From assembly GCF_001484685.1 (NCBI RefSeq), contig NZ_CP012200.1, positions 1,792,321 through 1,856,320 on the forward strand: DNA of 64,000 nt, written 5' to 3'. The notes under the pieces are model-generated. The model was not told the origin of the DNA. It worked only from the letters and a program-made list of their open reading frames with translations, and did not search any database. A program made the position numbers and the translations under genes. Below are positions 1 through 64,000 of the stretch, piece after piece (the first letter of the stretch is position 1; the number at the start of each line of letters is the position of its first letter). Origin of the DNA: Thermococcus sp. 2319x1 (GTDB lineage: Archaea > Methanobacteriota_B > Thermococci > Thermococcales > Thermococcaceae).

Positions 1-336
1 GCGAGGCTCTTCCTCCTCAAGCCCTTCGGGGAAGAAGAGGATATAGTGGCATTCAGGATGCGCTACCTTCAAGTGGAGGCCGAGCGCATCTACAACCTCC
101 TCAAAAAGGCCGGCTTTGACATTAAAGACAGGGAAGAGTTCATAGAGCTCACGAGAGAAGTCCTGGGAGACATGGAGGACCTGGCCAGAGAACCTTTGAA
201 AAGACTCGAAAACGTTGAGCTTACGGAGATTGAGCTTTTCCACGTCCTCAACATGCTCGTGTTTCTCGAGTCCTGCGAACTCTGCGAGAAGGCCAAGAGG
301 GCAAGGGAGCTCCTCGGCATCGGGGAGCTTAAGTAA
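1..336 (+). CDS. Hypothetical protein, 5' end cut by window edge
   Basis: The frame is open from base 1 to the stop at 334-336, so the start lies outside the window; the internal GTG at 46 is not needed as a start. The visible 111 residues are helical and charged, with a short Cys pair (CELC) near the C-terminus and no membrane segment. Codons are GC-rich at third positions, like the amylase that follows and unlike most of the window. I do not recognise a family. The end is reliable; function is unknown. Confidence 0.75.
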   Translation, partial: ARLFLLKPFGEEEDIVAFRMRYLQVEAERIYNLLKKAGFDIKDREEFIELTREVLGDMEDLAREPLKRLENVELTEIELFHVLNMLVFLESCELCEKAKRARELLGIGELK

Positions 337-472
337 AATTTTTTGCTTACCATTTTACATCTTAGCCATATCCTCAATGTCTCCTTTCCACATCTTTGCA
401 TTATCCGATCCATCTGTCACACTCCGTTGATTAATATCCACTATTTTGCATCCATGACCACAAATGGAAAGG

Positions 473-496
473 TTTAAATATTCACCTGTAGTGATA
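473..496 (+). promoter_or_regulatory. Amylase promoter: TATA box overlapping a TGM-like operator
   Basis: A TATA-like TTTAAATA lies at 473-480, preceded by AAAGG as a possible BRE. It runs into the inverted repeat TTCAC-CTGTA-GTGAT (half sites 480-485 and 491-496). This matches the core TCAC-N5-GTGA of the Thermococcales glycolytic motif (TATCAC-N5-GTGATA), with differences only in the outer two bases of the left arm. In T. kodakarensis this motif is bound by the sugar-responsive regulator Tgr (TrmBL1); a site downstream of the TATA box means repression that maltooligosaccharides relieve. Regulation by such a protein is inferred. Confidence 0.6.
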
Positions 497-530
497 TATT
501 TTTTTGACAATGATGTTTGGGGTGTGTAAA

Positions 531-1910
531 ATGGGGGCAAAGATTAGAACCACTGCCATTTTCGTGGCTCTCGTGCTCTTCATGGGGGTCTTTGCGGTTC
601 CTGCAAGGGCAGAAACCCTCGAGAACGGCGGGGTTATAATGCAAGCCTTCTACTGGGACGTTCCGGCTGGAGGAATATGGTGGGACACCATAAGGAGCAA
701 GATACCTGAGTGGCATGATGCAGGGATATCAGCCATATGGATTCCTCCAGCGAGCAAGGGAATGAGCGGTGGCTATTCCATGGGCTACGACCCCTACGAC
801 TTCTTTGACCTTGGCGAATACTACCAGCAGGGGACCGTGGAGACACGCTTCGGCTCGAAGGAAGAACTGGTGAGAATGATAAACACCGCCCACTCCTACG
901 GCATGAAGGTAATAGCTGATATAGTGATAAATCACCGCGCGGGCGGAGACCTTGAGTGGAACCCCTTCGTTGGAGGCTACACGTGGACGGACTTCTCGAA
1001 GGTTGCTTCTGGTAAATACACCGCCAACTACCTCGATTTCCACCCCAACGAGGTCAAGTGCTGCGATGAGGGCACCTTTGGAGGCTTCCCTGACATAGCC
1101 CACGAGAAGAGATGGGATCAGTACTGGCTCTGGGCAAGCAGCGAAAGCTACGCCTCCTACCTCAGAAGCATAGGAGTTGACGCGTGGCGCTTCGACTATG
1201 TTAAAGGCTACGGAGCATGGGTTGTCAAGGACTGGCTGAACTGGTGGGGCGGCTGGGCCGTTGGAGAATACTGGGACACGAACGTTAATGCACTCCTAAA
1301 CTGGGCCTACGCGAGCGGTGCCAAGGTCTTCGACTTCCCGCTTTACTACAAGATGGACGAGGCCTTCGACAATAAGAATATCCCGGCTCTCGTCTACGCC
1401 CTTCAGAATGGCGGGACTGTTGTCTCCCGCGACCCCTTCAAGGCCGTAACCTTCGTGGCAAACCACGACACGGACATAATCTGGAACAAATATCCCGCTT
1501 ATGCTTTCATACTCACCTACGAAGGCCAGCCGGTCATATTCTACCGCGACTACGAGGAGTGGCTCAACAAGGACAGGCTTAAGAACCTCATCTGGATACA
1601 CGATCACCTCGCTGGGGGAAGCACGAGTATAGTCTATTACGACAGTGACGAGCTTATATTCGTGAGAAACGGTTACGGGAGCAAGCCCGGCCTTATAACT
1701 TACATTAACCTCGGCTCAAGCAAAGCCGGAAGGTGGGTGTACGTGCCAAAGTTCTCGGGCTCATGCATACACGAATACACCGGCAACCTCGGCGGCTGGG
1801 TGGACAAATACGTCTACTCAAGCGGCTGGGTTTATCTCGAGGCTCCCGCCCACGACCCAACCAATGGCCACTACGGCTACTCCGTCTGGAGCTACTGTGG
1901 GGTGGGCTGA
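531..1910 (+). CDS. Extracellular alpha-amylase, GH13
   Basis: This secreted endo-amylase hydrolyses alpha-1,4 bonds of starch outside the cell. The start is set at ATG 531 (459 aa), which gives a clean signal peptide of about 27 residues ending VPARA before the mature ETLENG; upstream TTG 504 and ATG 510/513 are also in frame. Catalytic signatures are visible: the nucleophile Asp in [11 protein letters not shown] (about 222), the acid Glu in VGEYWDT (about 246) and the Asp in VANHDTD (about 313). The metal-site CC pair (NEVKCCDEG) is also present. Length and sequence fit Pyrococcus/Thermococcus amylases. Its high third-position GC contrasts with genes to the right. Confidence 0.97.
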
Positions 1911-1933
1911 ACCCCGTCCCCACTCATTTCCCA

Positions 1934-2323
1934 TTATTCTTCCCGTTTCTCCAGGCCAAGCGTTTTTTCAGCCCCCAACGCCAGTCCAACCCTGAACAGC
2001 AGGAGCGTCCATAGGAACGAAATTACCGCTGTGGAGTACGGGTAAAATCTGAAAACCCATACAAAAATATTCGACGCCGGAACTACAGCCGAGTAAACGA
2101 ACCCTACTCTGCCCTCCCTCGCGCAGTACTCTGAATCTCTGTAGGCAGAGCATATGAGCCATTCCAAAGTTGAAAAAGCCAACCAGAAGAAACCGGTGAT
2201 AAGAAGGGCCACAGGATGAAACCCATGGCTTCCGAAGTAACCTCCCCAGAGTGCCAAGACCAGCTCGGCAATCCACCAGCGTAAAAATAAAATGGGAGAA
2301 ACCTCAGCCCCGTAAAGCCTCAT
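1934..2323 (-). CDS. Small four-helix membrane protein, unknown
   Basis: About 129 aa with roughly four hydrophobic helices separated by short loops and a charged C-terminal tail (LEKREE). The start is taken as ATG 2323, which sits after a good GGTGGTGAT; GTG 2332 is in frame upstream. It overlaps the 3' end of the secreted-protein gene at 2304-3209, so the two are probably co-transcribed. I do not recognise a family. It is convergent with the amylase gene. Confidence 0.7.
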   Translation of the reverse strand: MRLYGAEVSPILFLRWWIAELVLALWGGYFGSHGFHPVALLITGFFWLAFSTLEWLICSAYRDSEYCAREGRVGFVYSAVVPASNIFVWVFRFYPYSTAVISFLWTLLLFRVGLALGAEKTLGLEKREE

Positions 2324-3209
2324 TATCACCACCCCACAATGTCAGACACACTCCGCTCTTACACGGTGGAAACGGTGGGTAGTAGTGCTTATAAGGATAT
2401 ACACTGTAAGAGAGCTTTACCAGTGGGTTGGTATATTTAGGTTCTCTCCATGCACCAATGCCCCATCCAAGGCTTTCGAGTGCATCATGGAAAAGTTTGC
2501 TGATGCCCCAACTCACCGTTCCAGAAAGTACTCCCCAAACTATGCCCGGAGGAGTATGGATCACTACACTAACCGCTATACTCACGCCCAAGGAAATCAA
2601 TCCCCACTGGTTCCAAGTATGGAGGTAAAACATTGGCATGTTGAACTCTGAACCCAACCACCTATCATTGGGCTGCACTCCCACGTAGACTATCCCGTAC
2701 CCAATGTCATCATCTACATCAACACGAATGACTTTGTAGTGAATTTTAACTTTTTCTACGTGACCGTCAGGGAATCTAAAGTCCACCCACTTTTCCTGCC
2801 ACTCCGCAGGTTTTATTTCAATGTCTGTTTTTGGGTTGTAGTAGAACTCATTGACTTTCACGTAAACCCAAGGGTCACTTTTAAATATGGGCTCAGTTGT
2901 ACCATCCTGATACTCAATTATCCAGGGTATCGCAATCCTTATCGGATCCTTAGTGCCATCACCTGCCTCTGTATATCCCCTCCAGCTCCAGACGAATGCC
3001 AACCAGATTCTGCCACCGTAGACGTACGAATCGTATTTTGAGAAGTATATGCTCAGCTGATCTTTATCCCCAAAGTTCTGGGGAGTTATTGGGACTGAGT
3101 TGTCATTTGAAATTGGCGCCGCCATCGCACTCCCGGCTGTCACTCCAACCATCAGCAGTCCCAAGAGGACTGCCATTAATGGTTTCCACTTCAAGTTGTT
3201 CATCCTCAA
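2304..3209 (-). CDS. Secreted or surface protein, unknown
   Basis: About 300 aa with a typical N-terminal signal peptide (LLGLLMVGVTAGSAMAA, cleavage after AMAA at about residue 31). The mature part is rich in Trp, Tyr and Asp and looks like a beta-rich extracellular domain. A hydrophobic stretch at about 205-240 (LISLGVSIAVSVVIH) may be a membrane segment. TTG 3209 is 6 nt from GGTGA and is preferred; ATG 3203 is the alternative. An AT-rich TTTAAAAA box at about 3240-3247 could be its promoter. Function unknown. Confidence 0.75.
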   Translation of the reverse strand: MRMNNLKWKPLMAVLLGLLMVGVTAGSAMAAPISNDNSVPITPQNFGDKDQLSIYFSKYDSYVYGGRIWLAFVWSWRGYTEAGDGTKDPIRIAIPWIIEYQDGTTEPIFKSDPWVYVKVNEFYYNPKTDIEIKPAEWQEKWVDFRFPDGHVEKVKIHYKVIRVDVDDDIGYGIVYVGVQPNDRWLGSEFNMPMFYLHTWNQWGLISLGVSIAVSVVIHTPPGIVWGVLSGTVSWGISKLFHDALESLGWGIGAWREPKYTNPLVKLSYSVYPYKHYYPPFPPCKSGVCLTLWGGDNEALRG

Positions 3210-3399
3210 TAGTTTTCACCTGAGTATTAAGGCTGAGCCTTTAAAAATTTTTTTCTTTAATAGTAAATTACAAACTAATGAAAAAATATTTTAACAGTTA
3301 AAACACAACCTAATTTGACGAAAAGAAGTTGAGTAAAAGAGATTTATCCAAATCTCAAGAAGGCATCGAGAAATCCAAAATTAGAACTCTATCATCCAG

Positions 3400-4041
3400 T
3401 CACTTCTCCGGCCCGCACCATTCTTTATTTATTGTCACGACCTCGTCTGCTAGAGATGTCCCGTTGATGTTCCCCGGGTTGCGGAGTATCGTTACGTTGC
3501 CACTGACTATTCTAGCAAATATCCCCGGGTTCTGCCAAGCACTTCAACAGTATCGTTCACGCAGGTCGTCCCGTTGGAAGCTTCGAAGAGGAAGTAGACA
3601 ATTGAGCCCCTCTCGATTTCGTGGCCAAGGTAAGTGCCGTTGACGCAGGCGCTGAGGGTTATCCTTCTCTTGAGAGCGCCTTCAAGGAGTGGGGAGCAGT
3701 TTTCTTCACGAATCACAAAACGTCCGTCCTCAAAACTCGCCCTGCAGTAAAAGGTGTCCCCATCGCGAATCTCAGCCACCACGTAATCGGGAGAAACGTC
3801 AAAGTCCTCGGTGAAGTGAAAGTCCCGCCTACCATGCTCCGAATATCTGAATCTGAAGAGTGCAACATTGGTGACCTCGTTCGGATACTTCTTCAGCAAC
3901 TCAATTCCCTCAAGCTCCGCGGGAGAAGCAAAGTGGACCTCCACGTTAATCCGGTATCTCTCCAAGGGAAGTAGTAAGACCCGCAACTATAATGACAACA
4001 GCAATGAAAAAGAGGAAAGCCTTTGAAAGGCGATCAGCTAT
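3400..4041 (-). pseudogene. Frameshifted membrane-anchored protein
   Basis: Three reading-frame pieces join into one plausible protein. The first encodes a single membrane helix (FLFFIAVVIIVAGLTTS, about 4036-3975). The second is the 159-codon frame 3507-3986 (from LERYRINVEV to VEVLGRT). The third continues from about 3520 as PGIFARIVSGNVTILRNPG to a TGA at 3400-3402. The first break fits one extra C in a TCCC run; the second fits one missing C in ACCCGGGG. The expected start is ATA at 4041, 4 nt after GAGGTGG. The gene follows nnr directly. Decay or sequencing error cannot be told apart here. Confidence 0.6.
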
Positions 4042-4050
4042 GGAACCACC

Positions 4051-5493
4051 TCAGAACTCCTCAACCCACTTAATCGCTTGCGGTACCTTTTCGGCAACGT
4101 CCAAGGCCGTGAAGTTCTCTCCTCTCTCTTCCTTCACCATATCCCCAGCGAGGCCGTTGAGGAAGGCACCAACGGAAGCGGCCCTTAGCGGCGGGTTTCC
4201 AAGGGCAAGGAGGGCCCCAACTATTCCAGAAAGCACATCTCCGGTTCCTCCGGTGGTCATGCCCCTGTTTCCAGTTTTATTGTACTTCCAAACTTTTCCG
4301 TCGCTTATTATATCGTAAATCCCCTTGAGCAAGATAGTGCCACCCACTGCGTTGGCTTTTTCAATTACAAGCTTTGCTTTCTCCTCAAGGCTTCCTTCGG
4401 GCTTTTCTCCAAACAGTATCCTGAATTCACCGGCATGGGGAGTCAAGACAAACTTCTTGCCCTTCAGAACGTCCAAATCCCCGGCGACGGCCTTTAGAGC
4501 GTCGGCATCTATAACTACCGGTTTCTCACACCAGCGGAGGAACTCGACTACAAAATCCTTAGTCTCTGCTTTTTCCCCAATTCCCGGGCCTAAGATAACT
4601 GCATCAACACCATCAGCAATTGAAAGAACATCCTCAACGTCTTCCTTTGTGAAGTTTTTACCATCAAATGGGCGCAAAATTATGTTGGGATCGTTTATTC
4701 TTCTTGCTGAGTCTTCGGGCATCGCTAAATACACCAGGTCCACTATGTAGCTTGCCGCTTTCGCTGCCAAATATGGAGCCCCAAAATAATCTTCGCTTCC
4801 TCCAATTATGAGAAGCTTTCCGTTCTGCCCTTTGTGCTCGCCTTTCTTTTGTAAGGCAAACTTCGCATCGCCCGGCCCTACAAGATGATACAACTCTCTG
4901 GGGTATCCTATCTTTGCTACAACCCTTTCAAAGTCCCTATATTCTTCTTTGTCCCATTGAAAAGTTACTGCAAAGTCGCATTTAACGTGAACACCACTTG
5001 GATAACCGCTCGGCAGGTCAACGCTCACTATCTTTGCCCTCCCGGCGTATTCATTTATTTTCTCTATAGCAGAGCGTATCGGCTCCTTCGGCTCACCCTT
5101 TGTCCCCGCACCAAGGAGTGCATCCACTATAACGTCAAAGCCTTCAAGGCTTAGCTCCCTTATCTGGCTCGAATCATTGATAACTTTGATTGTGATAAAA
5201 TCGAGCTTTTTTAGGATTTTCCAGTTCTGCTTTGCCTCTTCACTTCTGATTTTTGCCTCGTCCCCTATTAAGAAAAGCGTAACATTGTTTTCAAAGCTGA
5301 GATGCCTTGCCACGACAAAACCATCGCCACCATTGTTGCCCGTTCCAGAAAAGACCGCTATTTTTAAGCCCCTGCCAAACTTCTCCTCTATAGCCCTTGC
5401 AACGCCGGCACCGGCGTTCTCCATGAGCTGAAGTGGAGATATGCCGAGCCACTTGGCATTTATATCCCAGATGTAAACATCCTCAATGCGCAT
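4051..5493 (-). CDS. nnr: Bifunctional NAD(P)H-hydrate epimerase / ADP-dependent dehydratase
   Basis: Repairs damaged hydrated NAD(P)H: the N-terminal YjeF_N domain (about 1-215) epimerises R- to S-NAD(P)HX and the C-terminal YjeF_C domain (about 230-480) dehydrates the S form with ADP. Visible motifs are FSGTGNNGGDGFVVARHL in the N domain, and LGPGIG, VIDADAL, TPHAGEF and TGGTGDVLSG in the C domain. The start is placed at ATG 5493 because GGTGAT lies just upstream; TTG 5505 is in frame but less likely. The 480-aa length is normal for the fused enzyme. Confidence 0.95.
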   Translation of the reverse strand: MRIEDVYIWDINAKWLGISPLQLMENAGAGVARAIEEKFGRGLKIAVFSGTGNNGGDGFVVARHLSFENNVTLFLIGDEAKIRSEEAKQNWKILKKLDFITIKVINDSSQIRELSLEGFDVIVDALLGAGTKGEPKEPIRSAIEKINEYAGRAKIVSVDLPSGYPSGVHVKCDFAVTFQWDKEEYRDFERVVAKIGYPRELYHLVGPGDAKFALQKKGEHKGQNGKLLIIGGSEDYFGAPYLAAKAASYIVDLVYLAMPEDSARRINDPNIILRPFDGKNFTKEDVEDVLSIADGVDAVILGPGIGEKAETKDFVVEFLRWCEKPVVIDADALKAVAGDLDVLKGKKFVLTPHAGEFRILFGEKPEGSLEEKAKLVIEKANAVGGTILLKGIYDIISDGKVWKYNKTGNRGMTTGGTGDVLSGIVGALLALGNPPLRAASVGAFLNGLAGDMVKEERGENFTALDVAEKVPQAIKWVEEF

Positions 5494-5538
5494 GAGTATC
5501 ACCAATAGATGTTGGACAAAAAGAACAAAAAACTTATC

Positions 5539-5880
5539 CTAAAAAATTTCCCCAAGTTCCGTTATTGTTGCTATCCACAGCACATAGAGGACAACAAACA
5601 AGAGCAGATAGCTCAAGAAGAGCCTCAACCTTCTATTTCTTATTTTCTTAAGCCCAAAAATCTCAAAACCAGCATAGGAATGAACAAGGAGCAAAACGGT
5701 GAAGCCGTATCTTATGAGCCGATAGGAATGAAGCGTTGGGGCATTCTGGTATGAGACTAAGCCAAAAGTAAAGGTCGAGATGGTTCTAGGGCTCACAATC
5801 CCGTATCCAGTGATAACAAGGATCATGGAAAAAATAAAAAGCGGAACCGCCGTAAGTTCCACAATCTTGAATGCCCTCAT
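5539..5880 (-). CDS. Membrane partner of molybdopterin oxidoreductase (possible heme subunit)
   Basis: 113 aa with about four hydrophobic helices. Two histidines 17 residues apart (in LHSYRL and LVHSYAG) could coordinate heme b, as in small cytochrome-b-like partners. Its ATG overlaps the stop of the oxidoreductase gene (ATGA at 5877-5880), so the two are translated together. I infer that it anchors or passes electrons for the periplasm-facing enzyme. The heme assignment is a guess from the context and the His pair. Confidence 0.7.
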   Translation of the reverse strand: MRAFKIVELTAVPLFIFSMILVITGYGIVSPRTISTFTFGLVSYQNAPTLHSYRLIRYGFTVLLLVHSYAGFEIFGLKKIRNRRLRLFLSYLLLFVVLYVLWIATITELGEIF

Positions 5881-6503
5881 GGCTTTTCACCGATGTATGC
5901 ATCATCAGGATAGCCTTCACTCTCGTAAGTTCCCAAGAAGTTGTAATCAACCACCTCTATCTTAATCAAATACTTTATCCACTTGTACCCCCACATATCC
6001 GGCGCAACAAGCCTCGGCTCGATGGGTTTGTTGTTAAACTCATAGGCGATTATGAGCTCATCGTTTGTGAGGGCTTCTTCAAGGGTAAGATCGGTTGTGA
6101 ACCCATCCTTTGCGTAGAATGCCACTTTTATTGCTCCGTCTTTTACTCCCGCTTGCTCTAAGATGTAAGACAGCTTAACTCCCTTCCACAACCCTTGTTT
6201 TCTGGCCTTTCCAGGATAGGCAACGCAATAAAGCTCGGAAAAAACCGCTGTTTGCGGCATCTCCTTAAGTTGTGAGAGGGTAATGTTCATGGGCCTTTCC
6301 ACAAGCCCGGTGATTTCGATAACCCATTCATCTGCTTCCCGGGATGTGTTCTCTCCTCCCGTAAGAATTTCTTCATAACTGGAATCTGGAGAGTTTTTCT
6401 CTTCAGAAACTTGAGATGTCTCCATTTCAAGCCCAACTTTTGCTACTGTAAATACTGCCAAAACGACGAGAGAAACAGCTGCTACAATAAGTTTTCTTTC
6501 CAC
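5877..6503 (-). CDS. Molybdopterin-dependent oxidoreductase, sulfite-oxidase fold
   Basis: About 209 aa: an N-terminal membrane anchor or signal (LIVAAVSLVVLAVFTVAK), a low-complexity linker rich in Ser/Glu, then an oxidoreductase molybdopterin-binding domain. The likely Mo-ligating cysteine is in SELYCVAYPGK; the C-terminal VAPDMWGYKWIKYL and GTYESEGYPDDAY are typical of this fold. The start GTG 6503 follows GGTGGG by 4 nt; ATG 6515 and TTG 6521 are alternatives. It resembles MsrP-type and other small molybdoproteins; the substrate is unknown. It is coupled to the membrane protein at 5539-5880. Confidence 0.85.
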   Translation of the reverse strand: MERKLIVAAVSLVVLAVFTVAKVGLEMETSQVSEEKNSPDSSYEEILTGGENTSREADEWVIEITGLVERPMNITLSQLKEMPQTAVFSELYCVAYPGKARKQGLWKGVKLSYILEQAGVKDGAIKVAFYAKDGFTTDLTLEEALTNDELIIAYEFNNKPIEPRLVAPDMWGYKWIKYLIKIEVVDYNFLGTYESEGYPDDAYIGEKP

Positions 6504-6654
6504 AATACCCACCATTTTCAAATGATTCTTTCAAAGTTATAATCTTAACTGGGCATTATTGGGAAATTAATGAGTTTTTGATAAATATCAAAAATTTTTA
6601 ACGAGGTGAACCAAATAAGTTTCAACAGGATACCGAAATGTTATTACACAAACT

Positions 6655-6702
6655 GATGCCGTGAATATGGAGGATCGCCTCAAGGGTGGTGGGAACTGGG
6701 GT
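6655..6702 (+). mobile_element. Solitary right-end remnant of an IS982-type element
   Basis: GGTGGTGGGAACTGGGGT at 6685-6702 matches the right end of the two IS982-type copies in this window (GGTGGTGGGAACTAGGGT) at all but one position. The 30 bases to its left (GCCGTGAAT-x-TGGA) resemble the transposase C-terminal codons. No left end or transposase is present. The relic touches the stop codon of the macro-domain gene. Confidence 0.6.
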
Positions 6703-7268
6703 TAAACCGCCAAAGTTTTCAACGCCCTCTCGTAATCCTTCTCAGAGTATAACACCAGATAAACTTCCTCAACGCTTTTCGCTTCTCTTGAAAACCCCTT
6801 TACCGTCTCGACAAAGGTCTTCACAACCTCTTCAAAGGGACACCCGTAGATGCCAGCACTTATAGCCGGGAAGGCTATGCTCTTGACTTCCAACTCTTCC
6901 GCCTTCCTCAGCGCCCCGAGGATAGCTTTCTTGAGCTTTTCCTTCTTATCCTTCTCCCATCTACCACCACAGTAAGGCCCAACGGTGTGGATGATGTACT
7001 TTATGCCGTACTGCTCCATTTTCATTGCAGGGGTTACAACAACTTCCCCATGCTCAATCCAATCCCTTCCAATCTGCTCTTTCATGGCTTCTTTGCTTAT
7101 TCTTATGTATTCTCTAACATCTCCAGTGGCTGCTTTTGCTATTGAGTAAGCAACCCCACCACCGTGTTCAAGATATTTGTTAGCGGCATTGACGATTGCC
7201 TCAGCCGGAAAGCGGGTTATGTCCCCTTGGGTAACTTTAAATGTGAGAGACCCAAAATTTAGTTCCAT
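6702..7268 (-). CDS. Macro-domain (ADP-ribose-binding) protein
   Basis: 188 aa, one macro domain. Diagnostic sequences are GDITRFPAEAIVNAANKYL, HGGGVAYSIAKAATG, the IIHTVGPYCGGRW strand and FPAISAGIYGCP. Such proteins bind ADP-ribose or hydrolyse O-acetyl-ADP-ribose, ADP-ribose-1''-phosphate or mono-ADP-ribosylated targets; the exact activity cannot be told here. The start is ATG 7268, 5 nt after GGTGG; GTG 7277 is inside that ribosome binding site. The stop lies in the IS982 remnant, so the extreme C-terminus may have been altered. Confidence 0.92.
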   Translation of the reverse strand: MELNFGSLTFKVTQGDITRFPAEAIVNAANKYLEHGGGVAYSIAKAATGDVREYIRISKEAMKEQIGRDWIEHGEVVVTPAMKMEQYGIKYIIHTVGPYCGGRWEKDKKEKLKKAILGALRKAEELEVKSIAFPAISAGIYGCPFEEVVKTFVETVKGFSREAKSVEEVYLVLYSEKDYERALKTLAV

Positions 7269-7309
7269 AATGCCCACCGCATAAAAATACGCACCAAAAA
7301 GATAAAAGG

Positions 7310-8584
7310 TTAGCGAAGCTCATCGACTATCTTCTGAACCTTATCCAAAACTTTTTCTTCATCAATGGTCAGAACTTCTCCGTCGAGCATTACTATTTCC
7401 CCGTTTATTATAGTTGTCTCAACATCGTTCCCGTTGGCCGAATAAACTACGTGGGAGAGCACGTTGGTTATTGGCCTCAGGTGGGGCTTGTTGAAGTCAA
7501 ATATAACAATGTCGGCAAACATTCCCTCTTTTATAACTCCAGCGTCCAAATTGAGAGCTTTCGCTCCGTTTTGGGTAGCCATCTTGAAAACTGTTCTTGC
7601 ATCGGCAAGGGTGGGGTTTAAATTGTGAACCTTGTGGAGTAATGCCGAGATTTTCATCTCCTCTATCATGTCCAAGTTGTTGTTGCTTGCTGCTCCATCC
7701 GTGCCCAGTGCTATGTTAACTCCAGCTCTAAGGAGCTTCCCCAAGGGCATTACACCGCTGGCGAGCTTCATGTTGCTTGCAGGATTATGAACTACCGTAA
7801 CTTTCCTTTTGGCCAGGATTTCGATCTCCCTATCAGTTAACCACACCCCATGGGCCGCTATAACATCGCTTTTCAAGAAACCCAACTCGTCCAAAAACTC
7901 CACCGGGGTTTTACCGTATTTTTCCTTTATCTGTTTTACCTCATCTCTTGTCTCGTTTACGTGTATCGTTATTCTCTTTTTACTTTCATCGGCTTTTTCC
8001 CTGACCCATTTCAAAAGCTCTGGAGAGCACGTGTAAGGAGCGTGGGGTCCAAAGAGGAACCCTATCCTTGAAGAATCTAACTTCTCGATAAACTCCAAGA
8101 GTTTGAGGGTTTCTTTGATCTCAGCATTCCTCTTTTCTTCATCTCCAAGATCCACCATGCCATAGCTCAGATAGGCTCTTATTCCAGCCTCCTCAGAGGC
8201 CTTTGCAACCTCCTCCATGTGGAAGTACATATCAACAAAGGCCGTTGTTCCACTCTTTATCATCTCAAGGATTCCAAGGAGGGCGCCCCAGTATATGTGT
8301 TCCGGCTTGAGCTTTCTTTCCATTGGCCAGATGTAGTTTTGAAGCCATTTCATAAGGGGCAGGTCATCGGCAAGACCCCTTAGAAGAACCATTGGGGAGT
8401 GGGTGTGAGCGTTCACAAATCCGGGAGAAAGGACTTTTCCCTTAGCGTCAATCACATAATCCGCTCCGAGATTGAGGTTTTTCCCAACTTTGGAAATTCT
8501 GTTCCCTTCAATGTAAACATCGGCCTTGATAACCTCAAGGTTCTCACCGTGGATTAGGTAGCCATTTTTTATGAGAATGCTCAT
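7310..8584 (-). CDS. mtaD: 5'-methylthioadenosine / S-adenosylhomocysteine deaminase
   Basis: 424-aa amidohydrolase that deaminates MTA or SAH to the inosine form. Metal-site motifs are clear: NAHTHSPMVLLRGLADD (HxH), FGPHAPYTCSPEL, HVNETRDEV, AAHGVWL, VVHNPASNMKLASG and LGTDGAASNNNLD. Start ATG 8584 is preceded by GGTGATTCC. It lies 48 nt downstream of the MTA phosphorylase gene on the same strand, so both probably serve MTA and purine salvage from polyamine synthesis and methylation. Cytosine-deaminase-like specificity is less likely given the neighbour. Confidence 0.92.
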   Translation of the reverse strand: MSILIKNGYLIHGENLEVIKADVYIEGNRISKVGKNLNLGADYVIDAKGKVLSPGFVNAHTHSPMVLLRGLADDLPLMKWLQNYIWPMERKLKPEHIYWGALLGILEMIKSGTTAFVDMYFHMEEVAKASEEAGIRAYLSYGMVDLGDEEKRNAEIKETLKLLEFIEKLDSSRIGFLFGPHAPYTCSPELLKWVREKADESKKRITIHVNETRDEVKQIKEKYGKTPVEFLDELGFLKSDVIAAHGVWLTDREIEILAKRKVTVVHNPASNMKLASGVMPLGKLLRAGVNIALGTDGAASNNNLDMIEEMKISALLHKVHNLNPTLADARTVFKMATQNGAKALNLDAGVIKEGMFADIVIFDFNKPHLRPITNVLSHVVYSANGNDVETTIINGEIVMLDGEVLTIDEEKVLDKVQKIVDELR

Positions 8585-8632
8585 GGAATCACCCGCAAAA
8601 TGTAGAAGAGAGAATTAATAAAATTGTTGGAT

Positions 8633-9406
8633 TCAAACGAACATCGTCTTGAGAACATCAGCACAGCCGCACTTTCTCTCTTCTGGAATCTTTGGAATTC
8701 CTGCCTTTAAGAGCTTCCTAATTTTTTCATTGTTTTCCTGCATAACTTTGAGCACTTCTTGAGCATCCACCGGCTTCTCAGCCCAGACATCGTAGTCCGT
8801 AATTGCTGCAATGTTGACGTAGCACATTCCGAGCTCCCTAGCAAGATTTACCTCCGGCACAAGGGTCATTCCAATTATGTGGGCGAATTGTCTGAACATC
8901 ATTGACTCAGCCCTCGTGGAAAACCTTGGGCCTTCAATACATACATAGGTTCCCCTCTCATGAACTGGAATGTTTAGTTCTTTGGCGGTTTCGTAGAAAA
9001 TCTTCCTCATCTCCGGGCAGAAGGGGTCGGCCATTGAAACGTGAGCAACCTTTGGGCCATTGTAGAAGGTATAGTCCCTCTTTTTTGTGAAATCGATAAA
9101 CTGGTCGGTTATAACTATATCCCCCGGCTTGTACTCTTCTCTAAGAGATCCTACAGCAGTAATTCCTACGATTCTCTCGACGCCAAGCTCCTTAAGGGCC
9201 CATATATTAGCCCTATAGGGGACCTCGTGGGGTGGAAACTCGTGGTTCTTTCCGTGCCTCGGGATGAAAGCAACCTCAACTCCTTCAATCTCCCCTATTT
9301 CCACTGGGGCCGATGGCCTGCCATAGGGAGTGTGCACCTTTATTGCTTCTCTTGGCTCAAATACCCCATAAACTCCGGAGCCGCCGATGATCCCTATCTT
9401 CGGCAT
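8633..9406 (-). CDS. mtnP: 5'-methylthioadenosine phosphorylase
   Basis: 257 aa, phosphorolysis of MTA to adenine and methylthioribose-1-phosphate. Visible are [10 protein letters not shown], the phosphate-binding [33 protein letters not shown] and AITDYDVW. The C-terminus CGCADVLK contains the CxC pair known to stabilise the Pyrococcus enzyme. RBS GGTGAT precedes ATG 9406, and a TTAAATATT box at about 9437-9445 fits a promoter. It is first in an operon with the deaminase. Confidence 0.95.
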
Positions 9407-9501
9407 TTGACATCACCAAGATAGAAAAATCTTGAAGAAATATTTAAGGGTTGTCTCCCTCGGACACCAAAGTGCCAACCTGAAGAATGTTAAATAAAAA
9501 C

Positions 9502-10317
9502 TCATTTTGGGTACCTCCCTTTTTGTATCTTTTCAATTAATTCTAATAATTCTAAATGCGTCTTCCAAGAAGCTTTTGGCATGACTCTAAGCATAATCGA
9601 CGGCTCAGATTCAAGCTCTTCGATTTTATCTAATAATAAGTATTCAATGATACCATCTTCAAGAGAAAAGCCTTTTTCCGCAGATGAACGAATCCAAACG
9701 CCATACTGTAGTGTTATAAGGTTTATAGCATTTATGTAGTCCCAAACTTTTTTATCATCACTTGGTTTTACTCCTGATTTGAGATCATGTATTATAAGGT
9801 TGTGAAGACGAATAAGATGCGATAGAAGTACGCCAATTGTTGTTATATGAGTTTCTAATACTTCATTTAAAGCTTGTCTTAAACTCTCTTTTAGCTCTTT
9901 TAGCATTTCTGCAATCGCAATACTAATTGCTATAGACGACTTTGAGCTATTTATATCTTCAATTCTTCTTCTAAGTTCAGTCTTTAATTTTTGTATATCT
10001 TCGATCTTTTTTGGATCTTCTTTTTCCAGTTTCTTCTCAGCATGTTCAAGTTCTTTGAAATGGTATAGCAATTCTCTTGCAGCTTTTATAATCTCTTCAT
10101 CCTGCTCAGAATTTACGTAAGTTTTCAGGATTTCTAAAATGTAATCTACATACATCTCAACCCTATCAATGGGCTCTCTAAGACGTTTTAGTCCGATAGA
10201 TTTCTCGGGATTTACTATTTCCTCTTTTCTATATAAAAAGAGATTTACGAAATACTCTTCAGGTTTTTGCCTGAGTTTCTCTTTAATCGCACTTATCATT
10301 TCGTCTTTTGACTCCAT
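9502..10317 (-). CDS. Coiled-coil hypothetical protein
   Basis: 271 aa, almost entirely helical and highly charged. A coiled-coil stretch lies at about 100-145 (EKKLEKEDPKKIEDIQKLK) and the middle is Ser/Ile/Leu-rich. No membrane segment and no recognised domain. GGGTGACTTTGT precedes ATG 10317. It sits 13 nt downstream of the truncated gene 10331-10602, so the pair was probably an operon before IS insertion. Low GC and its place at the edge of the IS-rich island suggest accessory DNA. Confidence 0.7.
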   Translation of the reverse strand: MESKDEMISAIKEKLRQKPEEYFVNLFLYRKEEIVNPEKSIGLKRLREPIDRVEMYVDYILEILKTYVNSEQDEEIIKAARELLYHFKELEHAEKKLEKEDPKKIEDIQKLKTELRRRIEDINSSKSSIAISIAIAEMLKELKESLRQALNEVLETHITTIGVLLSHLIRLHNLIIHDLKSGVKPSDDKKVWDYINAINLITLQYGVWIRSSAEKGFSLEDGIIEYLLLDKIEELESEPSIMLRVMPKASWKTHLELLELIEKIQKGRYPK

Positions 10318-10330
10318 ACAAAGTCACCCA

Positions 10331-10602
10331 TTATTTCTTTTTGTAAAGAGAATATATAATATTATCGTTAACAGTCCGTCGTATACTCCTATATCCATGA
10401 GATGCAAGCAATTTTTCTAGTTGTGAACTTACTTTATCTCGATAACCTACTATTATCATTGTATTATCTTTATAAAAATTTTTAGTAGCATTAACCGAAG
10501 GCGCGCGTTCAACAACTAAATAGCCTATTTGACCTTCTGGAATTTCCACAAGGGCATGTATACCTTGTTTCTTCCTAATTCTATACCAAAAGTCGTATTT
10601 AT
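10331..10602 (-). pseudogene. Hypothetical gene truncated at its 5' end by an IS982 insertion
   Basis: The native part encodes about 90 residues (from KYDFWYRIRKK to IIYSLYKKK) and ends 13 nt before the coiled-coil gene. Its apparent ATG at 10639 lies inside the IS, which starts at 10603, so the first dozen residues are IS sequence. The original start must have been on the far side of the IS, near 11525-11600 on the minus strand, where a frame ending SKQEKLSNEF may be its continuation. Function unknown. Confidence 0.5.
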
Positions 10603-11524
10603 ACCCTAGTTCCCATCGGGTTGTTAGATTTATATGCATTTAAATTTTTTGGTTGATTGGGGATTGTTATGGACTTCCAGAAGGAAATCCTGATCATAAA
10701 ATCCGAAATTTGCCCGATAGTCAGCAAACACTACCCGAAAAACACCCGTAGGGAAGTAATCAGCCTCTACGCGTAACGCGCAATACTGACACACTTACAC
10801 TTTAACGGAGTTTACAAACACGCTTACAGGGTTTTAATTGAGGAAATGAAGCTGTTCCCCAAAATCAGGTACAACAAACTGACAGAACGCTTGAACAGGC
10901 ACGAAAAACTCCTGCTCCTAGCGCAGGAAGAATTATTCAGAAAACACGCCAGGGAATACGTCAGAATAATCGACTCGAAGCCAGTTGAGACTAAAGAGCT
11001 GGCCAGAAAAAACAGGAAAGGGAAGGTAGGTTCTTCAGAAGTCATAACTGAAAAGCCCGCAGTTGGGTTTGTTCCATCTAAAAAAGTTCTACTATGGGTA
11101 CAAGCTGATTTGTTACTCTGATGGGAATTTGCTGGCTTTGCTGTCTGTTGATCCGGCGAACGAGCATGATGTGAGCGTTGTCAGGGAAAAGTTCTGGGTG
11201 ATTGTTGAAAAGTTTACTGGCTGTTTTCTGTTTTTGGATAAGGGGTATGTCAGCAGGAGCTCGGGGGAATTCCTGAAGTTTGGCGTTGTTTACACGCCGG
11301 TAAAGCGGGAGAGTCAGATTGGTAGTCTGGGGGAGAGGAAGTTTTACAAGTACCTGTCTGATTTTCGCAGGCGGATTGAGACTTTGTTTTCGAAGTTTTC
11401 TGAGTTTCTTCTGAAACCGGGCAGGAGTGTTAGTTTGAGGGGTTTGGCTGTTAGGATTTTAGGGGCGATTCTGGCCGTGAATCTGGACAGATTATACAAC
11501 TTTACAGGTGGTGGGAACTAGGGT
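10603..11524 (+). mobile_element. IS982-family insertion sequence, copy 1
   Basis: 922 bp bounded by imperfect inverted ends: ACCCTAGTTCCCA at the left and its complement TGGGAACTAGGGT at the right. The body encodes an IS982-type DDE transposase (broken). Nearly all of it aligns with copy 2 at 17626-18557, apart from a 6-bp gap near 10776, short length differences and scattered substitutions. I see no convincing target-site duplication in the flanks, so the insertion is old or the flanks have changed. Confidence 0.85.
10669..11521 (+). pseudogene. IS982 transposase, copy 1, disrupted
   Basis: Starts at ATG 10669. It is interrupted by an in-frame TAA at about 10777, where copy 2 reads YDLITF and this copy has lost 6 bp. 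A second break is at an A6 tract near 11080-11086, after FVPSK. Downstream, the frame reading KFYYGYKLICYSDGN continues to LDRLYNFTGGGN with the stop inside the terminal repeat. DDE candidates are Asp in IDSKP, Asp in FLDKGY and Glu in RRRIETLF. This copy should be inactive by itself. Confidence 0.8.
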
Positions 11525-11651
11525 AAAATTCATTACTCAGCTTCTCCTGTTTGGAGCATCTTGCTTCCAAATATCTCCATCCCCCGTTGCCGAGAAAATT
11601 ATGGACAAAACTATTAAGTCTTCTGCCCAGTATTAATCCTTGGTGACATCT

Positions 11652-12635
11652 ATGAGCAAACTGATGGTTTACGTATGTGGGAATGGAGAAAGAGAGTACT
11701 GGAAGCATGCATACAAGGCTGAAGAGCTAATACTCAAACTTTCTGAGTCGCCCATAAGCATGGAAAACGCTTTGCAGCTGGTAGATAAGGAATCCTTGAA
11801 TTACTTCCTTTGAGAGAGCTTCTTAAAAGAAGAAAGTGGGCAGATTAAGCTCAACTTCTGCTTTACACCATGGGAAGACGTTTTGAAACTTAGGGAGATT
11901 GGAGTTAAATATGGAGAAGCCTTAGCAGAATATTTAATTAAAAACTTTAAGTGGGTAGATGATGACCTGAAAAGATTGAACTGTTTGAGATACTCAAAGC
12001 TAGAATACCTCCGTTTTGCTGTTGTTGGTTGCTACGCCTTAGATTTGAAGTTCCTAACCATGCTGGAAAATGAATGGGGCGAAAAGAGGAAGTTCATTCC
12101 TTATGCCCGTGAAATTAGAGGTGACTGGGGAAAGATTGCAAAGGACTTTTACTGGGGCTGTCATTCGGCAAAGTTTGGAAATTACATGTTCTACTCCTTT
12201 GGTAATCACACTGGCTCAAGAAACGCTTTTCCCGACTTAGTCTGGTCTGGAAAAGCAGAGGAAGATGAAGCAGAAGCTTTAGGCAGGGCACTCGAAGAAT
12301 TCCACAAAAGTGGAAAAACAAGTGAAATTTTAGAAAAATACGAATATGTTGGAGTTCCGTTCTTTGATAGAGATGATGGGAAGATAGCGTGGGAAGTTGC
12401 TAGTAGAGTTGCAAGCGAAGTAAAAAGACTTGTGACTGAAGTGGAAGAGCTGAAAGAAAATTTAAGCAAATTGAGAGCAAGCCAGTGGTGTTCTTTTGAA
12501 GAACTGTTCATTGAAGCTTGGCACTGGATTTTTGGATGGACAAACAACGTTTTAATTAAGGAAGACTATTTTGCAGAGCCCGAAGAAAGTGGAGATGGGG
12601 GGAGGTACGTTAAGTGGGTGTCCTTTAGTGCATAA
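11652..12635 (+). pseudogene. Hypothetical gene with a single in-frame TGA
   Basis: ATG 11652 follows GGTGACATCT. The frame reads 53 codons (MSKLMVYVCGNGEREYWKH to KESLNYFL), then TGA at 11811-11813, then continues in the same frame for 273 more codons to TAA at 12633. The downstream part looks fully coding (Trp-rich, ending GGRYVKWVSFSA). One base change (CGA or GGA to TGA) explains it. I do not recognise the family. Thermococcales are not known to use selenocysteine, so this is treated as a nonsense mutation; the part from about 11883 could still be made from an internal TTG. Confidence 0.65.
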
Positions 12636-13178
12636 GATTCGCAATCTCCACAATTCTCTTTGCTAAATAATCAACCAGCATTTGAGTTTTTGAGTTATTT
12701 ATGGTTTCCCCTTTTTTTTTTGATATCCCGGCACAATAACGGCACCAGCAATTATAGCTTGAGCATCTAAGATTAGCGAAGATGTTAGAGTACAGAGAGC
12801 TTTTACACCGCCTAAGTTTGAAACAATCAACAGAGCCACGACTTTATTTTTTAAATAGTTCTCAAGAAAATCACGCTCCAACAAAGCCTTCAGCTTAGAA
12901 GGAACGTCCATATTGTAAGTTGGCGTTCCGATGACTATTACATCAGCACTTTTCAACACTTCAAAGAGCTTTACTCTCTCATCAAGGGCATCGACTTTGC
13001 ATGCATTCTCTCTTAAGCATTCAGCACTGCAGAGCTCACCACATGCTTTTATATCGAAATCGTAAAGGTGTATTATCTCTTTTTGCCAATTTGTTGATAG
13101 TTTCTCTAAAAGTAAAGAGATGGCTTTTGATGTGTTTCCTTCCTTTCGGGAAGAGCAACAAAGAGCGATGAGTTTCAT
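12625..13178 (-). CDS. NADPH-dependent FMN reductase / flavodoxin-like protein, frame break at A10 tract
   Basis: The first 159 residues carry the flavoprotein signature: SSRKEGNTSKA (FMN phosphate loop), a Cys group (CGELCSAECLRENAC), and IVIGTPTYNMDVPSKLK. After VPGYQ the sense strand has ten A residues (12712-12721). In frame this gives KKKGKP and a stop at 12699. One A more or two fewer would give KKGETINNSK and then LVDYLAKRIVEIANLMH to TAA at 12625-12627, a good family C-terminus. RBS GGAGG precedes ATG 13178. Slippage or frameshift is undecided. Confidence 0.75.
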
Positions 13179-13247
13179 ATTTTATTTCCTCCTTTTTTAC
13201 TTGTTTTCATCAATTCCTCCCCTCCAATAATGATTATCAGGATTAAG

Positions 13248-13334
13248 TTAAAATCCATATGCTCTATGGATATACCTCCGAAAATTGAGAACTAACAGCC
13301 AAAGTATGAACACAGCAATCCATACTCGCTTCAT
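13248..13334 (-). CDS. Possible 28-residue membrane peptide
   Basis: A short frame from ATG 13334 to TAA 13248-13250 reads MKRVWIAVFILWLLVLNF then RRYIHRAYGF: one membrane helix with a basic tail. A GGGGGATTAGGAA stretch precedes the ATG and could bind the ribosome. It directly follows another small frame (13338-13490). It may be a real small protein or the leftover of a larger gene in this eroded area. Confidence 0.3.
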   Translation of the reverse strand: MKRVWIAVFILWLLVLNFRRYIHRAYGF

Positions 13335-13337
13335 TTC

Positions 13338-13490
13338 CTAATCCCCCTCTTTTGGAAAGGTAAAGTGTGCTGAAGTGAAAATACACCTAACCGTGCTCCG
13401 CTCCTTAACCACTTCAGGCTCCTTTTTGAGATCTTTTTTAAAGAGGACTGTCAGTGAAAGTTTTGAAATTTTCCCACTTTTCAATTATGG
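13338..13490 (-). pseudogene. Gene fragment of about 50 codons
   Basis: An open frame without a credible start reads about 50 residues (KISKLSLTVLFKKDLKKEP to AHFTFPKEGD) and ends at TAG 13338-13340. Upstream on the same strand the frame is closed by stops, and the surrounding 13180-13570 region holds no complete gene. It looks like the 3' part of a decayed gene. Confidence 0.3.
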
Positions 13491-13574
13491 ATCTCATAAT
13501 ATCCCTTTCTTTAAAAGCTCAATTCTCATATGCTTTTTCCTTCACTTTTGACCACACCCGCCACAAAAATTCTA

Positions 13575-14165
13575 TCACTGAATTTTTTTAACAACTTGAA
13601 CCCACCCATTCTCCCAGAGATCTTTTCTCCAAAGAAGCTCCCCCTCTTTACTTATTTTTATCAGAATTGCCTTTCCATCAAGTTCTCCACCTGCTAAGCA
13701 ACGTAGAACTCCCTATCATGTTCGCCAGCTAAAAGAATTCCCTTCTCAGCGCTGACGACATCGAAGATCACACCATTGACAAGAGCTTTCTTTTCTAAGA
13801 CTTCACTCTCGTTATTGACCTGTATGAGATTAATCTTCCAGCCATTCTCATCTTTGGAGCTTCCGATCAGCATAATACTGTCATTCATCGGCAAAATCCA
13901 GTACTTCCTCTCCCAGATTTTGTCCCCATTTTCGTCCACCTTTGTAGGCCTTCGACTACTATTGAATGTCCCTCCTAGTCATCTTTGCCGCCATAAAATT
14001 TAACCCATTTAAGATCTCCCCTTCCTGTTCAGCTTGAGAGGTACGATTTTGTAGTGTTCACCGATGATCATGGCACCCCTGTTGACAGCTACTCCAGCAG
14101 TAAGAACGGTCTCCTTTTCGAATTTGTAGGACCACATGTCTCTATCCAAAATTACACAATTTAAA
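13575..14165 (-). pseudogene. Decayed beta-propeller-like gene
   Basis: Pieces in different frames line up as one protein: LDRDMWSYKFEKETVLTAGV, then DLKWVKFYGGKDD, then the frame 13694-13939 (VDENGDKIWERKYW to LLAGEHDREFYVA), then AGGELDGKAILIKISKEGEL ending VQVVKKIQ at TGA 13575. The repeated pattern of D-E-N-G-x-K-I-W-E with LLAG is typical of archaeal propeller repeats. At least three frame changes are needed. It follows the ABC exporter of the RiPP-like cluster on the same strand. Confidence 0.5.
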
Positions 14166-14289
14166 ACAGTTTAAAAGCTTTTATTAATGAAGTGTGTGGT
14201 TCAAGGCACATATTCTTCCAGAGTTGTTTTTCCCAGAGGGTTTCGCTGGAAGTTTCTAGGGATGCAGTACTTTTATGTTTCATCTTCAG

Positions 14290-15945
14290 TTAGCCTTTTT
14301 GCTGCTCTCTAAAGAGTTCACGATACCTCTGGCACGACTGAAGCAACTCATTGTGCCGTCCTCTGCATGTCACCATGCCCCCGTCAAGCACCCATATCTC
14401 TTCCATTTCCCTGACGGTTGAAAGTCTATGAGAGATGACCACCACCGTCATATCCATCATCTTGAGCCTCTCTAGGATTTTTGCTTCAGTTTCCGAGTCT
14501 ATGCCCGAAGTTGCCTCGTCTAGGATAAGTATTTTCGGTCTTCTAACCAATGCTCTTGCCAGAGCAATTCGTTGCTTCTGCCCGAGTGAAAGGTTCTTGC
14601 CGCCTTCTTCAATTAGAGTGTTCATATCAATGCCCCCAAGCTCAACGAGCTCAAGCAATTTTGCAATATCATTGTCATTAACGTTCATGCCCAGAGCAAT
14701 GTTTTCCTTAACAGTCCCTGTAAAGAGATGGGGGGAAGAGGGTATATATATGAGAGAATTACCTAAAATGGAAGATGGATGACAGCCTCCTATGCTCACA
14801 GTGCCCTTTGTTGGGCTTAGTATTCCTGCAAGAAGCATGGCTAATGTTGTTTTTCCAACACCTGATGAACCTACAATTCCAAGTTTCTTTCCATAAGGTA
14901 TTATAGCTGATATGCCCCTGAGCACTTCTTTCTCGTCATCAAAGGAAAAGTGAACGTCTTTAAGTGTAATATCGAAGGAGTATGGATTACATGCAGACCT
15001 TTCTGAGGACTCCCCTATTTCGAGTATTCCCCATATCCTGTTCAGAACTGGAATTGCCCTTTGATATGCGCTCCATAGAAACGCAAAGCGCTCTATGGGG
15101 TAGTAAACTTTTCCTAGATATGAGAAGACAGCAATGACGACGGAGAGTGGGGCCATTTCCTTCTTAACAAGCAGAAGGCCTGCAAGAAGTATGGTCAAAG
15201 GCAAGATAGTTGAGAGGTATGACTGGAGACCATAGTTTGCCGTTTGATAGAACGCCATCTTCTTTGTCGCCTCGACCCATTCATCGAGATTTTTGGATAT
15301 CCTAGAGATGAGATACTCAAAGGCGTTCAGAGCTTTGGCATCCAGCCTGCCATCAAGTCCTTCCTTGAAAGCGGTAACTGTCTTTGAGTATTTTTCCCTC
15401 TCATTTGATGAAGCAATCTTCAATCTATGGACAAATGCCCTCATGGAGAAGCCATATATCGGCATTGTGATGAGTGTGAGTAATCCCAGATAAACGTTGA
15501 GCTTGAAGACGACAAAAACGGCCATAGCGAGAGAAAATCCCTCAATTATTACAGCAGGTATAAGAGACATTCCAAGTCTGCCTACTATTTCGGTATCTGA
15601 TTGAATCCGCGAAAGGGCATCCCCAGGTTTTATGTTTTCTGCGTATAGGGTTGAGATAAAAAGCCTTCTCTTCAGCCATGCTGCAGCTTTGGTCTCGGCA
15701 AAGTTGCTTATGAAACCAGCATAGAGGTATATTACAGTAGAAAGTGTGTAAAGACCAAGTATAATCCCTATCTCCCTAAGTATCTGGGAAAGTGTTAACA
15801 TTTCAAGCTCATCCAAGAGGTTCCTTAAGTAAAATGGAACCATGGCAGAAAGAATCGTTGATATAACTCCCAGTACAACGAGCAGGAGTATGTATTTCTT
15901 GTGTGCTCTCCCAATCTCCATGAGTTTTCGGAAGTTCTCACCCAA
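14290..15945 (-). CDS. ABC transporter, fused membrane and ATPase domains (peptide exporter type)
   Basis: 551 aa half-transporter: about six membrane helices (residues 15-300), then an ATPase domain with Walker A GSSGVGKTT (359-367), Q-loop region IPSSPHLFTG, signature LSLGQKQR (452) and Walker B ILILDEATS (472). It has no N-terminal C39 peptidase domain. TTG 15945 overlaps the end of the radical SAM gene (stop 15938-15940), so translation is coupled. Next to a maturase and a tiny precursor gene, export or self-protection for a modified peptide is the likely role; lipid or drug export is the alternative. Confidence 0.88.
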   Translation of the reverse strand: MGENFRKLMEIGRAHKKYILLLVVLGVISTILSAMVPFYLRNLLDELEMLTLSQILREIGIILGLYTLSTVIYLYAGFISNFAETKAAAWLKRRLFISTLYAENIKPGDALSRIQSDTEIVGRLGMSLIPAVIIEGFSLAMAVFVVFKLNVYLGLLTLITMPIYGFSMRAFVHRLKIASSNEREKYSKTVTAFKEGLDGRLDAKALNAFEYLISRISKNLDEWVEATKKMAFYQTANYGLQSYLSTILPLTILLAGLLLVKKEMAPLSVVIAVFSYLGKVYYPIERFAFLWSAYQRAIPVLNRIWGILEIGESSERSACNPYSFDITLKDVHFSFDDEKEVLRGISAIIPYGKKLGIVGSSGVGKTTLAMLLAGILSPTKGTVSIGGCHPSSILGNSLIYIPSSPHLFTGTVKENIALGMNVNDNDIAKLLELVELGGIDMNTLIEEGGKNLSLGQKQRIALARALVRRPKILILDEATSGIDSETEAKILERLKMMDMTVVVISHRLSTVREMEEIWVLDGGMVTCRGRHNELLQSCQRYRELFREQQKG

Positions 15946-17275
15946 CTATATTCCCCCCGAGGGTTTCTATGACTTTCTTCATATCCCTAGTAGCAACATT
16001 GTATAGTATGTGCTCAAATGTCCTCTCATAGGCCCTAGGATACTTAAGAACGTAGGTACCCTTCACTTTTTCTTTTAAATGGATTCTACAAAAATCACCA
16101 AGATTGCTAAACCAAGCGTCATGCAATTTCAGCTTTGACATAGTAAAATGTTCTGTTACCTTGGATATCCTCTCTTTTAAGAGTTTTGTGAAATCTTTGT
16201 CTCTTATATTTCCTAAATAAAATCGCCTGTCTAAGTACGTTTGATGGCATGGATACACATCTCCATCGTAAAATACAGTTATCCTCAGAGGCATCTCGGA
16301 ACATATGTACGTTTTCACATGATATTCTGGATCGAGAATCTCCCTAAGGATTCTACATACGCCCATTTCTTTTATTGGTATACCCTCTTCCCATTTGTCA
16401 AACAGATAATCCACTAGTTCCTTCAAGAATTCCTCAATTTCCGCTTCTTTTAATGCATATTTATCCCTAATAATGTTATTTTGAAATTGCACTGGCGGAA
16501 GAACATACCCAACTATAAATGTCTTTGAATATTTACTCAAATGAGACAATATGTCACGTATGGAATATTTCTGAATGTAATTTCTGGCATATGTTACTTC
16601 TAATGCTAGTTTGATACCCCTCTCATTTAGCAGTTCTAGTCCTTTTATAATATCTGCGTATGTGCCTTTCCCATTTTTATACTTCCTATTCAGGTCGTTT
16701 ACTACTTGGGGACCATCAACGCTGACCGTTACTTCAAAGTCATACTGGGTAAAAAAATCAGCAATTCGCCTATTAATTAACGTTCCGTTAGTTACAATAC
16801 CATATCTAAACTTGTATCCATTGATGTCAGCATATTCCACCAACTTCTCTATTGAATCGAAGTTTAATAATGGCTCGCCACCATAAAACTGAACAGTGCC
16901 CACTCCTAGTTCATTTGCTATGTCTAGGGCTCTTTTCCCTAGTTCTATTTTAAGTATACCTGGCTTTGTGTATGTACCCTCAAATGCGTAGCAATATGCG
17001 CATTTCATATTACAGGTTTGAGAGACCATTAAAACCATCATGTTTGGATTAATCTCTGCAGGCACTATTATCGGATTTACATTCTCACGTTTTGAATCTA
17101 ACGTTTTTTGGATTTCCAATAGCATCTGCCTCTCACTTAATGTCAATGGAGCATTCCGTTTAATCTTGTTTATGACCTTAACTTCTTTAGAATCTAAAAT
17201 TAATAATGTCTTGCTCAGGGGATCAAAGCCCATATACTTGTTTTTTATTTGAAACGTATGAATAAAACCCACCAT
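15938..17275 (-). CDS. Radical SAM peptide maturase with SPASM/twitch-like C-terminus
   Basis: 445 aa. The N-terminal 70 residues (YMGFDPLSKTLLILDSKEV) resemble the leader-binding start of peptide-modifying radical SAM enzymes. The AdoMet cluster motif is C88-x3-C92-x2-C95 (CNMKCAYC), followed by YGGEPLL (132) and SVDG (185). The C-terminal part has the SPASM-type CSEMPLRITVFYDGDVYPC and GNI, but only four Cys (307, 325, 343, 396), so probably one auxiliary cluster. It lies 54 nt after a 33-codon precursor-like gene and overlaps the ABC exporter. Thioether or other crosslinking is inferred, not shown. Confidence 0.85.
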   Translation of the reverse strand: MVGFIHTFQIKNKYMGFDPLSKTLLILDSKEVKVINKIKRNAPLTLSERQMLLEIQKTLDSKRENVNPIIVPAEINPNMMVLMVSQTCNMKCAYCYAFEGTYTKPGILKIELGKRALDIANELGVGTVQFYGGEPLLNFDSIEKLVEYADINGYKFRYGIVTNGTLINRRIADFFTQYDFEVTVSVDGPQVVNDLNRKYKNGKGTYADIIKGLELLNERGIKLALEVTYARNYIQKYSIRDILSHLSKYSKTFIVGYVLPPVQFQNNIIRDKYALKEAEIEEFLKELVDYLFDKWEEGIPIKEMGVCRILREILDPEYHVKTYICSEMPLRITVFYDGDVYPCHQTYLDRRFYLGNIRDKDFTKLLKERISKVTEHFTMSKLKLHDAWFSNLGDFCRIHLKEKVKGTYVLKYPRAYERTFEHILYNVATRDMKKVIETLGGNIVG

Positions 17276-17329
17276 AGTTATCCCCCGGTTTAGGGTTTAA
17301 AAATAAAAAATAACAATAAAATTATAGCG

Positions 17330-17431
17330 TCATTTTCCAGTTCCAACCTTGTCGCAACAACATGCAAGACCAACACCACCAGCACTTGGGGCAACTGGAG
17401 GTAGCTTTGCTTTTAGTTCTACAACTTCCAT
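17330..17431 (-). CDS. Candidate RiPP precursor peptide, 33 aa
   Basis: ATG 17431 lies 7 nt after a strong GGGGGTGG. The peptide begins MEVVELKAKLPPVAPSAGG and ends VGLACCCDKVGTGK, with the stop at 17330-17332. It has a short acidic leader, a Pro-rich middle, a GG pair followed by a Gly-rich stretch, and three adjacent Cys as likely modification sites. It is directly upstream of the radical SAM gene, has its own promoter and is too short for routine gene callers. A different frame over the same DNA (17322-17462) is less likely. No known RiPP class is recognised. Confidence 0.65.
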   Translation of the reverse strand: MEVVELKAKLPPVAPSAGGVGLACCCDKVGTGK

Positions 17432-17476
17432 ACTTCGCCACCCCCTTGATTTTTTGCTTCATTGTTGCCTCGGCAT

Positions 17477-17487
17477 ACTTATTTAAG
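17477..17487 (-). promoter_or_regulatory. TATA box of the RiPP-like operon
   Basis: CTTAAATAAGT on the minus strand, followed about 25 nt later by a probable start of transcription near 17457. That leaves a leader of about 26 nt carrying GGGGGTGG before the precursor ATG at 17431. A second AT-rich box (TATTAAATAC) lies some 15 nt further upstream. Confidence 0.5.
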
Positions 17488-17625
17488 TTGTATTTAATAC
17501 TTAAATCTTTCGTAAACTTTTAGTTAATAACTCAAAGTTAACAAATTTCTAAAAAAAGTAAGTCTCAGAATCCTTACTTTTCGTGAATTCTAATGTTCTT
17601 AATAAAGTAAAACTTTGTAAAGTAA

Positions 17626-18557
17626 ACCCTAGTTCCCATTAGATCGTTAGAGTTATAAGCACTTAAGTCTTTTGGTTGATTGGTGGTTGTATTGAGCTTT
17701 CAAAGGAAAATCCTGATCATAAAATCCGAAATCTATCCGATAATCAGCAAACACTACCCGAAAAACACTCACAGGGAAATAATCAGCCTCTACGACCTAA
17801 TAACCTTCGCAATACTAGCACACTTGCACTTTAACGGAGTTTACAAGCACGCTTACAGAGTCCTAATCGAAGAAATGAAGCTGTTCCCCAAAATCAGGTA
17901 CAACAAACTAACAGAACGCTTGAACAGGCACGAAAAACTCCTGCTCCTAGCGCAGGAAGAATTATTCAAAAAACACGCCAGAGAATACGTTAGAATACTG
18001 GACTCAAAGCCCATTCAGACCAAGGAGTTGGCCAGAAAAAACAGGAAGGATAAGGAGGGTTCTTCAGAAGTCATCTCTGAAAAGCCCGCAGTTGGGTTTG
18101 TTCCCTCTAAAAAAAGTTTTACTATGGGTACAAGCTGACCTGTTACTCTGATGGAAATTTGCTGGCTTTACTGTCTGTTGATCCGGCGAATAAGCATGAT
18201 GTGAGTGTTGTCCGGGAAAAGTTCTGGGTGATTGTTGAGGAGTTTTCCGGCTGTTTTCTGTTTTTGGATAAGGGGTATGTTAGCAGGGGGCTCGAGGAGG
18301 AATTTCTGAGGTTTGGCGTTGTTTACACGCCAGTAAAGCGGGGGAATCAGATTAGTAATCTGGAGGAGAAGAAGTTTTACAAGTACTTGTCTGACTTTCG
18401 CAGGAGGATTGAGACTTTGTTTTCGAAGTTTTCTGAGTTTCTTCTGAAGCCGGGCAGGAATGTTAGTTTGAGGGGGTTGGCTGTTAGGATTTTAGGGGCG
18501 ATTCTGGCCGTGAATCTGGACAGATTATACAACTTTACAGGTGGTGGGAACTAGGGT
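17626..18557 (+). mobile_element. IS982-family insertion sequence, copy 2
   Basis: 932 bp with the same ends as copy 1 (ACCCTAGTTCCCAT left, GTGGTGGGAACTAGGGT right). It abuts the truncated ABC permease gene at 18558, whose remaining part is absent on the other side, so the insertion was accompanied or followed by a deletion. Together with copy 1 it frames the 11.5-17.6 kb segment holding the RiPP-like genes, in direct orientation. No clear target duplication is visible. Confidence 0.87.
17692..18554 (+). pseudogene. IS982 transposase, copy 2, split at an A7 tract
   Basis: TTG 17692 aligns with the ATG of copy 1. The N-terminal half (to FVPSKK) is intact. At TCTAAAAAAAG (about 18109-18119) the frame must shift by -1 to continue as KFYYGYKL and on to LDRLYNFTGGGN. 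Catalytic candidates are Asp in LDSKP, Asp in FLDKGY and Glu in RRRIETLF. Only this break separates it from a complete transposase, so slippage on the A7 run could give active protein. Confidence 0.75.
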
Positions 18558-18948
18558 TATTACAAACTGAAGCAACGCGGGTGGAGAGAGCGGAAGAGCA
18601 AGGAACAGAATTCCCACAAGTACCAGGAATAAAGACACTAGAATAACTACCAAGCTCTCAACTAACACCTTCGCAAGGATGTAACCACTTAAACTGTCCC
18701 CCGAAAATGGAGGTTCTCACTATCCCAAACCTAACATCATTAAACGTTGTTGGGCTAACAACAAGGTAAGAGTAGAATATTTGGATTGCAATAACGCCGG
18801 GGAGGGCATAAAGAAGGTAACTCACTATTTTTCCATGATATTCAAAGCTCACGGTTCTCGAGAGGGAGAACGCAAAAAACAGAAAATACATTAACGGAGT
18901 TATAAACTGGGATATAAATCCCCCCACGGCCTCTTTCTTTAAAGCCAA
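18558..18948 (-). pseudogene. ABC-2 type permease, truncated by IS982
   Basis: Starts MALKKEAVGGFISQFITPL and continues with hydrophobic helices. Near FGGQFKW the frame breaks at a G5 run (about 18697-18705) and goes on in another frame as SGYILAKVLVESLVVILVSL up to the IS982 end. The rest of the permease is missing beyond the IS. It is preceded by its decayed ATPase partner. Not functional as written. Confidence 0.65.
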
Positions 18949-18951
18949 GTC

Positions 18952-19680
18952 TCATTCTTCAATCCCCCCAACGAGTTTTATAAATCCATCAAGTAGTGTC
19001 TCCTCTTTAACAGGAATCTGGGTGATATCAAACCCAACATCCCGCAAAAACAGGAGAAGCTCATAAAATGCCGATTTATCTTCAAGTTCTACTTTATCAT
19101 CTCCAATAATTTTCCCTAAGTTGTTTCGTTTTAGGTGATCTGATAACTTTCCAATGAGTTGAGGCGGGAGTTCTTTTTTTTTTTTTGAATGTAACCAGTA
19201 CCTTGCCTGCATAAACATGTTTGAGTTCCCCAAGGGTCGTATGAAGGATTATCTTTCCTTCTATTTATGAAAACCATCTCATTGGATAAGCTCTCAACTC
19301 CTGCCATGTCGTTGGTCGTCAGGATGAAATAGTATCCTTCCTTACTCATTTCACGAATAAGATTCCAAGTAAATTTTTTCCAATAGGATCAAGACCCAAT
19401 GTTGGTTCATCCATAAATATCAGCTTACTTCGTTGGTCTAAGAAAGCTCTGGCAAGCTGTGTCCTTCGCATCAATCCCCCAGACAGCTCAAAAACCCTTT
19501 TGTGTTGATGTTCAGTTAAACCGAACAGCTCAACAACTTCATTTATCCTCTTTTCGAGCTCGTTCTTTGCGATTCCACGTATCATGCCGTAGAATTTTAG
19601 ATTCGTTCTAACAGAAAGCAAGACATCAAGCTCAACGTCTTGGGCACACAAAGCCACAATTTCCCTAATCTAGGTGTGTC
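18952..19680 (-). pseudogene. ABC transporter ATPase, decayed, Walker A missing
   Basis: Three frames join: 19346-19657 (QDVELDVLLSVRTNL, signature LSGGLMRRTQLARAF, Walker B IFMDEPTLGLDP), 19131-19349 (MSKEGYYFILTTNDMAGVES) and 18952-19233 (KKELPPQLIGKLSDHL to LVGGIEE). The first 70 or so residues with Walker A are absent. One break lies at an A13 tract (19174-19186). It belongs to the drug/antibiotic export ATPase type that pairs with ABC-2 permeases and lies 3 nt from the permease remnant. Confidence 0.7.
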
Positions 19681-20018
19681 CCAAAGAAAGATGTCGTTTG
19701 GAATTTTCTCCAGCACATAGACGCAAAATATCAAATTGAGCATAAGTGACAAACATGAATTTGTTTTCCCTTACTTATTATGGCATTATGCCTACCCCCA
19801 TCTTAAGACTCATGTCATATATTGGTTTTGTCTGCTCCATTCATATCATCTCCCAGTTTTTGCATTATTGTCATCATAGTTAAATCACATAAACTTTTTC
19901 CATACAGAATTTTATTACTATACAACATAGTAACAAGAAACCGTACACTAACACTATAAAAATAGTCTTCCGTGTAGATGATCTCAATTACTCAGGAAAG
20001 ACTACGCTACACCACAAA
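19681..20018. other. Gene-free stretch with decayed sequence
   Basis: No gene could be supported. On the minus strand a strong GGGAGATGATATGA precedes a 20-codon frame (ATG about 19842, MEQTKPIYDMSLKMGVGIMP) that stops at once. It may be what is left of the start of the ABC operon. The rest is AT-rich without clear repeats, up to the promoter of the regulator at 20051. Confidence 0.35.
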
Positions 20019-20026
20019 TTATATAT
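20019..20026 (+). promoter_or_regulatory. TATA box of a leaderless regulator gene
   Basis: TTATATAT at 20019-20026 is centred about 29 nt before ATG 20051. Archaeal transcription starts some 22-27 nt after the box, so the mRNA should begin at or within a few bases of the start codon. No Shine-Dalgarno sequence is present, in line with leaderless translation. Confidence 0.55.
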
Positions 20027-20050
20027 GCCAGCTTGTGGTATATCGCTTTG

Positions 20051-20965
20051 ATGAACAAGGAGATAAACAAAGAAGAAATTGAATTTTTAGTAAACCTGCT
20101 GGACAAATACCCGCTCGAAAGCATCAACTGCATAGCCAAAAAAGAAAAGATCAGCTATGCAAAGCTCAAAAAGCTCTTTGATAAATATTACGGACCGTCC
20201 AAAAGCGTCACTGTATCTGCTTCCATAAGCATAGCCAAACTCGGTCTCATGAGCTACGTGGCATTTCTATCGGTTCCAAGGGAGAACATAAAATCCACAA
20301 TCGCCAAAATGTACCGCAACCCCTTTATTCCCGTTGCAGTCCCGTTTTTCGGTTTTATAAATGGGGTCTCCACAGTAATGTATATCCCTCTAGAGCAGAG
20401 GGACAAAATAGACGAACTTCTCTCAAGGTATTCCCCAAATTATGAATACTACGAAGTATACGCCTTTCCTCCAGGGAAAGTGGAGTTTGGAAAGTGGGAG
20501 TTCAGCTATGACTACGCTCTCTTGCTCGACATCTTAAAAAGGGATGCAAGAACACCAATGAAGGAAATAGAAAAAACCTTGGGAAAAAAGAGGCCAACGA
20601 TAAGGTACATGATCAACAGGCTCAAAGATTTGGGCATACTACGGGGCTTTATGACGGTAGTAAATGAAGAAGCCTACAACAGAGGGTTCTGTGGAATAGC
20701 AAGGTCTCTCAACGAAGAATTCATAGAGAGGTTCAAAGAGCATGAGATAATGATCGGTGTGATAAAGCCTGCGGGCTATCTCATAGAATGGTACTTCTCA
20801 AGTAAAGAGGACATATACCAAAAAATTCTCGAATTCAGTAAGTACGTTGATAGGTTCGGCATATACTATTTTGACATGTTTGACTTCGGGATAAGAGGGT
20901 TTTCGTTTTCCAAAGCAGTGAAAAAAGATGGAAAGGGATACCACTCTATTCTGGAGTTTGATTAA
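20051..20965 (+). CDS. Lrp/AsnC-like transcriptional regulator with two helix-turn-helix regions
   Basis: 304 aa. An N-terminal HTH-like segment (about 10-45, LESINCIAKKEKISYAKLKK) and a second, clearer winged HTH in the middle (LLDILKRDARTPMKEIEKTL with KRPTIRYMINRLKDLGILRG) frame a putative ligand-binding part. ATG 20051 is preferred over TTG 20033 because the promoter predicts a leaderless start. The gene is convergent with the SPASM protein, with 20 bp of overlap. Target genes are unknown; the eroded ABC and RiPP-like genes upstream are possible. Confidence 0.75.
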   Translation: MNKEINKEEIEFLVNLLDKYPLESINCIAKKEKISYAKLKKLFDKYYGPSKSVTVSASISIAKLGLMSYVAFLSVPRENIKSTIAKMYRNPFIPVAVPFFGFINGVSTVMYIPLEQRDKIDELLSRYSPNYEYYEVYAFPPGKVEFGKWEFSYDYALLLDILKRDARTPMKEIEKTLGKKRPTIRYMINRLKDLGILRGFMTVVNEEAYNRGFCGIARSLNEEFIERFKEHEIMIGVIKPAGYLIEWYFSSKEDIYQKILEFSKYVDRFGIYYFDMFDFGIRGFSFSKAVKKDGKGYHSILEFD

Positions 20966-21890
20966 AGTTAATCCCCAAAAACTCACAGTATTCCATGCCG
21001 CAGATTTCCCCGGATGCTTGATATTCAAGCGCCCTGCAGTCATGACAAGTGTATTTAAAGGGGCACGAGCGACAGAGAGGGATATTCTCTTTGGTGAGTG
21101 TCCAAAACTGATTTAGAACTTTCTTCCTCGGCAGATACCAGAGCTTATCCCTTCTTATGTTGCCGACCACGAAATTCCTCAGCAAGGGACAGGGAGTTAT
21201 GTAACCGTCCGCCGCTATAGAGATCGTACCAGCCAAGCAACTGTGGTACCTGTTTGGAGAAGACGACAAAAGCTTCTTAACCTCAAACAGGTTAAAATCA
21301 ACTTTTTTTAATGAGCCCGGAAAAAGGATGTCCACATAAACTTCCCCAGGAAACTCAACTTTCTGCTGAAGAAGCTCAGTGTATTCCTTATACTTTGCCA
21401 TTATTAGCGCCCCATGAGCCCATTTTAGATGTTTCAGTTCCGAGAGAGCATCTTCCGAATATTCCATCTCCACTATTACCTTTAAGCCTTCTACCGGCTC
21501 AAGGGCGTCGATATCTTCAATTCTAATCGTGGCAAAAACATCTCCAGGAAAGCTCGCCAAGATATGCCTTGAAATTTCACCTAACTCTTCAACTTCGTCA
21601 TAGTTCACCAAGTATATTTCCTGACCACCCACTCTTGTAAACTCTTTAACTACTTTTTCAATTTCTTCCATCCCTATTTTTTCGTCTCTTAAGATAAACC
21701 TGTTGTTTCCTATGCAGCCGAGAGAGCGAGGAATGCCGTGAAGCTCTGAGAATTTTCCCTTTCCCCTACCCAAGCTTAAAATAATCCTTTCCAGTTTGCC
21801 ATCGTGAGGTTTATGGCTCCATGGGGGCTTTGCTACAGTTGCAATCTTTAATCCATTGGTACTAAACTTCCAATGATCGCTACCACCCAC
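20946..21890 (-). CDS. SPASM-domain protein lacking the radical SAM CxxxCxxC
   Basis: About 314 aa. The C-terminal third has a full SPASM pattern: CLAGTISIAADGYITPCPLL, GNIRRDKLW, CRSCPFKYTCHDCRA and CGMEYC, enough for two auxiliary Fe-S clusters. The N-terminal part contains only one Cys (in LGCIGNN) and no CxxxCxxC, so it should not cleave AdoMet. GTG 21890 follows GGTGATTGGC; ATG 21902 is an alternative. It may be a partner or degenerate paralogue of a peptide-modifying enzyme. It is convergent with the regulator 20051-20965. Confidence 0.7.
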   Translation of the reverse strand: MGGSDHWKFSTNGLKIATVAKPPWSHKPHDGKLERIILSLGRGKGKFSELHGIPRSLGCIGNNRFILRDEKIGMEEIEKVVKEFTRVGGQEIYLVNYDEVEELGEISRHILASFPGDVFATIRIEDIDALEPVEGLKVIVEMEYSEDALSELKHLKWAHGALIMAKYKEYTELLQQKVEFPGEVYVDILFPGSLKKVDFNLFEVKKLLSSSPNRYHSCLAGTISIAADGYITPCPLLRNFVVGNIRRDKLWYLPRKKVLNQFWTLTKENIPLCRSCPFKYTCHDCRALEYQASGEICGMEYCEFLGINFNQTPE

Positions 21891-22042
21891 GCCAATCACC
21901 ATAAAAGGATTGCGTTTATGGTTGATATACTTTTTCTATTCAGATTTTATTGACCACTAATAAAAGTAACACAAACTTGTACACAATCAACGGCAAAAGA
22001 TTTAATAACTTTTGATTACTAAATTGTTGTGGAGGTGGGAAA

Positions 22043-22765
22043 ATGCAAAAACCAGTTGAGTTGATACTTCCAAAAATTGAAAGGCCCATTTTTATTGAAG
22101 GATATCCCGGGATTGGGCTTGTAGGCCACATTGCGGCTAATTTTATAGCCAAAGAACTCAACATGGAAATGATAGGCTACATTGAGAGTCCATTCTTGCC
22201 CCCAATGTCTCTAATTCTGGAAGGCAAACCAAACCCACCGTTGAGATTCTACGGGAAGGACAACGTTATCATTGCCGTTGCAGATGTATACATTCCTCCA
22301 ACTTTGGTGAACGAGATAGCAAAAGAAATCATTGGCTACCTAAAAGAAAACAACACCGAGAAGGTAATTTCACTTGGCGGCATGGGGATTGGCTTTTTCA
22401 AAGAACAAATGGAAGTCTGGGGCGTAGGTGGGAGCGAAGAGGAGAACAGGGATTTGGAAAAATTGGGGGTCAAGATACTGAAATACGGCTCCATAATGGG
22501 GATGAGCGGAAAGCTGCTATGGGAAGCGAGTAAAGAAGGACTCAAAGCGTATGCCCTTTTGGGAGAGACCTTCGGTGATAGGCCCGATCCAAGGGCAGCG
22601 GCAAATGTAATCGAGATACTCAAAAACCTCGCCCCAATAGAGATTTCAACAGAGCCTTTACTCGAGGAAGCACAGATGATAGAGGAGCAGCTAAGAAAAA
22701 TGCACGAACAAATGGAGTCCGCTAGAAGAAGGGCTGAAAAGGAATATGAAAGCGTTTATCTGTGA
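22043..22765 (+). CDS. PAC2-family protein (proteasome assembly chaperone-like)
   Basis: 240 aa. The N-terminal IEGYPGIGLVGHIAANFIAKE and the middle SLGGMGIGFF are typical of the archaeal PAC2/DUF75 family. The C-terminus is a charged helix (MIEEQLRKMHEQMESARRR). A very strong GGAGGTG lies before ATG 22043 and a TTTAATAA box at about 22000-22008. It is followed after 9 nt by the DUF473 gene. The link to proteasome assembly comes from eukaryotic relatives and is not proven in archaea. Confidence 0.88.
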   Translation: MQKPVELILPKIERPIFIEGYPGIGLVGHIAANFIAKELNMEMIGYIESPFLPPMSLILEGKPNPPLRFYGKDNVIIAVADVYIPPTLVNEIAKEIIGYLKENNTEKVISLGGMGIGFFKEQMEVWGVGGSEEENRDLEKLGVKILKYGSIMGMSGKLLWEASKEGLKAYALLGETFGDRPDPRAAANVIEILKNLAPIEISTEPLLEEAQMIEEQLRKMHEQMESARRRAEKEYESVYL

Positions 22766-22774
22766 GGTGGAAGT

Positions 22775-23155
22775 ATGGAACTTCTTGTACTTGGTGGGAT
22801 AGCCCGGAGAACCCTTGACCAGCTTTTAAGAAACCCCTACAGAACGATAGAAGTGAGGAGTGCAAGAAACGTTATCGTTACTCGAAAATTAAAGCAAGGA
22901 GAAAGGGTATTCTTAACTTATGAGACCCTTCAAGACGTAACCCGCGGAACGGAGGGAATAATAGCAGAAGTGTTAAAGATAGAAGAAATGGAACAAAGGA
23001 TACCTTGGGAAGAAAGCGATGAACGAGAAGTTACGGTATGCAGAATACAGCTAAGGCTTGTGGGGCTGGGGAAAGTGATTGAGATTTCAAGCGAAGACAA
23101 CGTAATGAAAGTAAAAGTTAGAGAAATGCTCCCACAGGAAATGGCAATGGGCTAA
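22775..23155 (+). CDS. DUF473-like archaeal protein
   Basis: 126 aa, no membrane segment. RNPYRTIEVRSARN and GERVFLTYETLQDVTRGTEG fit the archaeal DUF473 pattern (RTIE-x-RS and a GT-x-G-I-I-A segment). GTGAGGTGGAAGT supplies the RBS before ATG 22775. It is co-transcribed with the PAC2 gene; its end overlaps the end of nucS by 4 nt on the other strand. Function unknown; the family call is from memory of the motif. Confidence 0.7.
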   Translation: MELLVLGGIARRTLDQLLRNPYRTIEVRSARNVIVTRKLKQGERVFLTYETLQDVTRGTEGIIAEVLKIEEMEQRIPWEESDEREVTVCRIQLRLVGLGKVIEISSEDNVMKVKVREMLPQEMAMG

Positions 23156-23904
23156 TCGAAGAGCGTTTTTTGCCTTCCCCTCTTGGATTTTCCTCTTTTT
23201 GGAGGGGTCAGCCTTCTAAACTCCAGCCCCTCTTTCTCCAGAAGTTTTTTGGCACCGGAAGTCAGGGAAGGAGCGACCAAAATGCCGCGCACTTTTTCAT
23301 GCTCTTCCTTCATGGCCTCGACATATCTCTTTAACTGACTGACAGCATGCAAATCTGCCCTCCTGCGTTTGAGCTCAAGGACAACAATATTTCCCTCTTT
23401 GTCCACCCCAAGAACGTCCACGATTCCATGCTTTATGGGCTTCTCTTTAAATAACGGTTTAAAGCCGTCTTCAATAACCGAAGGGTTCTCAAAGATTAGA
23501 TCCGCCATTTCAGCTTCACTACCAGTTAATGCCAACTCCTCATAGTCTTCCGCCTGAAAATAGGATATAAGGTAAACATGGAGGAGCTCCACTTCAAGAA
23601 TCTCCCGAGGCTTTCGCCGGATGCTTCTTAGGAATATCCTGCCTTCTTTTACCTCAAGCCCGACAGAGCTCCCGGGAGGTTGCCAGTTGACGGGCTCTCG
23701 CTTTTCCTTTTGATGAATTAAAAAGGAGCCATCAGGCTTTATTAATATAACTCTATCACCCGGGCCGAGTTCACTTTTTGCTCTTCCATCATAAAAAACC
23801 CTACAATGGGCAAAAATATTTACTATAGCCTCCTTTGAAAGGGCCCGGTTGAAAATATCCACTATCTCTTCGTAAGTGGGGTTAAGCTTTGCCTCAACTT
23901 TCAT
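23152..23904 (-). CDS. nucS: Mismatch/flap endonuclease NucS (EndoMS)
   Basis: 250 aa. In Thermococcales the enzyme cuts both strands at mismatches (EndoMS) and also acts on branched DNA. The N-terminal domain has FYDGRAKSELGPGDRVILIKP; the C-terminal nuclease domain has the catalytic series GIVDVLGVDKEGNIVVLELK (Asp and Glu-x-Lys) and VSQLKRYVEAM. The end QKTLFD is a PCNA-interaction motif. It lies 45 nt downstream of radA on the same strand, the arrangement seen in other Thermococcus genomes, and links mismatch cleavage to recombination. Confidence 0.94.
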   Translation of the reverse strand: MKVEAKLNPTYEEIVDIFNRALSKEAIVNIFAHCRVFYDGRAKSELGPGDRVILIKPDGSFLIHQKEKREPVNWQPPGSSVGLEVKEGRIFLRSIRRKPREILEVELLHVYLISYFQAEDYEELALTGSEAEMADLIFENPSVIEDGFKPLFKEKPIKHGIVDVLGVDKEGNIVVLELKRRRADLHAVSQLKRYVEAMKEEHEKVRGILVAPSLTSGAKKLLEKEGLEFRRLTPPKRGKSKRGRQKTLFD

Positions 23905-23949
23905 AACTCATCAAAGGAAATTTAAAAAGGGGCTTAAAAAGTTAAAGGG

Positions 23950-25956
23950 CTAATCCTCAATTCCTTTTTCAGTGATACTAAACGCCGCTTCTCCTTCAGG
24001 GAGATGTGGAGAGTCTATAAGTCTTGCAATTCTCTTTCCAGCCTTTCCTTTCCTTAAATAAACTCTAACTGTTGCGGAGTGTGCCAAGATATGACCTCCT
24101 ATTGGTCTTGTTGGATCGCCAAAGAATGCATCGGGTCTCGCTTGAACTTGGTTGGTAACAAACACCGCTATATCGTAAAGGTTGGCCAAACGATGGAGGT
24201 CAGCCAAGTGCTTGGCGAGCTTTTGTTGCCTCTCCGCCAATGTTCCTCTTCCAACGTATTCGGATCTAAAGTGTCCTGTGAGAGAGTCCACGACAAGAAG
24301 TTTAACCGGCCTGTCGCTTGCAGCTTTTTCCTTGATTATTTCCTCCGCCTTTTCTACGAGGAGCATTTGATGGTTGGAGTTAAAGGCCCTGGCAACGTAA
24401 ATGTTCTTTAATACTTCCTCCGGATCCATGCCCCTGTTTTCCGCTATTTGCTTTATTCTTTCTGGCCTAAATGTATTCTCGGTATCAATCCAGATTACAC
24501 TTCCATTCAAGCCGCCCTCCTCTGGGGGCTTTTGGACGAGAACAGCCAGTGTGTGGGCTAATTGGGTATTGTGGAGTATCAGCCCGTTTGGTGCAACAAA
24601 GTTGTGAACCTCTGGAACCACCAGATCGTAGACGTAGTCGTTGTATTCCACCAAGCTAACGCTCTCAACTTCGTGGAATGAGAGCTTCCTAGCTAAAGAT
24701 ATCACCTCAAGTGCGTGCCTTGCTATTTCTCTTAGGTGTTGAATTTCAGATTTCAGCGCGGATATAACTTTAGCTCTTAATTCTGTATCTTTAGGAATCC
24801 CCCGGTAGCGGTAATTTTTAATTTGACCTTCTGTAAAACCATATTTTCTGAGGACTGTCCATGAAAATGGTAGCTTTGGCTTATCAGTATTGCAAAGTTC
24901 TTTTTCAGCACGCTCAAGCTCTGCAAGGGCTTTTTTAAAGTACGCTTCTATTTTCTCCAACGTCTTTTCAGTAAACCAAACTTCCTTTGAACGTGTTAGC
25001 AAGTGAGATGCCGTCTCACCTTCTTGTTTAGGCAACTTGAAGTGTGAATAAAGCTTTCCTAGGTACCGTGCAAGCTGTGGTGGATACCTTCCAACGCCTC
25101 CCGAATTAAATCCACCAACTTTAATTAAAGAATTTGCTGGTACTTTCCTAACCCCTACAAGCACATCTCCCCTTTTGATTTCTCCAGCCTTTATCCACTG
25201 GAACCCATCCCTAAATACCAACACGGGGTGAGGAAGTGTTACTTTAATGTTGATCCCAGTTGAAAGCTTAAGTTCTACAAGGTTTGAGACCTTCTCCCGG
25301 TAAATGTAACTTGCCTTTGTCCTTTTTACTTCCCCACTGTCAAGATCAAAGGCGTAAACGGTCACAGTATCCACTGGAACAGCGAAGCCATTGTCAAATG
25401 GAACTTCGCCATTTTTGAGTGCATACTTTGTATACATTTCCTCTATGCTCTCAAAATGCACTACTGTGTCATTTTCGTAATAGATTGGAGTGTCCTTTGC
25501 AAAGCATTTTCCACTTCCAAACTCTCCAAATACCTCTGAAATAGCCTGTGTCTCAATCCCACCGCCGAGAAGCTTGTCCAAGGACTTGCTTCCGGTAGTA
25601 ATCTTGCCCACAACAGCTCTCTTTTTCAAATACTCATCGGCACGCATAAAGGTTCCGATATTGACGGCTTCTCTTGCGGCTTGAATGATCTTTAAAGCGG
25701 CCCCTTCACTTATTCCAGCAAGCTCTTTTAATTCCAAGGGAGATGCAACTGCTATTGCTTCCAAACTATCATAACCTGCCTCTCTAAGCTTTTCAGCAGT
25801 TGCGGGTCCAACTCCGGGGAGATCTTCCAGGCTTCTTATTTCTTTCTTTTTTGTTGTTTCACTCTCTGCTTCAATAGACAATTCTTCAAGATCGTCGAGC
25901 TCTTCAAACTCTTCAAGCTCTTTAATTTCATCCTCAACTTTCTTTTTTCTCGCCAT
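23950..25956 (-). CDS. radA: DNA recombinase RadA with an intein
   Basis: 668 codons; without the intein about 355 residues, the normal RadA size. The N-terminal part has an acidic stretch and a helix-hairpin-helix ([17 protein letters not shown]). Walker A GEFGSGK is split by the intein after its Lys, so the protein is inactive until splicing rejoins GSGK with TQLAHTL. Walker B is [12 protein letters not shown]2-region [20 protein letters not shown] follows. ATG 25956 is preceded by GGGTGG; GTG 25965 is upstream in frame. A TATATAA box at about 26005-26012 serves as promoter. Confidence 0.96.
24568..25506 (-). other. Intein in RadA Walker A, 313 residues
   Basis: Starts at Cys ([12 protein letters not shown]) and ends LILHN before Thr+1. 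Splicing blocks are present: block A at the N-terminus, block [14 protein letters not shown], block [18 protein letters not shown], terminal His-Asn. The region between blocks B and F holds about 140 extra residues compared with the known mini-inteins at this site. This insert is Lys/Glu-rich and helical and shows no LAGLIDADG motif. The splicing part looks intact. Confidence 0.92.
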
Positions 25957-26128
25957 AGTTACCACCCGTAAGCATGATCCTAAATAGTGATGAAGTCAGA
26001 ATGCTTATATATTTTTCCCATGCCCTAAAAAAGGATTTAAAGGCTGAAAATTACAAAACCATTGATTAGTAAAGCCAGAATACCAAAATAAAGGCCTTAA
26101 GTTTGAGATTTCCATTGGAAATGAAACT

Positions 26129-27130
26129 CTACTTTGCAGACTTGATAACCAACAGCTTTGCACCTTCTGGAATCGGCTCATCAAGAGGTGGCATGAGGTG
26201 GATTTCATCTTTTGCATACCCGAGAAGGAACAAACCCTTGGAATAGAGAATTTTGAATGCCTCTCCAAAAGCCATTCTATCCATCTCGGGGAGTCTTAGA
26301 GAAGTTACATCGTATCTCCCGAGGGCCGTTGTTATATCATCTATGACGTCAACAACCTCGGGCTCAAAGACTGCGCTTGCAAGCAACCTTCCAGCCAGAG
26401 TTCTACTGGTTATTACCCTATCCGCTCCGGCCTGTCTCAAGAGAGGAACACTCTCGCGTTTAAGAACCTCCACAAAGACCTTTGCCTCAGAGAGCTGTTT
26501 TATCATCAACGTAACGAACACGGACTCGGAATCATCGCCCAAAGTCAGGAGAACATAACCAGCGTTCCCGATATTTGCTCTCTCCAACGTTTCCCTATTC
26601 GTGAACTCCCCAATGATAACTTCCACTTCCTCTGGAATGGTAAGCTTTTTCCTTTCATCATCGTTCGGAAGAATGACGATTATTGGCTTGTTGGGAGCTT
26701 GATTTTTACCTATGGCATCCATAAGCTCCAGCAAAGCGCTTTCTACAGTTTCTCCCCTCCCCATGATAACGTAATGGTCCTTAAACTTTACCCTCTGCAT
26801 CCCCATCATCCTCCTAATCGAGCCAGACAAGAAATATTCCGCAAGGATTGAAACAAAAGCTGTGAACGTAGCTATACCACCGATAGAAGCAAAAATCGCT
26901 ATAATCTTGCCAAGGGTGGTCGATGGAGTTATGTCCCCATATCCAATGGTTGCCATTGTTATGACCGCCCAGTAAAGAGCCGTGAAGAAATCTACCCCCT
27001 CAGCATACATGTAAAGTAATGCCAGGATTATTGCAAGCAGAACCACGGCTAAGGCAAGGGCGAATATTTTGCTCCTTTTCAGCTTTATCCTTATCCTCAA
27101 AAGCCTCCTAATCAATGGAACCGGTATCAT
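26129..27130 (-). CDS. Potassium channel with RCK (TrkA-N) domain
   Basis: 333 aa. Two membrane helices (about 22-45 and 85-110) frame the pore loop with selectivity filter MATIGYGDITP. The cytoplasmic RCK part begins DHYVIMGRG and a TrkA-C-like domain follows (LRLPEMDRMAFGEAFKIL to AKLLVIKSAK). The nucleotide loop reads GRGETVES rather than the usual G-x-G-x-x-G, so the ligand may differ; MthK-type channels use Ca2+. Perfect TTCCA-N-TGGAA palindromes lie just beyond its 3' end (26110) and upstream of it (27170). Confidence 0.92.
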   Translation of the reverse strand: MIPVPLIRRLLRIRIKLKRSKIFALALAVVLLAIILALLYMYAEGVDFFTALYWAVITMATIGYGDITPSTTLGKIIAIFASIGGIATFTAFVSILAEYFLSGSIRRMMGMQRVKFKDHYVIMGRGETVESALLELMDAIGKNQAPNKPIIVILPNDDERKKLTIPEEVEVIIGEFTNRETLERANIGNAGYVLLTLGDDSESVFVTLMIKQLSEAKVFVEVLKRESVPLLRQAGADRVITSRTLAGRLLASAVFEPEVVDVIDDITTALGRYDVTSLRLPEMDRMAFGEAFKILYSKGLFLLGYAKDEIHLMPPLDEPIPEGAKLLVIKSAK

Positions 27131-27169
27131 TGCATTAGAAGTTAAGGTTTGACCTTAAAAAGCTTCACT

Positions 27170-27327
27170 TTCCAGTGGAAATAAAACACCACAATTTTGA
27201 GTACTTATGTATGTTATAATACGTCAACGTTCAGAAGTTCCAGCGGAAATAAAGCCCTTTTTCTACACTCATCTAAACGTTCATAAAATTGTCTGACAAA
27301 CCCCCCAGAGTTTCATTTCCACTGGAA
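27170..27327. repeat. Three palindrome copies spaced 68 and 79 bp
   Basis: Centres are at 27175, 27243 and 27322. The first two have the same orientation of the tail GGAAATAAA; the third is inverted. The 68-bp step resembles a Thermococcales CRISPR unit, but the repeat is short, imperfect and not all in one direction, so a CRISPR array is not called. They lie just upstream of the K+ channel gene and could act on its promoter. Confidence 0.5.
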
Positions 27328-27481
27328 CCTTGTTTTGAGAAATGGATGGATTTTATGGACGAAGAGAATGTAAACAGCATTTAAAAAGGCATTTAACGTT
27401 TACAAATATTTGTTTGTTCATGATGCTTAAATAATAAAACATCGATTAGTTATTGTTTTTACCAGCATATACGTTATTTTT

Positions 27482-27640
27482 TGAACAATGTTCATAGATA
27501 AGTATATATATCCAAAAACACAAAGAAAACGGGAGTGTTTGCACCAATTTAAAATAAAAGGATTGGTGTTTTGCGCCGCTTCCACAGGAAATACAACTCT
27601 GGGGGGTTGAGTTGTTGTTTAACAATTAACTTTTTGGTAA
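27482..27640 (+). ncRNA. Possible structured transcript in a 715-bp intergenic region
   Basis: A 13-bp palindrome TGAACA-A-TGTTCA (27482-27494) precedes a TATA-like AGTATATATA (27501-27510). Downstream come three inverted repeats: CACCAAT/ATTGGTG (27542-27568), CAACTC/GAGTTG around GGGGGG (about 27593-27613) and TTGTT/AACAA (about 27615-27626). No coding frame covers it. These features fit a small RNA with an operator-controlled promoter, but none proves it; no known RNA family is recognised. Confidence 0.25.
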
Positions 27641-27819
27641 ACATTTTTGTTGAACTCAATGTACATCTAAGGCCATCACTGTTCTTATTTTTGAGTACAT
27701 CTCTGTTCATTATCTCCTCCATAGGAAACGGGGAACTGATTGCTCAGTGCTTGTTAATTGTAAAATTTCTATGTGACCTTTGTGTCCCTTAAGGGTATCG
27801 CTTCCATTGGAAGAGTGAG

Positions 27820-27827
27820 TTTAAATA
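27820..27827 (+). promoter_or_regulatory. TATA box with palindromic site upstream
   Basis: TTTAAATA at 27820-27827 predicts a transcription start near 27847, the ATG of the next gene, so its mRNA is probably leaderless. The perfect palindrome at 27802-27812 lies right upstream of the box and a one-mismatch copy at 27854-27864 lies inside the gene, a good arrangement for a regulator that binds both. Confidence 0.5.
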
Positions 27828-27846
27828 CTTCAAAGTTCAACTTCAT

Positions 27847-28455
27847 ATGGTGGTTCCTGTGGAAGTACTCAAATGGTTGGAGGAAGGAGAAGACAATGCA
27901 AAGGACATAGTGGATCTACCGTGGAAAGTGACAAAAATAGCGGAGGGAGTTTATCTCGCCGAACATCCAAAAATCCCCGTTGTTCTCAACATAGTAATAA
28001 CTGATGAGTTCGTTCACCTCATAGTTCCTCTCGGATTGGAAACAGTCGCCTTAGAACTGCCGGAGCGCTTGAAAGTTTACCACACCCTTTTGACGCTGAA
28101 CGATAGGCTAAATCTGATAAAGTTCTGCATAACTGGGATGAATGAGGAGATAACCCTGAGGGTTGACTTGGACAGGAAAACCCTTGGAAAAGGGGAATTT
28201 AACGATGCCCTTACAAGTCTCTTGATAGGTTTGAACCAAGTTATAGCTGCCTTGGGACTTGAAGAAGAGTTTGCTAGGGCAGTTTTCGAGAGAGTTGCAA
28301 TGATGGTGCTGGAAAGACTTGAAAAGGGTGCCAAAAAAGAAGAAATTCTGAACTTTTTGGTAGCTAAGGTAGGGATGGATCCAAAAGATGCCGAGGAATT
28401 CTTGAGGGAGATAATTGAGACTAAAAGCCCGAAAGATGATATTGGTTACTTTTAA
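27847..28455 (+). CDS. Conserved-looking hypothetical protein, leaderless
   Basis: 202 aa, soluble, mixed alpha/beta in the first 110 residues (LPWKVTKIAEGVYLAEHP, VVLNIVITDEFVHLIVPL) followed by helices rich in charged residues. The first half recalls small YbjN-like or chaperone-like folds, but I cannot name the family. No Shine-Dalgarno is seen; the promoter predicts a start at the ATG. It ends 1 nt from the end of the convergent PIN gene. Confidence 0.7.
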   Translation: MVVPVEVLKWLEEGEDNAKDIVDLPWKVTKIAEGVYLAEHPKIPVVLNIVITDEFVHLIVPLGLETVALELPERLKVYHTLLTLNDRLNLIKFCITGMNEEITLRVDLDRKTLGKGEFNDALTSLLIGLNQVIAALGLEEEFARAVFERVAMMVLERLEKGAKKEEILNFLVAKVGMDPKDAEEFLREIIETKSPKDDIGYF

Positions 28456-29454
28456 CTACCTTTCAATTTTTAATTCCATCAGCCTTCTGCACAGGTTCCA
28501 GTGGAAATTAAACTCTTGATGTATGTCCTTCTTAAAGACCAACTTCAATTCGTTTAGCCCAGTTTTTCCCCTAAATTCACCAAACAAAAGCACGTTGTTC
28601 ATTTCTATAACACCAAAAACTGCCGCTAAATTGAAGATTAGGGTTCTCAGCCGGTAACCGGTCGCGTAGTGTTCGCTTAGCTCTTCGTGGGGGTATTCAA
28701 AGAGAAAATATTCAACCCCTTCAATTTTCGCTATGTCCGTCATGGCTATATCTGCCGTTAAGAGAACTACGAGTGACGGGGTGTTTTTGTCGAACTCCTT
28801 CAAGGTCTTTACTATCAGTTCGTCGTTTGTGTTTGCCTTTTCATCAATGCTTTTTACCTCTATTACTTTGTCTTTTATCTTTTCGTATTCTTTTAGGGCT
28901 ATGTACGCTGCTTTCCTCGATTTCTTCATCCTCCTGTTGCTGAATTCTTGGAGCAAATGCGAATTGTGGAGAATTTTCCTCAGCTCTTTTAGTTGTGCTG
29001 GTTTGTACTTGAAGTTCATTGAGTTTTCTATTTCCTTCTTTACTAAATCCACTATTGCTATCTGAATCCCCTCCGCCCCCTTGAGCTTGGATAAAAACGC
29101 GTGGTACAATAGGTTGGTATCCGGAGCAAAGATTATTCTTTTCGTGAGGCTCTTATATGCGTTAAGCTTCTCCTGGAACTCATCAATGTTTGCGTAGTTT
29201 ATTATTCCACTGGAAAGGAAGCACTCATAAAAATCTCTGTATGTGGGGAGGTCATAGAGATACCTTTCTTTTCCTCGGAGTACTTTATGAAATTCGTCTT
29301 CTCTGGCTAACACTCTTATTTTGTACCCCTCTCTGTAGGGAAACGCCTCTAAAAGCGGGATGTTGTAGACGGGACTGCTCACTCTTATTTTTTCTCCCAT
29401 CTGGACTAAGTTGATGAGTATCTGAAGTTCAGGCTTCTCTATAATCTTTTCCAT
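28456..29454 (-). CDS. PIN-domain protein, coupled to a CARF-like gene
   Basis: 332 aa. A PIN-type nuclease core is suggested by Asp112 in FAPDTNLLYHAFL, Glu141 in VDLVKKEIENS, Asp211 in TNDELIVKTL and Asp235 in LLTADIAM. An N-terminal region of about 100 residues and a C-terminal region of 80 are unassigned. GGAGGGCAGAAG precedes ATG 29454, and the gene starts inside the end of the CARF-like gene (16-nt overlap). I infer that the CARF-like partner controls its RNase activity. Two palindromes (28496, 29205) lie within it. Confidence 0.7.
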   Translation of the reverse strand: MEKIIEKPELQILINLVQMGEKIRVSSPVYNIPLLEAFPYREGYKIRVLAREDEFHKVLRGKERYLYDLPTYRDFYECFLSSGIINYANIDEFQEKLNAYKSLTKRIIFAPDTNLLYHAFLSKLKGAEGIQIAIVDLVKKEIENSMNFKYKPAQLKELRKILHNSHLLQEFSNRRMKKSRKAAYIALKEYEKIKDKVIEVKSIDEKANTNDELIVKTLKEFDKNTPSLVVLLTADIAMTDIAKIEGVEYFLFEYPHEELSEHYATGYRLRTLIFNLAAVFGVIEMNNVLLFGEFRGKTGLNELKLVFKKDIHQEFNFHWNLCRRLMELKIER

Positions 29455-29918
29455 CTTCTGCCCTCCATAAAATCCTTTAGCTTTTGGATATGCAGGGGAA
29501 TCATCATGTAAGGCCTATTTGCATATTCCAAGTCTCTAAGCGAGAGGTAGAAAAGATGCTCCACCTCCAGTGGAAGTGCATGGATAGCGGCTCCAGCCAC
29601 CAAGGCTTTCCTTCCAGAGGTTATGTCAACAGAAACCTCGTACCCTTCTTCTTTCAGCTTTTTGAGGAGTTCTCCTATCTTCTCATCTGCCTCGAGAAAG
29701 TTGTCTTCCTCTATTACCACCCATTCTATTTCCGGAGAAAAGCCGTATTCACTGGAAATTATCTTCAGGGCTTCAACGGCTTTGGGGAGTTTTTCAGAAT
29801 AGATATCTTCCAGAAAGATGTAAATCTTGTCCGGCCTATAGCCTTGCATAACCACGGCATAATAGGAGTTTATCATGGCCCAAGTTGACCTTCCGAGCAT
29901 TGTGATGTATGCCTTCAT
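29439..29918 (-). CDS. CARF-like nucleotide-sensor protein
   Basis: About 159 aa with a Rossmann-like layout. The start (YITMLGRSTWAMINSYYAVV) matches CARF strand 1 and its loop, and SVDITSGRKALVAGAA (about 96-111) matches the second CARF motif (D-x-T-x-G-x-K). CARF domains sense cyclic oligoadenylates in type III CRISPR defence; some also degrade them. No effector domain is fused; the PIN protein next door may play that role. ATG 29918 chosen; GTG 29927 is possible. No cas genes are in the window. Confidence 0.65.
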   Translation of the reverse strand: MKAYITMLGRSTWAMINSYYAVVMQGYRPDKIYIFLEDIYSEKLPKAVEALKIISSEYGFSPEIEWVVIEEDNFLEADEKIGELLKKLKEEGYEVSVDITSGRKALVAGAAIHALPLEVEHLFYLSLRDLEYANRPYMMIPLHIQKLKDFMEGRRWKRL

Positions 29919-29928
29919 GGACTCCACT

Positions 29929-30390
29929 TTAATCTATAAGAATGAGCCCATACAAAACACTTTCGGAGAAGTCGAGCTTGACTATTTTTGAGAGCTCTAT
30001 TCCTACAGCATCTATTGAAGGCCTCACTTTACTTGGCATTTTGCACTCTCCACTTTTCTCGAATTCGCACTCTTCACAGAGGTTGCAGTTTCCCGGAAAT
30101 AGTGCTGTTGCATAGAAATTCCCGCTTTTGAACAGCTCTTCCTCTCTCTTCAGGATATAATTCAGCACCTTCCTCTTTTCTTCTTCAAAATTCTCGAAGT
30201 TGATCTCAAACTTTATCAGAAGTGCTCGCTTGTAATGTTCTACCAGCTCCTTCGTTTCCTTCCATGGAGGAGCATGAGGTGGGCAGGAAGGGCTTTTTCC
30301 ATAGACTGGGCAACTTCTGCACTTCCACACCGGTCTTGGTGAAACAACAATTTCCTCTGCTGCTATCTCTTTCTCCCAGATTACCCTCAT
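29929..30390 (-). CDS. DUF2284 predicted metal-binding protein
   Basis: 153 aa, Cys-rich. The N-terminal cluster CRSCPVYGKSPSCPPHAP and the C-terminal NCNLCEECEFEKSGECKMP are the hallmark of this family, probably binding Fe-S or zinc. ATG 30390 (MRVIWEKE) is preferred over TTG 30414, though neither has a strong RBS. It lies between the SDR gene and the CARF-like gene on the same strand, all closely spaced. Function is not known. Confidence 0.82.
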   Translation of the reverse strand: MRVIWEKEIAAEEIVVSPRPVWKCRSCPVYGKSPSCPPHAPPWKETKELVEHYKRALLIKFEINFENFEEEKRKVLNYILKREEELFKSGNFYATALFPGNCNLCEECEFEKSGECKMPSKVRPSIDAVGIELSKIVKLDFSESVLYGLILID

Positions 30391-30421
30391 AAAGGAAAAA
30401 TTGAAAAATCTCAATAAAAAT

Positions 30422-31144
30422 TTAATCCATCAACCGGCCTCCGTTAACGTCAACGACTTCTCCAGTTATGTGGTCATTTTCGAGGAGGAATATTACTGCG
30501 TGGGCTATATCTTCTGGTCTGGCTATCTCCCCGGTTAATGAAAGCTTTCTTAGCCTTTCTCTCATCTCTTCATTTATCATATCAGTTGCAACGGGTCCCG
30601 GGGCAACGGCATTTACTAAAATGTTCGGTGCCAAGTGCCTCGCGAGATTAAAAGTGAATGCTATTAACCCTCCTTTTGATGCCGCATAGTGGGCTCCTAC
30701 AGTCCCGCCGTCTTTACCGGCTATTGAGGCTATGTTAACTATTTTGCCTTTCTTCATGCATTTGAGAACTTCTTGCGTAACTATGAAGGCTCCCTTTAAG
30801 TTAACTCCCAAAACTCTGTCCCACTCTTCATCGCTTATCTCCATCGGGTTTATTGTCTTTCCAAGGATTCCGGCATTGTTGATTAGGATGTCAATTCTTC
30901 CAAACTTCTGGATAGCTTTTTCCACCATCTCTCTGACTTCTTCCCTGCTGCTTACATCTGCCCTGACTACGAGGGTTTCTACACCATAAGCTCTGCACAT
31001 TTCTTCGGTTTTCTTTGCGTTTTCTTCATCCCTTGCATAGTTTATAATCACGTTGCATCCCTTCTTTGCCAGAGCAACTGCAATTGCCCTCCCTATTCCT
31101 TGGGAGGCTCCGGTTACCAAAGCCACTTTCCCTTTCAGCTCCAT
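30422..31144 (-). CDS. Short-chain dehydrogenase/reductase, FabG-like
   Basis: 240 aa classical SDR: NAD(P)-binding VTGASQGIGRAIA (TGxxxGxG), NNAG, the catalytic Ser in NIASIAGK, YAASK (Tyr and Lys), and VNAVAPGPVATDM. The residues after strand 2 (NYARDEE) suggest NADPH or NADH without clear choice. GGTGATC sits before ATG 31144; GTG 31156 is upstream in frame. In an archaeon without fatty-acid synthase it probably reduces a different carbonyl compound. Confidence 0.9.
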   Translation of the reverse strand: MELKGKVALVTGASQGIGRAIAVALAKKGCNVIINYARDEENAKKTEEMCRAYGVETLVVRADVSSREEVREMVEKAIQKFGRIDILINNAGILGKTINPMEISDEEWDRVLGVNLKGAFIVTQEVLKCMKKGKIVNIASIAGKDGGTVGAHYAASKGGLIAFTFNLARHLAPNILVNAVAPGPVATDMINEEMRERLRKLSLTGEIARPEDIAHAVIFLLENDHITGEVVDVNGGRLMD

Positions 31145-31244
31145 GTTGATCACCAAAATAGATTTGGGAAATTACCATAAAAGCTTTATTAAGTAAAGGA
31201 ATAATGCCGAAATGCTTTTACGTTCTTAATCGTAATATTGAAAC

Positions 31245-31781
31245 ATGAAAACCATTCCTTTGCTCCTTGGGGTTTTGGTTCTAACTGCAGGATGCATTGG
31301 AGGAGGTGAAAAGATGGATTTGAAAGTTAGCTCCGTTTTTAGAAACAACGAGTTTATCCCATCGAAGTACACCTGTGAAGGGATCGATGTGAATCCCCCG
31401 CTGAAGCTCGAAGGATTGAGCGACAAGGCTGTAAGCATAGCGATAATAGTTGATGATCCAGACGCTCCGATTGGCACCTTCACACATTGGGTGGCTTGGA
31501 ATATCCCTCCTACTGGGGAGATACCGGAGAACATTCCAAAAGAAAAGATCGTTGAAAGGCCAATAAAAGTCATTCAAGGAAAGAACGACTTTGGGAGGAT
31601 TGGCTACAATGGCCCCTGCCCTCCAAGGGGGCATGGGGTGCACCACTATCACTTCAAGGTCTACGTTCTCGATACAACCCTTGACTTAAAACCCGGGGCA
31701 AGCAAGAGGGATTTGGAAAAGGCCATTGAAGGGCACGTAATTCAATTTGGGGAGCTGGTTGGCCTTTATGAGAGAAGGTGA
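31245..31781 (+). CDS. YbhB/YbcL-type (PEBP) lipoprotein
   Basis: 178 aa. The N-terminus LLLGVLVLTAGCIGGG is a lipobox-type signal, so the protein is likely anchored on the cell surface. The rest is a phosphatidylethanolamine-binding-protein fold: YTCEGIDVNPPL, VDDPDAPIGTFTHWVAWNI, GRIGYNGPCPPRGHGVHHYHF (split here at GPCPP). A TTAATCGTAATATTG stretch precedes ATG 31245. Ligand and role are unknown for archaeal members. Confidence 0.92.
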   Translation: MKTIPLLLGVLVLTAGCIGGGEKMDLKVSSVFRNNEFIPSKYTCEGIDVNPPLKLEGLSDKAVSIAIIVDDPDAPIGTFTHWVAWNIPPTGEIPENIPKEKIVERPIKVIQGKNDFGRIGYNGPCPPRGHGVHHYHFKVYVLDTTLDLKPGASKRDLEKAIEGHVIQFGELVGLYERR

Positions 31782-32027
31782 TTATTTGTATCTTAGCTTA
31801 ACGTAGAGATTGACGCCACTCTGGAGAGCTGCCAAGGAGTTCAAAGTTAGGAATACCCAGTCCCCTATTAGATAAGAGTAGATTGCAAGCAGTGTTGATG
31901 CGGCAACGTACACCAAGACGAACTCCAAATTCAGCGGACACTTCTTGTTTTTGATTGTTTCCCACGTTTGAGGAATCCAAGAGCTCACGAGAAGAAGCAT
32001 TCCTATGAGTCCCACGAGTTCCTTCAT
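31782..32027 (-). CDS. SemiSWEET / PQ-loop family transporter
   Basis: 81 aa with three membrane helices and the PQ-loop motif SWIPQTWETIKNKKCPLN. Members dimerise to carry sugars or other small solutes. ATG 32027 follows a strong GGGGTGATAGA; the longer frame from 32054 is less likely. It ends next to the PEBP gene on the other strand. Confidence 0.85.
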   Translation of the reverse strand: MKELVGLIGMLLLVSSWIPQTWETIKNKKCPLNLEFVLVYVAASTLLAIYSYLIGDWVFLTLNSLAALQSGVNLYVKLRYK

Positions 32028-32144
32028 TCTATCACCCCGCTTATTCTCTTGCACCGAGGAGCTAATAACGCGGTTTTAAAAAAGATTGTGGACTAATGCA
32101 GGTGTATTTCGGAAAAAGAAAAGCTCGGAATAATCAAAAGAATG

Positions 32145-32615
32145 TCAATGCTTCAATTCGGAGGCAAGCTTTGAAGTTGCCCATGTTTTGACGTCGTCAT
32201 CAAGAATATCGTTAATAATCTTAAACGCTTCCTGAATCTTCCCCTGTCTTGCGAGAGCCAATGCCACCTCAGCCTGTATTTTTGACCTGTTGGATATGTC
32301 CTTTATAAATCCGGCTATTTTTAGGGCTTCATCCAGTTTGTTGAGCTCAAGAAACTCGAAGGCCAAGCTCATTAGGGCCTTTACAATGCTTTCATCGTTT
32401 TCTATCTCCAGTATGGCCTCTATCGCCCTTCTAAGGGCTTCACTGTAGTCCTTTCCTTGCTTTGCCATTTCAACCGTAACCATCGACATTGATTTTGCCC
32501 TTATCCCCTTGTCTGGGATGGATTCTGCAATTTGAAGTGCGTTCTCGAAGTCCCCCCGTCTTATGAGTTTTGAAACGGTTTCGTAGAGGGCTCGCGATTG
32601 GTACCATTCCTGCAT
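32145..32615 (-). CDS. Helical-repeat (TPR-like) protein
   Basis: About 156 aa made of tandem helix pairs of about 35 residues: GDFENALQIAESIPDKGIRA, KDYSEALRRAIEAILEIEND, NKLDEALKIAGFIKDISNRS, GKIQEAFKIINDILDDDVKT. ATG 32615 follows GGTG; ATG 32639 is upstream. No signal or membrane segment. Probably a protein-protein scaffold; partners unknown. Confidence 0.8.
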   Translation of the reverse strand: MQEWYQSRALYETVSKLIRRGDFENALQIAESIPDKGIRAKSMSMVTVEMAKQGKDYSEALRRAIEAILEIENDESIVKALMSLAFEFLELNKLDEALKIAGFIKDISNRSKIQAEVALALARQGKIQEAFKIINDILDDDVKTWATSKLASELKH

Positions 32616-32658
32616 GCAAACACCAGATAGATTTTGCATTTGGAAAATTTAAGCTTTC

Positions 32659-33384
32659 CTACATCCCAAGGATAACGTATACTCCAAGAAGTATCAACAA
32701 TGCTCCAGCGATCATTGAAAGCTCCCTGGACTTTTGAACTATTCTCTGCGAGACCGATTTGCTCTCCGTTATGCTTCCAACAGTGAGTAGTATGATGAGG
32801 AGTGGAAGGATGAAGATGACGTTGTAAAGTGCCAGAAGGATTAGCGTTAAAGCCTTTCCCACCTTGGATATGAGAATTGCGTATGCCAGATAAGTCCCGG
32901 AGGAGCAGGGGAGGAGTGTGAACGATATTATAACACCGAGGGAAAAAGCTCCAAAGATAGTCGCTTCCCTTCTGAATATGTTCCTTCTCACCTCCTCCTT
33001 CTTCACTATCCTGCTTTTTTCCATGTAGCCGGTTACGAATGTGTAAGCGCCAAAGGCTATTGAAACAACCCCCGCGACCCATACCGGAATCGTCTTGGTG
33101 AGTATCACCAGCCCAATCCCGAGGAGGTAGTAGGAGATGTAAATTGCAGCAACAAATGCCAGCCCAACAGCGTAGATTCTCCTTTTGGAAATATTTTCTT
33201 TTAGGGAGAGGGCTATGAGGAGCATCGTGTAAATGACAAACGTACAGGGGTTTATCGAATCCGCACCGGCAAGTGTTAAAAGGGGGTAGATTAGATTTCT
33301 TAAGCCAAGAAGTGACAATACGCCCGCCGTTAGTCCAATTGAAGATAAAATTATTAAAAGGAGAACCCTGATTTCAGATCTCAC
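32659..33384 (-). CDS. CcdA-like thiol-disulfide membrane transporter
   Basis: About 241 aa with six membrane helices. The two key cysteines are in INPCTFVIYTM and LLPCSSGTY, as in CcdA/DsbD-beta proteins, which pass electrons from cytoplasmic thioredoxin to outside partners. GTG 33384 lies 5 nt from GGTGA and is chosen; ATG 33396 and 33414 are alternatives. It overlaps the end of the thioredoxin-like gene by 11 nt, so the two form a redox pair. Confidence 0.85.
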   Translation of the reverse strand: MRSEIRVLLLIILSSIGLTAGVLSLLGLRNLIYPLLTLAGADSINPCTFVIYTMLLIALSLKENISKRRIYAVGLAFVAAIYISYYLLGIGLVILTKTIPVWVAGVVSIAFGAYTFVTGYMEKSRIVKKEEVRRNIFRREATIFGAFSLGVIISFTLLPCSSGTYLAYAILISKVGKALTLILLALYNVIFILPLLIILLTVGSITESKSVSQRIVQKSRELSMIAGALLILLGVYVILGM

Positions 33385-33895
33385 TCGGCTCACCATTGGT
33401 GAAAATGTATTCAAGCTTATTAATGATTTCGGTCGTGTTCTCTGGGATAAGGTAGGTTTTGTCGGCTATAAACAGTACTCCCTTGACGTTTTTGGCTTCT
33501 TCAACGAGGTCATCCGCGTATTCAACCGGAAACTCCCCGTTTACTATTGCGTATAGCTTCCCATCGTAGAATATCCCCGTTACCGGAACACCGGTCACTC
33601 CGAGGATTTGGTAGAGCTGCTCAAACATCTTTCCGTTGTAGTCGTTTCCCTGCAGCTCATAGTATGTTAAAGCTTCTTTTCCAAAAAATTTTGGTATTTC
33701 TTCTTTCATTTTCTTACAGTGGGGGCACGTTGCCAGTCCGTACATGTAAAAGTGGAATTTTGCCTTGTCCAGTGTGAAAGTTTCCGTTGCTGTGCTGGAA
33801 GAGGGAGGGATAGACGTGGTAGTTTGATTGCCCGAGATGCACATGCTGGTGAACACTATCACCACAAGGAGCAAAACCCCTAAAGCTTTTTTCAT
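33374..33895 (-). CDS. Thioredoxin-like lipoprotein
   Basis: 173 aa. The N-terminal hydrophobic segment ends in SMCISG, a lipobox-like site, followed by a Ser/Thr linker and a thioredoxin fold with the active site ATCPHCKK and cis-Pro region GVTGVPVTG. It should act outside the membrane in disulfide exchange, taking electrons from the CcdA-like protein encoded next. RBS GGTGA precedes ATG 33895. Confidence 0.9.
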   Translation of the reverse strand: MKKALGVLLLVVIVFTSMCISGNQTTTSIPPSSSTATETFTLDKAKFHFYMYGLATCPHCKKMKEEIPKFFGKEALTYYELQGNDYNGKMFEQLYQILGVTGVPVTGIFYDGKLYAIVNGEFPVEYADDLVEEAKNVKGVLFIADKTYLIPENTTEIINKLEYIFTNGEPSEI

Positions 33896-34007
33896 CAAAA
33901 TCACCTAATTCAATGGTATACTTTGTGGGTTATAAATGTTTAGGAATGTAGATTTTTTAGCACGTAGCTTTTTAAGAACTTTTAAATAAGCTGATGGTGG
34001 TGAGAGT

Positions 34008-34532
34008 ATGAATGACGTTGAGAGGGCTCTCCAGACCTTTTATTCAATGAAGCTAAAAGACATAATGCCATCAATAACCTCAATGCCCATTGTTACGGTT
34101 GATTCCCCCATCCTTGATGTGCTCAAGCTGCTCAGGACGAGGCATCACGTATGGGTTGTGAACAACAAGGGTGAGATGAAACTTGAAGGAGTTATAAGGT
34201 ATCTTGATGTCGTATGTCTTCTTCTTCCCCCAGAAAACACAAAGGTAAGGCTTGGCAACATAAGCGCGGTTTTTAAATCCATTCTGGGAGGGGCGGAAAA
34301 AGCCTCCGATGTAATGGAGCGCAATGTGATGACAATAGACGAAGATGCCACGGTTTTAGATGCACTGACAAAGATGAGAAGGTACAAAGTGCAAATCTTG
34401 GCGATTGTCGATGGAAACAATACTCTGAAGGGCGAAATAAGCCTGAGGTTGCTCATTGACGAGTTCCTAAGACTGATGAAGGTGGGTGGTGTGCAATGGC
34501 TCCAGAGTGGGTCCTCTTCACCCTCGGAGTAG
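34008..34532 (+). CDS. CBS-domain protein, coupled to antiporter
   Basis: 174 aa with a pair of CBS motifs (KLKDIMPSITSMPIVTVDSP at about 15-35 and ASDVMERNVMTIDEDATVLD at about 98-118). CBS pairs bind adenine nucleotides and regulate transporters. The TTTTTAAGAACTTTTAAATAA area before ATG 34008 holds the promoter and GGTGGTGAGAGT the RBS. It overlaps the antiporter gene by 37 nt, so it is probably a regulatory subunit or co-regulated partner. Confidence 0.88.
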   Translation: MNDVERALQTFYSMKLKDIMPSITSMPIVTVDSPILDVLKLLRTRHHVWVVNNKGEMKLEGVIRYLDVVCLLLPPENTKVRLGNISAVFKSILGGAEKASDVMERNVMTIDEDATVLDALTKMRRYKVQILAIVDGNNTLKGEISLRLLIDEFLRLMKVGGVQWLQSGSSSPSE

Positions 34533-35764
34533 CCCTTATCTTTGGAAAGATTGGAGATCACTTAATGGAGCGATTTGAGCTTCCGGGAGTTTTGGGCGAG
34601 ATACTGATGGGCATGATATTGGGGAATCTAATATATTTTGGCCTGGTAAACCCTGAGTATCTTACACTGCACTCTAATGAAACCTTTGAATTTCTTGCTC
34701 GCTTGGGCATAATTTTTCTCCTCTTCTTGGGCGGTCTTGACATGGATGTTGAGATGCTCAAAAAGACCGGTGCTGTTGCAACTGTTTCTACCCTCACGGG
34801 GGTTTTTGTTCCTCTGGTTCTTGGGTACTTTGGGCTCAGGCTAATGGGATACCCCTCCAAGGAGGCATTTGCCGCCGGGATTTTGTTGACGGCAACCAGC
34901 ATAGGAATAACTGTTAGGGTAATGATGGATCTTGGCGTTTTGAGGAGCGAGGTAGGAGTGGCTTCTTTGAGTGCGAGCGTTATGGATGACTTCCTTGGAA
35001 TAGCCCTAATCATATTTGCGGTTGGTACTGGAAGCCTTCTGGGATTAATAAGCAAGATGGCTGTCTTCTTCATCATCACGGGTTTGGTTGCGTGGTATAC
35101 GATAGAAAAGTACATTCGCTTTTCGGAATGGCTGCATGTGGAGAAAGGGGTCCTTGGTATGGTGCTCGCTTTGATGTTCCTCTTTTCTGCCTTGGCGGAG
35201 CACTGGTTTGATGCCGCCATAGAGGGCTCATTTATGACCGGTCTGGTTTTATCAAAACTTCCGGAGGGCAAAAGAATAATGGAAGACGTGAAGGCAATAG
35301 CCTATGGTTTTTTAGTTCCTGTATTCTTCGTGTACACCGGGGCGATGCTTGACTTGAGGGTTTTTACCAGCTCTGAGGCCCTCTCCCTTGCGGGAGTTTT
35401 AACAACGATTGCAGTTATTGGAAAAGTTCTCGGCAGAGGAATAGGGGCTATGATTATGGGGTGGAGCACTAAAAAAGCCCTCCAGATGGGTATTGGTTCA
35501 ATTCCACGAACGGAGGTTGCACTTGTTGACCTTATGGTGGCAATTCACGGAGGCGCAATCCCAGAAAGCGATGCCCCGAAGTTCATTGCGGCTACTCTGG
35601 TTTTCATAACTGTTTCTGTTTTAATTACTCCACCACTGCTCAGGTGGGCATTTAAAGAGGAAATTGAGGCCATGAAACAAGGAAAAGCCGAGAAGAGGGT
35701 GGAAGCGGTGCAGGAGACAAAGAGGAGAATCTCACTATTGAAGAGACCAAGGAGGAATCGCTAA
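34496..35764 (+). CDS. CPA2-type Na+/H+ (cation:proton) antiporter
   Basis: 422 aa with about 12 membrane helices. The conserved unwound regions read ATSIGITVRVM and SASVMDDFLGIAL (the DD pair is the ion-binding site of electrogenic NapA-type exchangers). The C-terminal tail after about 395 is charged (KRVEAVQETKRRISLL). GGTGGGTGGTG in the CBS gene supplies the RBS for ATG 34496. A role in Na+ export or pH control is likely; K+ is possible. Confidence 0.92.
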   Translation: MAPEWVLFTLGVALIFGKIGDHLMERFELPGVLGEILMGMILGNLIYFGLVNPEYLTLHSNETFEFLARLGIIFLLFLGGLDMDVEMLKKTGAVATVSTLTGVFVPLVLGYFGLRLMGYPSKEAFAAGILLTATSIGITVRVMMDLGVLRSEVGVASLSASVMDDFLGIALIIFAVGTGSLLGLISKMAVFFIITGLVAWYTIEKYIRFSEWLHVEKGVLGMVLALMFLFSALAEHWFDAAIEGSFMTGLVLSKLPEGKRIMEDVKAIAYGFLVPVFFVYTGAMLDLRVFTSSEALSLAGVLTTIAVIGKVLGRGIGAMIMGWSTKKALQMGIGSIPRTEVALVDLMVAIHGGAIPESDAPKFIAATLVFITVSVLITPPLLRWAFKEEIEAMKQGKAEKRVEAVQETKRRISLLKRPRRNR

Positions 35765-36210
35765 AATACCCTTGCATATCCCCATTTTCTAACGCTTGTT
35801 AGGATTGAGGTTTCCGTGCTCTTTATTCCTTCAATTTTTCCAAGCTTTTCTATTAGAAAGTTCTCAAGTTCCTGAAGGTCCTTCACGGTTACCTGCATTA
35901 ATACGTCGTGGGCCCCGGTGGCTATTCCCAAGACATCAACTTCCGGAAGTTTGGAAAGCTCTTCAACTGCTCTTTTGATTTTGTTGGGCTCGATGTCAAC
36001 GGCTATAAACGCCACTATGTTGTAGCCAGCTTTGAAGGGGTTTATTAAGGCGGCGAACTTTCTTATTACTCCTTCTTCGATGAGCTTTTTTACCCTGAGC
36101 CTTACGGTTGATTCGGGTATTCCTATTCTCCGGGCTATCTCGGAATAGCTCATCCTCCCGTCTTCTTGAAGCAACCTCAAGATGTTCTTATCCGTTTCGT
36201 CCAATTTCAT
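35761..36210 (-). CDS. Lrp/AsnC-family transcriptional regulator
   Basis: 149 aa. N-terminal winged HTH (LDETDKNILRLLQEDGRMSY, IARRIGIPESTVRLRVKKL) and C-terminal RAM effector domain (GYNIVAFIAVDIEPNK, GIATGAHDVLMQV). GGGTGACAAA precedes ATG 36210. It is divergent from a class III aminotransferase/racemase gene about 130 nt away, so regulation of that gene by amino acids is likely. Confidence 0.93.
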   Translation of the reverse strand: MKLDETDKNILRLLQEDGRMSYSEIARRIGIPESTVRLRVKKLIEEGVIRKFAALINPFKAGYNIVAFIAVDIEPNKIKRAVEELSKLPEVDVLGIATGAHDVLMQVTVKDLQELENFLIEKLGKIEGIKSTETSILTSVRKWGYARVF

Positions 36211-36346
36211 TTTGTCACCCAATTAGTATTTTGTTTAAATATTGTACTGATGAATTTTAAATGTTTTGTGGTATTTTTGTCAGATTCAGCAAAATTTGAC
36301 CGAAAATGCTATTAATTTCAAACGCATATTTAACTCGGTGGAAGAA

Positions 36347-37678
36347 TTGAGAAAGGAAGAGATTATAGAGCGGTATTCACGAATCTTTCCGAAGGCTTCC
36401 CGTGTAACCTACGCCCCAATAGTTGCGGTTAAAGCTAAAAACGCGAAGGTGTGGGACATTGAGGGGAGGGAGTACATAGACTTTTTGAGCGATGCAGCCG
36501 TTCAAAACGTTGGTCACAACAACGAGAGGGTTGTTAAGGCAATAAAAGAACAGGTTGAGAGGCTTATTCACTTCACTTTTATCTACGGCTTTACACTTGA
36601 GCCCCTTCTACTCGCGGAAAAGCTTGCTGAAATTTCTCCAATTGAAGAGCCAAAAATAGCCTTCGGTTTAAGCGGGAGTGATGCAAACGATGGGGCAATA
36701 AAGTTTGCCCGGGCTTATACCAAAAGGAGAACCCTTTTAAGCTATCTTAAGAGTTATTACGGCTCAACTTACGGTGCATCAAGCATAACAGGTCTTGATT
36801 TTCATGTTAGGGCGTTGGTGGGGGAGCTTAGCGACGTTCACTACATTCCTTATCCGGATTGCTACAGATGTCCCTTTGGAAAAGAGAGAAACTCCTGTAA
36901 AATGGAATGCGTCGAGTACATTAAGGCGAAGTTTGAGGGAGAAGTTTATGCAGACGGCGTTGCCGCTTTGTTTGCCGAACCGATTCAAGGAGATGCTGGA
37001 ATGATCGTGCCTCCGGAGGATTATTTCAAAAGGCTCAAGAGAATCCTCGATGAGCATGGGATTCTTTTAGCTGTGGATGAAGTCCAGAGCGGCCTTGGGA
37101 GAACTGGGAAATGGTTTGCCATAGAGCACTTCGGGGTTAAGCCGGACATAATAACCGTGGCGAAGCCCCTTGGTGGTGGCTTGCCAATAAGTGCCGTAAT
37201 CGGAAGGGCTGAGATCATGGATTCCCTACCCCCTCTGGGGCACGCCTTTACCTTAATCGGAAATCCCGTGGCGAGCAGGGCCGCTTTAGCTGTTATTGAG
37301 GAGATAGAAGAGAAGGGTCTCTTGAAAAGGGCGGAAAAGCTTGGAAGCTATGCTATGAAAAGACTGGAAAAAATGAAAAAGGAGCATGAGCTAATTGGCG
37401 ACGTGAGAGGAAAGGGGCTTATGATAGGAGTTGATTTAGTTAAGGACAGGGAGACCAAGGAGAGGGCATATGATGAAGCTAAGAAGGTCGTCTGGAGGGC
37501 TTATGAACTCGGATTAATCGTTGCTTTCCTACAAGGGAACGTCCTGAGAATACAGCCCCCGCTAACGATTGAGAAAGAAACCCTCGATGAGGGCCTTGAT
37601 AAGCTTGAAAGGGCAATAGCCGACGTTGAAGAGGGCAAAGTCGGGGATGAAGCTTTGAAGTTTGTTCAAGGCTGGTAG
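36347..37678 (+). CDS. Class III PLP aminotransferase / amino-acid racemase-like enzyme
   Basis: About 443 aa. PLP-site motifs: [50 protein letters not shown], and the Schiff-base Lys in [11 protein letters not shown]. Thermococcales carry several members that are amino-acid racemases or omega-aminotransferases, and this cannot be separated here. TTG 36347 has GGTGG 5 nt upstream; GTG 36338 is the alternative, while the frame from 36266 is too long for the family. TTTTAAATG at about 36253-36261 is a likely TATA box. Confidence 0.88.
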
Positions 37679-37694
37679 CTTTTTTTATTTACTG

Positions 37695-37888
37695 CTGTCT
37701 TTTGATATTGGAGCACTTGTTTTGGGAAGCTTAGCAGTTTTTGTGGTCTCACGGGTGGATTTTATCCTAAACTTTGCCGTGGCATCTTCAATGAGAGCCT
37801 TTTGGCAGTGGTTCCGCTTTTCAGCATAATGGCTCTTTCGTTTGTGTCTCCATTCTCAGTTCTTCCACAAATAAGAAGGAAAAATTAA
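37695..37888 (+). pseudogene. C-terminal remnant of an MFS-type transporter
   Basis: Two frames read like the last helices of a permease: FDIGALVLGSLAVFVVSR and DFILNFAVASSMRAF, then after a frame change VPLFSIMALSFVSPFSVLP with QIRRKN and a stop at 37886-37888. No start or upstream part is present. It fills the gap between the aminotransferase and the helicase. Confidence 0.45.
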
Positions 37889-39855
37889 TGTGTCTCTGCA
37901 TTTCCAAGCCTTATGTACCTCCCATGCCTTTTCACGAACTCCAAAAAGCGTTTATACGTTGGATGGGCACTTAGGGTTCCGCTGTCGCCAACTGCAATCA
38001 GCTTTCTCTTTGTCCTTGTTAGAGCAACGTTGAGCCTTCTCAGATCAGTTAAAAACCCCAGCTCAGCGTTCTTGTTTGACCTGACAAAAGACAGTACTAC
38101 CACCTCTTTCTCCCTTCCTTGGTAGCCATCCACACTGTGAACCTCAATTTCTTCACCGATTAGGGAGCGTATCAAATCCACCTGGTCGTCGTAGGGTGTG
38201 ATGATCCCTATCCACTCCTCCTTAACCCCCATTCTTAAGAGCCTCTCAACAATTTCTTTAACCAGAAGGGCCTCGAGGGGGTTTTCTCTTGAGGTGGAGC
38301 CTTTCCTCTGCCTCTCCCACTTGTCTCTTCTCTCCGCTGTATCGACAAAAACGAGCGGCTCTTCTCTTTTTAGGATTGAGTCCCAGGGCTCTCCGAAAAA
38401 CGGTTCCCTCACTTTCAGGTTGGCTAAAGTTATGTTCTTTACGCTTTCATCCGCTTTTATTTTGCCATCGTAGAACTCTCTGCTCGGAAACTCCATGAGC
38501 TTCTCGTTCATCCTGTACTGTATTTCGAGCATCTTCGCTTTCTCTGGGTAAAGCTGGATAAGCCTTTCAAAAAGCGTCTCGCTGAGCTCCTTTGCCTCTT
38601 CACTTAGAATTGTTGGGGGTAGCTGCTTGTGATCTCCAGCGAGAACAAAGCGTTTTGCCTTTGCGATTGGAATTAAAACACTTGGAATCGTCGCTTGGGA
38701 TGCTTCATCTATTATCGCAACGTCGAACTCCACATCCCTTACAAACTCAAGGGCTGCAGAGGAGTTTGTGCTCAAGATTACATCCGCTTTGTCGATTATT
38801 TCTCTGATTATCTCTTCCTCTATCTTTCCGGCAAACTTGTAGAGCTTCTGCACCTCCTCGTTTAGCACTATCCACCGGGCCATCTCCTTAACGTCCTTTG
38901 CGGGGACTCCCCTTGCCCCTCTGCCCTTCTCGGCCAGCTTTAGGATTTGCTTGTTGGTTAGCCCTCTTCTAAGGCCTGGCGCTGGTCTTTTGTGTTGATC
39001 CCTCATCATGGCCAGTCTCTCGGCTTTATTTCTAAGCTCTCTGACCCTTCTGTATCCCTCGTGACTTTCAACCTGAAATGCGAGGGTTGATTCCTTCAGG
39101 TGCTTTGAGACCCGTGAGGGATGCCCAAGGCGAACGAGCTTAACCTTTCCCCAGAGCCTTTCAACGAGGTTGTCAACTGCTACGTTGCTCTCAGCTGTTG
39201 CGAGAACTTTGTTTCCTCTCTTGACCTCTTGGAGGATGAGCTCGGCAAGGGTTCTCGTCTTTCCGGTGCCAAAGGGGCCGTGGATTAAAAAGAAGTCCTC
39301 GCTACCAAGGGCAAGACTTATAGCTTCTCTCTGTGTGGGGTTGAGGTTTTTATCGAAAGGTTCAAATTCTTGGAGGATGCTCTTCAAGGGTTTTTCTTGT
39401 TTTAGGATGAGCTTCAAAGCTTTAACGCCATTTTCGCTGAGACTTTTTAGGTTCTCTATCTGCCTTCTGAAGGTTACATCGTTTGCATAGAGGTCTATTC
39501 TAACGTTTCTCAAAGCCCATGAAGGGACGGATTCCAAGGCGACAACAATAAACCTGCTCCCCTTTTCAACAACGGTTCCAACAAGGTCACTCATTAGAGG
39601 ATTTCCCCGGCTGATTAAAACAAGATCCCCGACGCTTATCTCTGTTTTAAATGGTTCCCTCCTTCCATACTTGACGAGCTTAAAGCCGAATTCCTCACCG
39701 GTTATTTTTCCGTTGAGGTTCAAAACAGCTCTACCAAGCTTTTCCCTCTCGTAACCCCTTAACTTCTTTATCTCTTCGCGCATTGCTTCTATCTCAGCCT
39801 CTCGCTCAAGCTCGACAAGCTCGATTAGTTTTGCAATGTAGCTTTTGACGTGCAT
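37885..39855 (-). CDS. SF1 DNA/RNA helicase, Upf1/Dna2 (DNA2-NAM7) type
   Basis: 656 aa. N-terminal accessory domain (about 1-175, beta-barrel-like), then helicase motifs: Walker A HGPFGTGKTRTLAEL (about 193), AESNVAVDNLVERL (Ia), VAIIDEASQATIP (II), LAGDHKQLPPTI (III), IQYRMNEKLMEFPS (IV), VDGYQGREKEVVVLSFVRS (V) and RLNVALTRTKRKL (VI). The size and motifs match the human IGHMBP2/archaeal group. Substrate unknown; roles in replication or RNA handling are possible. Confidence 0.93.
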   Translation of the reverse strand: MHVKSYIAKLIELVELEREAEIEAMREEIKKLRGYEREKLGRAVLNLNGKITGEEFGFKLVKYGRREPFKTEISVGDLVLISRGNPLMSDLVGTVVEKGSRFIVVALESVPSWALRNVRIDLYANDVTFRRQIENLKSLSENGVKALKLILKQEKPLKSILQEFEPFDKNLNPTQREAISLALGSEDFFLIHGPFGTGKTRTLAELILQEVKRGNKVLATAESNVAVDNLVERLWGKVKLVRLGHPSRVSKHLKESTLAFQVESHEGYRRVRELRNKAERLAMMRDQHKRPAPGLRRGLTNKQILKLAEKGRGARGVPAKDVKEMARWIVLNEEVQKLYKFAGKIEEEIIREIIDKADVILSTNSSAALEFVRDVEFDVAIIDEASQATIPSVLIPIAKAKRFVLAGDHKQLPPTILSEEAKELSETLFERLIQLYPEKAKMLEIQYRMNEKLMEFPSREFYDGKIKADESVKNITLANLKVREPFFGEPWDSILKREEPLVFVDTAERRDKWERQRKGSTSRENPLEALLVKEIVERLLRMGVKEEWIGIITPYDDQVDLIRSLIGEEIEVHSVDGYQGREKEVVVLSFVRSNKNAELGFLTDLRRLNVALTRTKRKLIAVGDSGTLSAHPTYKRFLEFVKRHGRYIRLGNAETH

Positions 39856-39902
39856 GACCCATCACTGGGGAAGTAAAAAACTCCTGTAGAAGAGCGTTTT
39901 AG

Positions 39903-39977
39903 TGGGCCCGCGGGGCTTCGAACCCCGGACCTCCCGCTTATCAGGCGGGCGCTCTGACCAGGCTGAGCCACGGGCCC
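39903..39977 (-). tRNA. tRNA-Ile (GAT)
   Basis: 75 nt. The acceptor stem is GGGCCCG/CGGGCCC, the D arm contains AGCCTGGTCAGAGC, the anticodon arm CGCCTGATAAGCG has anticodon GAT, and the T arm has GGTTCGAA. No intron and no encoded CCA. It lies 6 nt downstream of tRNA-Glu on the same strand, so both come from one transcript. Confidence 0.95.
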
Positions 39978-39983
39978 ATTGTT

Positions 39984-40061
39984 TGGTGCCCCGGCCGGGA
40001 TTTGAACCCGGGGCGCGGGATCGAGAGTCCCGCATGTTTGACCGGGCTACACCACCGGGGC
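39984..40061 (-). tRNA. tRNA-Glu (CTC)
   Basis: 78 nt with an encoded CCA. The acceptor stem is GCCCCGG/CCGGGGC, the anticodon arm GCGGGACTCTCGATCCCGC has loop anticodon CTC, and the T arm has GGTTCAAAT. No intron. It is the promoter-proximal member of the two-tRNA unit. Confidence 0.95.
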
Positions 40062-40087
40062 GTCGATGTTGATAACCAAAAATTAAT

Positions 40088-40095
40088 TTATAAAT
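40088..40095 (-). promoter_or_regulatory. tRNA operon TATA box
   Basis: TTTATAAA at 40088-40095, read on the minus strand within GATTTATAAATTAA, lies about 27-34 nt before the tRNA-Glu 5' end, the right distance for an archaeal promoter. GAAAG just upstream may be the BRE. Confidence 0.65.
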
Positions 40096-40210
40096 CTTTC
40101 GATGCTCCATGTGCTCCATTGGAATCTTAACGGAATTAACGCATGGTGGAACTGGGCATGAAAGCTGAAATGTCCATGTGATTTCTAAAGCTTATGGGGT
40201 GAAAGTTTCT

Positions 40211-41032
40211 TTAATGCTCTTTATTCCCGTGGTTTTGTTGCTCCAGGTAAACCTCCAGATATTTTATGAGCTCCTTAACGCTTGGCATAACAACGTCGGG
40301 TTTTGCTTTGCTCCTTTCGATGTCCTCAAGTGTATTAACCCCGGTGAGCACCATTATCGCTTTGGCGTTTATCCTCCTTGCAAACTCTATATCTGTGTCT
40401 AGCCTATCCCCCACAACCCAGATTTCATCGGCGTTCAGCTTCTCTTTTACAACTTCAAAAACCGGCCTGTTGGGCTTGCCGATTATTAAGGGCTCCTTCT
40501 CTGTTGCAGCTTTTAGGGCGGCAATTATCGAGCCGGCCCCAGGTAGAATGCCCTCTTCACTTGGGTAAGTTGTGTCGGGATTAGTCCCTATGAAGAGTGC
40601 ACCATTCCTTATGGCCAAACAGCCGTATTTGAGCTTTTCGTAGGTTAAAGCAGGGTCAAGGCCGACCACAACGTATTCTATTTCCTTCCATCGTTTTCTT
40701 GCCTCCTCAACGCTTATTATGGGCCATCCTATTGATTTTATCTCTTCCAGAAGTCCTTCTCCACCGATTGCAAAAACGTTGCCCCTCTCAAAGTTTCTGC
40801 TCAAATACCTAGCCGTCGCATATCCTGAGGTTATTATCCTATCTTCCCCAACGTCAATTCCCATCTTTTGGAGCTTTTCCCTGTACATTCTGGCATTTCT
40901 CGTGGAGTTGTTGGTGAGAAAAATGAATGGGACTTTATTCGCTTTTAAAAACTCGATAACCTCATTTGCTCCTTCAATGGGCTCTTTCCCCCTGTAAATG
41001 ACACCGTCCATGTCAAAGATGATTCCGATCAT
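40211..41032 (-). CDS. HAD-family sugar phosphatase, NagD/subfamily IIA
   Basis: 273 aa. HAD motifs: GIIFDMDGVIYRG (I, nucleophile Asp), FLTNNSTRNA (II), GKPNRPVFEVV (III Lys) and VGDRLDTDIEFARR (IV). The C2 cap between motifs II and III is typical of subfamily IIA (NagD, phosphoglycolate or p-nitrophenyl phosphatases). GGTGCC precedes ATG 41032. The physiological substrate is not clear. Confidence 0.92.
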   Translation of the reverse strand: MIGIIFDMDGVIYRGKEPIEGANEVIEFLKANKVPFIFLTNNSTRNARMYREKLQKMGIDVGEDRIITSGYATARYLSRNFERGNVFAIGGEGLLEEIKSIGWPIISVEEARKRWKEIEYVVVGLDPALTYEKLKYGCLAIRNGALFIGTNPDTTYPSEEGILPGAGSIIAALKAATEKEPLIIGKPNRPVFEVVKEKLNADEIWVVGDRLDTDIEFARRINAKAIMVLTGVNTLEDIERSKAKPDVVMPSVKELIKYLEVYLEQQNHGNKEH

Positions 41033-41072
41033 AACTGGCACCAAGAAAGAAAGGGAAAGGGGGTTTAAAAAT

Positions 41073-41669
41073 TCACTGCTCTGCGTAAATTTGAAGAGAA
41101 ATTAAGCACAGGTCTTTTTGGATTTCATTTCCAGCTTCTGGGTTCACGAGGAAGAACATTGAAACCTTGGCCACCTCTGACGGCTTAAGAGGGGAGGTGA
41201 GGATTGATATTGAGTGACTGTTTAGATCGAAAAGGGTTTTTCCGGAATAATCGTTTAGGGTGTAGGTTTGGTTTTCAACAGTTATGGTTATCCGCTCCAG
41301 TATGAGGTTCCTGCTGAGCTCTCCAGCATCTGGGCTCGAGTCCACCAATGCCTCTGCATCGATGAGATCTCCATTTTCCAAGTCTTTGATGCTTGGGATT
41401 ATTAGTATCTTGGAGACGTTGAAATCGCCGCTGTTTTTTATGTAGAACTCCGCCTTTACTTCGTCTCCGGGCTTTAGGTCATCGAAGGCGAAGAGCCTTA
41501 AGTCGTTGTAAAAAGTATTTCCGGTCTTGCTTATTCTGATGTCAAACTCTCCCGTTGAAATTTCGTTGTTCTCTGAGGTGCTCACGTCACTGAAAATCGC
41601 CATCCCTATCCTGAAGCCTGCTGCACCAAGTAAAAGCCCTACAAATATAAGGCCCAGTTCTCTTTTCAT
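41073..41669 (-). CDS. TasA/camelysin-like secreted protein
   Basis: 198 aa with an N-terminal membrane or signal segment (LIFVGLLLGAAGFRIGMAIF) followed by FSDVSTSENNEISTGEFDI, the start typical of SipW-processed TasA/CalY proteins. The mature part is beta-rich (LKPGDEVKAEFYIKNSGDF). It probably forms fibres or a surface layer component. GGTGAAAGCT precedes ATG 41669. It is downstream of the DUF1616 gene on the same strand, 149 nt away. Confidence 0.75.
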   Translation of the reverse strand: MKRELGLIFVGLLLGAAGFRIGMAIFSDVSTSENNEISTGEFDIRISKTGNTFYNDLRLFAFDDLKPGDEVKAEFYIKNSGDFNVSKILIIPSIKDLENGDLIDAEALVDSSPDAGELSRNLILERITITVENQTYTLNDYSGKTLFDLNSHSISILTSPLKPSEVAKVSMFFLVNPEAGNEIQKDLCLISLQIYAEQ

Positions 41670-41818
41670 AGCTTTCACCCGGGGAGTTTTTACAATTATT
41701 TTAAGTAAAATGTTAATTAAAAAGTTTTTGCCAGCATTACTACATTTAAGTAAAATGCAAAAGCAGATTGCCCTTACTTTTGAAAGCCGTTCACGGAGGA
41801 CAAGAACTCCACAAAAAT

Positions 41819-42805
41819 TCAGATCTCCCTAACTTCAATGTTGAGCTTTAGAGCCTGTATTTTGCCTTCTATGGCATCCAGAATTCTCTGCGTGGCATTT
41901 GTTTGGGCATAATCGCCGTTTACTGGGCTTGGCAGTGGCGGTCTTTCATCTTTGAAGAGTAGAAACCAGAGCTGCCACTTTCCGGGCTTGTCCATGCTGA
42001 AGGTGTAGTTCCTCTCCCACTGCGGTGTCCAGTTACCTTCGATATCAACTGGCTTGTGGGGGAGCGTCACGTTGAAGTAATCCATAAGGTACATGTTATT
42101 GATATGGGTTTCATTCGTTTCGAAGTCGTATGTGAGGTTGACCAGCCAGACTTCGACGTGATATGTTACGTTTCTATACTCATGATTTGCTATGCCCATT
42201 ATCACCGTTCCGTTCTCCCCAACGAAGAGCCTCGTCGGATAATCGGCAGCTTTTCCTCCCGGCCCGAGGATGTAGAACTCCGTAAACTTCTCCCCAGGCT
42301 TCGGGTGGGTTATGACGTAGCCAAGGGTTGCTATGGAGGAGATGATTGCTATGATTAAGATTACCGTCAGGACTTTGTCGAGTTTGCTCGCTTCCTCCCA
42401 CTCGAGCTCTTCTTTGATCCTCTCAATGCTTATTCTTGGAATCCAAGGCTCAATGGCATTAACCCTTCTGTATATTGCTACAAGGGCGAAGATTATGTTG
42501 AAGACGGTTAAGCTCACGAGGATCGGAATTAGCCTTATTCCCCAGGGGGTGTAGTTGAGAGCCAAACCGATTAACGGCACGATGGCAATGCTTAGACCAA
42601 AGCTTAAGGCCAGTCTCTCGAGGTTGTCAAGCTCTTTCTTCTCTGGGAATAGGGCTGTTATGAAAACGTAGCCCGGAAAGAAGAGCACGAAGGCTAAGCC
42701 AAGGGCTTTTCTAAGCAAACTATCTGGATAGAAAGCTATGAGAAGGTCAAGGAGGAGCGATAGTGTGATTATTGTTATTAAATCCCAGTAATCTCTAAGG
42801 TTCAT
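41819..42805 (-). CDS. DUF1616 membrane protein
   Basis: 328 aa. Four N-terminal membrane helices (about 8-115), a charged loop, a fifth helix at about 145-165, and an outward domain beginning TEFYILGPGGKAADYPTRL that is beta-rich and ends in GKWQLWFLLFKDE. This layout and the GPGGKA-x-x-YP motif fit DUF1616, common in archaeal surface-polymer loci. Possibly it works with the TasA-like protein. ATG 42805 is preceded by GGTGGTCAA. Confidence 0.85.
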   Translation of the reverse strand: MNLRDYWDLITIITLSLLLDLLIAFYPDSLLRKALGLAFVLFFPGYVFITALFPEKKELDNLERLALSFGLSIAIVPLIGLALNYTPWGIRLIPILVSLTVFNIIFALVAIYRRVNAIEPWIPRISIERIKEELEWEEASKLDKVLTVILIIAIISSIATLGYVITHPKPGEKFTEFYILGPGGKAADYPTRLFVGENGTVIMGIANHEYRNVTYHVEVWLVNLTYDFETNETHINNMYLMDYFNVTLPHKPVDIEGNWTPQWERNYTFSMDKPGKWQLWFLLFKDERPPLPSPVNGDYAQTNATQRILDAIEGKIQALKLNIEVREI

Positions 42806-42889
42806 TTGACCACCGGAGGGATAAAGAAGGGAAGGCTTAAAATTCTTCGCTCATCTAGGTATTCTGGTTGATATTAGTTCTGGGAACCA

Positions 42890-43745
42890 CCCCCACCTGT
42901 TATTCAGAATCAACGCCAGAAAGTCCAAATAACCCTGCAACTCAAGCTGGCACACGATACTTCCTCAGATAAGCCCTCAGAAAACCGTGCCTGTTCTCAC
43001 AACTGTTAACATGCTCACAACGTGCAAACTCCCTCCCAGAATGATTAACCCGCTCATGAGAATTAATAACCCCCAAACCCTCCCTCAGAGAATCATAAAT
43101 GGAATACTCGTCAGTAAACTCCCGCAATCAAATTTCCAACTCGATGCTTGAGCTTCTGAGGAAAATCCCGCAGATTCTCAAAGACAAGAAAGAGAACCTG
43201 CCCCGTCTTCCTGTAGAGTCACTACCGGCGGTTTCCGGAGTTTGCAGTCCCTCTGCCGCGTTTGTGCCTGCCTCTCTGCCTGGGATTCTTTTTTAAAGCC
43301 TTTACTGCCGGCGTGGGGGTAAACTTCGTCAATTTCAATAACATCCTCCAGCCTGACTTTAGAGTTTCCGGCTATCCTCTGCACTTCGTGGACGAAGTTT
43401 AGGACTGCTTGGTAGTCCCTGTTGAGTTATTCTGAGATTAGTTTGGTGCTTTTGTGGGGCATTGACCCGTTAAGTCATTTCGTTGATTGGGAATTTGTGG
43501 TGGTCGAATATTGTTCCTGTTAGGTCGTTGAAGTGTTTTCCGCAGTTTTTGCAGTGGTATTTCTGGGCTCTTTTCGGCGTGTGTCCGTTTTTCTGTGATG
43601 TTTTTACTGCCGTAGTATTAGCTACTCCGTTTGGCCAGCGGATTTGTCTGATTGTCTTGTAACACTCTTCTTGGTCTGGTAAGAATAATCTTCGGGCGAT
43701 TATGTCGTTTGTAATTGCCCCTGTCATAATCTAATACTTGGGAAG
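42890..43745 (-). mobile_element. Relic of an IS1595-type (ISXO2-like) element
   Basis: Pieces of one transposase are scattered over three frames. 43470-43727 has the N-terminal zinc-ribbon part (KRAQKYHCKNCGKHFNDL, LTGTIFDHHKFP) with the first Cys pair mutated. 43178-43384 has LEDVIEIDEVYPHAGSKGFK, the region with the first catalytic Asp. 42942-43127 has HERVNHSGREFARCEHVNS and the C-terminus HGFLRAYLRKYR. Clear terminal repeats are not visible. It is dead and separates the DUF1616 gene from the glycan locus. Confidence 0.7.
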
Positions 43746-43778
43746 AAAACTTAAAAACCTTTCAGCCACAATAAGTAG

Positions 43779-45065
43779 ATGAGCCATGATAATATAGGCA
43801 TCTCAGAGGGGTTAGAGATAATGAATTCACTAAAAACCGTAATATCTAAACACGGTCTCTTCAGGGATACGTTTATCATGATGGTTGCAGTAACACTTTC
43901 AAATTTCTTTAACTACCTATATCAGCTCTCCATGGGGAGGCTATTGACTCCGGTAGAGTATGGAGAGCTTTTTAGTTTGTTGTCCCTATTCTATATATTC
44001 TCAGTATTCTTTACAACGGTGAACACTTCCATAACAAAGTTTACATCAATTTACAAGATAAACAATGAATATGGGAAAATTAAGACAATTTTGGTGAAGG
44101 CTAGCAAAAGTCTAGCACTAATTGGTGGGCTAATTTTCTTGGGCGTAGTGATTTTAAGCCCATATATATCCAAGTTCCTCAACATTGATAATTCTTTATT
44201 AGTGATTATACTCTTCGCATCAATACCCTTCGGATTTGTTCTCCCCGTGTATCAGGGAATTTTGAGGGGACTACAAAGATTTGGAGCTTTGGGGATAAGC
44301 GTCTCTTCATGGTCGTTCTTTAAACTCTTCTTTGGTGTTGTTCTTGTTTTGCTTGGCTTTGGGGTTGTTGGTGGCATTTCTGGGATGTTTTTGGCTCATG
44401 TATTTGCCCTTTTTATAACATTGGTCTTTCTCGGGGATTTGCTTAAAGTTAAAGGAGATGATGGGATAAATCTTAGAGATATGATGAACTACAGCAGTTT
44501 AGCCTTTTTGGCAATATTTGCTTATACAACAATGTGGAACATTGATGTTATTTTGGTTAAGCATTATCTCTCTCCTTTGGAAGCGGGGCAGTATTCTGCC
44601 ATCTCTGTGCTGGGGAAAATCGTTTTGTTTGCTCCTGGAGCAGTTGGTATGGTAATATTCCCAAAAGCCGCTGAGATGCATGAGAAAGGGGAAGAGCATT
44701 TTCACGTATTGCTAAAGGGATTAGTTTTGACGCTTTTGATCTCTGGCGGAATGGTTTTAGCCTATGCTCTGTTCCCAGATTTTATTATCACGTTTATTTA
44801 CGGAGGAAAATACCTAAATATTGCGCCGTATTTGTGGAAGTATGGCTTGGCGATGATGTTCTTTTCGTTGGCGGGTGTAATGGTTAATTATTCTTTATCC
44901 ATAAACAAGATAAATATTTCTTTCTATCTATTAGGACTGCTCGCAACTGAGATAGTCCTGCTGTCTCTTGGTAGTAGGAACATTCCTACAATAATAAATA
45001 TGTTAACTGGAGTAAGCATTTTAATGGTAATTGTGCTGTTCATATATACAGGGAGGCAGAAGTAA
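43779..45065 (+). CDS. Polysaccharide/lipid-linked glycan flippase (Wzx-like)
   Basis: About 428 aa with 12 or so membrane helices over the whole length and the signature LSMGRLLTPVEYGELFSLLS of the PST/MATE-like flippases. Probably turns lipid-linked glycan across the membrane. ATG 43779 would be leaderless from the CTTAAAAACC box at about 43749; ATG 43821 (MNSLKTVISKHG) with a weak GAGGGG is the alternative. First gene of a run of overlapping genes (its TAA overlaps the next ATG). Confidence 0.88.
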   Translation: MSHDNIGISEGLEIMNSLKTVISKHGLFRDTFIMMVAVTLSNFFNYLYQLSMGRLLTPVEYGELFSLLSLFYIFSVFFTTVNTSITKFTSIYKINNEYGKIKTILVKASKSLALIGGLIFLGVVILSPYISKFLNIDNSLLVIILFASIPFGFVLPVYQGILRGLQRFGALGISVSSWSFFKLFFGVVLVLLGFGVVGGISGMFLAHVFALFITLVFLGDLLKVKGDDGINLRDMMNYSSLAFLAIFAYTTMWNIDVILVKHYLSPLEAGQYSAISVLGKIVLFAPGAVGMVIFPKAAEMHEKGEEHFHVLLKGLVLTLLISGGMVLAYALFPDFIITFIYGGKYLNIAPYLWKYGLAMMFFSLAGVMVNYSLSINKINISFYLLGLLATEIVLLSLGSRNIPTIINMLTGVSILMVIVLFIYTGRQK

Positions 45066-45790
45066 TGCCTACAATATCAGTGCTAATGCCTGCATACAAC
45101 GAGGAGAAAAACTTGGAAAAAGCAGTTAGAGAAACGATGAAAGAGTTGAAGGGATTGGACTACGAAATAATTATAATCAACGATGGCTCCAAGGATAACA
45201 CATTGCAGGTAGCAAAAGAACTCTGTGAATCATTTAGAGATGTCAGGTTAGTAAGCTATTCTAAGAACAGGGGGAAGGGGTATGCCCTGAAAAAGGGCTT
45301 TGAGAAGAGTAAGGGTGAGATAATCGTATTCTTCGATGCGGATTTAGATATTCCTCCTTTTCAAATAAGAAGGTTCTTGAAAACCCTCCAAAATGGGTGT
45401 GATGTTGTCATAGGCTCGAAATATCTCCCGGGAGCAAGAGTTAGGTATTCTGAAAGAAGGAGGCTGTTCAGCATTTGGTATAGAACACTGGTTAAAATGT
45501 TGCTCAAGTTAGATGTCAGTGATACTCAAGTTGGACTTAAAGTGTTTAGGAGGGAGGTTTTAGAGAAAGCATTTTCCAAGATTTTGGTCAAAAAATATGC
45601 TTTTGATGTGGAACTTTTGACCGTGATAAGTATGTATGGGTACAAGATTTATGAACTGCCAATTAAAATTGAACATAAAAGTTTTGATTCCTCTATAGGT
45701 TATAGAGCAATAGCAAGAATGTTCATAGATACTATGGCAATATTTTACAGGAAAAACATTTTGCATTACTACAACGGTGATAGTAAATGA
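45065..45790 (+). CDS. Glycosyltransferase family 2, dolichyl-phosphate hexose synthase-like
   Basis: 241 aa. GT2 signatures: SVLMPAYNEEKNLEKAV, IIINDGSKDNTLQVAKEL, GKGYALKKGFEKSKGEII, and the DxD-type FFDADLDIPP. The C-terminal ISMYGYKIYELPIKIEHK is common in dolichyl-phosphate mannose/glucose synthases. Start overlaps the flippase stop by 1 nt and its stop overlaps the next ATG by 4 nt. No C-terminal membrane helices, so it acts at the inner membrane face. Confidence 0.9.
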   Translation: MPTISVLMPAYNEEKNLEKAVRETMKELKGLDYEIIIINDGSKDNTLQVAKELCESFRDVRLVSYSKNRGKGYALKKGFEKSKGEIIVFFDADLDIPPFQIRRFLKTLQNGCDVVIGSKYLPGARVRYSERRRLFSIWYRTLVKMLLKLDVSDTQVGLKVFRREVLEKAFSKILVKKYAFDVELLTVISMYGYKIYELPIKIEHKSFDSSIGYRAIARMFIDTMAIFYRKNILHYYNGDSK

Positions 45791-46863
45791 GAGTGCTGTG
45801 GCTTAACTGGAAAGATATAAAGCATCCAGAGGCTGGGGGAGCTGAAGTTTATACTCATGAGATAGCGAAAAGGCTAGTTAAGAAGGGTTATGAAATTACG
45901 CTTTTTACCTCATATTTCGATGGAGCTGAAAAGAAAGAAGAAATTGATGGAATTGAAATAATCAGGGGAGGGAAAATAGTTGGCATCTTTGACACTGTCT
46001 ATTCACATGCAAAGAGATTTTACAGGGGAAATAAAAATGATTTTGATATCGTAATAGATGAAATAAACACCCGGCCATTCTTAACTCCAAAATACGTTGA
46101 TAAGCCAATAATCGCGTTAATACACCAATTAGCAGTTGAGTTTTGGGATTACAAAACACCATTCCCGGTTAATCTTGTTGGAAAACACTTTTTGGAGCCA
46201 TATTGGCTAAAGCATTATGTGGATATAAAAACGATAACTGTCTCTGAATCTACAAAGGAGGATTTGGAGAAATTAGGGTTTAAAGATGTTGAAATAATTT
46301 ACAATGGTCTGGATGGAAATATTTTGGATAAGGTTCCTGAAAAGGAAGATGAATTTACGGCTATATTTGTTGGCAGACTAACTCCAACCAAAAAGCCTGA
46401 AGACGCTATAATGGCGTTTAAAATGTTTGATAAGGGCAAACTCTGGATCGTTGGGAGAGGAGAGCTTATAGAAAAGCTTAAAAAACGGTATAATTACGAT
46501 AATATTGACTTTAAAGGCTTTGTACCCGAAAAAGAAAAGATTGAGTTCATGAAAAGAGCTCATGTATTATTAGTCCCCGGAATAAGAGAAGGCTGGGGGA
46601 GGGTTGTGATCGAGGCTAACGCCCTGGGAACTCCCGTCATAGGCTACAACGTTCCTGGGTTGGGGGATTCAATAAAGCACAACTACAACGGTTTGCTATG
46701 TGAACCAAATCCCAAGGCTATGAGCGAAGCGCTTGAAGAATTGTATGAAGATGAAGCCCTTAGGAAAAGACTAAGCGAAAACGCTTTAGAGTGGGCTAAA
46801 AGATTCAGTTGGGATGAGAGCGCGGAGAGGTTTGAGAGAGTTTTGGGGGTGGTGGTAAGATAA
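45787..46863 (+). CDS. Glycosyltransferase family 4
   Basis: 358 aa. N-terminal WLNWKDIKHPEAGGAEVYTH and C-terminal donor-site motifs AIFVGRLTPTKKP, LVPGIREGWGRVVIEANALG and PVIGYNVPGLGDSI are typical GT-B retaining enzymes of family 4. Linked to its neighbours by overlapping start and stop codons. Donor and acceptor sugars cannot be read from sequence. Confidence 0.92.
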   Translation: MRVLWLNWKDIKHPEAGGAEVYTHEIAKRLVKKGYEITLFTSYFDGAEKKEEIDGIEIIRGGKIVGIFDTVYSHAKRFYRGNKNDFDIVIDEINTRPFLTPKYVDKPIIALIHQLAVEFWDYKTPFPVNLVGKHFLEPYWLKHYVDIKTITVSESTKEDLEKLGFKDVEIIYNGLDGNILDKVPEKEDEFTAIFVGRLTPTKKPEDAIMAFKMFDKGKLWIVGRGELIEKLKKRYNYDNIDFKGFVPEKEKIEFMKRAHVLLVPGIREGWGRVVIEANALGTPVIGYNVPGLGDSIKHNYNGLLCEPNPKAMSEALEELYEDEALRKRLSENALEWAKRFSWDESAERFERVLGVVVR

Positions 46864-47534
46864 TGAATAAATTATTAGGACAACTATTAGGTCTCAGAGA
46901 TAAATGTGCAAAATATCAGGATGAGATTAACAACAAATCGGAAAGAGGTAATGGTATAAAAGCAGGATGTTTTGGCATGATACATAACTATGCTGTAGCA
47001 ACGCTTGAGCTACTAAATTTCTACAAAATAGTATGGGAAAATCCTAAAGTACTTGGGTTAGAGGTTCCAAGAATGGATGAAGATCTCGAAAGAGCCAGAA
47101 AAGAAAATGCGGAAAGAATCATAGATGCCACAAAATGTTTGTTTATTAAAAGTTTATCAGCTATTGAATATTCTGCAAAAGAAGCAATCAAAGATAAAGA
47201 ACATCCTTTGCATTCATGGTATCAGGAGCAAAAGAGTAAAAACAGACGGATTTATCTAAGTGGAATAATCTCTGAGTCTTATAGAATGGGACTGGTCAAT
47301 AAAAAACAAAAAGAATATTGGGATTGTTTAATATATATGAGGAACATGATCGTTCACAACAATGGAGTTGCTGATAAAAATGTAAAATATAGGATCAATG
47401 ATTTGGAGATTGTATTTGGAGAGAACAAAATGACAAAAGGAAAGCTGGATACTTTCGTTAAATTAACGGACATTGCAGTGGATTTATACTATAGTTGGGT
47501 TTTGGTTTCAGAAAAATATAAGACCGGTGAGTGA
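46863..47534 (+). CDS. HEPN-like protein in the glycan operon
   Basis: 223 aa, all-helical, no membrane segment. The RNMIVH segment (Arg160 to His165) with YWDCLIY before it matches the R-x4-6-H active site of HEPN ribonucleases. The start overlaps the preceding stop (TAATG) and the gene ends just before the next RBS, so it is translated with the glycosyltransferases. HEPN proteins are usually toxins or defence nucleases; some are inactive. The call rests on one motif and the helical context. Confidence 0.55.
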   Translation: MNKLLGQLLGLRDKCAKYQDEINNKSERGNGIKAGCFGMIHNYAVATLELLNFYKIVWENPKVLGLEVPRMDEDLERARKENAERIIDATKCLFIKSLSAIEYSAKEAIKDKEHPLHSWYQEQKSKNRRIYLSGIISESYRMGLVNKKQKEYWDCLIYMRNMIVHNNGVADKNVKYRINDLEIVFGENKMTKGKLDTFVKLTDIAVDLYYSWVLVSEKYKTGE

Positions 47535-47535
47535 A

Positions 47536-48354
47536 ATGGAGAATAAAGAGATGCCATTGGTTTCAGTGATTATTCCGACGTATAATTCAGAAAAAACGAT
47601 TGGAAGGTGTTTGGAATCCATTAAAAACCAGACTTACAAAAACATAGAGATTATTGTTGTTGATAGTTTTTCGCAAGATAAAACGGTTGAAATATGCAAA
47701 AAATATAATGCAAAAGTTATCCAAATCAAGAGCGAGAGGACAAAAGCGAAGAATGTGGGGTTAAAGGATGCGAATGGAAAATACGTCCTTTTTATTGATT
47801 CTGACATGGAATTAACTCCAAAGGTCATAAAGGAGTGTGTTATACTGATTGAATCAGATCCTAAAATTGGTGGCATAATAATTCCCGAACGCTCTGTCGG
47901 TAATAGTTATTGGGTCAAGGTTAGAGATTTTGAAAGAAGTTTTTATGCTGGGACTGAGATAGAATCTGCAAGATTTTTCAGAAAAGATCTGGCTTTACAA
48001 GTTGGGGGTTTTGATGAAGATGTTGTGTTCTTTGAAGAATCTACACTCCCTCAGAAGATTGAGAAACTTGGATATAATGTAAAGGCGAGAATCTCATCGT
48101 ATATTCTCCATCACGAGGAAAACTTCTCGTTATTAAAATGGCTTAAAAAGAAATACTACTATGGAAAGACAGCTAGGAGGTATAGGGCAAAATATAGAGA
48201 GTATGGAAGCAAGCAGATAAGCCTGTTTTACAGATTTGGATTGTTTTTTAAGAGGAAGAGATTTTGGAGTAAACCACATTTGGCTTTAGGTGTAATTGTT
48301 TTAAAAGGATTGGAGTATTTAGCAGCTGGTATTGGGTATTTAAGGGCATCTTAA
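47536..48354 (+). CDS. Glycosyltransferase family 2
   Basis: 272 aa. MPLVSVIIPTYNSEKTIGRC, IIVVDSFSQDKTVEIC, AKNVGLKDANGKYVLFIDSD (DxD) and VGGFDEDVVFFEE are standard GT2 features; the C-terminus is basic with a short hydrophobic end. GGTGAGTGAA before ATG 47536 fixes the start; the longer frame from 47473 overlaps the HEPN gene. Likely adds a sugar to the growing glycan. Confidence 0.9.
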   Translation: MENKEMPLVSVIIPTYNSEKTIGRCLESIKNQTYKNIEIIVVDSFSQDKTVEICKKYNAKVIQIKSERTKAKNVGLKDANGKYVLFIDSDMELTPKVIKECVILIESDPKIGGIIIPERSVGNSYWVKVRDFERSFYAGTEIESARFFRKDLALQVGGFDEDVVFFEESTLPQKIEKLGYNVKARISSYILHHEENFSLLKWLKKKYYYGKTARRYRAKYREYGSKQISLFYRFGLFFKRKRFWSKPHLALGVIVLKGLEYLAAGIGYLRAS

Positions 48355-48369
48355 AAGGAGGAGTGAAAA

Positions 48370-49536
48370 ATGGAGATTCCTCAGAAAGCATTGTTCATAG
48401 CAAATGGTATAGGTGTTGAGGATGGAAAACCAGGAATAAGTGGTGGAGACATGAGATGGATAGAAATTGCTAAAAAATGGCAGGATATGGGAATTGAAAT
48501 CCACGTATTAACTCAAGATGCAGGAATAGACCTCTGTGAGAGAGTAGGACTAACCGTAGAGTTTCACAAGATGGAAATGCCAAGCGAGTACTCGGTAAAT
48601 GGTTATCTTTTAAGGGCTCTCAATTCTTTCAGGCTTCCCAAAGAACTTACAAGGTTTGAAGGAATAATATACGCCTCTACTGAGCATTGGTATGACGTAA
48701 TTCCGGGGGCATTAATTAAAAGAAAGAACCCCCGGAGCAAATTTGTAGTAGTAGCTCATTGGGTTGCACCACTAATAAGAACTGGAACTTCACTCATAAA
48801 TAGCATCCTATTTTACATAAATCAGCGTATGGGTTACTTTGTTGGCAAGAGATATGCCGATATCTTCTTGGCAGTATCTGAACCAACTGGAAACGATTTA
48901 AAAAGAATAGGGATACCCGAGTCCAAAATAAGGATAGTTGAAGCGGGAGTAGATTACGAGGAAATAAGAAGAATTGCCTCTCAAGTAAAAGAAAAAGAAT
49001 TCGACGGGGTATTTATGAAAAGATTCGATGGCACTAAAGGTGTCTTTGATGTAGTGGAGATATGGAAGCACGTTGTCTCAGAAATTCCAGATGCGAAATT
49101 AGTCCTTATTGGTCATGGAACAAAAGCAAATGTGAAGAGACTAAAGAGAATGATTCAAGAGAAAAAACTCGAAAACAGTGTGTGTATTCTCGACCCAATC
49201 TATGATTTTGAGGAGAAGTTTCGGACACTTGCAAGGGCTAAAGTTTTTCTCCTGCCCAGCTATGAAGAGAACTGGGCTATCGTCATTGGGGAAGCCATGG
49301 CAACTGGATTACCGGTAGTGTGTTATAATTTACCAGAAATCCAACCAATCTGGGAGGACAACGTTATCTGGGTTCCAAAAGGAAACAAAGAAGAGTTCGC
49401 TAAGAAAGTTGTCGAATTACTTCAGGATGATGAGCTTAGAAAAAGACTTGGGGAAAAAGGGGCTGAATTTGTAAAGAAGTATGATTGGGAAATGATAGCT
49501 AAGAAAGAACTTATAATAATCTGGGGGGAACTATAA
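48370..49536 (+). CDS. Glycosyltransferase family 4
   Basis: 388 aa GT-B enzyme. Acceptor half begins ALFIANGIGVEDGKPGISGG; donor half has VSEPTGNDLKRIGIPESK, FDGTKGVFDVVEIWK, FLLPSYEENWAIVIGEAMAT and GLPVVCYNLPEI. Strong AAAGGAGGAG precedes ATG 48370. Its stop overlaps the ATG of the next gene. Specificity unknown. Confidence 0.9.
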   Translation: MEIPQKALFIANGIGVEDGKPGISGGDMRWIEIAKKWQDMGIEIHVLTQDAGIDLCERVGLTVEFHKMEMPSEYSVNGYLLRALNSFRLPKELTRFEGIIYASTEHWYDVIPGALIKRKNPRSKFVVVAHWVAPLIRTGTSLINSILFYINQRMGYFVGKRYADIFLAVSEPTGNDLKRIGIPESKIRIVEAGVDYEEIRRIASQVKEKEFDGVFMKRFDGTKGVFDVVEIWKHVVSEIPDAKLVLIGHGTKANVKRLKRMIQEKKLENSVCILDPIYDFEEKFRTLARAKVFLLPSYEENWAIVIGEAMATGLPVVCYNLPEIQPIWEDNVIWVPKGNKEEFAKKVVELLQDDELRKRLGEKGAEFVKKYDWEMIAKKELIIIWGEL

Positions 49537-49961
49537 TGGTAAGTCGAAAAGAAGCTATTCCCAAGTTGATCACTATTGAAACGAATAAGGAGATAATTCT
49601 AGGTTTTTCAATCTCACCTTTTTTAGTAGATGCTAGAGAGGCTAATGAAGAAACTACTTTTTGTTTTAGATTTTTAGTAACCTCAAAATTTCATATAGAT
49701 CCCCATGATGCGGTAGGGGTCTTTGACAAGTTTATGCTTTTAAGTGATGGTTCTATATATTACTCGAATCAAATACTTCCTAAAATTAGGCTTAATTTAA
49801 TATTCAAACCCCACAAAAACGAAATTCAGGTCAATCCAATATACCTAAGATTAATAAAAGAGAAGATTGGCTCTGTGTATCCACCGGGGGTATTGTTATT
49901 AGACTACGTCTTTGTTAAACTTCTTACACATAATTTCTTAACAATGGAGGGTAAAAAATGA
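49536..49961 (+). CDS. Hypothetical protein in glycan operon
   Basis: 141 aa. A beta-rich start (KLITIETNKEIILGFSISPF) and a hydrophobic end (PPGVLLLDYVFVKLLTHNFL). It may be an uncharacterised accessory factor, such as the N-terminal part of a kinase-like protein, but no family is recognised. It overlaps the genes on both sides by 1-4 nt and so is translated in series with them. Confidence 0.65.
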   Translation: MVSRKEAIPKLITIETNKEIILGFSISPFLVDAREANEETTFCFRFLVTSKFHIDPHDAVGVFDKFMLLSDGSIYYSNQILPKIRLNLIFKPHKNEIQVNPIYLRLIKEKIGSVYPPGVLLLDYVFVKLLTHNFLTMEGKK

Positions 49962-52900
49962 AGAGACTCTATATACTTTTAGTAGTTTGTATATATTTGG
50001 TGATATCTTTCCTTTCGGCTGTTCACTATATTTTCTCCCCGGGTGTTGTTGGATTTAGGCATGATTGGAGCATCCCACCGTTTCCCGATCAGTTGTGGGA
50101 TATGTTTTCTGAAGCAATATTCCTCTGGAACCCAATCTCAAGCGAAGGTGCATCTGGAGTTCCGAATACTATGTTATATGGGAGACTACTTGAATTTATG
50201 CTGACCCTTTTCTCTGGATTTAATGGTGAAATACTGTCCAAAATTATTGTCCCCTCATTTATGTTGATTTCACCTTTAACAATGTTTTATCTTGGTAAAA
50301 CACTGAAATTCTCAGATAAATCAGCATTTTTTATGGGTCTTTTCTATATGTTGACTCCTGTACTTTATAATAGAGTTATTGCCGGGCATCATCTTTATAA
50401 TTTTGCATATGCAATTTCACCTTTATTTTTTGCATTTTTACATAAATACATTTACTACAAACAAAGATTTTCGTATATTCTAATGGCCGCATTAGTATTT
50501 GGTGTGTCGGCTATTCAAGTGCAGTTCCCCCTAATGTTGGCGTTTATGGCAGCTCTGTACTTGTTGACATTTGCTGTATCGAGAAGAAACTATGCCTCAC
50601 TTGTAATATCCTTAAAAGCAATCGCTATTCTTATAGTGCTGTTCATTATATTCAACTCTTTTTGGATTTTAACAATGTTTATGAATCCAGAAACATTGTC
50701 TAAACTTGTGCTAAATAAAGCAGCACCAATTAGTTATCATGAAATTATAAACGCTCCTAAACTTTTTCCAGCATTTTTAATAATTGGATATAATCATGTT
50801 TATGATCCATTTTACCTTTATACTCATAACAAACTGCCTAGTTTAGTTATATACTCCTTGTTATCCTTGTCGATCCTTTCGCTTATAGCAAGCATCTCTG
50901 CTATTAACAAAAAAGAACAATCATATCTCGTTGTATATTCACTTTCGTTGCTTTCCGTTGGACTATTCTTTGTGTCTGCTGTAAACGGGCCATTCCCTCA
51001 GTTGTGGAGACTTCTCTATACCAAAATACCACTTCTTTCGGTATTTCGTGAGGTATACCATTCAATGTTTGTAGTGGCATTTGCATATACGTTACTTATC
51101 GGAATACTCATAGAAGAACTTCAGAAAAAAATCACTTCTTCCAAATTAAAAAACCTATTGGTGCTGACAATGCTATTTATAATATTAATCTCGGGATATC
51201 CTTCTTTGAATTCCTTTATGCACCAATTAAACATATTGAAATATGGAACTAGTGACGTAGAGGTATACAATTTTCTGAAAAATAACTCTGAGATATATCG
51301 TGTAGTTTATGTGCCATCGTTAAGTCCGATAAAATATCCAACTGCAAATTGGCACTCTTTGGATTTGATGATTAAATATAGTCCTAAGCCAACGTTTTCT
51401 CAACACGTAAAGAGGATATCCCCCTTGGAAGGAATTCTGCAATATTATATATTGGCATCAATTGAAAAGCCTGAAAAAATAGGGAACGTCCACAAATTAC
51501 TCGAAAAGATTAGCGTAAAATATATAATTTGCAGACCTGCTTTTGTGTCATATTATCCATATTATGTGCCTATGTTAAGATACCTCAATGAGGTTTATGG
51601 TAGCTCGACACTTTATAATAATTGGTTTAACACAAGCATTAGGTGCAACAACATAAAAAACACTGTGAAAGTAATAGTGGAATTCAACAACATATATGTA
51701 GTTCAGATAGATAACACCCCATTTATCAACGTCGGAGAGTTTCCAGTAGTTTTCTCTTCATTCAACAGTTTATTGTCAGCAGTTCAATATTTGAACAGTA
51801 ACGAATTTGCAATAGTTTTGAATCCACTTCTGAGGGAATTTCCAATTATTGATATCAGCAACACCTTTGTGTTCGATAAAAAATCCTCGTATGGCCTATA
51901 CCTAATAAGCTCTAATGCCAGTACTACTTTATTTATAAGCCCAAGCGCACTAAACAACAGACCCGAGAATGGCTGGGCAACTGATCTGCTTAGTTGGTAT
52001 ATCCATCCCTCCATTGCTATAGCCCCAGTCTATGGTGGGAATATAGTACTTACATGGGCTTCTCCGAAGGTAAATTTAAAGGAAAACTTATCAATCTCCA
52101 ACTTAATTGCCAGTTGGGACTTCATATCTCAGGATCAAGTTAAAGAGTGGAAAAAGAACACTCCAGAAAGTCAGTTTAATGCTATTCAAACAATTTCATG
52201 GGACAAAGGTGAGCAAGCCCTTAGGGTAGAACTTTACAATTCGACTTGGGGCTGGAAGACAATAAGGTCTCCTTTAATTCCTGTAAAATATGGCCACGTT
52301 TACAGGTTTGTATTTAAAGTTAAAGGTGAAAATGCCCATGCAGTTCATGCGTATATTAGAGAATATGATGCTAATAAGACGCTGATCGAAGATTCTTTCC
52401 TCTACTATCCTTCCATAGGTGATGAAACTTTTAACTGGAAAGAAATAACTATAGATTATATACCAAAAAATGAAAACACCAGATATCTCCAGCTCCAAAT
52501 ATGGCATGGTCATGAAACAGATAAACCGTTGCCCAATATAATCTGGGTAGATGATGTGAGAGTTTATGACATAACAAACTACACTAAGCCAGTCACCCTT
52601 GAAATCCCCTTCAAAGTCGATAAAACCGACAATTACAAGCTTTTCATTCGCTACTTTAAGAACCAGGAAGGTGGAGCAATAAGAGTTTACCTAGATGGGA
52701 CTCCAATTTATATCAAGACCAAAGACCAACTCAACAAATTCGTTTGGGAAGATCTAGGCACATTCAAACTTGAAAAAGGGGAACACAAAATAGTTCTTGA
52801 GAACGTTAGAGGTTTCAATGCAGTTAATCTGTTTGCATTGCTACCTGAGGATGAGTATTACAAAGCAAAGGGAGAAGTTGAAAGGTTATTGCAGAACAAA

Positions 52901-53689
52901 ACCATAATCTATCTATTTGAAGCGGAATCCGACTTATACAGGGAAAAAGCCGAGGTCATAAAAGACTTCAATGCAAGCAATGGGGAAGCTGTAAAATTCA
53001 AAGATAAAGGAAAAGCGTGGCAAAATGTGGAAATCGTGAAGAACAGTACCTATAAACTTGCATTAAAAGGGGCAGGTACATTTAATGTATCCATAGGGAA
53101 CTACAGCTATATTTTGACTTTAAACAATCTAACATTCAAATACACGCCAATGTTCTACTTGAGAAATGGAGAGTACAAATTAAAAATTATCCCCTTATCA
53201 AAGAATGCAATCTTAGATGTAGTCTGGCTCTACTCAGCAAACAACAACGAAACACTTGAAGAACTCTTCCAAGTCAATGAAACTCCCGCCACAGTCAAAA
53301 ACTACACAAAAATCAACCCGACCCTCTGGAAGGTTAGGGTCAACGCAACAAAACCCTTCTTCCTCACCTTCGCCGAATCCTATGATCCACTGTGGGAAGC
53401 GAGGGTTTACAAGGACGGCAAACTCATAGAAAAAGTCTCTCCAGTTCCAGTGTATGGAGTAATCAACGGCTTCTGGGTCAACCAAACCGGAGACCTTGAA
53501 ATAGTCCTAAGGTACACCCCTCAGGACTGGTTCGAAAGGGGATTAATAATCTCCTTAACAACCTTCGTCTTGAGCATCTTTTACATCTTCTACGACTGGA
53601 GGAGAGAGAAGAGCGATAGGTGGGCTAAGAGATTGGAAGAGAAGTTCAAAAAACTAACCAGTAAAGTTAAACGAAAATTGAGCCCTTAA
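49958..53689 (+). CDS. Large GT-C-like membrane protein with extracellular beta domains
   Basis: 1243 aa. About 12-13 membrane helices in the first 420 residues, with FRHDWSIPPFPDQLWDMF in the first outer loop, as in polytopic lipid-linked sugar transferases (GT-C, AftD or YfhO-like). A long outward part follows, holding two carbohydrate-binding-like beta domains (WKTIRSPLIPVKYGHVYRF and KPVTLEIPFKVDKTDNYKL). One last helix (IISLTTFVLSIFYIF) and a basic tail close it. Fragments of the same tail recur at 53757, 55127 and 56592. Confidence 0.85.
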   Translation: MKRLYILLVVCIYLVISFLSAVHYIFSPGVVGFRHDWSIPPFPDQLWDMFSEAIFLWNPISSEGASGVPNTMLYGRLLEFMLTLFSGFNGEILSKIIVPSFMLISPLTMFYLGKTLKFSDKSAFFMGLFYMLTPVLYNRVIAGHHLYNFAYAISPLFFAFLHKYIYYKQRFSYILMAALVFGVSAIQVQFPLMLAFMAALYLLTFAVSRRNYASLVISLKAIAILIVLFIIFNSFWILTMFMNPETLSKLVLNKAAPISYHEIINAPKLFPAFLIIGYNHVYDPFYLYTHNKLPSLVIYSLLSLSILSLIASISAINKKEQSYLVVYSLSLLSVGLFFVSAVNGPFPQLWRLLYTKIPLLSVFREVYHSMFVVAFAYTLLIGILIEELQKKITSSKLKNLLVLTMLFIILISGYPSLNSFMHQLNILKYGTSDVEVYNFLKNNSEIYRVVYVPSLSPIKYPTANWHSLDLMIKYSPKPTFSQHVKRISPLEGILQYYILASIEKPEKIGNVHKLLEKISVKYIICRPAFVSYYPYYVPMLRYLNEVYGSSTLYNNWFNTSIRCNNIKNTVKVIVEFNNIYVVQIDNTPFINVGEFPVVFSSFNSLLSAVQYLNSNEFAIVLNPLLREFPIIDISNTFVFDKKSSYGLYLISSNASTTLFISPSALNNRPENGWATDLLSWYIHPSIAIAPVYGGNIVLTWASPKVNLKENLSISNLIASWDFISQDQVKEWKKNTPESQFNAIQTISWDKGEQALRVELYNSTWGWKTIRSPLIPVKYGHVYRFVFKVKGENAHAVHAYIREYDANKTLIEDSFLYYPSIGDETFNWKEITIDYIPKNENTRYLQLQIWHGHETDKPLPNIIWVDDVRVYDITNYTKPVTLEIPFKVDKTDNYKLFIRYFKNQEGGAIRVYLDGTPIYIKTKDQLNKFVWEDLGTFKLEKGEHKIVLENVRGFNAVNLFALLPEDEYYKAKGEVERLLQNKTIIYLFEAESDLYREKAEVIKDFNASNGEAVKFKDKGKAWQNVEIVKNSTYKLALKGAGTFNVSIGNYSYILTLNNLTFKYTPMFYLRNGEYKLKIIPLSKNAILDVVWLYSANNNETLEELFQVNETPATVKNYTKINPTLWKVRVNATKPFFLTFAESYDPLWEARVYKDGKLIEKVSPVPVYGVINGFWVNQTGDLEIVLRYTPQDWFERGLIISLTTFVLSIFYIFYDWRREKSDRWAKRLEEKFKKLTSKVKRKLSP

Positions 53690-53756
53690 CTAGAGAAAGT
53701 TGCGGGAGATGAGTTCAGCTTTGTGAAACTTTTCACTTTGATATTTCAAAGGTTGC

Positions 53757-53825
53757 GAGAAGAGCAATAAATGGGCCAAGAGATTGGAAGAGACGTTCAA
53801 AAGAGTATCGACTTTAGATAAGTAA
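53757..53825 (+). pseudogene. Duplicated tail fragment of the GT-C-like protein (1)
   Basis: A 22-codon frame EKSNKWAKRLEETFKRVSTL ending DK and a stop matches the tail EKSDRWAKRLEEKFKKLTS of the gene just upstream. No helix or upstream part remains. It is one of three such tails within 3 kb. Confidence 0.6.
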
Positions 53826-53870
53826 ATTTAATAAATCTCGCCCAGAAGATACTCAGAACGAGGGAAATAC

Positions 53871-54935
53871 ATGACAGGCAAGATATTGTCTGCAGACTCA
53901 AAGTCACTTGTCATTGTACGTAAAAAGCAGTTTAAGGCGAACATCGGTGTCGCTTTATTGTTTGAAAAACCGGAAAAATTCAAGGAAAATTGCATCAACT
54001 ATTTTGAGAGCCTTAAAGGGAATTTCAATACCAAAAATCCAAGATATGTGTTCAAAAGCAAAGATATAAAGTCGCTCTTTGGGCATGATAAATCAACTAA
54101 AATTATAGGGGACTTTGTTTCCCTGATCAATGAATCTAAAGTTGCCGTTAGTTTTGTGTTCTCTATACTCAACACGAAGCGTTTAAAGGAAGTCAGGTAT
54201 TACTCGGGGGACAATGCAGTAAAGACTGAAAAGCCCATGAAGTTTATAGACAAGTTAACGAGTTATTTCTCATACATAACCGCATGGAAGTCACTGAGAG
54301 AGCTAGGACTTAATAGCATCGAAGTTCATCTGGACAATTTCGATGAACAGGAATATACTTACGCATGGGATGAAGTAGTAGTATCTAACCAGCCAGTTAT
54401 CTTCCCAAAAGGGGACCAAGTTAATCTTTTCATCTCCGCTGCAGACATCATACTCGAATACATTCATCAGAAAATTATGGAACAAAACATCCGGTTGGGA
54501 GTTAGAGAGATGGATGAGCTCAATGAAAAGCACTTAGGTCTCGATGATTTTAAAGTATTCTACAGCGGGAACAGGGATGTTAAATACCTAGCACCATATT
54601 CACGCAGGAAAATTCCAATTAGAGACTACCTCGCAAGACCAATGCTCTATGTTCTACCCGAAGGATTAATGGGAAAGGAAGAAAGAGCAGTTATAGAGAA
54701 TTCCCCGTCCTTCCAGTATCTCCTTAGATTTGCCTCTGATATTGGAGGGGGATTGAAATTCATATCGCTTGAAAAGGATGCCTATAATATAAGAGAGGAT
54801 GATATTATTGTTTACTTTGGGAACGAAAGCAAGAAAAAAGCTGAATATCTTAAAAAAGTACTTAAATATCCAATAGAAGTATATTCCATATTAGAAATCA
54901 TTGAACGCTATGAGACAAACGCTAACGGAGTCTGA
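53871..54935 (+). CDS. Hypothetical protein, unknown family
   Basis: 354 aa, soluble, mixed alpha/beta. The middle (SIEVHLDNFDEQEYTYAWDE, then VNLFISAADIILEYIHQKI) weakly recalls RNase-H-like DUF3800 proteins, but catalytic residues are not clear, so this is not claimed. Own promoter likely (AATTTAATAAATC at about 53826-53838) and GAGGGAAATAC before ATG 53871. It interrupts the glycan genes and may be an insertion. Confidence 0.65.
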   Translation: MTGKILSADSKSLVIVRKKQFKANIGVALLFEKPEKFKENCINYFESLKGNFNTKNPRYVFKSKDIKSLFGHDKSTKIIGDFVSLINESKVAVSFVFSILNTKRLKEVRYYSGDNAVKTEKPMKFIDKLTSYFSYITAWKSLRELGLNSIEVHLDNFDEQEYTYAWDEVVVSNQPVIFPKGDQVNLFISAADIILEYIHQKIMEQNIRLGVREMDELNEKHLGLDDFKVFYSGNRDVKYLAPYSRRKIPIRDYLARPMLYVLPEGLMGKEERAVIENSPSFQYLLRFASDIGGGLKFISLEKDAYNIREDDIIVYFGNESKKKAEYLKKVLKYPIEVYSILEIIERYETNANGV

Positions 54936-55095
54936 CCGAAATATTTTTATACATGAGGCTTAAATGTTATAATGAGGGTACACTCCAAGTAGGGAGTGTG
55001 CCCGTTATCTGATCTTATATTCTTGTACTTTCTATATTGTTTTATGAAGGGTTTGTTCTCCGGATAATTCAACTATTGCCGTTTATTATCTGAAA
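54936..55095 (+). other. Intergenic DNA with promoter and hairpin
   Basis: A TATA-like TTTTTATACA at about 54950 and GGCTTAAATG follow the hypothetical gene. A strong inverted repeat GGGTACACTCC-AAGTA-GGGAGTGTGCCC lies at 54977-55004. No coding frame was found. It ends at the IS605-type end sequence and could be part of the same mobile relic. Confidence 0.35.
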
Positions 55096-55126
55096 GCTTC
55101 GTCCTTCAGGGTGGGGAGGAGGTCAG
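55096..55126 (+). mobile_element. IS200/IS605-type right-end remnant
   Basis: The sequence CTTCGTCCTTCAGGGTGGGG with AGGAGGTCAG resembles the imperfect hairpin and GTCAG end that closes Thermococcales tnpB elements and forms the scaffold of their guide RNA. No tnpB is present nearby. Its edge abuts the GT-C tail fragment at 55127. Confidence 0.5.
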
Positions 55127-55228
55127 CTCATCTACGACTGGAGGAGAGAGAAGGGCGATAAATGGACCAAAAGGTTAGAAAAGAAGTTCAGAAGGATAAT
55201 TAGTAGAGTCAAGATAAAGGGGCATTAA
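55127..55228 (+). pseudogene. Duplicated tail fragment of the GT-C-like protein (2)
   Basis: Frame LIYDWRREKGDKWTKRLEKK with FRRIISRVKIKGH then stop, matching FIFYDWRREKSDRWAKRLEE of 49958-53689. It begins exactly at the IS605-type end, as if a second membrane protein gene had been deleted up to the mobile element. Confidence 0.65.
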
Positions 55229-55262
55229 CCTCCTAACTAGGAAAAAAGCTTCCTTCAATTTT

Positions 55263-55684
55263 TTATTCTTTTTGTAATAGTTCTTTTATGGCTTTTTCAA
55301 TTTTCCAGACCTCAATTAAACCTTCTTTGCCAATCTTTTCAAAGTGCTTATCGTTAGTTATGATAACAGTCCTAGTTTTGAGGCAGGTAGCGGCGTGAAC
55401 AGCATCAGCAACTTGGTTTAGAGGGAAGTACTTCAAACACTTAAGAACTTCCTCCCTTGAGGGATTCACGATTTTAGTCCTTTTTCTTAGAAACTCGAAG
55501 AAATCCATTGCATTAAATGTCTCTGCATACTTCAATACTCGGCAAGGAGGACATCATTCCCAACAAGCTCATAATCCGAAGTAAGCAGATAAAGGAGCAG
55601 ATCCATTGTTTTTGTCCAGCCCTTTTTTACTGCAGCAATGAAAACGTTAGTATCAATCAGAAATCTTGTATTTTTCTTTGGCAA
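55263..55684 (-). pseudogene. VapC-like PIN toxin, frameshifted
   Basis: The N-terminal part from TTG 55684 reads PKKNTRFLIDTNVFIAAVKK to LLAEY and stops at about 55546. The rest is in another frame (LKYAETFNAMDFFEFL to IKELLQKE, 55263-55535). One missing T restores a PIN protein with Asp in LIDTN, Glu in LLAEY and Asp in VADAVHAATC and NDKHF. It overlaps the end of the AbrB-type antitoxin gene by 32 nt, the usual VapBC order. Confidence 0.7.
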
Positions 55685-55925
55685 CTCTATTCCCCTCTTC
55701 CTCTGTTTCCTTTTCTAGCTTGTCAATATCTACCTTCTTTGCCTTTGCTATGAGCTCTTGGGGCATCTGCTTCACATTAAAATGCTTTAATATTATTGTT
55801 TCATTGTCAATTTCTGTTACCAAGAACTCTTCCCCCTTCTTAATTTTCAGCTTTCTTCTAATATCTTTTGGGAGCAAAATCCTACCCTTTTCATCAACCT
55901 TTGTGATTCCAACTTTTCCCACCAA
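55653..55925 (-). CDS. AbrB/SpoVT-type antitoxin (VapB-like)
   Basis: About 90 aa. The swapped-hairpin DNA-binding domain reads KVDEKGRILLPKDIRRKLKI and KKGEEFLVTEIDNETIILKH, followed by a toxin-binding tail. TTG 55925 or GTG 55922 near GATTGGTGGG is the likely start; the frame from 55994 is too long. Its toxin gene is broken, so the module is probably inactive. Confidence 0.8.
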   Translation of the reverse strand: MVGKVGITKVDEKGRILLPKDIRRKLKIKKGEEFLVTEIDNETIILKHFNVKQMPQELIAKAKKVDIDKLEKETEEEGNRVAKEKYKISD

Positions 55926-55987
55926 TCTGGCTTTTGACAGAGAGTATTCAAAGATTTCCCAAATACTGTTAGGATAAGATGAGAATT

Positions 55988-56178
55988 TCAACACTCAACA
56001 ACCTTGATCCAGCTTGCGTTTTTAACCTCATCGGAACCGGGCTTTCCTCTTCCTTTCTTAACCACTTCAATCCAAACAGCCTTTGGGATTATTATTTCCT
56101 AAAGAGCTCTCTTAAGACATTTAATTTTCCAACATTGGCCAAAGCTATTAACGGTCCAGAGTCGGAAACCACAATCAT
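55988..56178 (-). pseudogene. DUF3368/PIN-like toxin, frameshifted and truncated
   Basis: ATG 56178 overlaps the stop of the UPF0175 gene (ATGA). It reads MIVVSDSGPLIALANVGKL and goes to VLRELFRK, then breaks at TAATAA. The next frame gives IIIPKAVWIEVVKKGRGKP and stops after WIKVVEC at 55988-55990. SDSGPLIALA is the toxin-family hallmark. The C-terminal half is missing next to the VapBC relic. Confidence 0.65.
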
Positions 56179-56435
56179 AGCGACCTCTCCAGGGTTTTGA
56201 TGTCCTCTTTTGAATCTTCTTCGTCATATTGAAGAGATACGCCTTTTGATGCTAAAATTTCTATCATCTCCCATCTGCTCACTCCAGCAATTTCTGCGGC
56301 CTTGCCCAAGCTAACTATTCCCCTCACGGTAAAGTTCAATAGTAAGGTAAAGCCTCGCAACTCTTGGGGATCTTTCTCACTAATCCTCAAAATTCTTGCC
56401 AAATCTTGAGGGACAGAAACAAAAACCTCGCTCAC
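56175..56435 (-). CDS. UPF0175-family antitoxin
   Basis: 86 aa. SVPQDLARILRISEKDPQEL, the middle VRGIVSLGKAAEIAGVSRWE and MIEILASKGVSLQYDEED match the UPF0175 pattern. GTG 56435 with weak GTGAT upstream is chosen; the longer frame from 56498 adds an unlikely hydrophobic leader. Pairs with the decayed DUF3368 gene downstream. Confidence 0.8.
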   Translation of the reverse strand: MSEVFVSVPQDLARILRISEKDPQELRGFTLLLNFTVRGIVSLGKAAEIAGVSRWEMIEILASKGVSLQYDEEDSKEDIKTLERSL

Positions 56436-56591
56436 AATAATCACTATAGGAAAATAGCTTGGAAAAGCATAAAAACTTGTCATCCAATGTTTTCTCATCC
56501 TAGAACATCAAGAGCAGAATTGCAACCTTTAGCTTGAGGAGAGTTTTCAGAGTTGCTAAAAGATATAGGAGAATGTGTTTTACGGGTAAGG

Positions 56592-56681
56592 GAGAGAAAG
56601 AGTTATGAATGAGCCAAGAGGTTACAGAAGAAATTTAGAAAAATTGGGGGTAGAATTAGGGATATGTTGTTAGTTAAATAA
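56592..56681 (+). pseudogene. Duplicated tail fragment of the GT-C-like protein (3)
   Basis: A frame with a TGA where the others have TGG (Trp) reads AKRLQKKFRKIGGRIRDMLL and VK before TAA 56679-56681. Alignment to WAKRLEEKFKKLTSKVKRK shows a third copy of the same tail, the most worn of the three. Confidence 0.5.
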
Positions 56682-57069
56682 TCTTAACCAAAATGTTTAG
56701 ATTTTGGTTAATTATAATTGACTAGTGGTGATATTTTTCTTTTCCAAACCTCGCCGTTTACGGCGGTTTACTGAAGAACTTCCTCAATATTTCTGCTGTT
56801 GTATAAGATTTCACGAGGTTCTGTTACTTAAACTGACCTCCTCCCCGTCCTGAAAGGCGAGGATTCCTGCAGAGAGGTATAAGTATGCTAGTGAAATATT
56901 CACGAGGAACTATTCCAAAAGATACTACATCATCCGCGTCACTAAAGGAAACTCATTGGAATAATCAAAAACTAAACGATAGCCTTAAAAATGCTCACTC
57001 TTAATTTGAGTTGGCTTATTGTTCCAAGTGCTCCTCAGTTGGTACGAAGATCTGTAGAAGGAGACAAAG
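56682..57069. other. Gene-free stretch with mobile-element traces
   Basis: Contains a hairpin CCGCCGTAAACGGCG (56754-56768, minus strand), the IS605-type end at 56833-56870, and a short worn frame ending IIRVTKGNSLE near 56963. No gene is supported. The promoter of the next operon may be the GCCTTAAAAATG box at about 56981-56992. Confidence 0.35.
56833..56870 (-). mobile_element. IS200/IS605-type right-end remnant, second copy
   Basis: On the minus strand GGAATCCTCGCCTTTCAGG is followed by ACGGGGAGGAGGTCAG. It shares TTCAGG, GGGGAGGAGGTCAG and hairpin form with the copy at 55096-55126. No tnpA or tnpB remains. Confidence 0.5.
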
Positions 57070-57078
57070 GTGAACCTA

Positions 57079-58560
57079 ATGAAAAAATTAATCACGTTAG
57101 TGCTCCTCCCTTTACTCTTCACTTTCGCTTTAGCCAACATTGAAGAAGGTGAAAATTGGCAAGGCAACGGGGTTAAGATAGAATCCATGATAATTAATAG
57201 TAACATAATTTTAAAGGCAACATCTACAAGAGAAGGATTTAACACCTTAATTTCTCCTCTAGTACCTATGAATACAACCCTAAAATACTCGTTCCTAATA
57301 AAGGCTGAAAATACTAACGGGGTTTTAGCAGAGATTGCTTATTTTAATGAAAATAAAACTTTCATATTTGCCAAAAACGTTACGTTCATAGGAAAAGGCT
57401 CTTTTAAGTGGAAAAACATAGAGATAACAGCCACACCCTTTAAAGAAGCTAAATTCTCTTCTCTAGTGATTATAATAAACGGCACTGGGACGATTTATTT
57501 AGACAACCTCACCATTAGCGAGGTTAAAGCAATTGAAAAACCAAAGACAGAGACAACTACAACTGAAGTACCACCAACTACTACTCCATCCCAAACGGAA
57601 ACGTCAAAAGAAATCGAAGCTACAACAACTACCCAAGAAATGGAAAAAGAAGCCTTAACTAATGAAACAGAAACCCTTCAAAGGCTTCTAATTGATGATG
57701 AAGACATTAAAATCGAAATCTTTCTAAACAAAACCTATCACCCAGGAGACACAATTAGAGCGGACTTTTACATAACCAATAAAAAAGGAGTAATAAACGA
57801 AATAGATATAAAGCTTGAAGTTTACTACTTCGGAATTAAGGTTTTCTCCTATGAACATCCTTCATGGCGTGAATATAGCAAAGGAAAGACAATTCATATC
57901 TTCCAGGAGTCTAAGCTCCCAATAATAACTCCCCCTGGAAAATACATCTTAAAGTTCTACATAACACCAGTAGGCAGAGAAACGAAAGAGATAAGCACAT
58001 CAATAACCGTAAAGCCCAATGCAAAGTGGTTTTTGTTCGTTATAACTGTGATAGCTCTCTTTTCGGGAATAGTGCTTCTAGTTAAAAAATACTGGAAGTT
58101 GATAGCTAAAACATACAAAGAATTTTCAATTGGGCAAAAATTTGTGTTCTTCGCCATAATAGGGTTAATAACAGCGGCAGTTATCTTAGCGCTTGGAGCT
58201 GAAAACTACGCTAATGATGTTGCCATTGCAGTCTATTACCTCCTCGTTATTGGTGTGCTAAATGAATGGATTGAATATTTAGAGCCCAAGTGGGATAGGA
58301 AAGATGTAAGGGGAGTAGTTAGTGTTTATGTGCTTGCTTTTCTATTATATCTTTCAAAAGACAATCTTACTGCGTATCCTGCAATCTTAGTAGTTATTAT
58401 CGGAGCGATCCTTAGTTTGCTAACTTTAAAACATGAAAAAAGAACAAAAATTGAACATCAAAAGAGAAGGGAACTTGAAGAAATTGAAATTGTTGAAGAA
58501 ACAGAAAATGGGTTCATAATCTATGAGATAAAAGGTGAAAAGGATGAAAGAGAAGAATAA
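57079..58560 (+). CDS. Secreted/membrane protein with carbohydrate-binding-like domain
   Basis: 493 aa. A signal peptide (LITLVLLPLLFTFALA) leads into a beta-rich domain (about 20-155) that resembles the extracellular domains of the large GT-C-like protein (FNTLISPLVPMNTTLKYSF). A Thr/Pro/Glu-rich linker (about 160-205), a second beta domain and four or five membrane helices (about 320-450) follow, then a charged tail. GGTGAACCTA before ATG 57079 fixes the start. It overlaps the next gene and may help glycan transfer or anchoring. Confidence 0.75.
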   Translation: MKKLITLVLLPLLFTFALANIEEGENWQGNGVKIESMIINSNIILKATSTREGFNTLISPLVPMNTTLKYSFLIKAENTNGVLAEIAYFNENKTFIFAKNVTFIGKGSFKWKNIEITATPFKEAKFSSLVIIINGTGTIYLDNLTISEVKAIEKPKTETTTTEVPPTTTPSQTETSKEIEATTTTQEMEKEALTNETETLQRLLIDDEDIKIEIFLNKTYHPGDTIRADFYITNKKGVINEIDIKLEVYYFGIKVFSYEHPSWREYSKGKTIHIFQESKLPIITPPGKYILKFYITPVGRETKEISTSITVKPNAKWFLFVITVIALFSGIVLLVKKYWKLIAKTYKEFSIGQKFVFFAIIGLITAAVILALGAENYANDVAIAVYYLLVIGVLNEWIEYLEPKWDRKDVRGVVSVYVLAFLLYLSKDNLTAYPAILVVIIGAILSLLTLKHEKRTKIEHQKRRELEEIEIVEETENGFIIYEIKGEKDEREE

Positions 58561-59923
58561 ATTAATCTTGCTCTGGTTCATCCTGATCTTTATCCCTCTA
58601 TTCACCTTAAGACTATTCCAAGATGAGATGCTGTATCTAAACATGTCCAGAAAAGCCCTCCAATTTGAATTTCTGCCTAGATCTTCACTTGTTTTTATCT
58701 TAACCTCCCCACTAATGGTGCTTAAAAATGTTGATTTCAGAGTTTTCCTCCCAAGGATTGCAACATCATTAATAACTCTCTTGGACTTGATTCTAATTTA
58801 CAACATAGCCAAAATGTATTATGGAAAAAAAGCGGGATTCTTAAGCTCTCTAATGTTCTTATTCTCATTTGTTGCTTTAAGGTATGGTGCAAGATACACT
58901 CTAGAGCCTTGGGGAACTTTTTTTGCATTGTTGGCAGTCTATTATCTTGATACAAAGCCCATGTACTCGGCGGTTTCAATGGGTTTAGCATTTTGGGCTA
59001 GGGAGCAGTGGGTAGTTGTCTATCCCTTTTATCTCATCCTTGCAAAAATCAAAAAAGACCATAGAACTTTCATTAGAATATTGCTCGTATCTTCAGTAGT
59101 TGTAGCTTTGAATTTCCTATTTATTTTCTATGTGAGTGAATTCTATGGAGGCATTCATAGAGCCAGCGTTGTTTCGTATCCGTCGAAAACTCTTTCATCA
59201 TACATATCTTTTATTCCATCCCTGCTCAGAGATTGGATGGAGTTTGTAATAGCTTTTCCATTAACTACAATTGGTTTTATCTATACCTTAATAAAGGACA
59301 GAAAGAACCCTGAGTTTTGGGTTATTATTCCATCAGTTTTGGTTTTAAATGGATTGCCAGGATTTATCCTAAACGGCCCCTTTGAGCGCTACACTTTTGG
59401 GCCTCTGGCCTTAATGAGCATCTTTTCCGGCTATGGGATAACCCAGCTTTACAATGATTTAAGATCCAAAATTAAACTTTTGGACATTTTAACAGTAGAA
59501 AAATGGGTCGCTTTATTTTTAATTGCCCAATTTATCTTTTTCAACGTCGCTGTTCTAAAGCTCAGCGACATAGGAGCAAAGGGAATCCAAGACTACGGCT
59601 ATTGGCACGATAGGGAAGTTTTCAAGATTTTGGAAGAAAATGCTAATCCAAATGAATTTTTCGTAGGAACTCCTCATCCAGCTCTCCTTGGTTTTAAAAA
59701 TTGGAAGTGGGCAGATAGAAATATACAAAAAGCCATAGAACTCAATCCAGACTGGTTGATAACATTCGAAAGCTGGGTGAATTTTAGAGAAAACCCACAC
59801 GAGATCGATGAGCTGGAGATTTATTCCATAGGCCCCTACTTAGTAATTCACGCCAAGGAGAAAGGTGCCATAAAAAAGTACGTTGTTTCAAGTGATTTGA
59901 AGCTCTGGAAATTTAGGAAATGA
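58544..59923 (+). CDS. GT-C (PMT/ArnT-like) membrane glycosyltransferase
   Basis: 459 aa with about 11 membrane helices. FQDEMLYLNMSRKAL in the first loop has the acidic pair expected at the GT39-type active site; further outward loops are seen near YGGIHRASVVSYPS and NGPFERYTFGP. GGTGAAAAGG precedes ATG 58544, inside the end of the previous gene. Should use a dolichyl-phosphate sugar to modify glycan or protein outside the membrane. It ends 11 nt past the end of the convergent GT4 gene. Confidence 0.85.
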   Translation: MKEKNKLILLWFILIFIPLFTLRLFQDEMLYLNMSRKALQFEFLPRSSLVFILTSPLMVLKNVDFRVFLPRIATSLITLLDLILIYNIAKMYYGKKAGFLSSLMFLFSFVALRYGARYTLEPWGTFFALLAVYYLDTKPMYSAVSMGLAFWAREQWVVVYPFYLILAKIKKDHRTFIRILLVSSVVVALNFLFIFYVSEFYGGIHRASVVSYPSKTLSSYISFIPSLLRDWMEFVIAFPLTTIGFIYTLIKDRKNPEFWVIIPSVLVLNGLPGFILNGPFERYTFGPLALMSIFSGYGITQLYNDLRSKIKLLDILTVEKWVALFLIAQFIFFNVAVLKLSDIGAKGIQDYGYWHDREVFKILEENANPNEFFVGTPHPALLGFKNWKWADRNIQKAIELNPDWLITFESWVNFRENPHEIDELEIYSIGPYLVIHAKEKGAIKKYVVSSDLKLWKFRK

Positions 59924-60974
59924 AGCGTTTAATTGTTTTTCTCCCAATTATCCCCATTTTTCTTCTCGTCTTTTCATCCCTTAGCAAAAATAAGATCTTT
60001 TCTGCTAAGTCTTTTTCATTCAAATTTACCAAGCTTCCGCTCTTTCCCTCTTCAACAATAGCTGGGAACTCTCCCACTTTGCTGACTACAACTGGAGTCC
60101 CCAAGGCTAAAGCCTCTAAAACAACCATCCCAAAAGCTTCACTCTTGGAGGAAGGTAGGACTAAAATCTTGGCTTTTTTGTAAGCATCTATCAGCTCTTT
60201 TTTGCCCACATGTCCGAGGAATTCGACGTTTTTCTCAAGATTTAGGTCTTTGGCCAATCTTTTATAATAATCTTCTAAGTCCCCACTACCAATTACCATA
60301 AGTTTAACGTCAGGAATTTCTCTTTTAACTAAAACTAACGCCTTTAACAATAATTCTAGATTCTTCCACCTGTGGAATTTGCCCAATTGTCCTACGAAAA
60401 GAATAACATTTCCTTTTCCTTTGAAATCTGGCTCAGCAAGGAGAAAATCTTCACCAACTTTTGGATATTTTACTTTCGAATAAAATCCTTTTTTCCACAG
60501 AATCCTTTGAACGTAGCGGGAAACTGAAATGATTTTAGTGTTTTTCAGCGTTATCCTTTCAATTGTTCTTTCATAAAGCTCAGCGAGAAGGTCAACCCAA
60601 GAGCCCTTCTTTAGCTCTCCAGTATGATAAACAATTATTACAGGCTTTTTCAAGAGCCTGGCAACTAAGGAAGCTACATCTGCAAAAAATGGAACTGGAG
60701 TGTGAGCAATTATAAGCTCAAAATTTTTTCTTTTCATCATTGCTAGGAGCTCAAAAGGCAGGAGAAATCTAATTGGCGTGTTTGAAAGAATGAAGTTTGG
60801 CTTTTTTCTTAAAATTTTAATCTTGCCAATTTTCTCATCTCTGCTTTCTCTCTTTGTTGAGCATATAACAACTACTTCATTCTCTTTACTCAGCTCTTTT
60901 GCCATTTCATAGGCATATCTCTCTAACCCACCCCCTTCTGGATAAAAGTAAGGGGAAACCATTAAAATCCTCAC
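59913..60974 (-). CDS. Glycosyltransferase family 4
   Basis: 353 aa. MVSPYFYPEGGGLERYAYEM starts the acceptor half; the donor half has ILFVGQLGKFHRWKNLELLL, FLGHVGKKELIDAYKKAKIL and LPSSKSEAFGMVVLEALALG. Start overlaps the GT2 stop by 4 nt, so the three minus-strand transferases form an operon. Specificity unknown. Confidence 0.92.
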   Translation of the reverse strand: MRILMVSPYFYPEGGGLERYAYEMAKELSKENEVVVICSTKRESRDEKIGKIKILRKKPNFILSNTPIRFLLPFELLAMMKRKNFELIIAHTPVPFFADVASLVARLLKKPVIIVYHTGELKKGSWVDLLAELYERTIERITLKNTKIISVSRYVQRILWKKGFYSKVKYPKVGEDFLLAEPDFKGKGNVILFVGQLGKFHRWKNLELLLKALVLVKREIPDVKLMVIGSGDLEDYYKRLAKDLNLEKNVEFLGHVGKKELIDAYKKAKILVLPSSKSEAFGMVVLEALALGTPVVVSKVGEFPAIVEEGKSGSLVNLNEKDLAEKILFLLRDEKTRRKMGIIGRKTIKRFIS

Positions 60975-62092
60975 TCAAAGCCCTCCTTCAGCATTAGAGA
61001 GCTTATGAAGAAGGAGAAAAATATCAGCTGAATGCTTAACGCTATCAGCGTCAATACTATTATAGCCGATCTTATTTCAAACAGCTCCCCGTATCCTGTT
61101 GCCCTCCACCTCAAGAATATCCCAACACCCAAGACTAAACCCACTATAAACAAAATTCCACCGAGCATAAGCCCCTCCTCTAAAATTGAGTACCTCATGA
61201 AAAATTTCGTTATTCTGTCTGGTCTATCCAGCCCTTCCTTAACGGCATAAACTTTCCCCGAAATCCCGAAGTTTATTACTTGAAAGCCCACTATAGTCAA
61301 GAGACTCCCCAGAATCATAGTGTGCATTCTTAGAGGATTCGTGTTGTAGGCATAAGCCAAGAGACCAAAGCCAATAATTATTAAAAATAAACCAGGGAGC
61401 AGGAACAGGTATGAGGGTGAATAGAGGAGCATTAGCCTTAAATGCCTCCACCCATCTCTGAACGAGTGAAGCTTTGATTCACCAATTCTTGGATAATAAG
61501 TTATGGGCACCTCCTTAATTCTCAAACCTGCTTTCGCTGCTTCTATCACCATTTCGCTTGCAAACTCCATTCCACGACATTTCAGGGGGAGCTTTTGTAG
61601 TGCTTCCCTTGTTATTGCTCTGAAACCGCAGTGAGCGTCTGAAATCCCTATTCTGAAAAAGAGGTTTAATGTTTTTGTCAAAAGAGGATTCCCAATATAG
61701 CGATGTAACCAGGGCATTGCTCCAGGCTTAATGTCTCCTTTCAACCTCGTTCCAATAACAAAATCTACTTCCCCTCTTATTAATGGCTCCAAAAGCTTTG
61801 GAATCTCACTTGGATCATAACTCCCATCTGGATCCATCATTACAATATACTTTCCTTTTGCAGTATTAAATCCCTCAATGTAAGCATCACCGTACCCTTT
61901 CCTTTCCTGTTTAATAACCTTTGCGCCTAAGCTCCTTGCGATTTCTGGTGTTTTGTCGCTGCTCTTATCTACTACTATAATCTCATAGGAGAGCCTCAGT
62001 TGATCCAACGTTTCCTTAATCTGCGGTATAATCTTGGCTATTGCCTCTTCCTCATTCATAGTGGGCAAAATCACTGAAACTTCAACGCTCAT
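60971..62092 (-). CDS. Glycosyltransferase family 2 with C-terminal membrane domain
   Basis: 373 aa. N-terminal catalytic domain: SVILPTMNEEEAIAKIIPQI, IIVVDKSSDKTPEIA, GYGDAYIEGFNTAKGKYIVM, MDPDGSYDPSEIPKL and DAHCGFRAITREAL, a dolichyl-phosphate mannose-synthase pattern. Four membrane helices follow (from about 235 to the end). Likely makes dolichyl-phosphate sugar for the GT-C enzymes and AglB. Its start lies within the end of the upstream GT4 gene. Confidence 0.92.
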   Translation of the reverse strand: MSVEVSVILPTMNEEEAIAKIIPQIKETLDQLRLSYEIIVVDKSSDKTPEIARSLGAKVIKQERKGYGDAYIEGFNTAKGKYIVMMDPDGSYDPSEIPKLLEPLIRGEVDFVIGTRLKGDIKPGAMPWLHRYIGNPLLTKTLNLFFRIGISDAHCGFRAITREALQKLPLKCRGMEFASEMVIEAAKAGLRIKEVPITYYPRIGESKLHSFRDGWRHLRLMLLYSPSYLFLLPGLFLIIIGFGLLAYAYNTNPLRMHTMILGSLLTIVGFQVINFGISGKVYAVKEGLDRPDRITKFFMRYSILEEGLMLGGILFIVGLVLGVGIFLRWRATGYGELFEIRSAIIVLTLIALSIQLIFFSFFISSLMLKEGFE

Positions 62093-63191
62093 TTAGGACC
62101 CTCTCATAGAACTTTTCTGTTAGTTCAGCTATGTTCTCCCAATCGTATCGTTTAGCGTTTTTCACGCAATTTCTTTTAAATTTTTTTCCGCTAAAGAGCG
62201 AAATTTCTATGTATTCTGCTAAAGAGCTTGGAGTAGACGATGAAATAAACCCGTTATATCCGTGAATTATTAAGTCCTTAGATGCATTCATGGGATAATT
62301 GAGAGTTATTACGGGAAGTCCAGAGGCGTTCGCCTCCAAAACAACTATCCCAAAACCTTCACGTTTGGAAGGGAGGACAAAAACTTTTGAAGATTTTAGA
62401 TAAGATATAACTTCTTCGTAGTCCCTAAGAAAGCCGAGGAATTTCACATTTTGGGATAGCTTCAGCACTGATGCTAAACTTACCAGTCTCTCTTTTTCTG
62501 GGCCTTCACCAATAATTAAAACTTTCAAATCAGGAACGTTATTTTTTACTATTTCCACAGCTCTTAGAAGCAAATCAACGTTTTTCTCTTTTATTAACCT
62601 TCCAACGAAGATTATGTCATATTCCTCATCTCTTCCACTTACTTTTTGTATTCTCTTGAAATCAATCCCATTCGGAATAAATTCGCTCGTCACGCCAAGA
62701 GAGTGCAGTCTCTTCTGAGTTAACCTAGAGACGGAAACATTGTTTTTTGTCAATTTACTCGTTACTTTTTCTATTTGGAGCCCAAATATTCCTAAGTCTC
62801 CTAAGTACTCCTTCCAGTACTCTCTCCAAACTTCATGCCACGTTATTACTAAGGGAGTATTCTTTATGATCGAATGAAACTTGGCCGAAAAACAAGAGAG
62901 GTAAGGAAACTGCTGGCAGTCTATAATATCGTACTCACCTTTAAATTTCAGGAAAAGCTTTGATGCAAAGTAAAGTGCCTCCCTTATTGATCTTTTTCCA
63001 CCCTTATAGAGGTTCTTCCCTTTTCCTACTCCATAGAACTTTATATCCCCTAAGTTTTCTTCTCCCCATTGAAGGCCAAACCAGTGAACCTCATGTTTTT
63101 TAGCTAGTCTACTCCCTATTTCATAAATCCTTTTTTCAACTCCTCCTTTGATCCAGGGATAAACGGCATCATAAACGTATGCTATTCTCAT
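62082..63191 (-). CDS. Glycosyltransferase family 4
   Basis: 369 aa. MRIAYVYDAVYPWIKGGVEK (acceptor half), VSRLTQKRLHSLGV, IIFVGRLIKEKNVDLLLRAV, FLGFLRDYEEVISYLKSSKV and PSKREGFGIVVLEANASGLP are GT4 signatures. Six nt separate it from the AglB-type gene and it overlaps the GT2 gene by 11 nt. Part of the N-glycan assembly operon. Confidence 0.92.
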   Translation of the reverse strand: MRIAYVYDAVYPWIKGGVEKRIYEIGSRLAKKHEVHWFGLQWGEENLGDIKFYGVGKGKNLYKGGKRSIREALYFASKLFLKFKGEYDIIDCQQFPYLSCFSAKFHSIIKNTPLVITWHEVWREYWKEYLGDLGIFGLQIEKVTSKLTKNNVSVSRLTQKRLHSLGVTSEFIPNGIDFKRIQKVSGRDEEYDIIFVGRLIKEKNVDLLLRAVEIVKNNVPDLKVLIIGEGPEKERLVSLASVLKLSQNVKFLGFLRDYEEVISYLKSSKVFVLPSKREGFGIVVLEANASGLPVITLNYPMNASKDLIIHGYNGFISSSTPSSLAEYIEISLFSGKKFKRNCVKNAKRYDWENIAELTEKFYERVLNER

Positions 63192-63197
63192 TTTCCA

Positions 63198-64000
63198 TCA
63201 CTTAACTTTGAATATCTTGATGATGCCGCCGTCTGAATAGAATGGGGTTGAGTTTATGAACATTAACTGGGCAAGGGGCGTGTTAAATGCTTTTTCAGAC
63301 ATTAAAACGGCGTATCCGTAATTTAGGTTTATGTATACAACGCTACCACTTATTGTGCCTTCTTTTAGCTTTGCTCTTACTATTTCCTTGCCCCTCTCTA
63401 CCCAAACTTCTTTTGGTGTGAACGTCATTTTTGGCGTCACAACTTTAACTTCCCAAGCATCCCCTGGTTTTGCTACAACTTTGTAACCACCTTTAGAAAA
63501 CACGAAAGCTCCAAAAGTATACTCTAATGGCAGGAGCATAATGGAATATTCGCCACTATTTACACCGGCAGTCTCGAGTATTGCCCCAAACTTGTTAACA
63601 AGCTCCAAGTTTACAACCACATATTTAACCTGTCGTTTTTCAAGCTCTTTTTGGGGCAACAATCCCAAATAGTACTTAGCAACGTATGGAGCGTTCCCCT
63701 GCCCGTAAACGCTATCAGCTACTGTTGGTCTTTCTGCATAGTACTGAACAAACCCACCATAATCCCACCAAGTCAGGACTACATCACTACTGTTGGAATG
63801 CTCTTTTAGGTAAATTAATGCTCTTTCCCAATTTTTGCTCATAAAAGGCTTTGTGTTGTAGAGAGAAGCGAAAGAGAAGTATCCCACGGATGCAAAGACT
63901 AAGAAAATTAGAAAAATTGATATAACCTGCCTTTTTGAGCACTTCTCATCAATAATTTTCAAGAGGTAGGAAAAACCAAGCCCGCTCATAAACGCAACCC
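63198..64000 (-). CDS. aglB: AglB/STT3-type oligosaccharyltransferase, N-terminal part outside window
   Basis: The frame is open to the right edge (residues VAF precede the ATG 63989), so only the last 267 residues are visible. One membrane helix (VISIFLIFLVFASVGYFSFA) is followed by the extracellular domain with VLTWWDYGGFVQYYAERPT; WWDYG is the sequon-binding signature of oligosaccharyltransferases. The rest is a beta-rich C-terminal domain. It transfers the lipid-linked glycan to Asn and links the whole locus to N-glycosylation. The visible part is short for the family, as expected for a cut gene. Confidence 0.9.
   Translation of the reverse strand, partial: VAFMSGLGFSYLLKIIDEKCSKRQVISIFLIFLVFASVGYFSFASLYNTKPFMSKNWERALIYLKEHSNSSDVVLTWWDYGGFVQYYAERPTVADSVYGQGNAPYVAKYYLGLLPQKELEKRQVKYVVVNLELVNKFGAILETAGVNSGEYSIMLLPLEYTFGAFVFSKGGYKVVAKPGDAWEVKVVTPKMTFTPKEVWVERGKEIVRAKLKEGTISGSVVYINLNYGYAVLMSEKAFNTPLAQLMFINSTPFYSDGGIIKIFKVK

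Follow-up and report, generated by a model that had tools for sequence, protein, structure and literature searches.

The locus analysed here places a 33-codon gene, whose product carries three adjacent cysteines (CCC), ahead of genes for a radical SAM (rSAM) enzyme and an ABC exporter, and raises the question of whether these genes form a RiPP cassette, what such a cassette would make and what controls it. It lies in the window, by which we mean the whole stretch of 64,000 nucleotides that was analysed (G000:C1:1792321-1856320), taken from the 1.96 Mb, single-contig genome of a member of the Thermococcales. The features under discussion are, in window coordinates:

17330 to 17431, minus strand: precursor peptide gene, 33 aa, MEVVELKAKLPPVAPSAGGVGLACCCDKVGTGK; kept upstream of 4 orthologous rSAM genes and showing a third-position bias
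17438 to 17445, minus strand: Shine-Dalgarno of the precursor gene, GGGGGTGG, read from the sequence
15938 to 17275, minus strand: rSAM maturase, 445 aa, with a predicted RRE-like N-terminus and four auxiliary Cys; PF04055 80 bits, SPASM 25.9 bits; best PDB match CteB
14290 to 15945, minus strand: ABC exporter (TMD-NBD), 551 aa, without C39 peptidase; PF00664 and PF00005
17498 to 17590, minus strand: shared promoter/operator element, matching model R1 at G000:C1:1809818-1809910 (E = 1.5e-18); 18-copy alignment
17626 to 18557, plus strand: IS copy (IS982-like, split transposase frame), a 932-bp unit adjoining the promoter; neighbour outside the cassette
10603 to 11524, plus strand: second IS copy, in the same orientation and 89% identical to the first; neighbour outside the cassette

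An earlier note on this DNA had described a 33-codon gene with a strong ribosome-binding site and a 54-nt gap to the rSAM gene, and a check of the sequence and its open reading frames located all three: the Shine-Dalgarno sits 6 nt ahead of the precursor ATG, and 54 nt separate the precursor stop from the rSAM ATG. The overlap that it reported between exporter and enzyme genes is also there, the ABC frame starting with a TTG at 15945 within the 3' end of the rSAM gene. The main Pfam matches of the exporter are ABC_membrane and ABC_tran; as had been claimed, Pfam detected no C39 peptidase domain in it, which sets it apart from double-Gly exporters (C39/PCAT), and the cassette itself contains no leader peptidase gene.

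We searched 94 Thermococcales genomes with the rSAM enzyme and found close orthologues in G081, G077, G024, G018 and G038 (54-99% identity), while a scan of named genomes returned a single close orthologue, in Thermococcales archaeon 44_46, and otherwise distant relatives only. Orthologous cassettes are present in four other Thermococcaceae, five in total with the window, and the small frames ahead of the four orthologous rSAM genes encode MEVVELKAKLPPVAPSAGGVGLACCCDKVGK, MKSLDLKAIIPPVAPSAGGSGNYCCCNKVNTN, MEVLELKAIIPPVTPSSGGSGNHCCCNVSTT and MKSLELKAIIPPVAPSAGGSGNYCCCNKVNTN. In each of the five cassettes, and likewise in G077, the ABC gene is kept behind the rSAM gene; in G077 an IS copy took the place of promoter and precursor along with the opening codons of the rSAM gene. 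The precursors share the consensus LKAxxPPVxPSxGGxGxxCCC; the three adjacent Cys are invariant in all five and are followed by Asp in two (CCCD) and by Asn in three (CCCN). A profile built from the five precursors matched exactly those five sites in the 94 genomes, one per genome and always upstream of the rSAM gene, and returned nothing further in 115 genomes of the phylum; the precursor was not found in plasmids, viral contigs or genomes of the phylum outside Thermococcaceae. No NCBIfam or Pfam family matched it and the CCC pattern corresponded to none of the curated RiPP precursor families tested, in agreement with the view that it fits no curated class.

A third-position test set beforehand was applied to the precursor gene, and the differences concentrated at third codon positions, which account for 20-22 of the 34-35 that separate the window from the three divergent copies and for 8 of 8 between the precursors of loci L039 and L041, the closest informative pair (dN/dS about 0.03). 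Between the window and the divergent copies dS was saturated and dN was 0.26-0.30. This substitution pattern is indirect evidence that the precursor is translated. Judged from sequence comparison, the co-conservation of precursor, rSAM and ABC genes in four other genomes, taken with the third-position bias, is more than chance would be expected to produce. The RiPP layout proposed in the earlier note gains support from these results, as five genomes keep the 33-aa frame beside homologous enzymes, as it changes in the manner of a protein-coding sequence, and as the maturase model, described below, fits CteB. In G018 and G038 (loci L040 and L041) the rSAM frames are broken, at different points, with the precursor and exporter frames open; either decay or sequencing error would explain these breaks, which suggest that the system is also being lost.

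The enzyme contains seven Cys in total, C88, C92 and C95 of the CNMKCAYC motif and then C307, C325, C343 and C396, so that the motif and the four-Cys auxiliary region read from it beforehand are confirmed with exactly four further Cys. C325, C343 and C396 are common to all full-length relatives aligned, and C307 occurs in the CCC group only. The best NCBIfam profiles were those of PapB, nif11-type, CcpM and SCIFF maturases, each well under its cut-off (158.6 bits against 340 for the PapB family NF047865, 123.6 bits against 425 for the SCIFF/CteB-type TIGR03974), and the enzyme reached the cut-off of no curated RiPP maturase family. An AlphaFold2 model computed from a 13-sequence alignment (mean pLDDT 79.7) places strands at 6-10, 13-18 and 23-27, then helices at 29-39 and 46-64, ahead of the barrel; residues 6-64 would thus form a beta-beta-beta-helix-helix unit resembling an RRE. 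Foldseek ranked CteB (5wgg/5why, E about 1e-21) at the top with a full-length match, the next being anSME, ChlB, TigE, SkfB and SuiB.

On this basis, the product of the cassette is most likely a Cys-crosslinked peptide that would be exported. We propose that the conserved leader of the CCC precursor is bound by the RRE-like N-terminus of the rSAM enzyme, that the enzyme would crosslink at least one of the adjacent Cys, that the ABC protein would export the product and that a protease encoded elsewhere would cut off the leader; the peptide may serve as a signal or an antagonist. Since CteB comes first in the fold ranking, thioether formation on CCC, towards nearby residues, is the most likely chemistry. 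The enzyme might instead epimerise its substrate, form C-C or ether crosslinks or modify CCC in some other way, for example to give a metal-binding peptide. The fold matches also take in SuiB, ChlB, TigE and anSME, and three adjacent Cys are unusual in thioether macrocycles. Furthermore, Asp is a common acceptor for PapB, with a CX3D/E crosslink motif in the precursors of that family (PMC9413430); this motif is absent from the CCC precursors, and the Asp is replaced by Asn in three of the five. We nevertheless hold such a non-thioether reaction to be possible but somewhat doubtful, because the best full-length fold (CteB) and the best profile (PapB) both belong to thioether-forming enzymes and because the three Cys are invariant.

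The cassette had also been described as lying between two IS982 copies and as possibly mobile for that reason. Two IS982-like copies of about 930 bp do flank it, but in both the transposase frame is split, and its matches to DDE_Tnp_1/DDE_Tnp_1_3 are weak. Their common orientation on either side of the cassette is what a composite transposon would call for; we consider movement by this pair very improbable, since G081 carries the cassette without an IS beside it, G077 and G076 have the same flanks, the DNA on the outer sides of the two IS copies differs, no target duplication is seen and neither transposase frame is intact. In G077 the IS, 94.6% identical to the copy beside the window promoter, even replaced promoter and precursor. 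The composite transposon was rejected for want of an IS-bounded unit with target duplication, and on present evidence the two IS copies are not the vehicle of the cassette. The cassette is an accessory unit. In the sister species G076 the same flanks (methyltransferase and FMN reductase, one on each side) enclose an ATPase-like gene where the cassette would stand, with no element, so that the promoter and the three genes seem to be gained and lost together. Cassette DNA is 97.8-98.6% identical among the window, G077 and G081, compared to about 92% for a housekeeping segment (in the case of G081 the comparison rests on two fragments, 92% and 86% identical), a difference that suggests recent exchange.

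Other genes of the window deserve a brief description. Fragments of an ABC transporter (18658-19657, minus strand), permease and ATPase in different frames, lie between the IS copy and a regulator-like gene at 20033 and are those of a decayed transporter. A 318-aa SPASM protein (20946-21902, minus strand) without a recognisable rSAM core, whose best NCBIfam match is the grasp-with-spasm family TIGR04193 (62 bits, below the cut-off of 175), is a possible pseudo-rSAM near the cassette. The RadA frame (23950-25965, minus strand, 671 aa) is interrupted by an apparent intein.

What had been taken for the precursor gene's own promoter is one copy of a multi-copy promoter element common to about a dozen cassette types. 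Of the DNA ahead of the precursor, about 120 bp also matched sequence in front of the three tandem precursors of G078, which are unrelated to the CCC peptide. When the 144-bp upstream region was used as query, 20 genomes were matched, with 8 copies in the own genome, whereas a control of 144 bp upstream of radA gave one match per genome, within the genus only. An alignment of 18 copies from several genera contained 20 invariant columns (consensus GAATTTGTGAAAAGAAGCTTTTTnAGGATTACTTTTTTTTAGAAATTTATTAACTTTAAATTATTAACTATAAGTTTACGAAAAnTTTAAATA). The element, about 93 bp long, consists of a TATA-like box, TTTAAGTA (17498-17505), and about 80 bp of conserved DNA before it, within which lies an AACTT-N15-AAGTT inverted repeat. 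With a threshold of E <= 1e-4, the sequence-only model R1 detected 38 copies, spread over 24 genomes that all belong to Thermococcaceae, and none outside that family.

We then counted rSAM genes behind the 36 copies with readable downstream DNA. Such a gene follows 24 of them at a distance of up to about 3 kb, or about 4 kb where an IS interrupts one copy, and was confirmed by Pfam in ten representatives; the other 12 lack one, some being visible deletion relics. Among copies outside model building with inspectable downstream DNA, an rSAM gene follows 10 of 16. In the own genome one occurs within 3 kb of 4 of the 8 copies against a background of 2.0% (P = 1.2e-5). The window cassette belongs to this set, with the R1 element upstream and the rSAM gene 54 nt past the precursor. 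Mean identity over 55 pairs from 11 cassette types was 70% for the elements and 27% for the maturases, the element of the own-genome relic standing in for that of one G015 type. At the CCC loci of G024, G018 and G038, R1 gave a single forward match, a weak one in G018; an AACCT-N15-AGGTT repeat seen by eye at the corresponding place in G024 and G038 was not counted as an element copy. The promoter is therefore no obligate part of the CCC family. In G081 (L042 13948-14115), the TATA-like box and the DNA after it are present twice, through a tandem duplication of 24 bp.

At least 12 cassette types stand behind this one element. In most of them the last gene encodes either an ABC transporter or a membrane protein of MFS-like type (the domain check for MFS covered one type), and for some types (G047, G015a and ..GYCKDLMF) the peptide is a candidate only:

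CCC type: window, G081
ITACSG x3 type: G078, G077
GWLCYAxCxxxCVGGC type: G038, G071, G023
FVCGLCGFCGAF type: G093
two-rSAM type (candidate peptide): G047
..GYCKDLMF type (candidate peptide): G039, G055, G071
GPTPAGGCCNRSQRC type: G015, G058, relic in the own genome
second G015 type: G015; relic in G035
YIPPxGEDLG type: own genome, G078, G056
Ala-rich 72-76-mer type: G016, G069
TLLTCCLQVW type with B12-binding rSAM: own genome; in G077 the same maturases behind an IS
repeated GPICAPEAHW type: G060; own-genome copy without clear peptide

The gene order of the CCC cassette recurs with other precursors. Three tandem ..FIGITACSG.. peptides occupy the precursor position in G078 and G077; in G078 (L043 9161-11113 and on), where they read ..FIGITACSGxAxxCGG.., they precede rSAM and ABC genes under the shared promoter and form a further RiPP family. 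An Aciduliprofundum has MVEEVKLSTTANGAKIAGGGGCAVGCIGVGICGVGCMM in this position; its 38-aa peptide (L027 6900-7016, plus strand) ends in GGGGCAVGCIGVGICGVGCMM before rSAM and ABC genes and is a candidate RiPP outside Thermococcales. Behind the element in G060 (L160 about 456-653), a 65-aa peptide with two repeats ending in GPICAPEAHW is a candidate multi-core precursor. Relics were also observed. At 1937509 in the own genome, the element is followed by ..FFGTLYKQPRVQ, nearly the end of the G078 maturase, after which comes the same ABC gene as in G078. Locus L134 (G000:C1:1463149-1475133) holds three element copies in 12 kb, each before a truncated rSAM peptide cassette, which makes the locus a graveyard of such units. 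Upstream of a purQ/purL-like pair, one site carries different cassettes or relics from species to species (L043, L139, L147, L138, L140, L137).

Two readings of this distribution were weighed. The element could be an ordinary strong promoter spread by recombination or by co-copying with its cassettes and read by no common regulator. Different cassettes do occupy one site before the purQ/purL-like pair in several genomes, promoter and genes are jointly missing in G076, and cassette DNA is closer than the housekeeping segment (98% vs 92%). Such an origin seems unlikely to us, as the 18 copies share 20 invariant columns and remain conserved for about 80 bp ahead of the TATA-like box, which exceeds what a core promoter needs, and as the unrelated maturases imply an old divergence through which the sequence of the element was nevertheless kept. 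We propose instead that transcription starts from the 93-bp promoter/operator placed before at least 12 peptide-maturase-exporter cassettes and that one regulator probably controls them together, the promoter staying while the cassettes behind it change. Taken as a whole, with its chemistry, export and common regulator included, the best explanation is that the three-gene unit is a CCC RiPP cassette under a common regulated promoter, and we consider this probable. A stronger version, to which we would give an even chance, is a dedicated RiPP regulon of Thermococcaceae: one transcription factor would read the 80-bp operator before the TATA box and switch on a dozen cassettes of differing chemistry, the fixed operator would let cassettes be exchanged, acquired or lost like cartridges, and the CCC peptide, crosslinked at its three adjacent cysteines, would be one product among them.

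As a simple marker in the DNA, the promoter helps to locate many cassettes of hyperthermophiles and might allow them to be induced jointly; it also opens to experiment the question of how peptide antagonism or signalling is triggered in these archaea. For a maturase of the thioether type, CCC would be an uncommon core to act on, and heat stability can be expected of the enzymes.

In the literature searched we found no account of Thermococcales RiPPs or of the shared promoter, although an earlier mention in work on archaeal antimicrobial peptides is possible, and no characterised product of an archaeal rSAM RiPP cluster. Genome mining has predicted ranthipeptide and sactipeptide clusters in archaea (PMC12144867), so this kind of system was to be expected; Thermococcales and the shared promoter are unmentioned there. 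The ranthipeptide systems of CteB/ScfB (SCIFF) and PapB (NF047865) resemble the cassette in their short Cys precursor, their rSAM enzyme with an N-terminal RRE-like domain and their auxiliary cluster Cys, but the present system is archaeal, has a CCC core rather than CX3D or six spaced Cys, and has only four auxiliary Cys. Sactipeptide systems (AlbA, SkfB, RumMC, StsB) likewise pair an rSAM enzyme with a dedicated exporter, and Cys crosslinks are the chemistry expected in both cases; their maturase models all score far under cut-off here and their precursors are dissimilar. The alignment to the profile of TIGR04068, CcpM of a Cys-rich peptide system, begins at residue 4 and covers both the RRE-like N-terminus and the rSAM core, but scores 131 bits against a cut-off of 500, and the precursor of that system is unrelated. 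The hypervariable Ig-domain gene modules of Thermococcales (PMC8416519) are also variable, conflict-type loci at conserved sites, but no radical SAM gene is mentioned there and proteins and architecture differ. Taken alone, the cassette belongs to a known kind of system, as a further member or as a variant; what surprises is the promoter that unites a dozen types.
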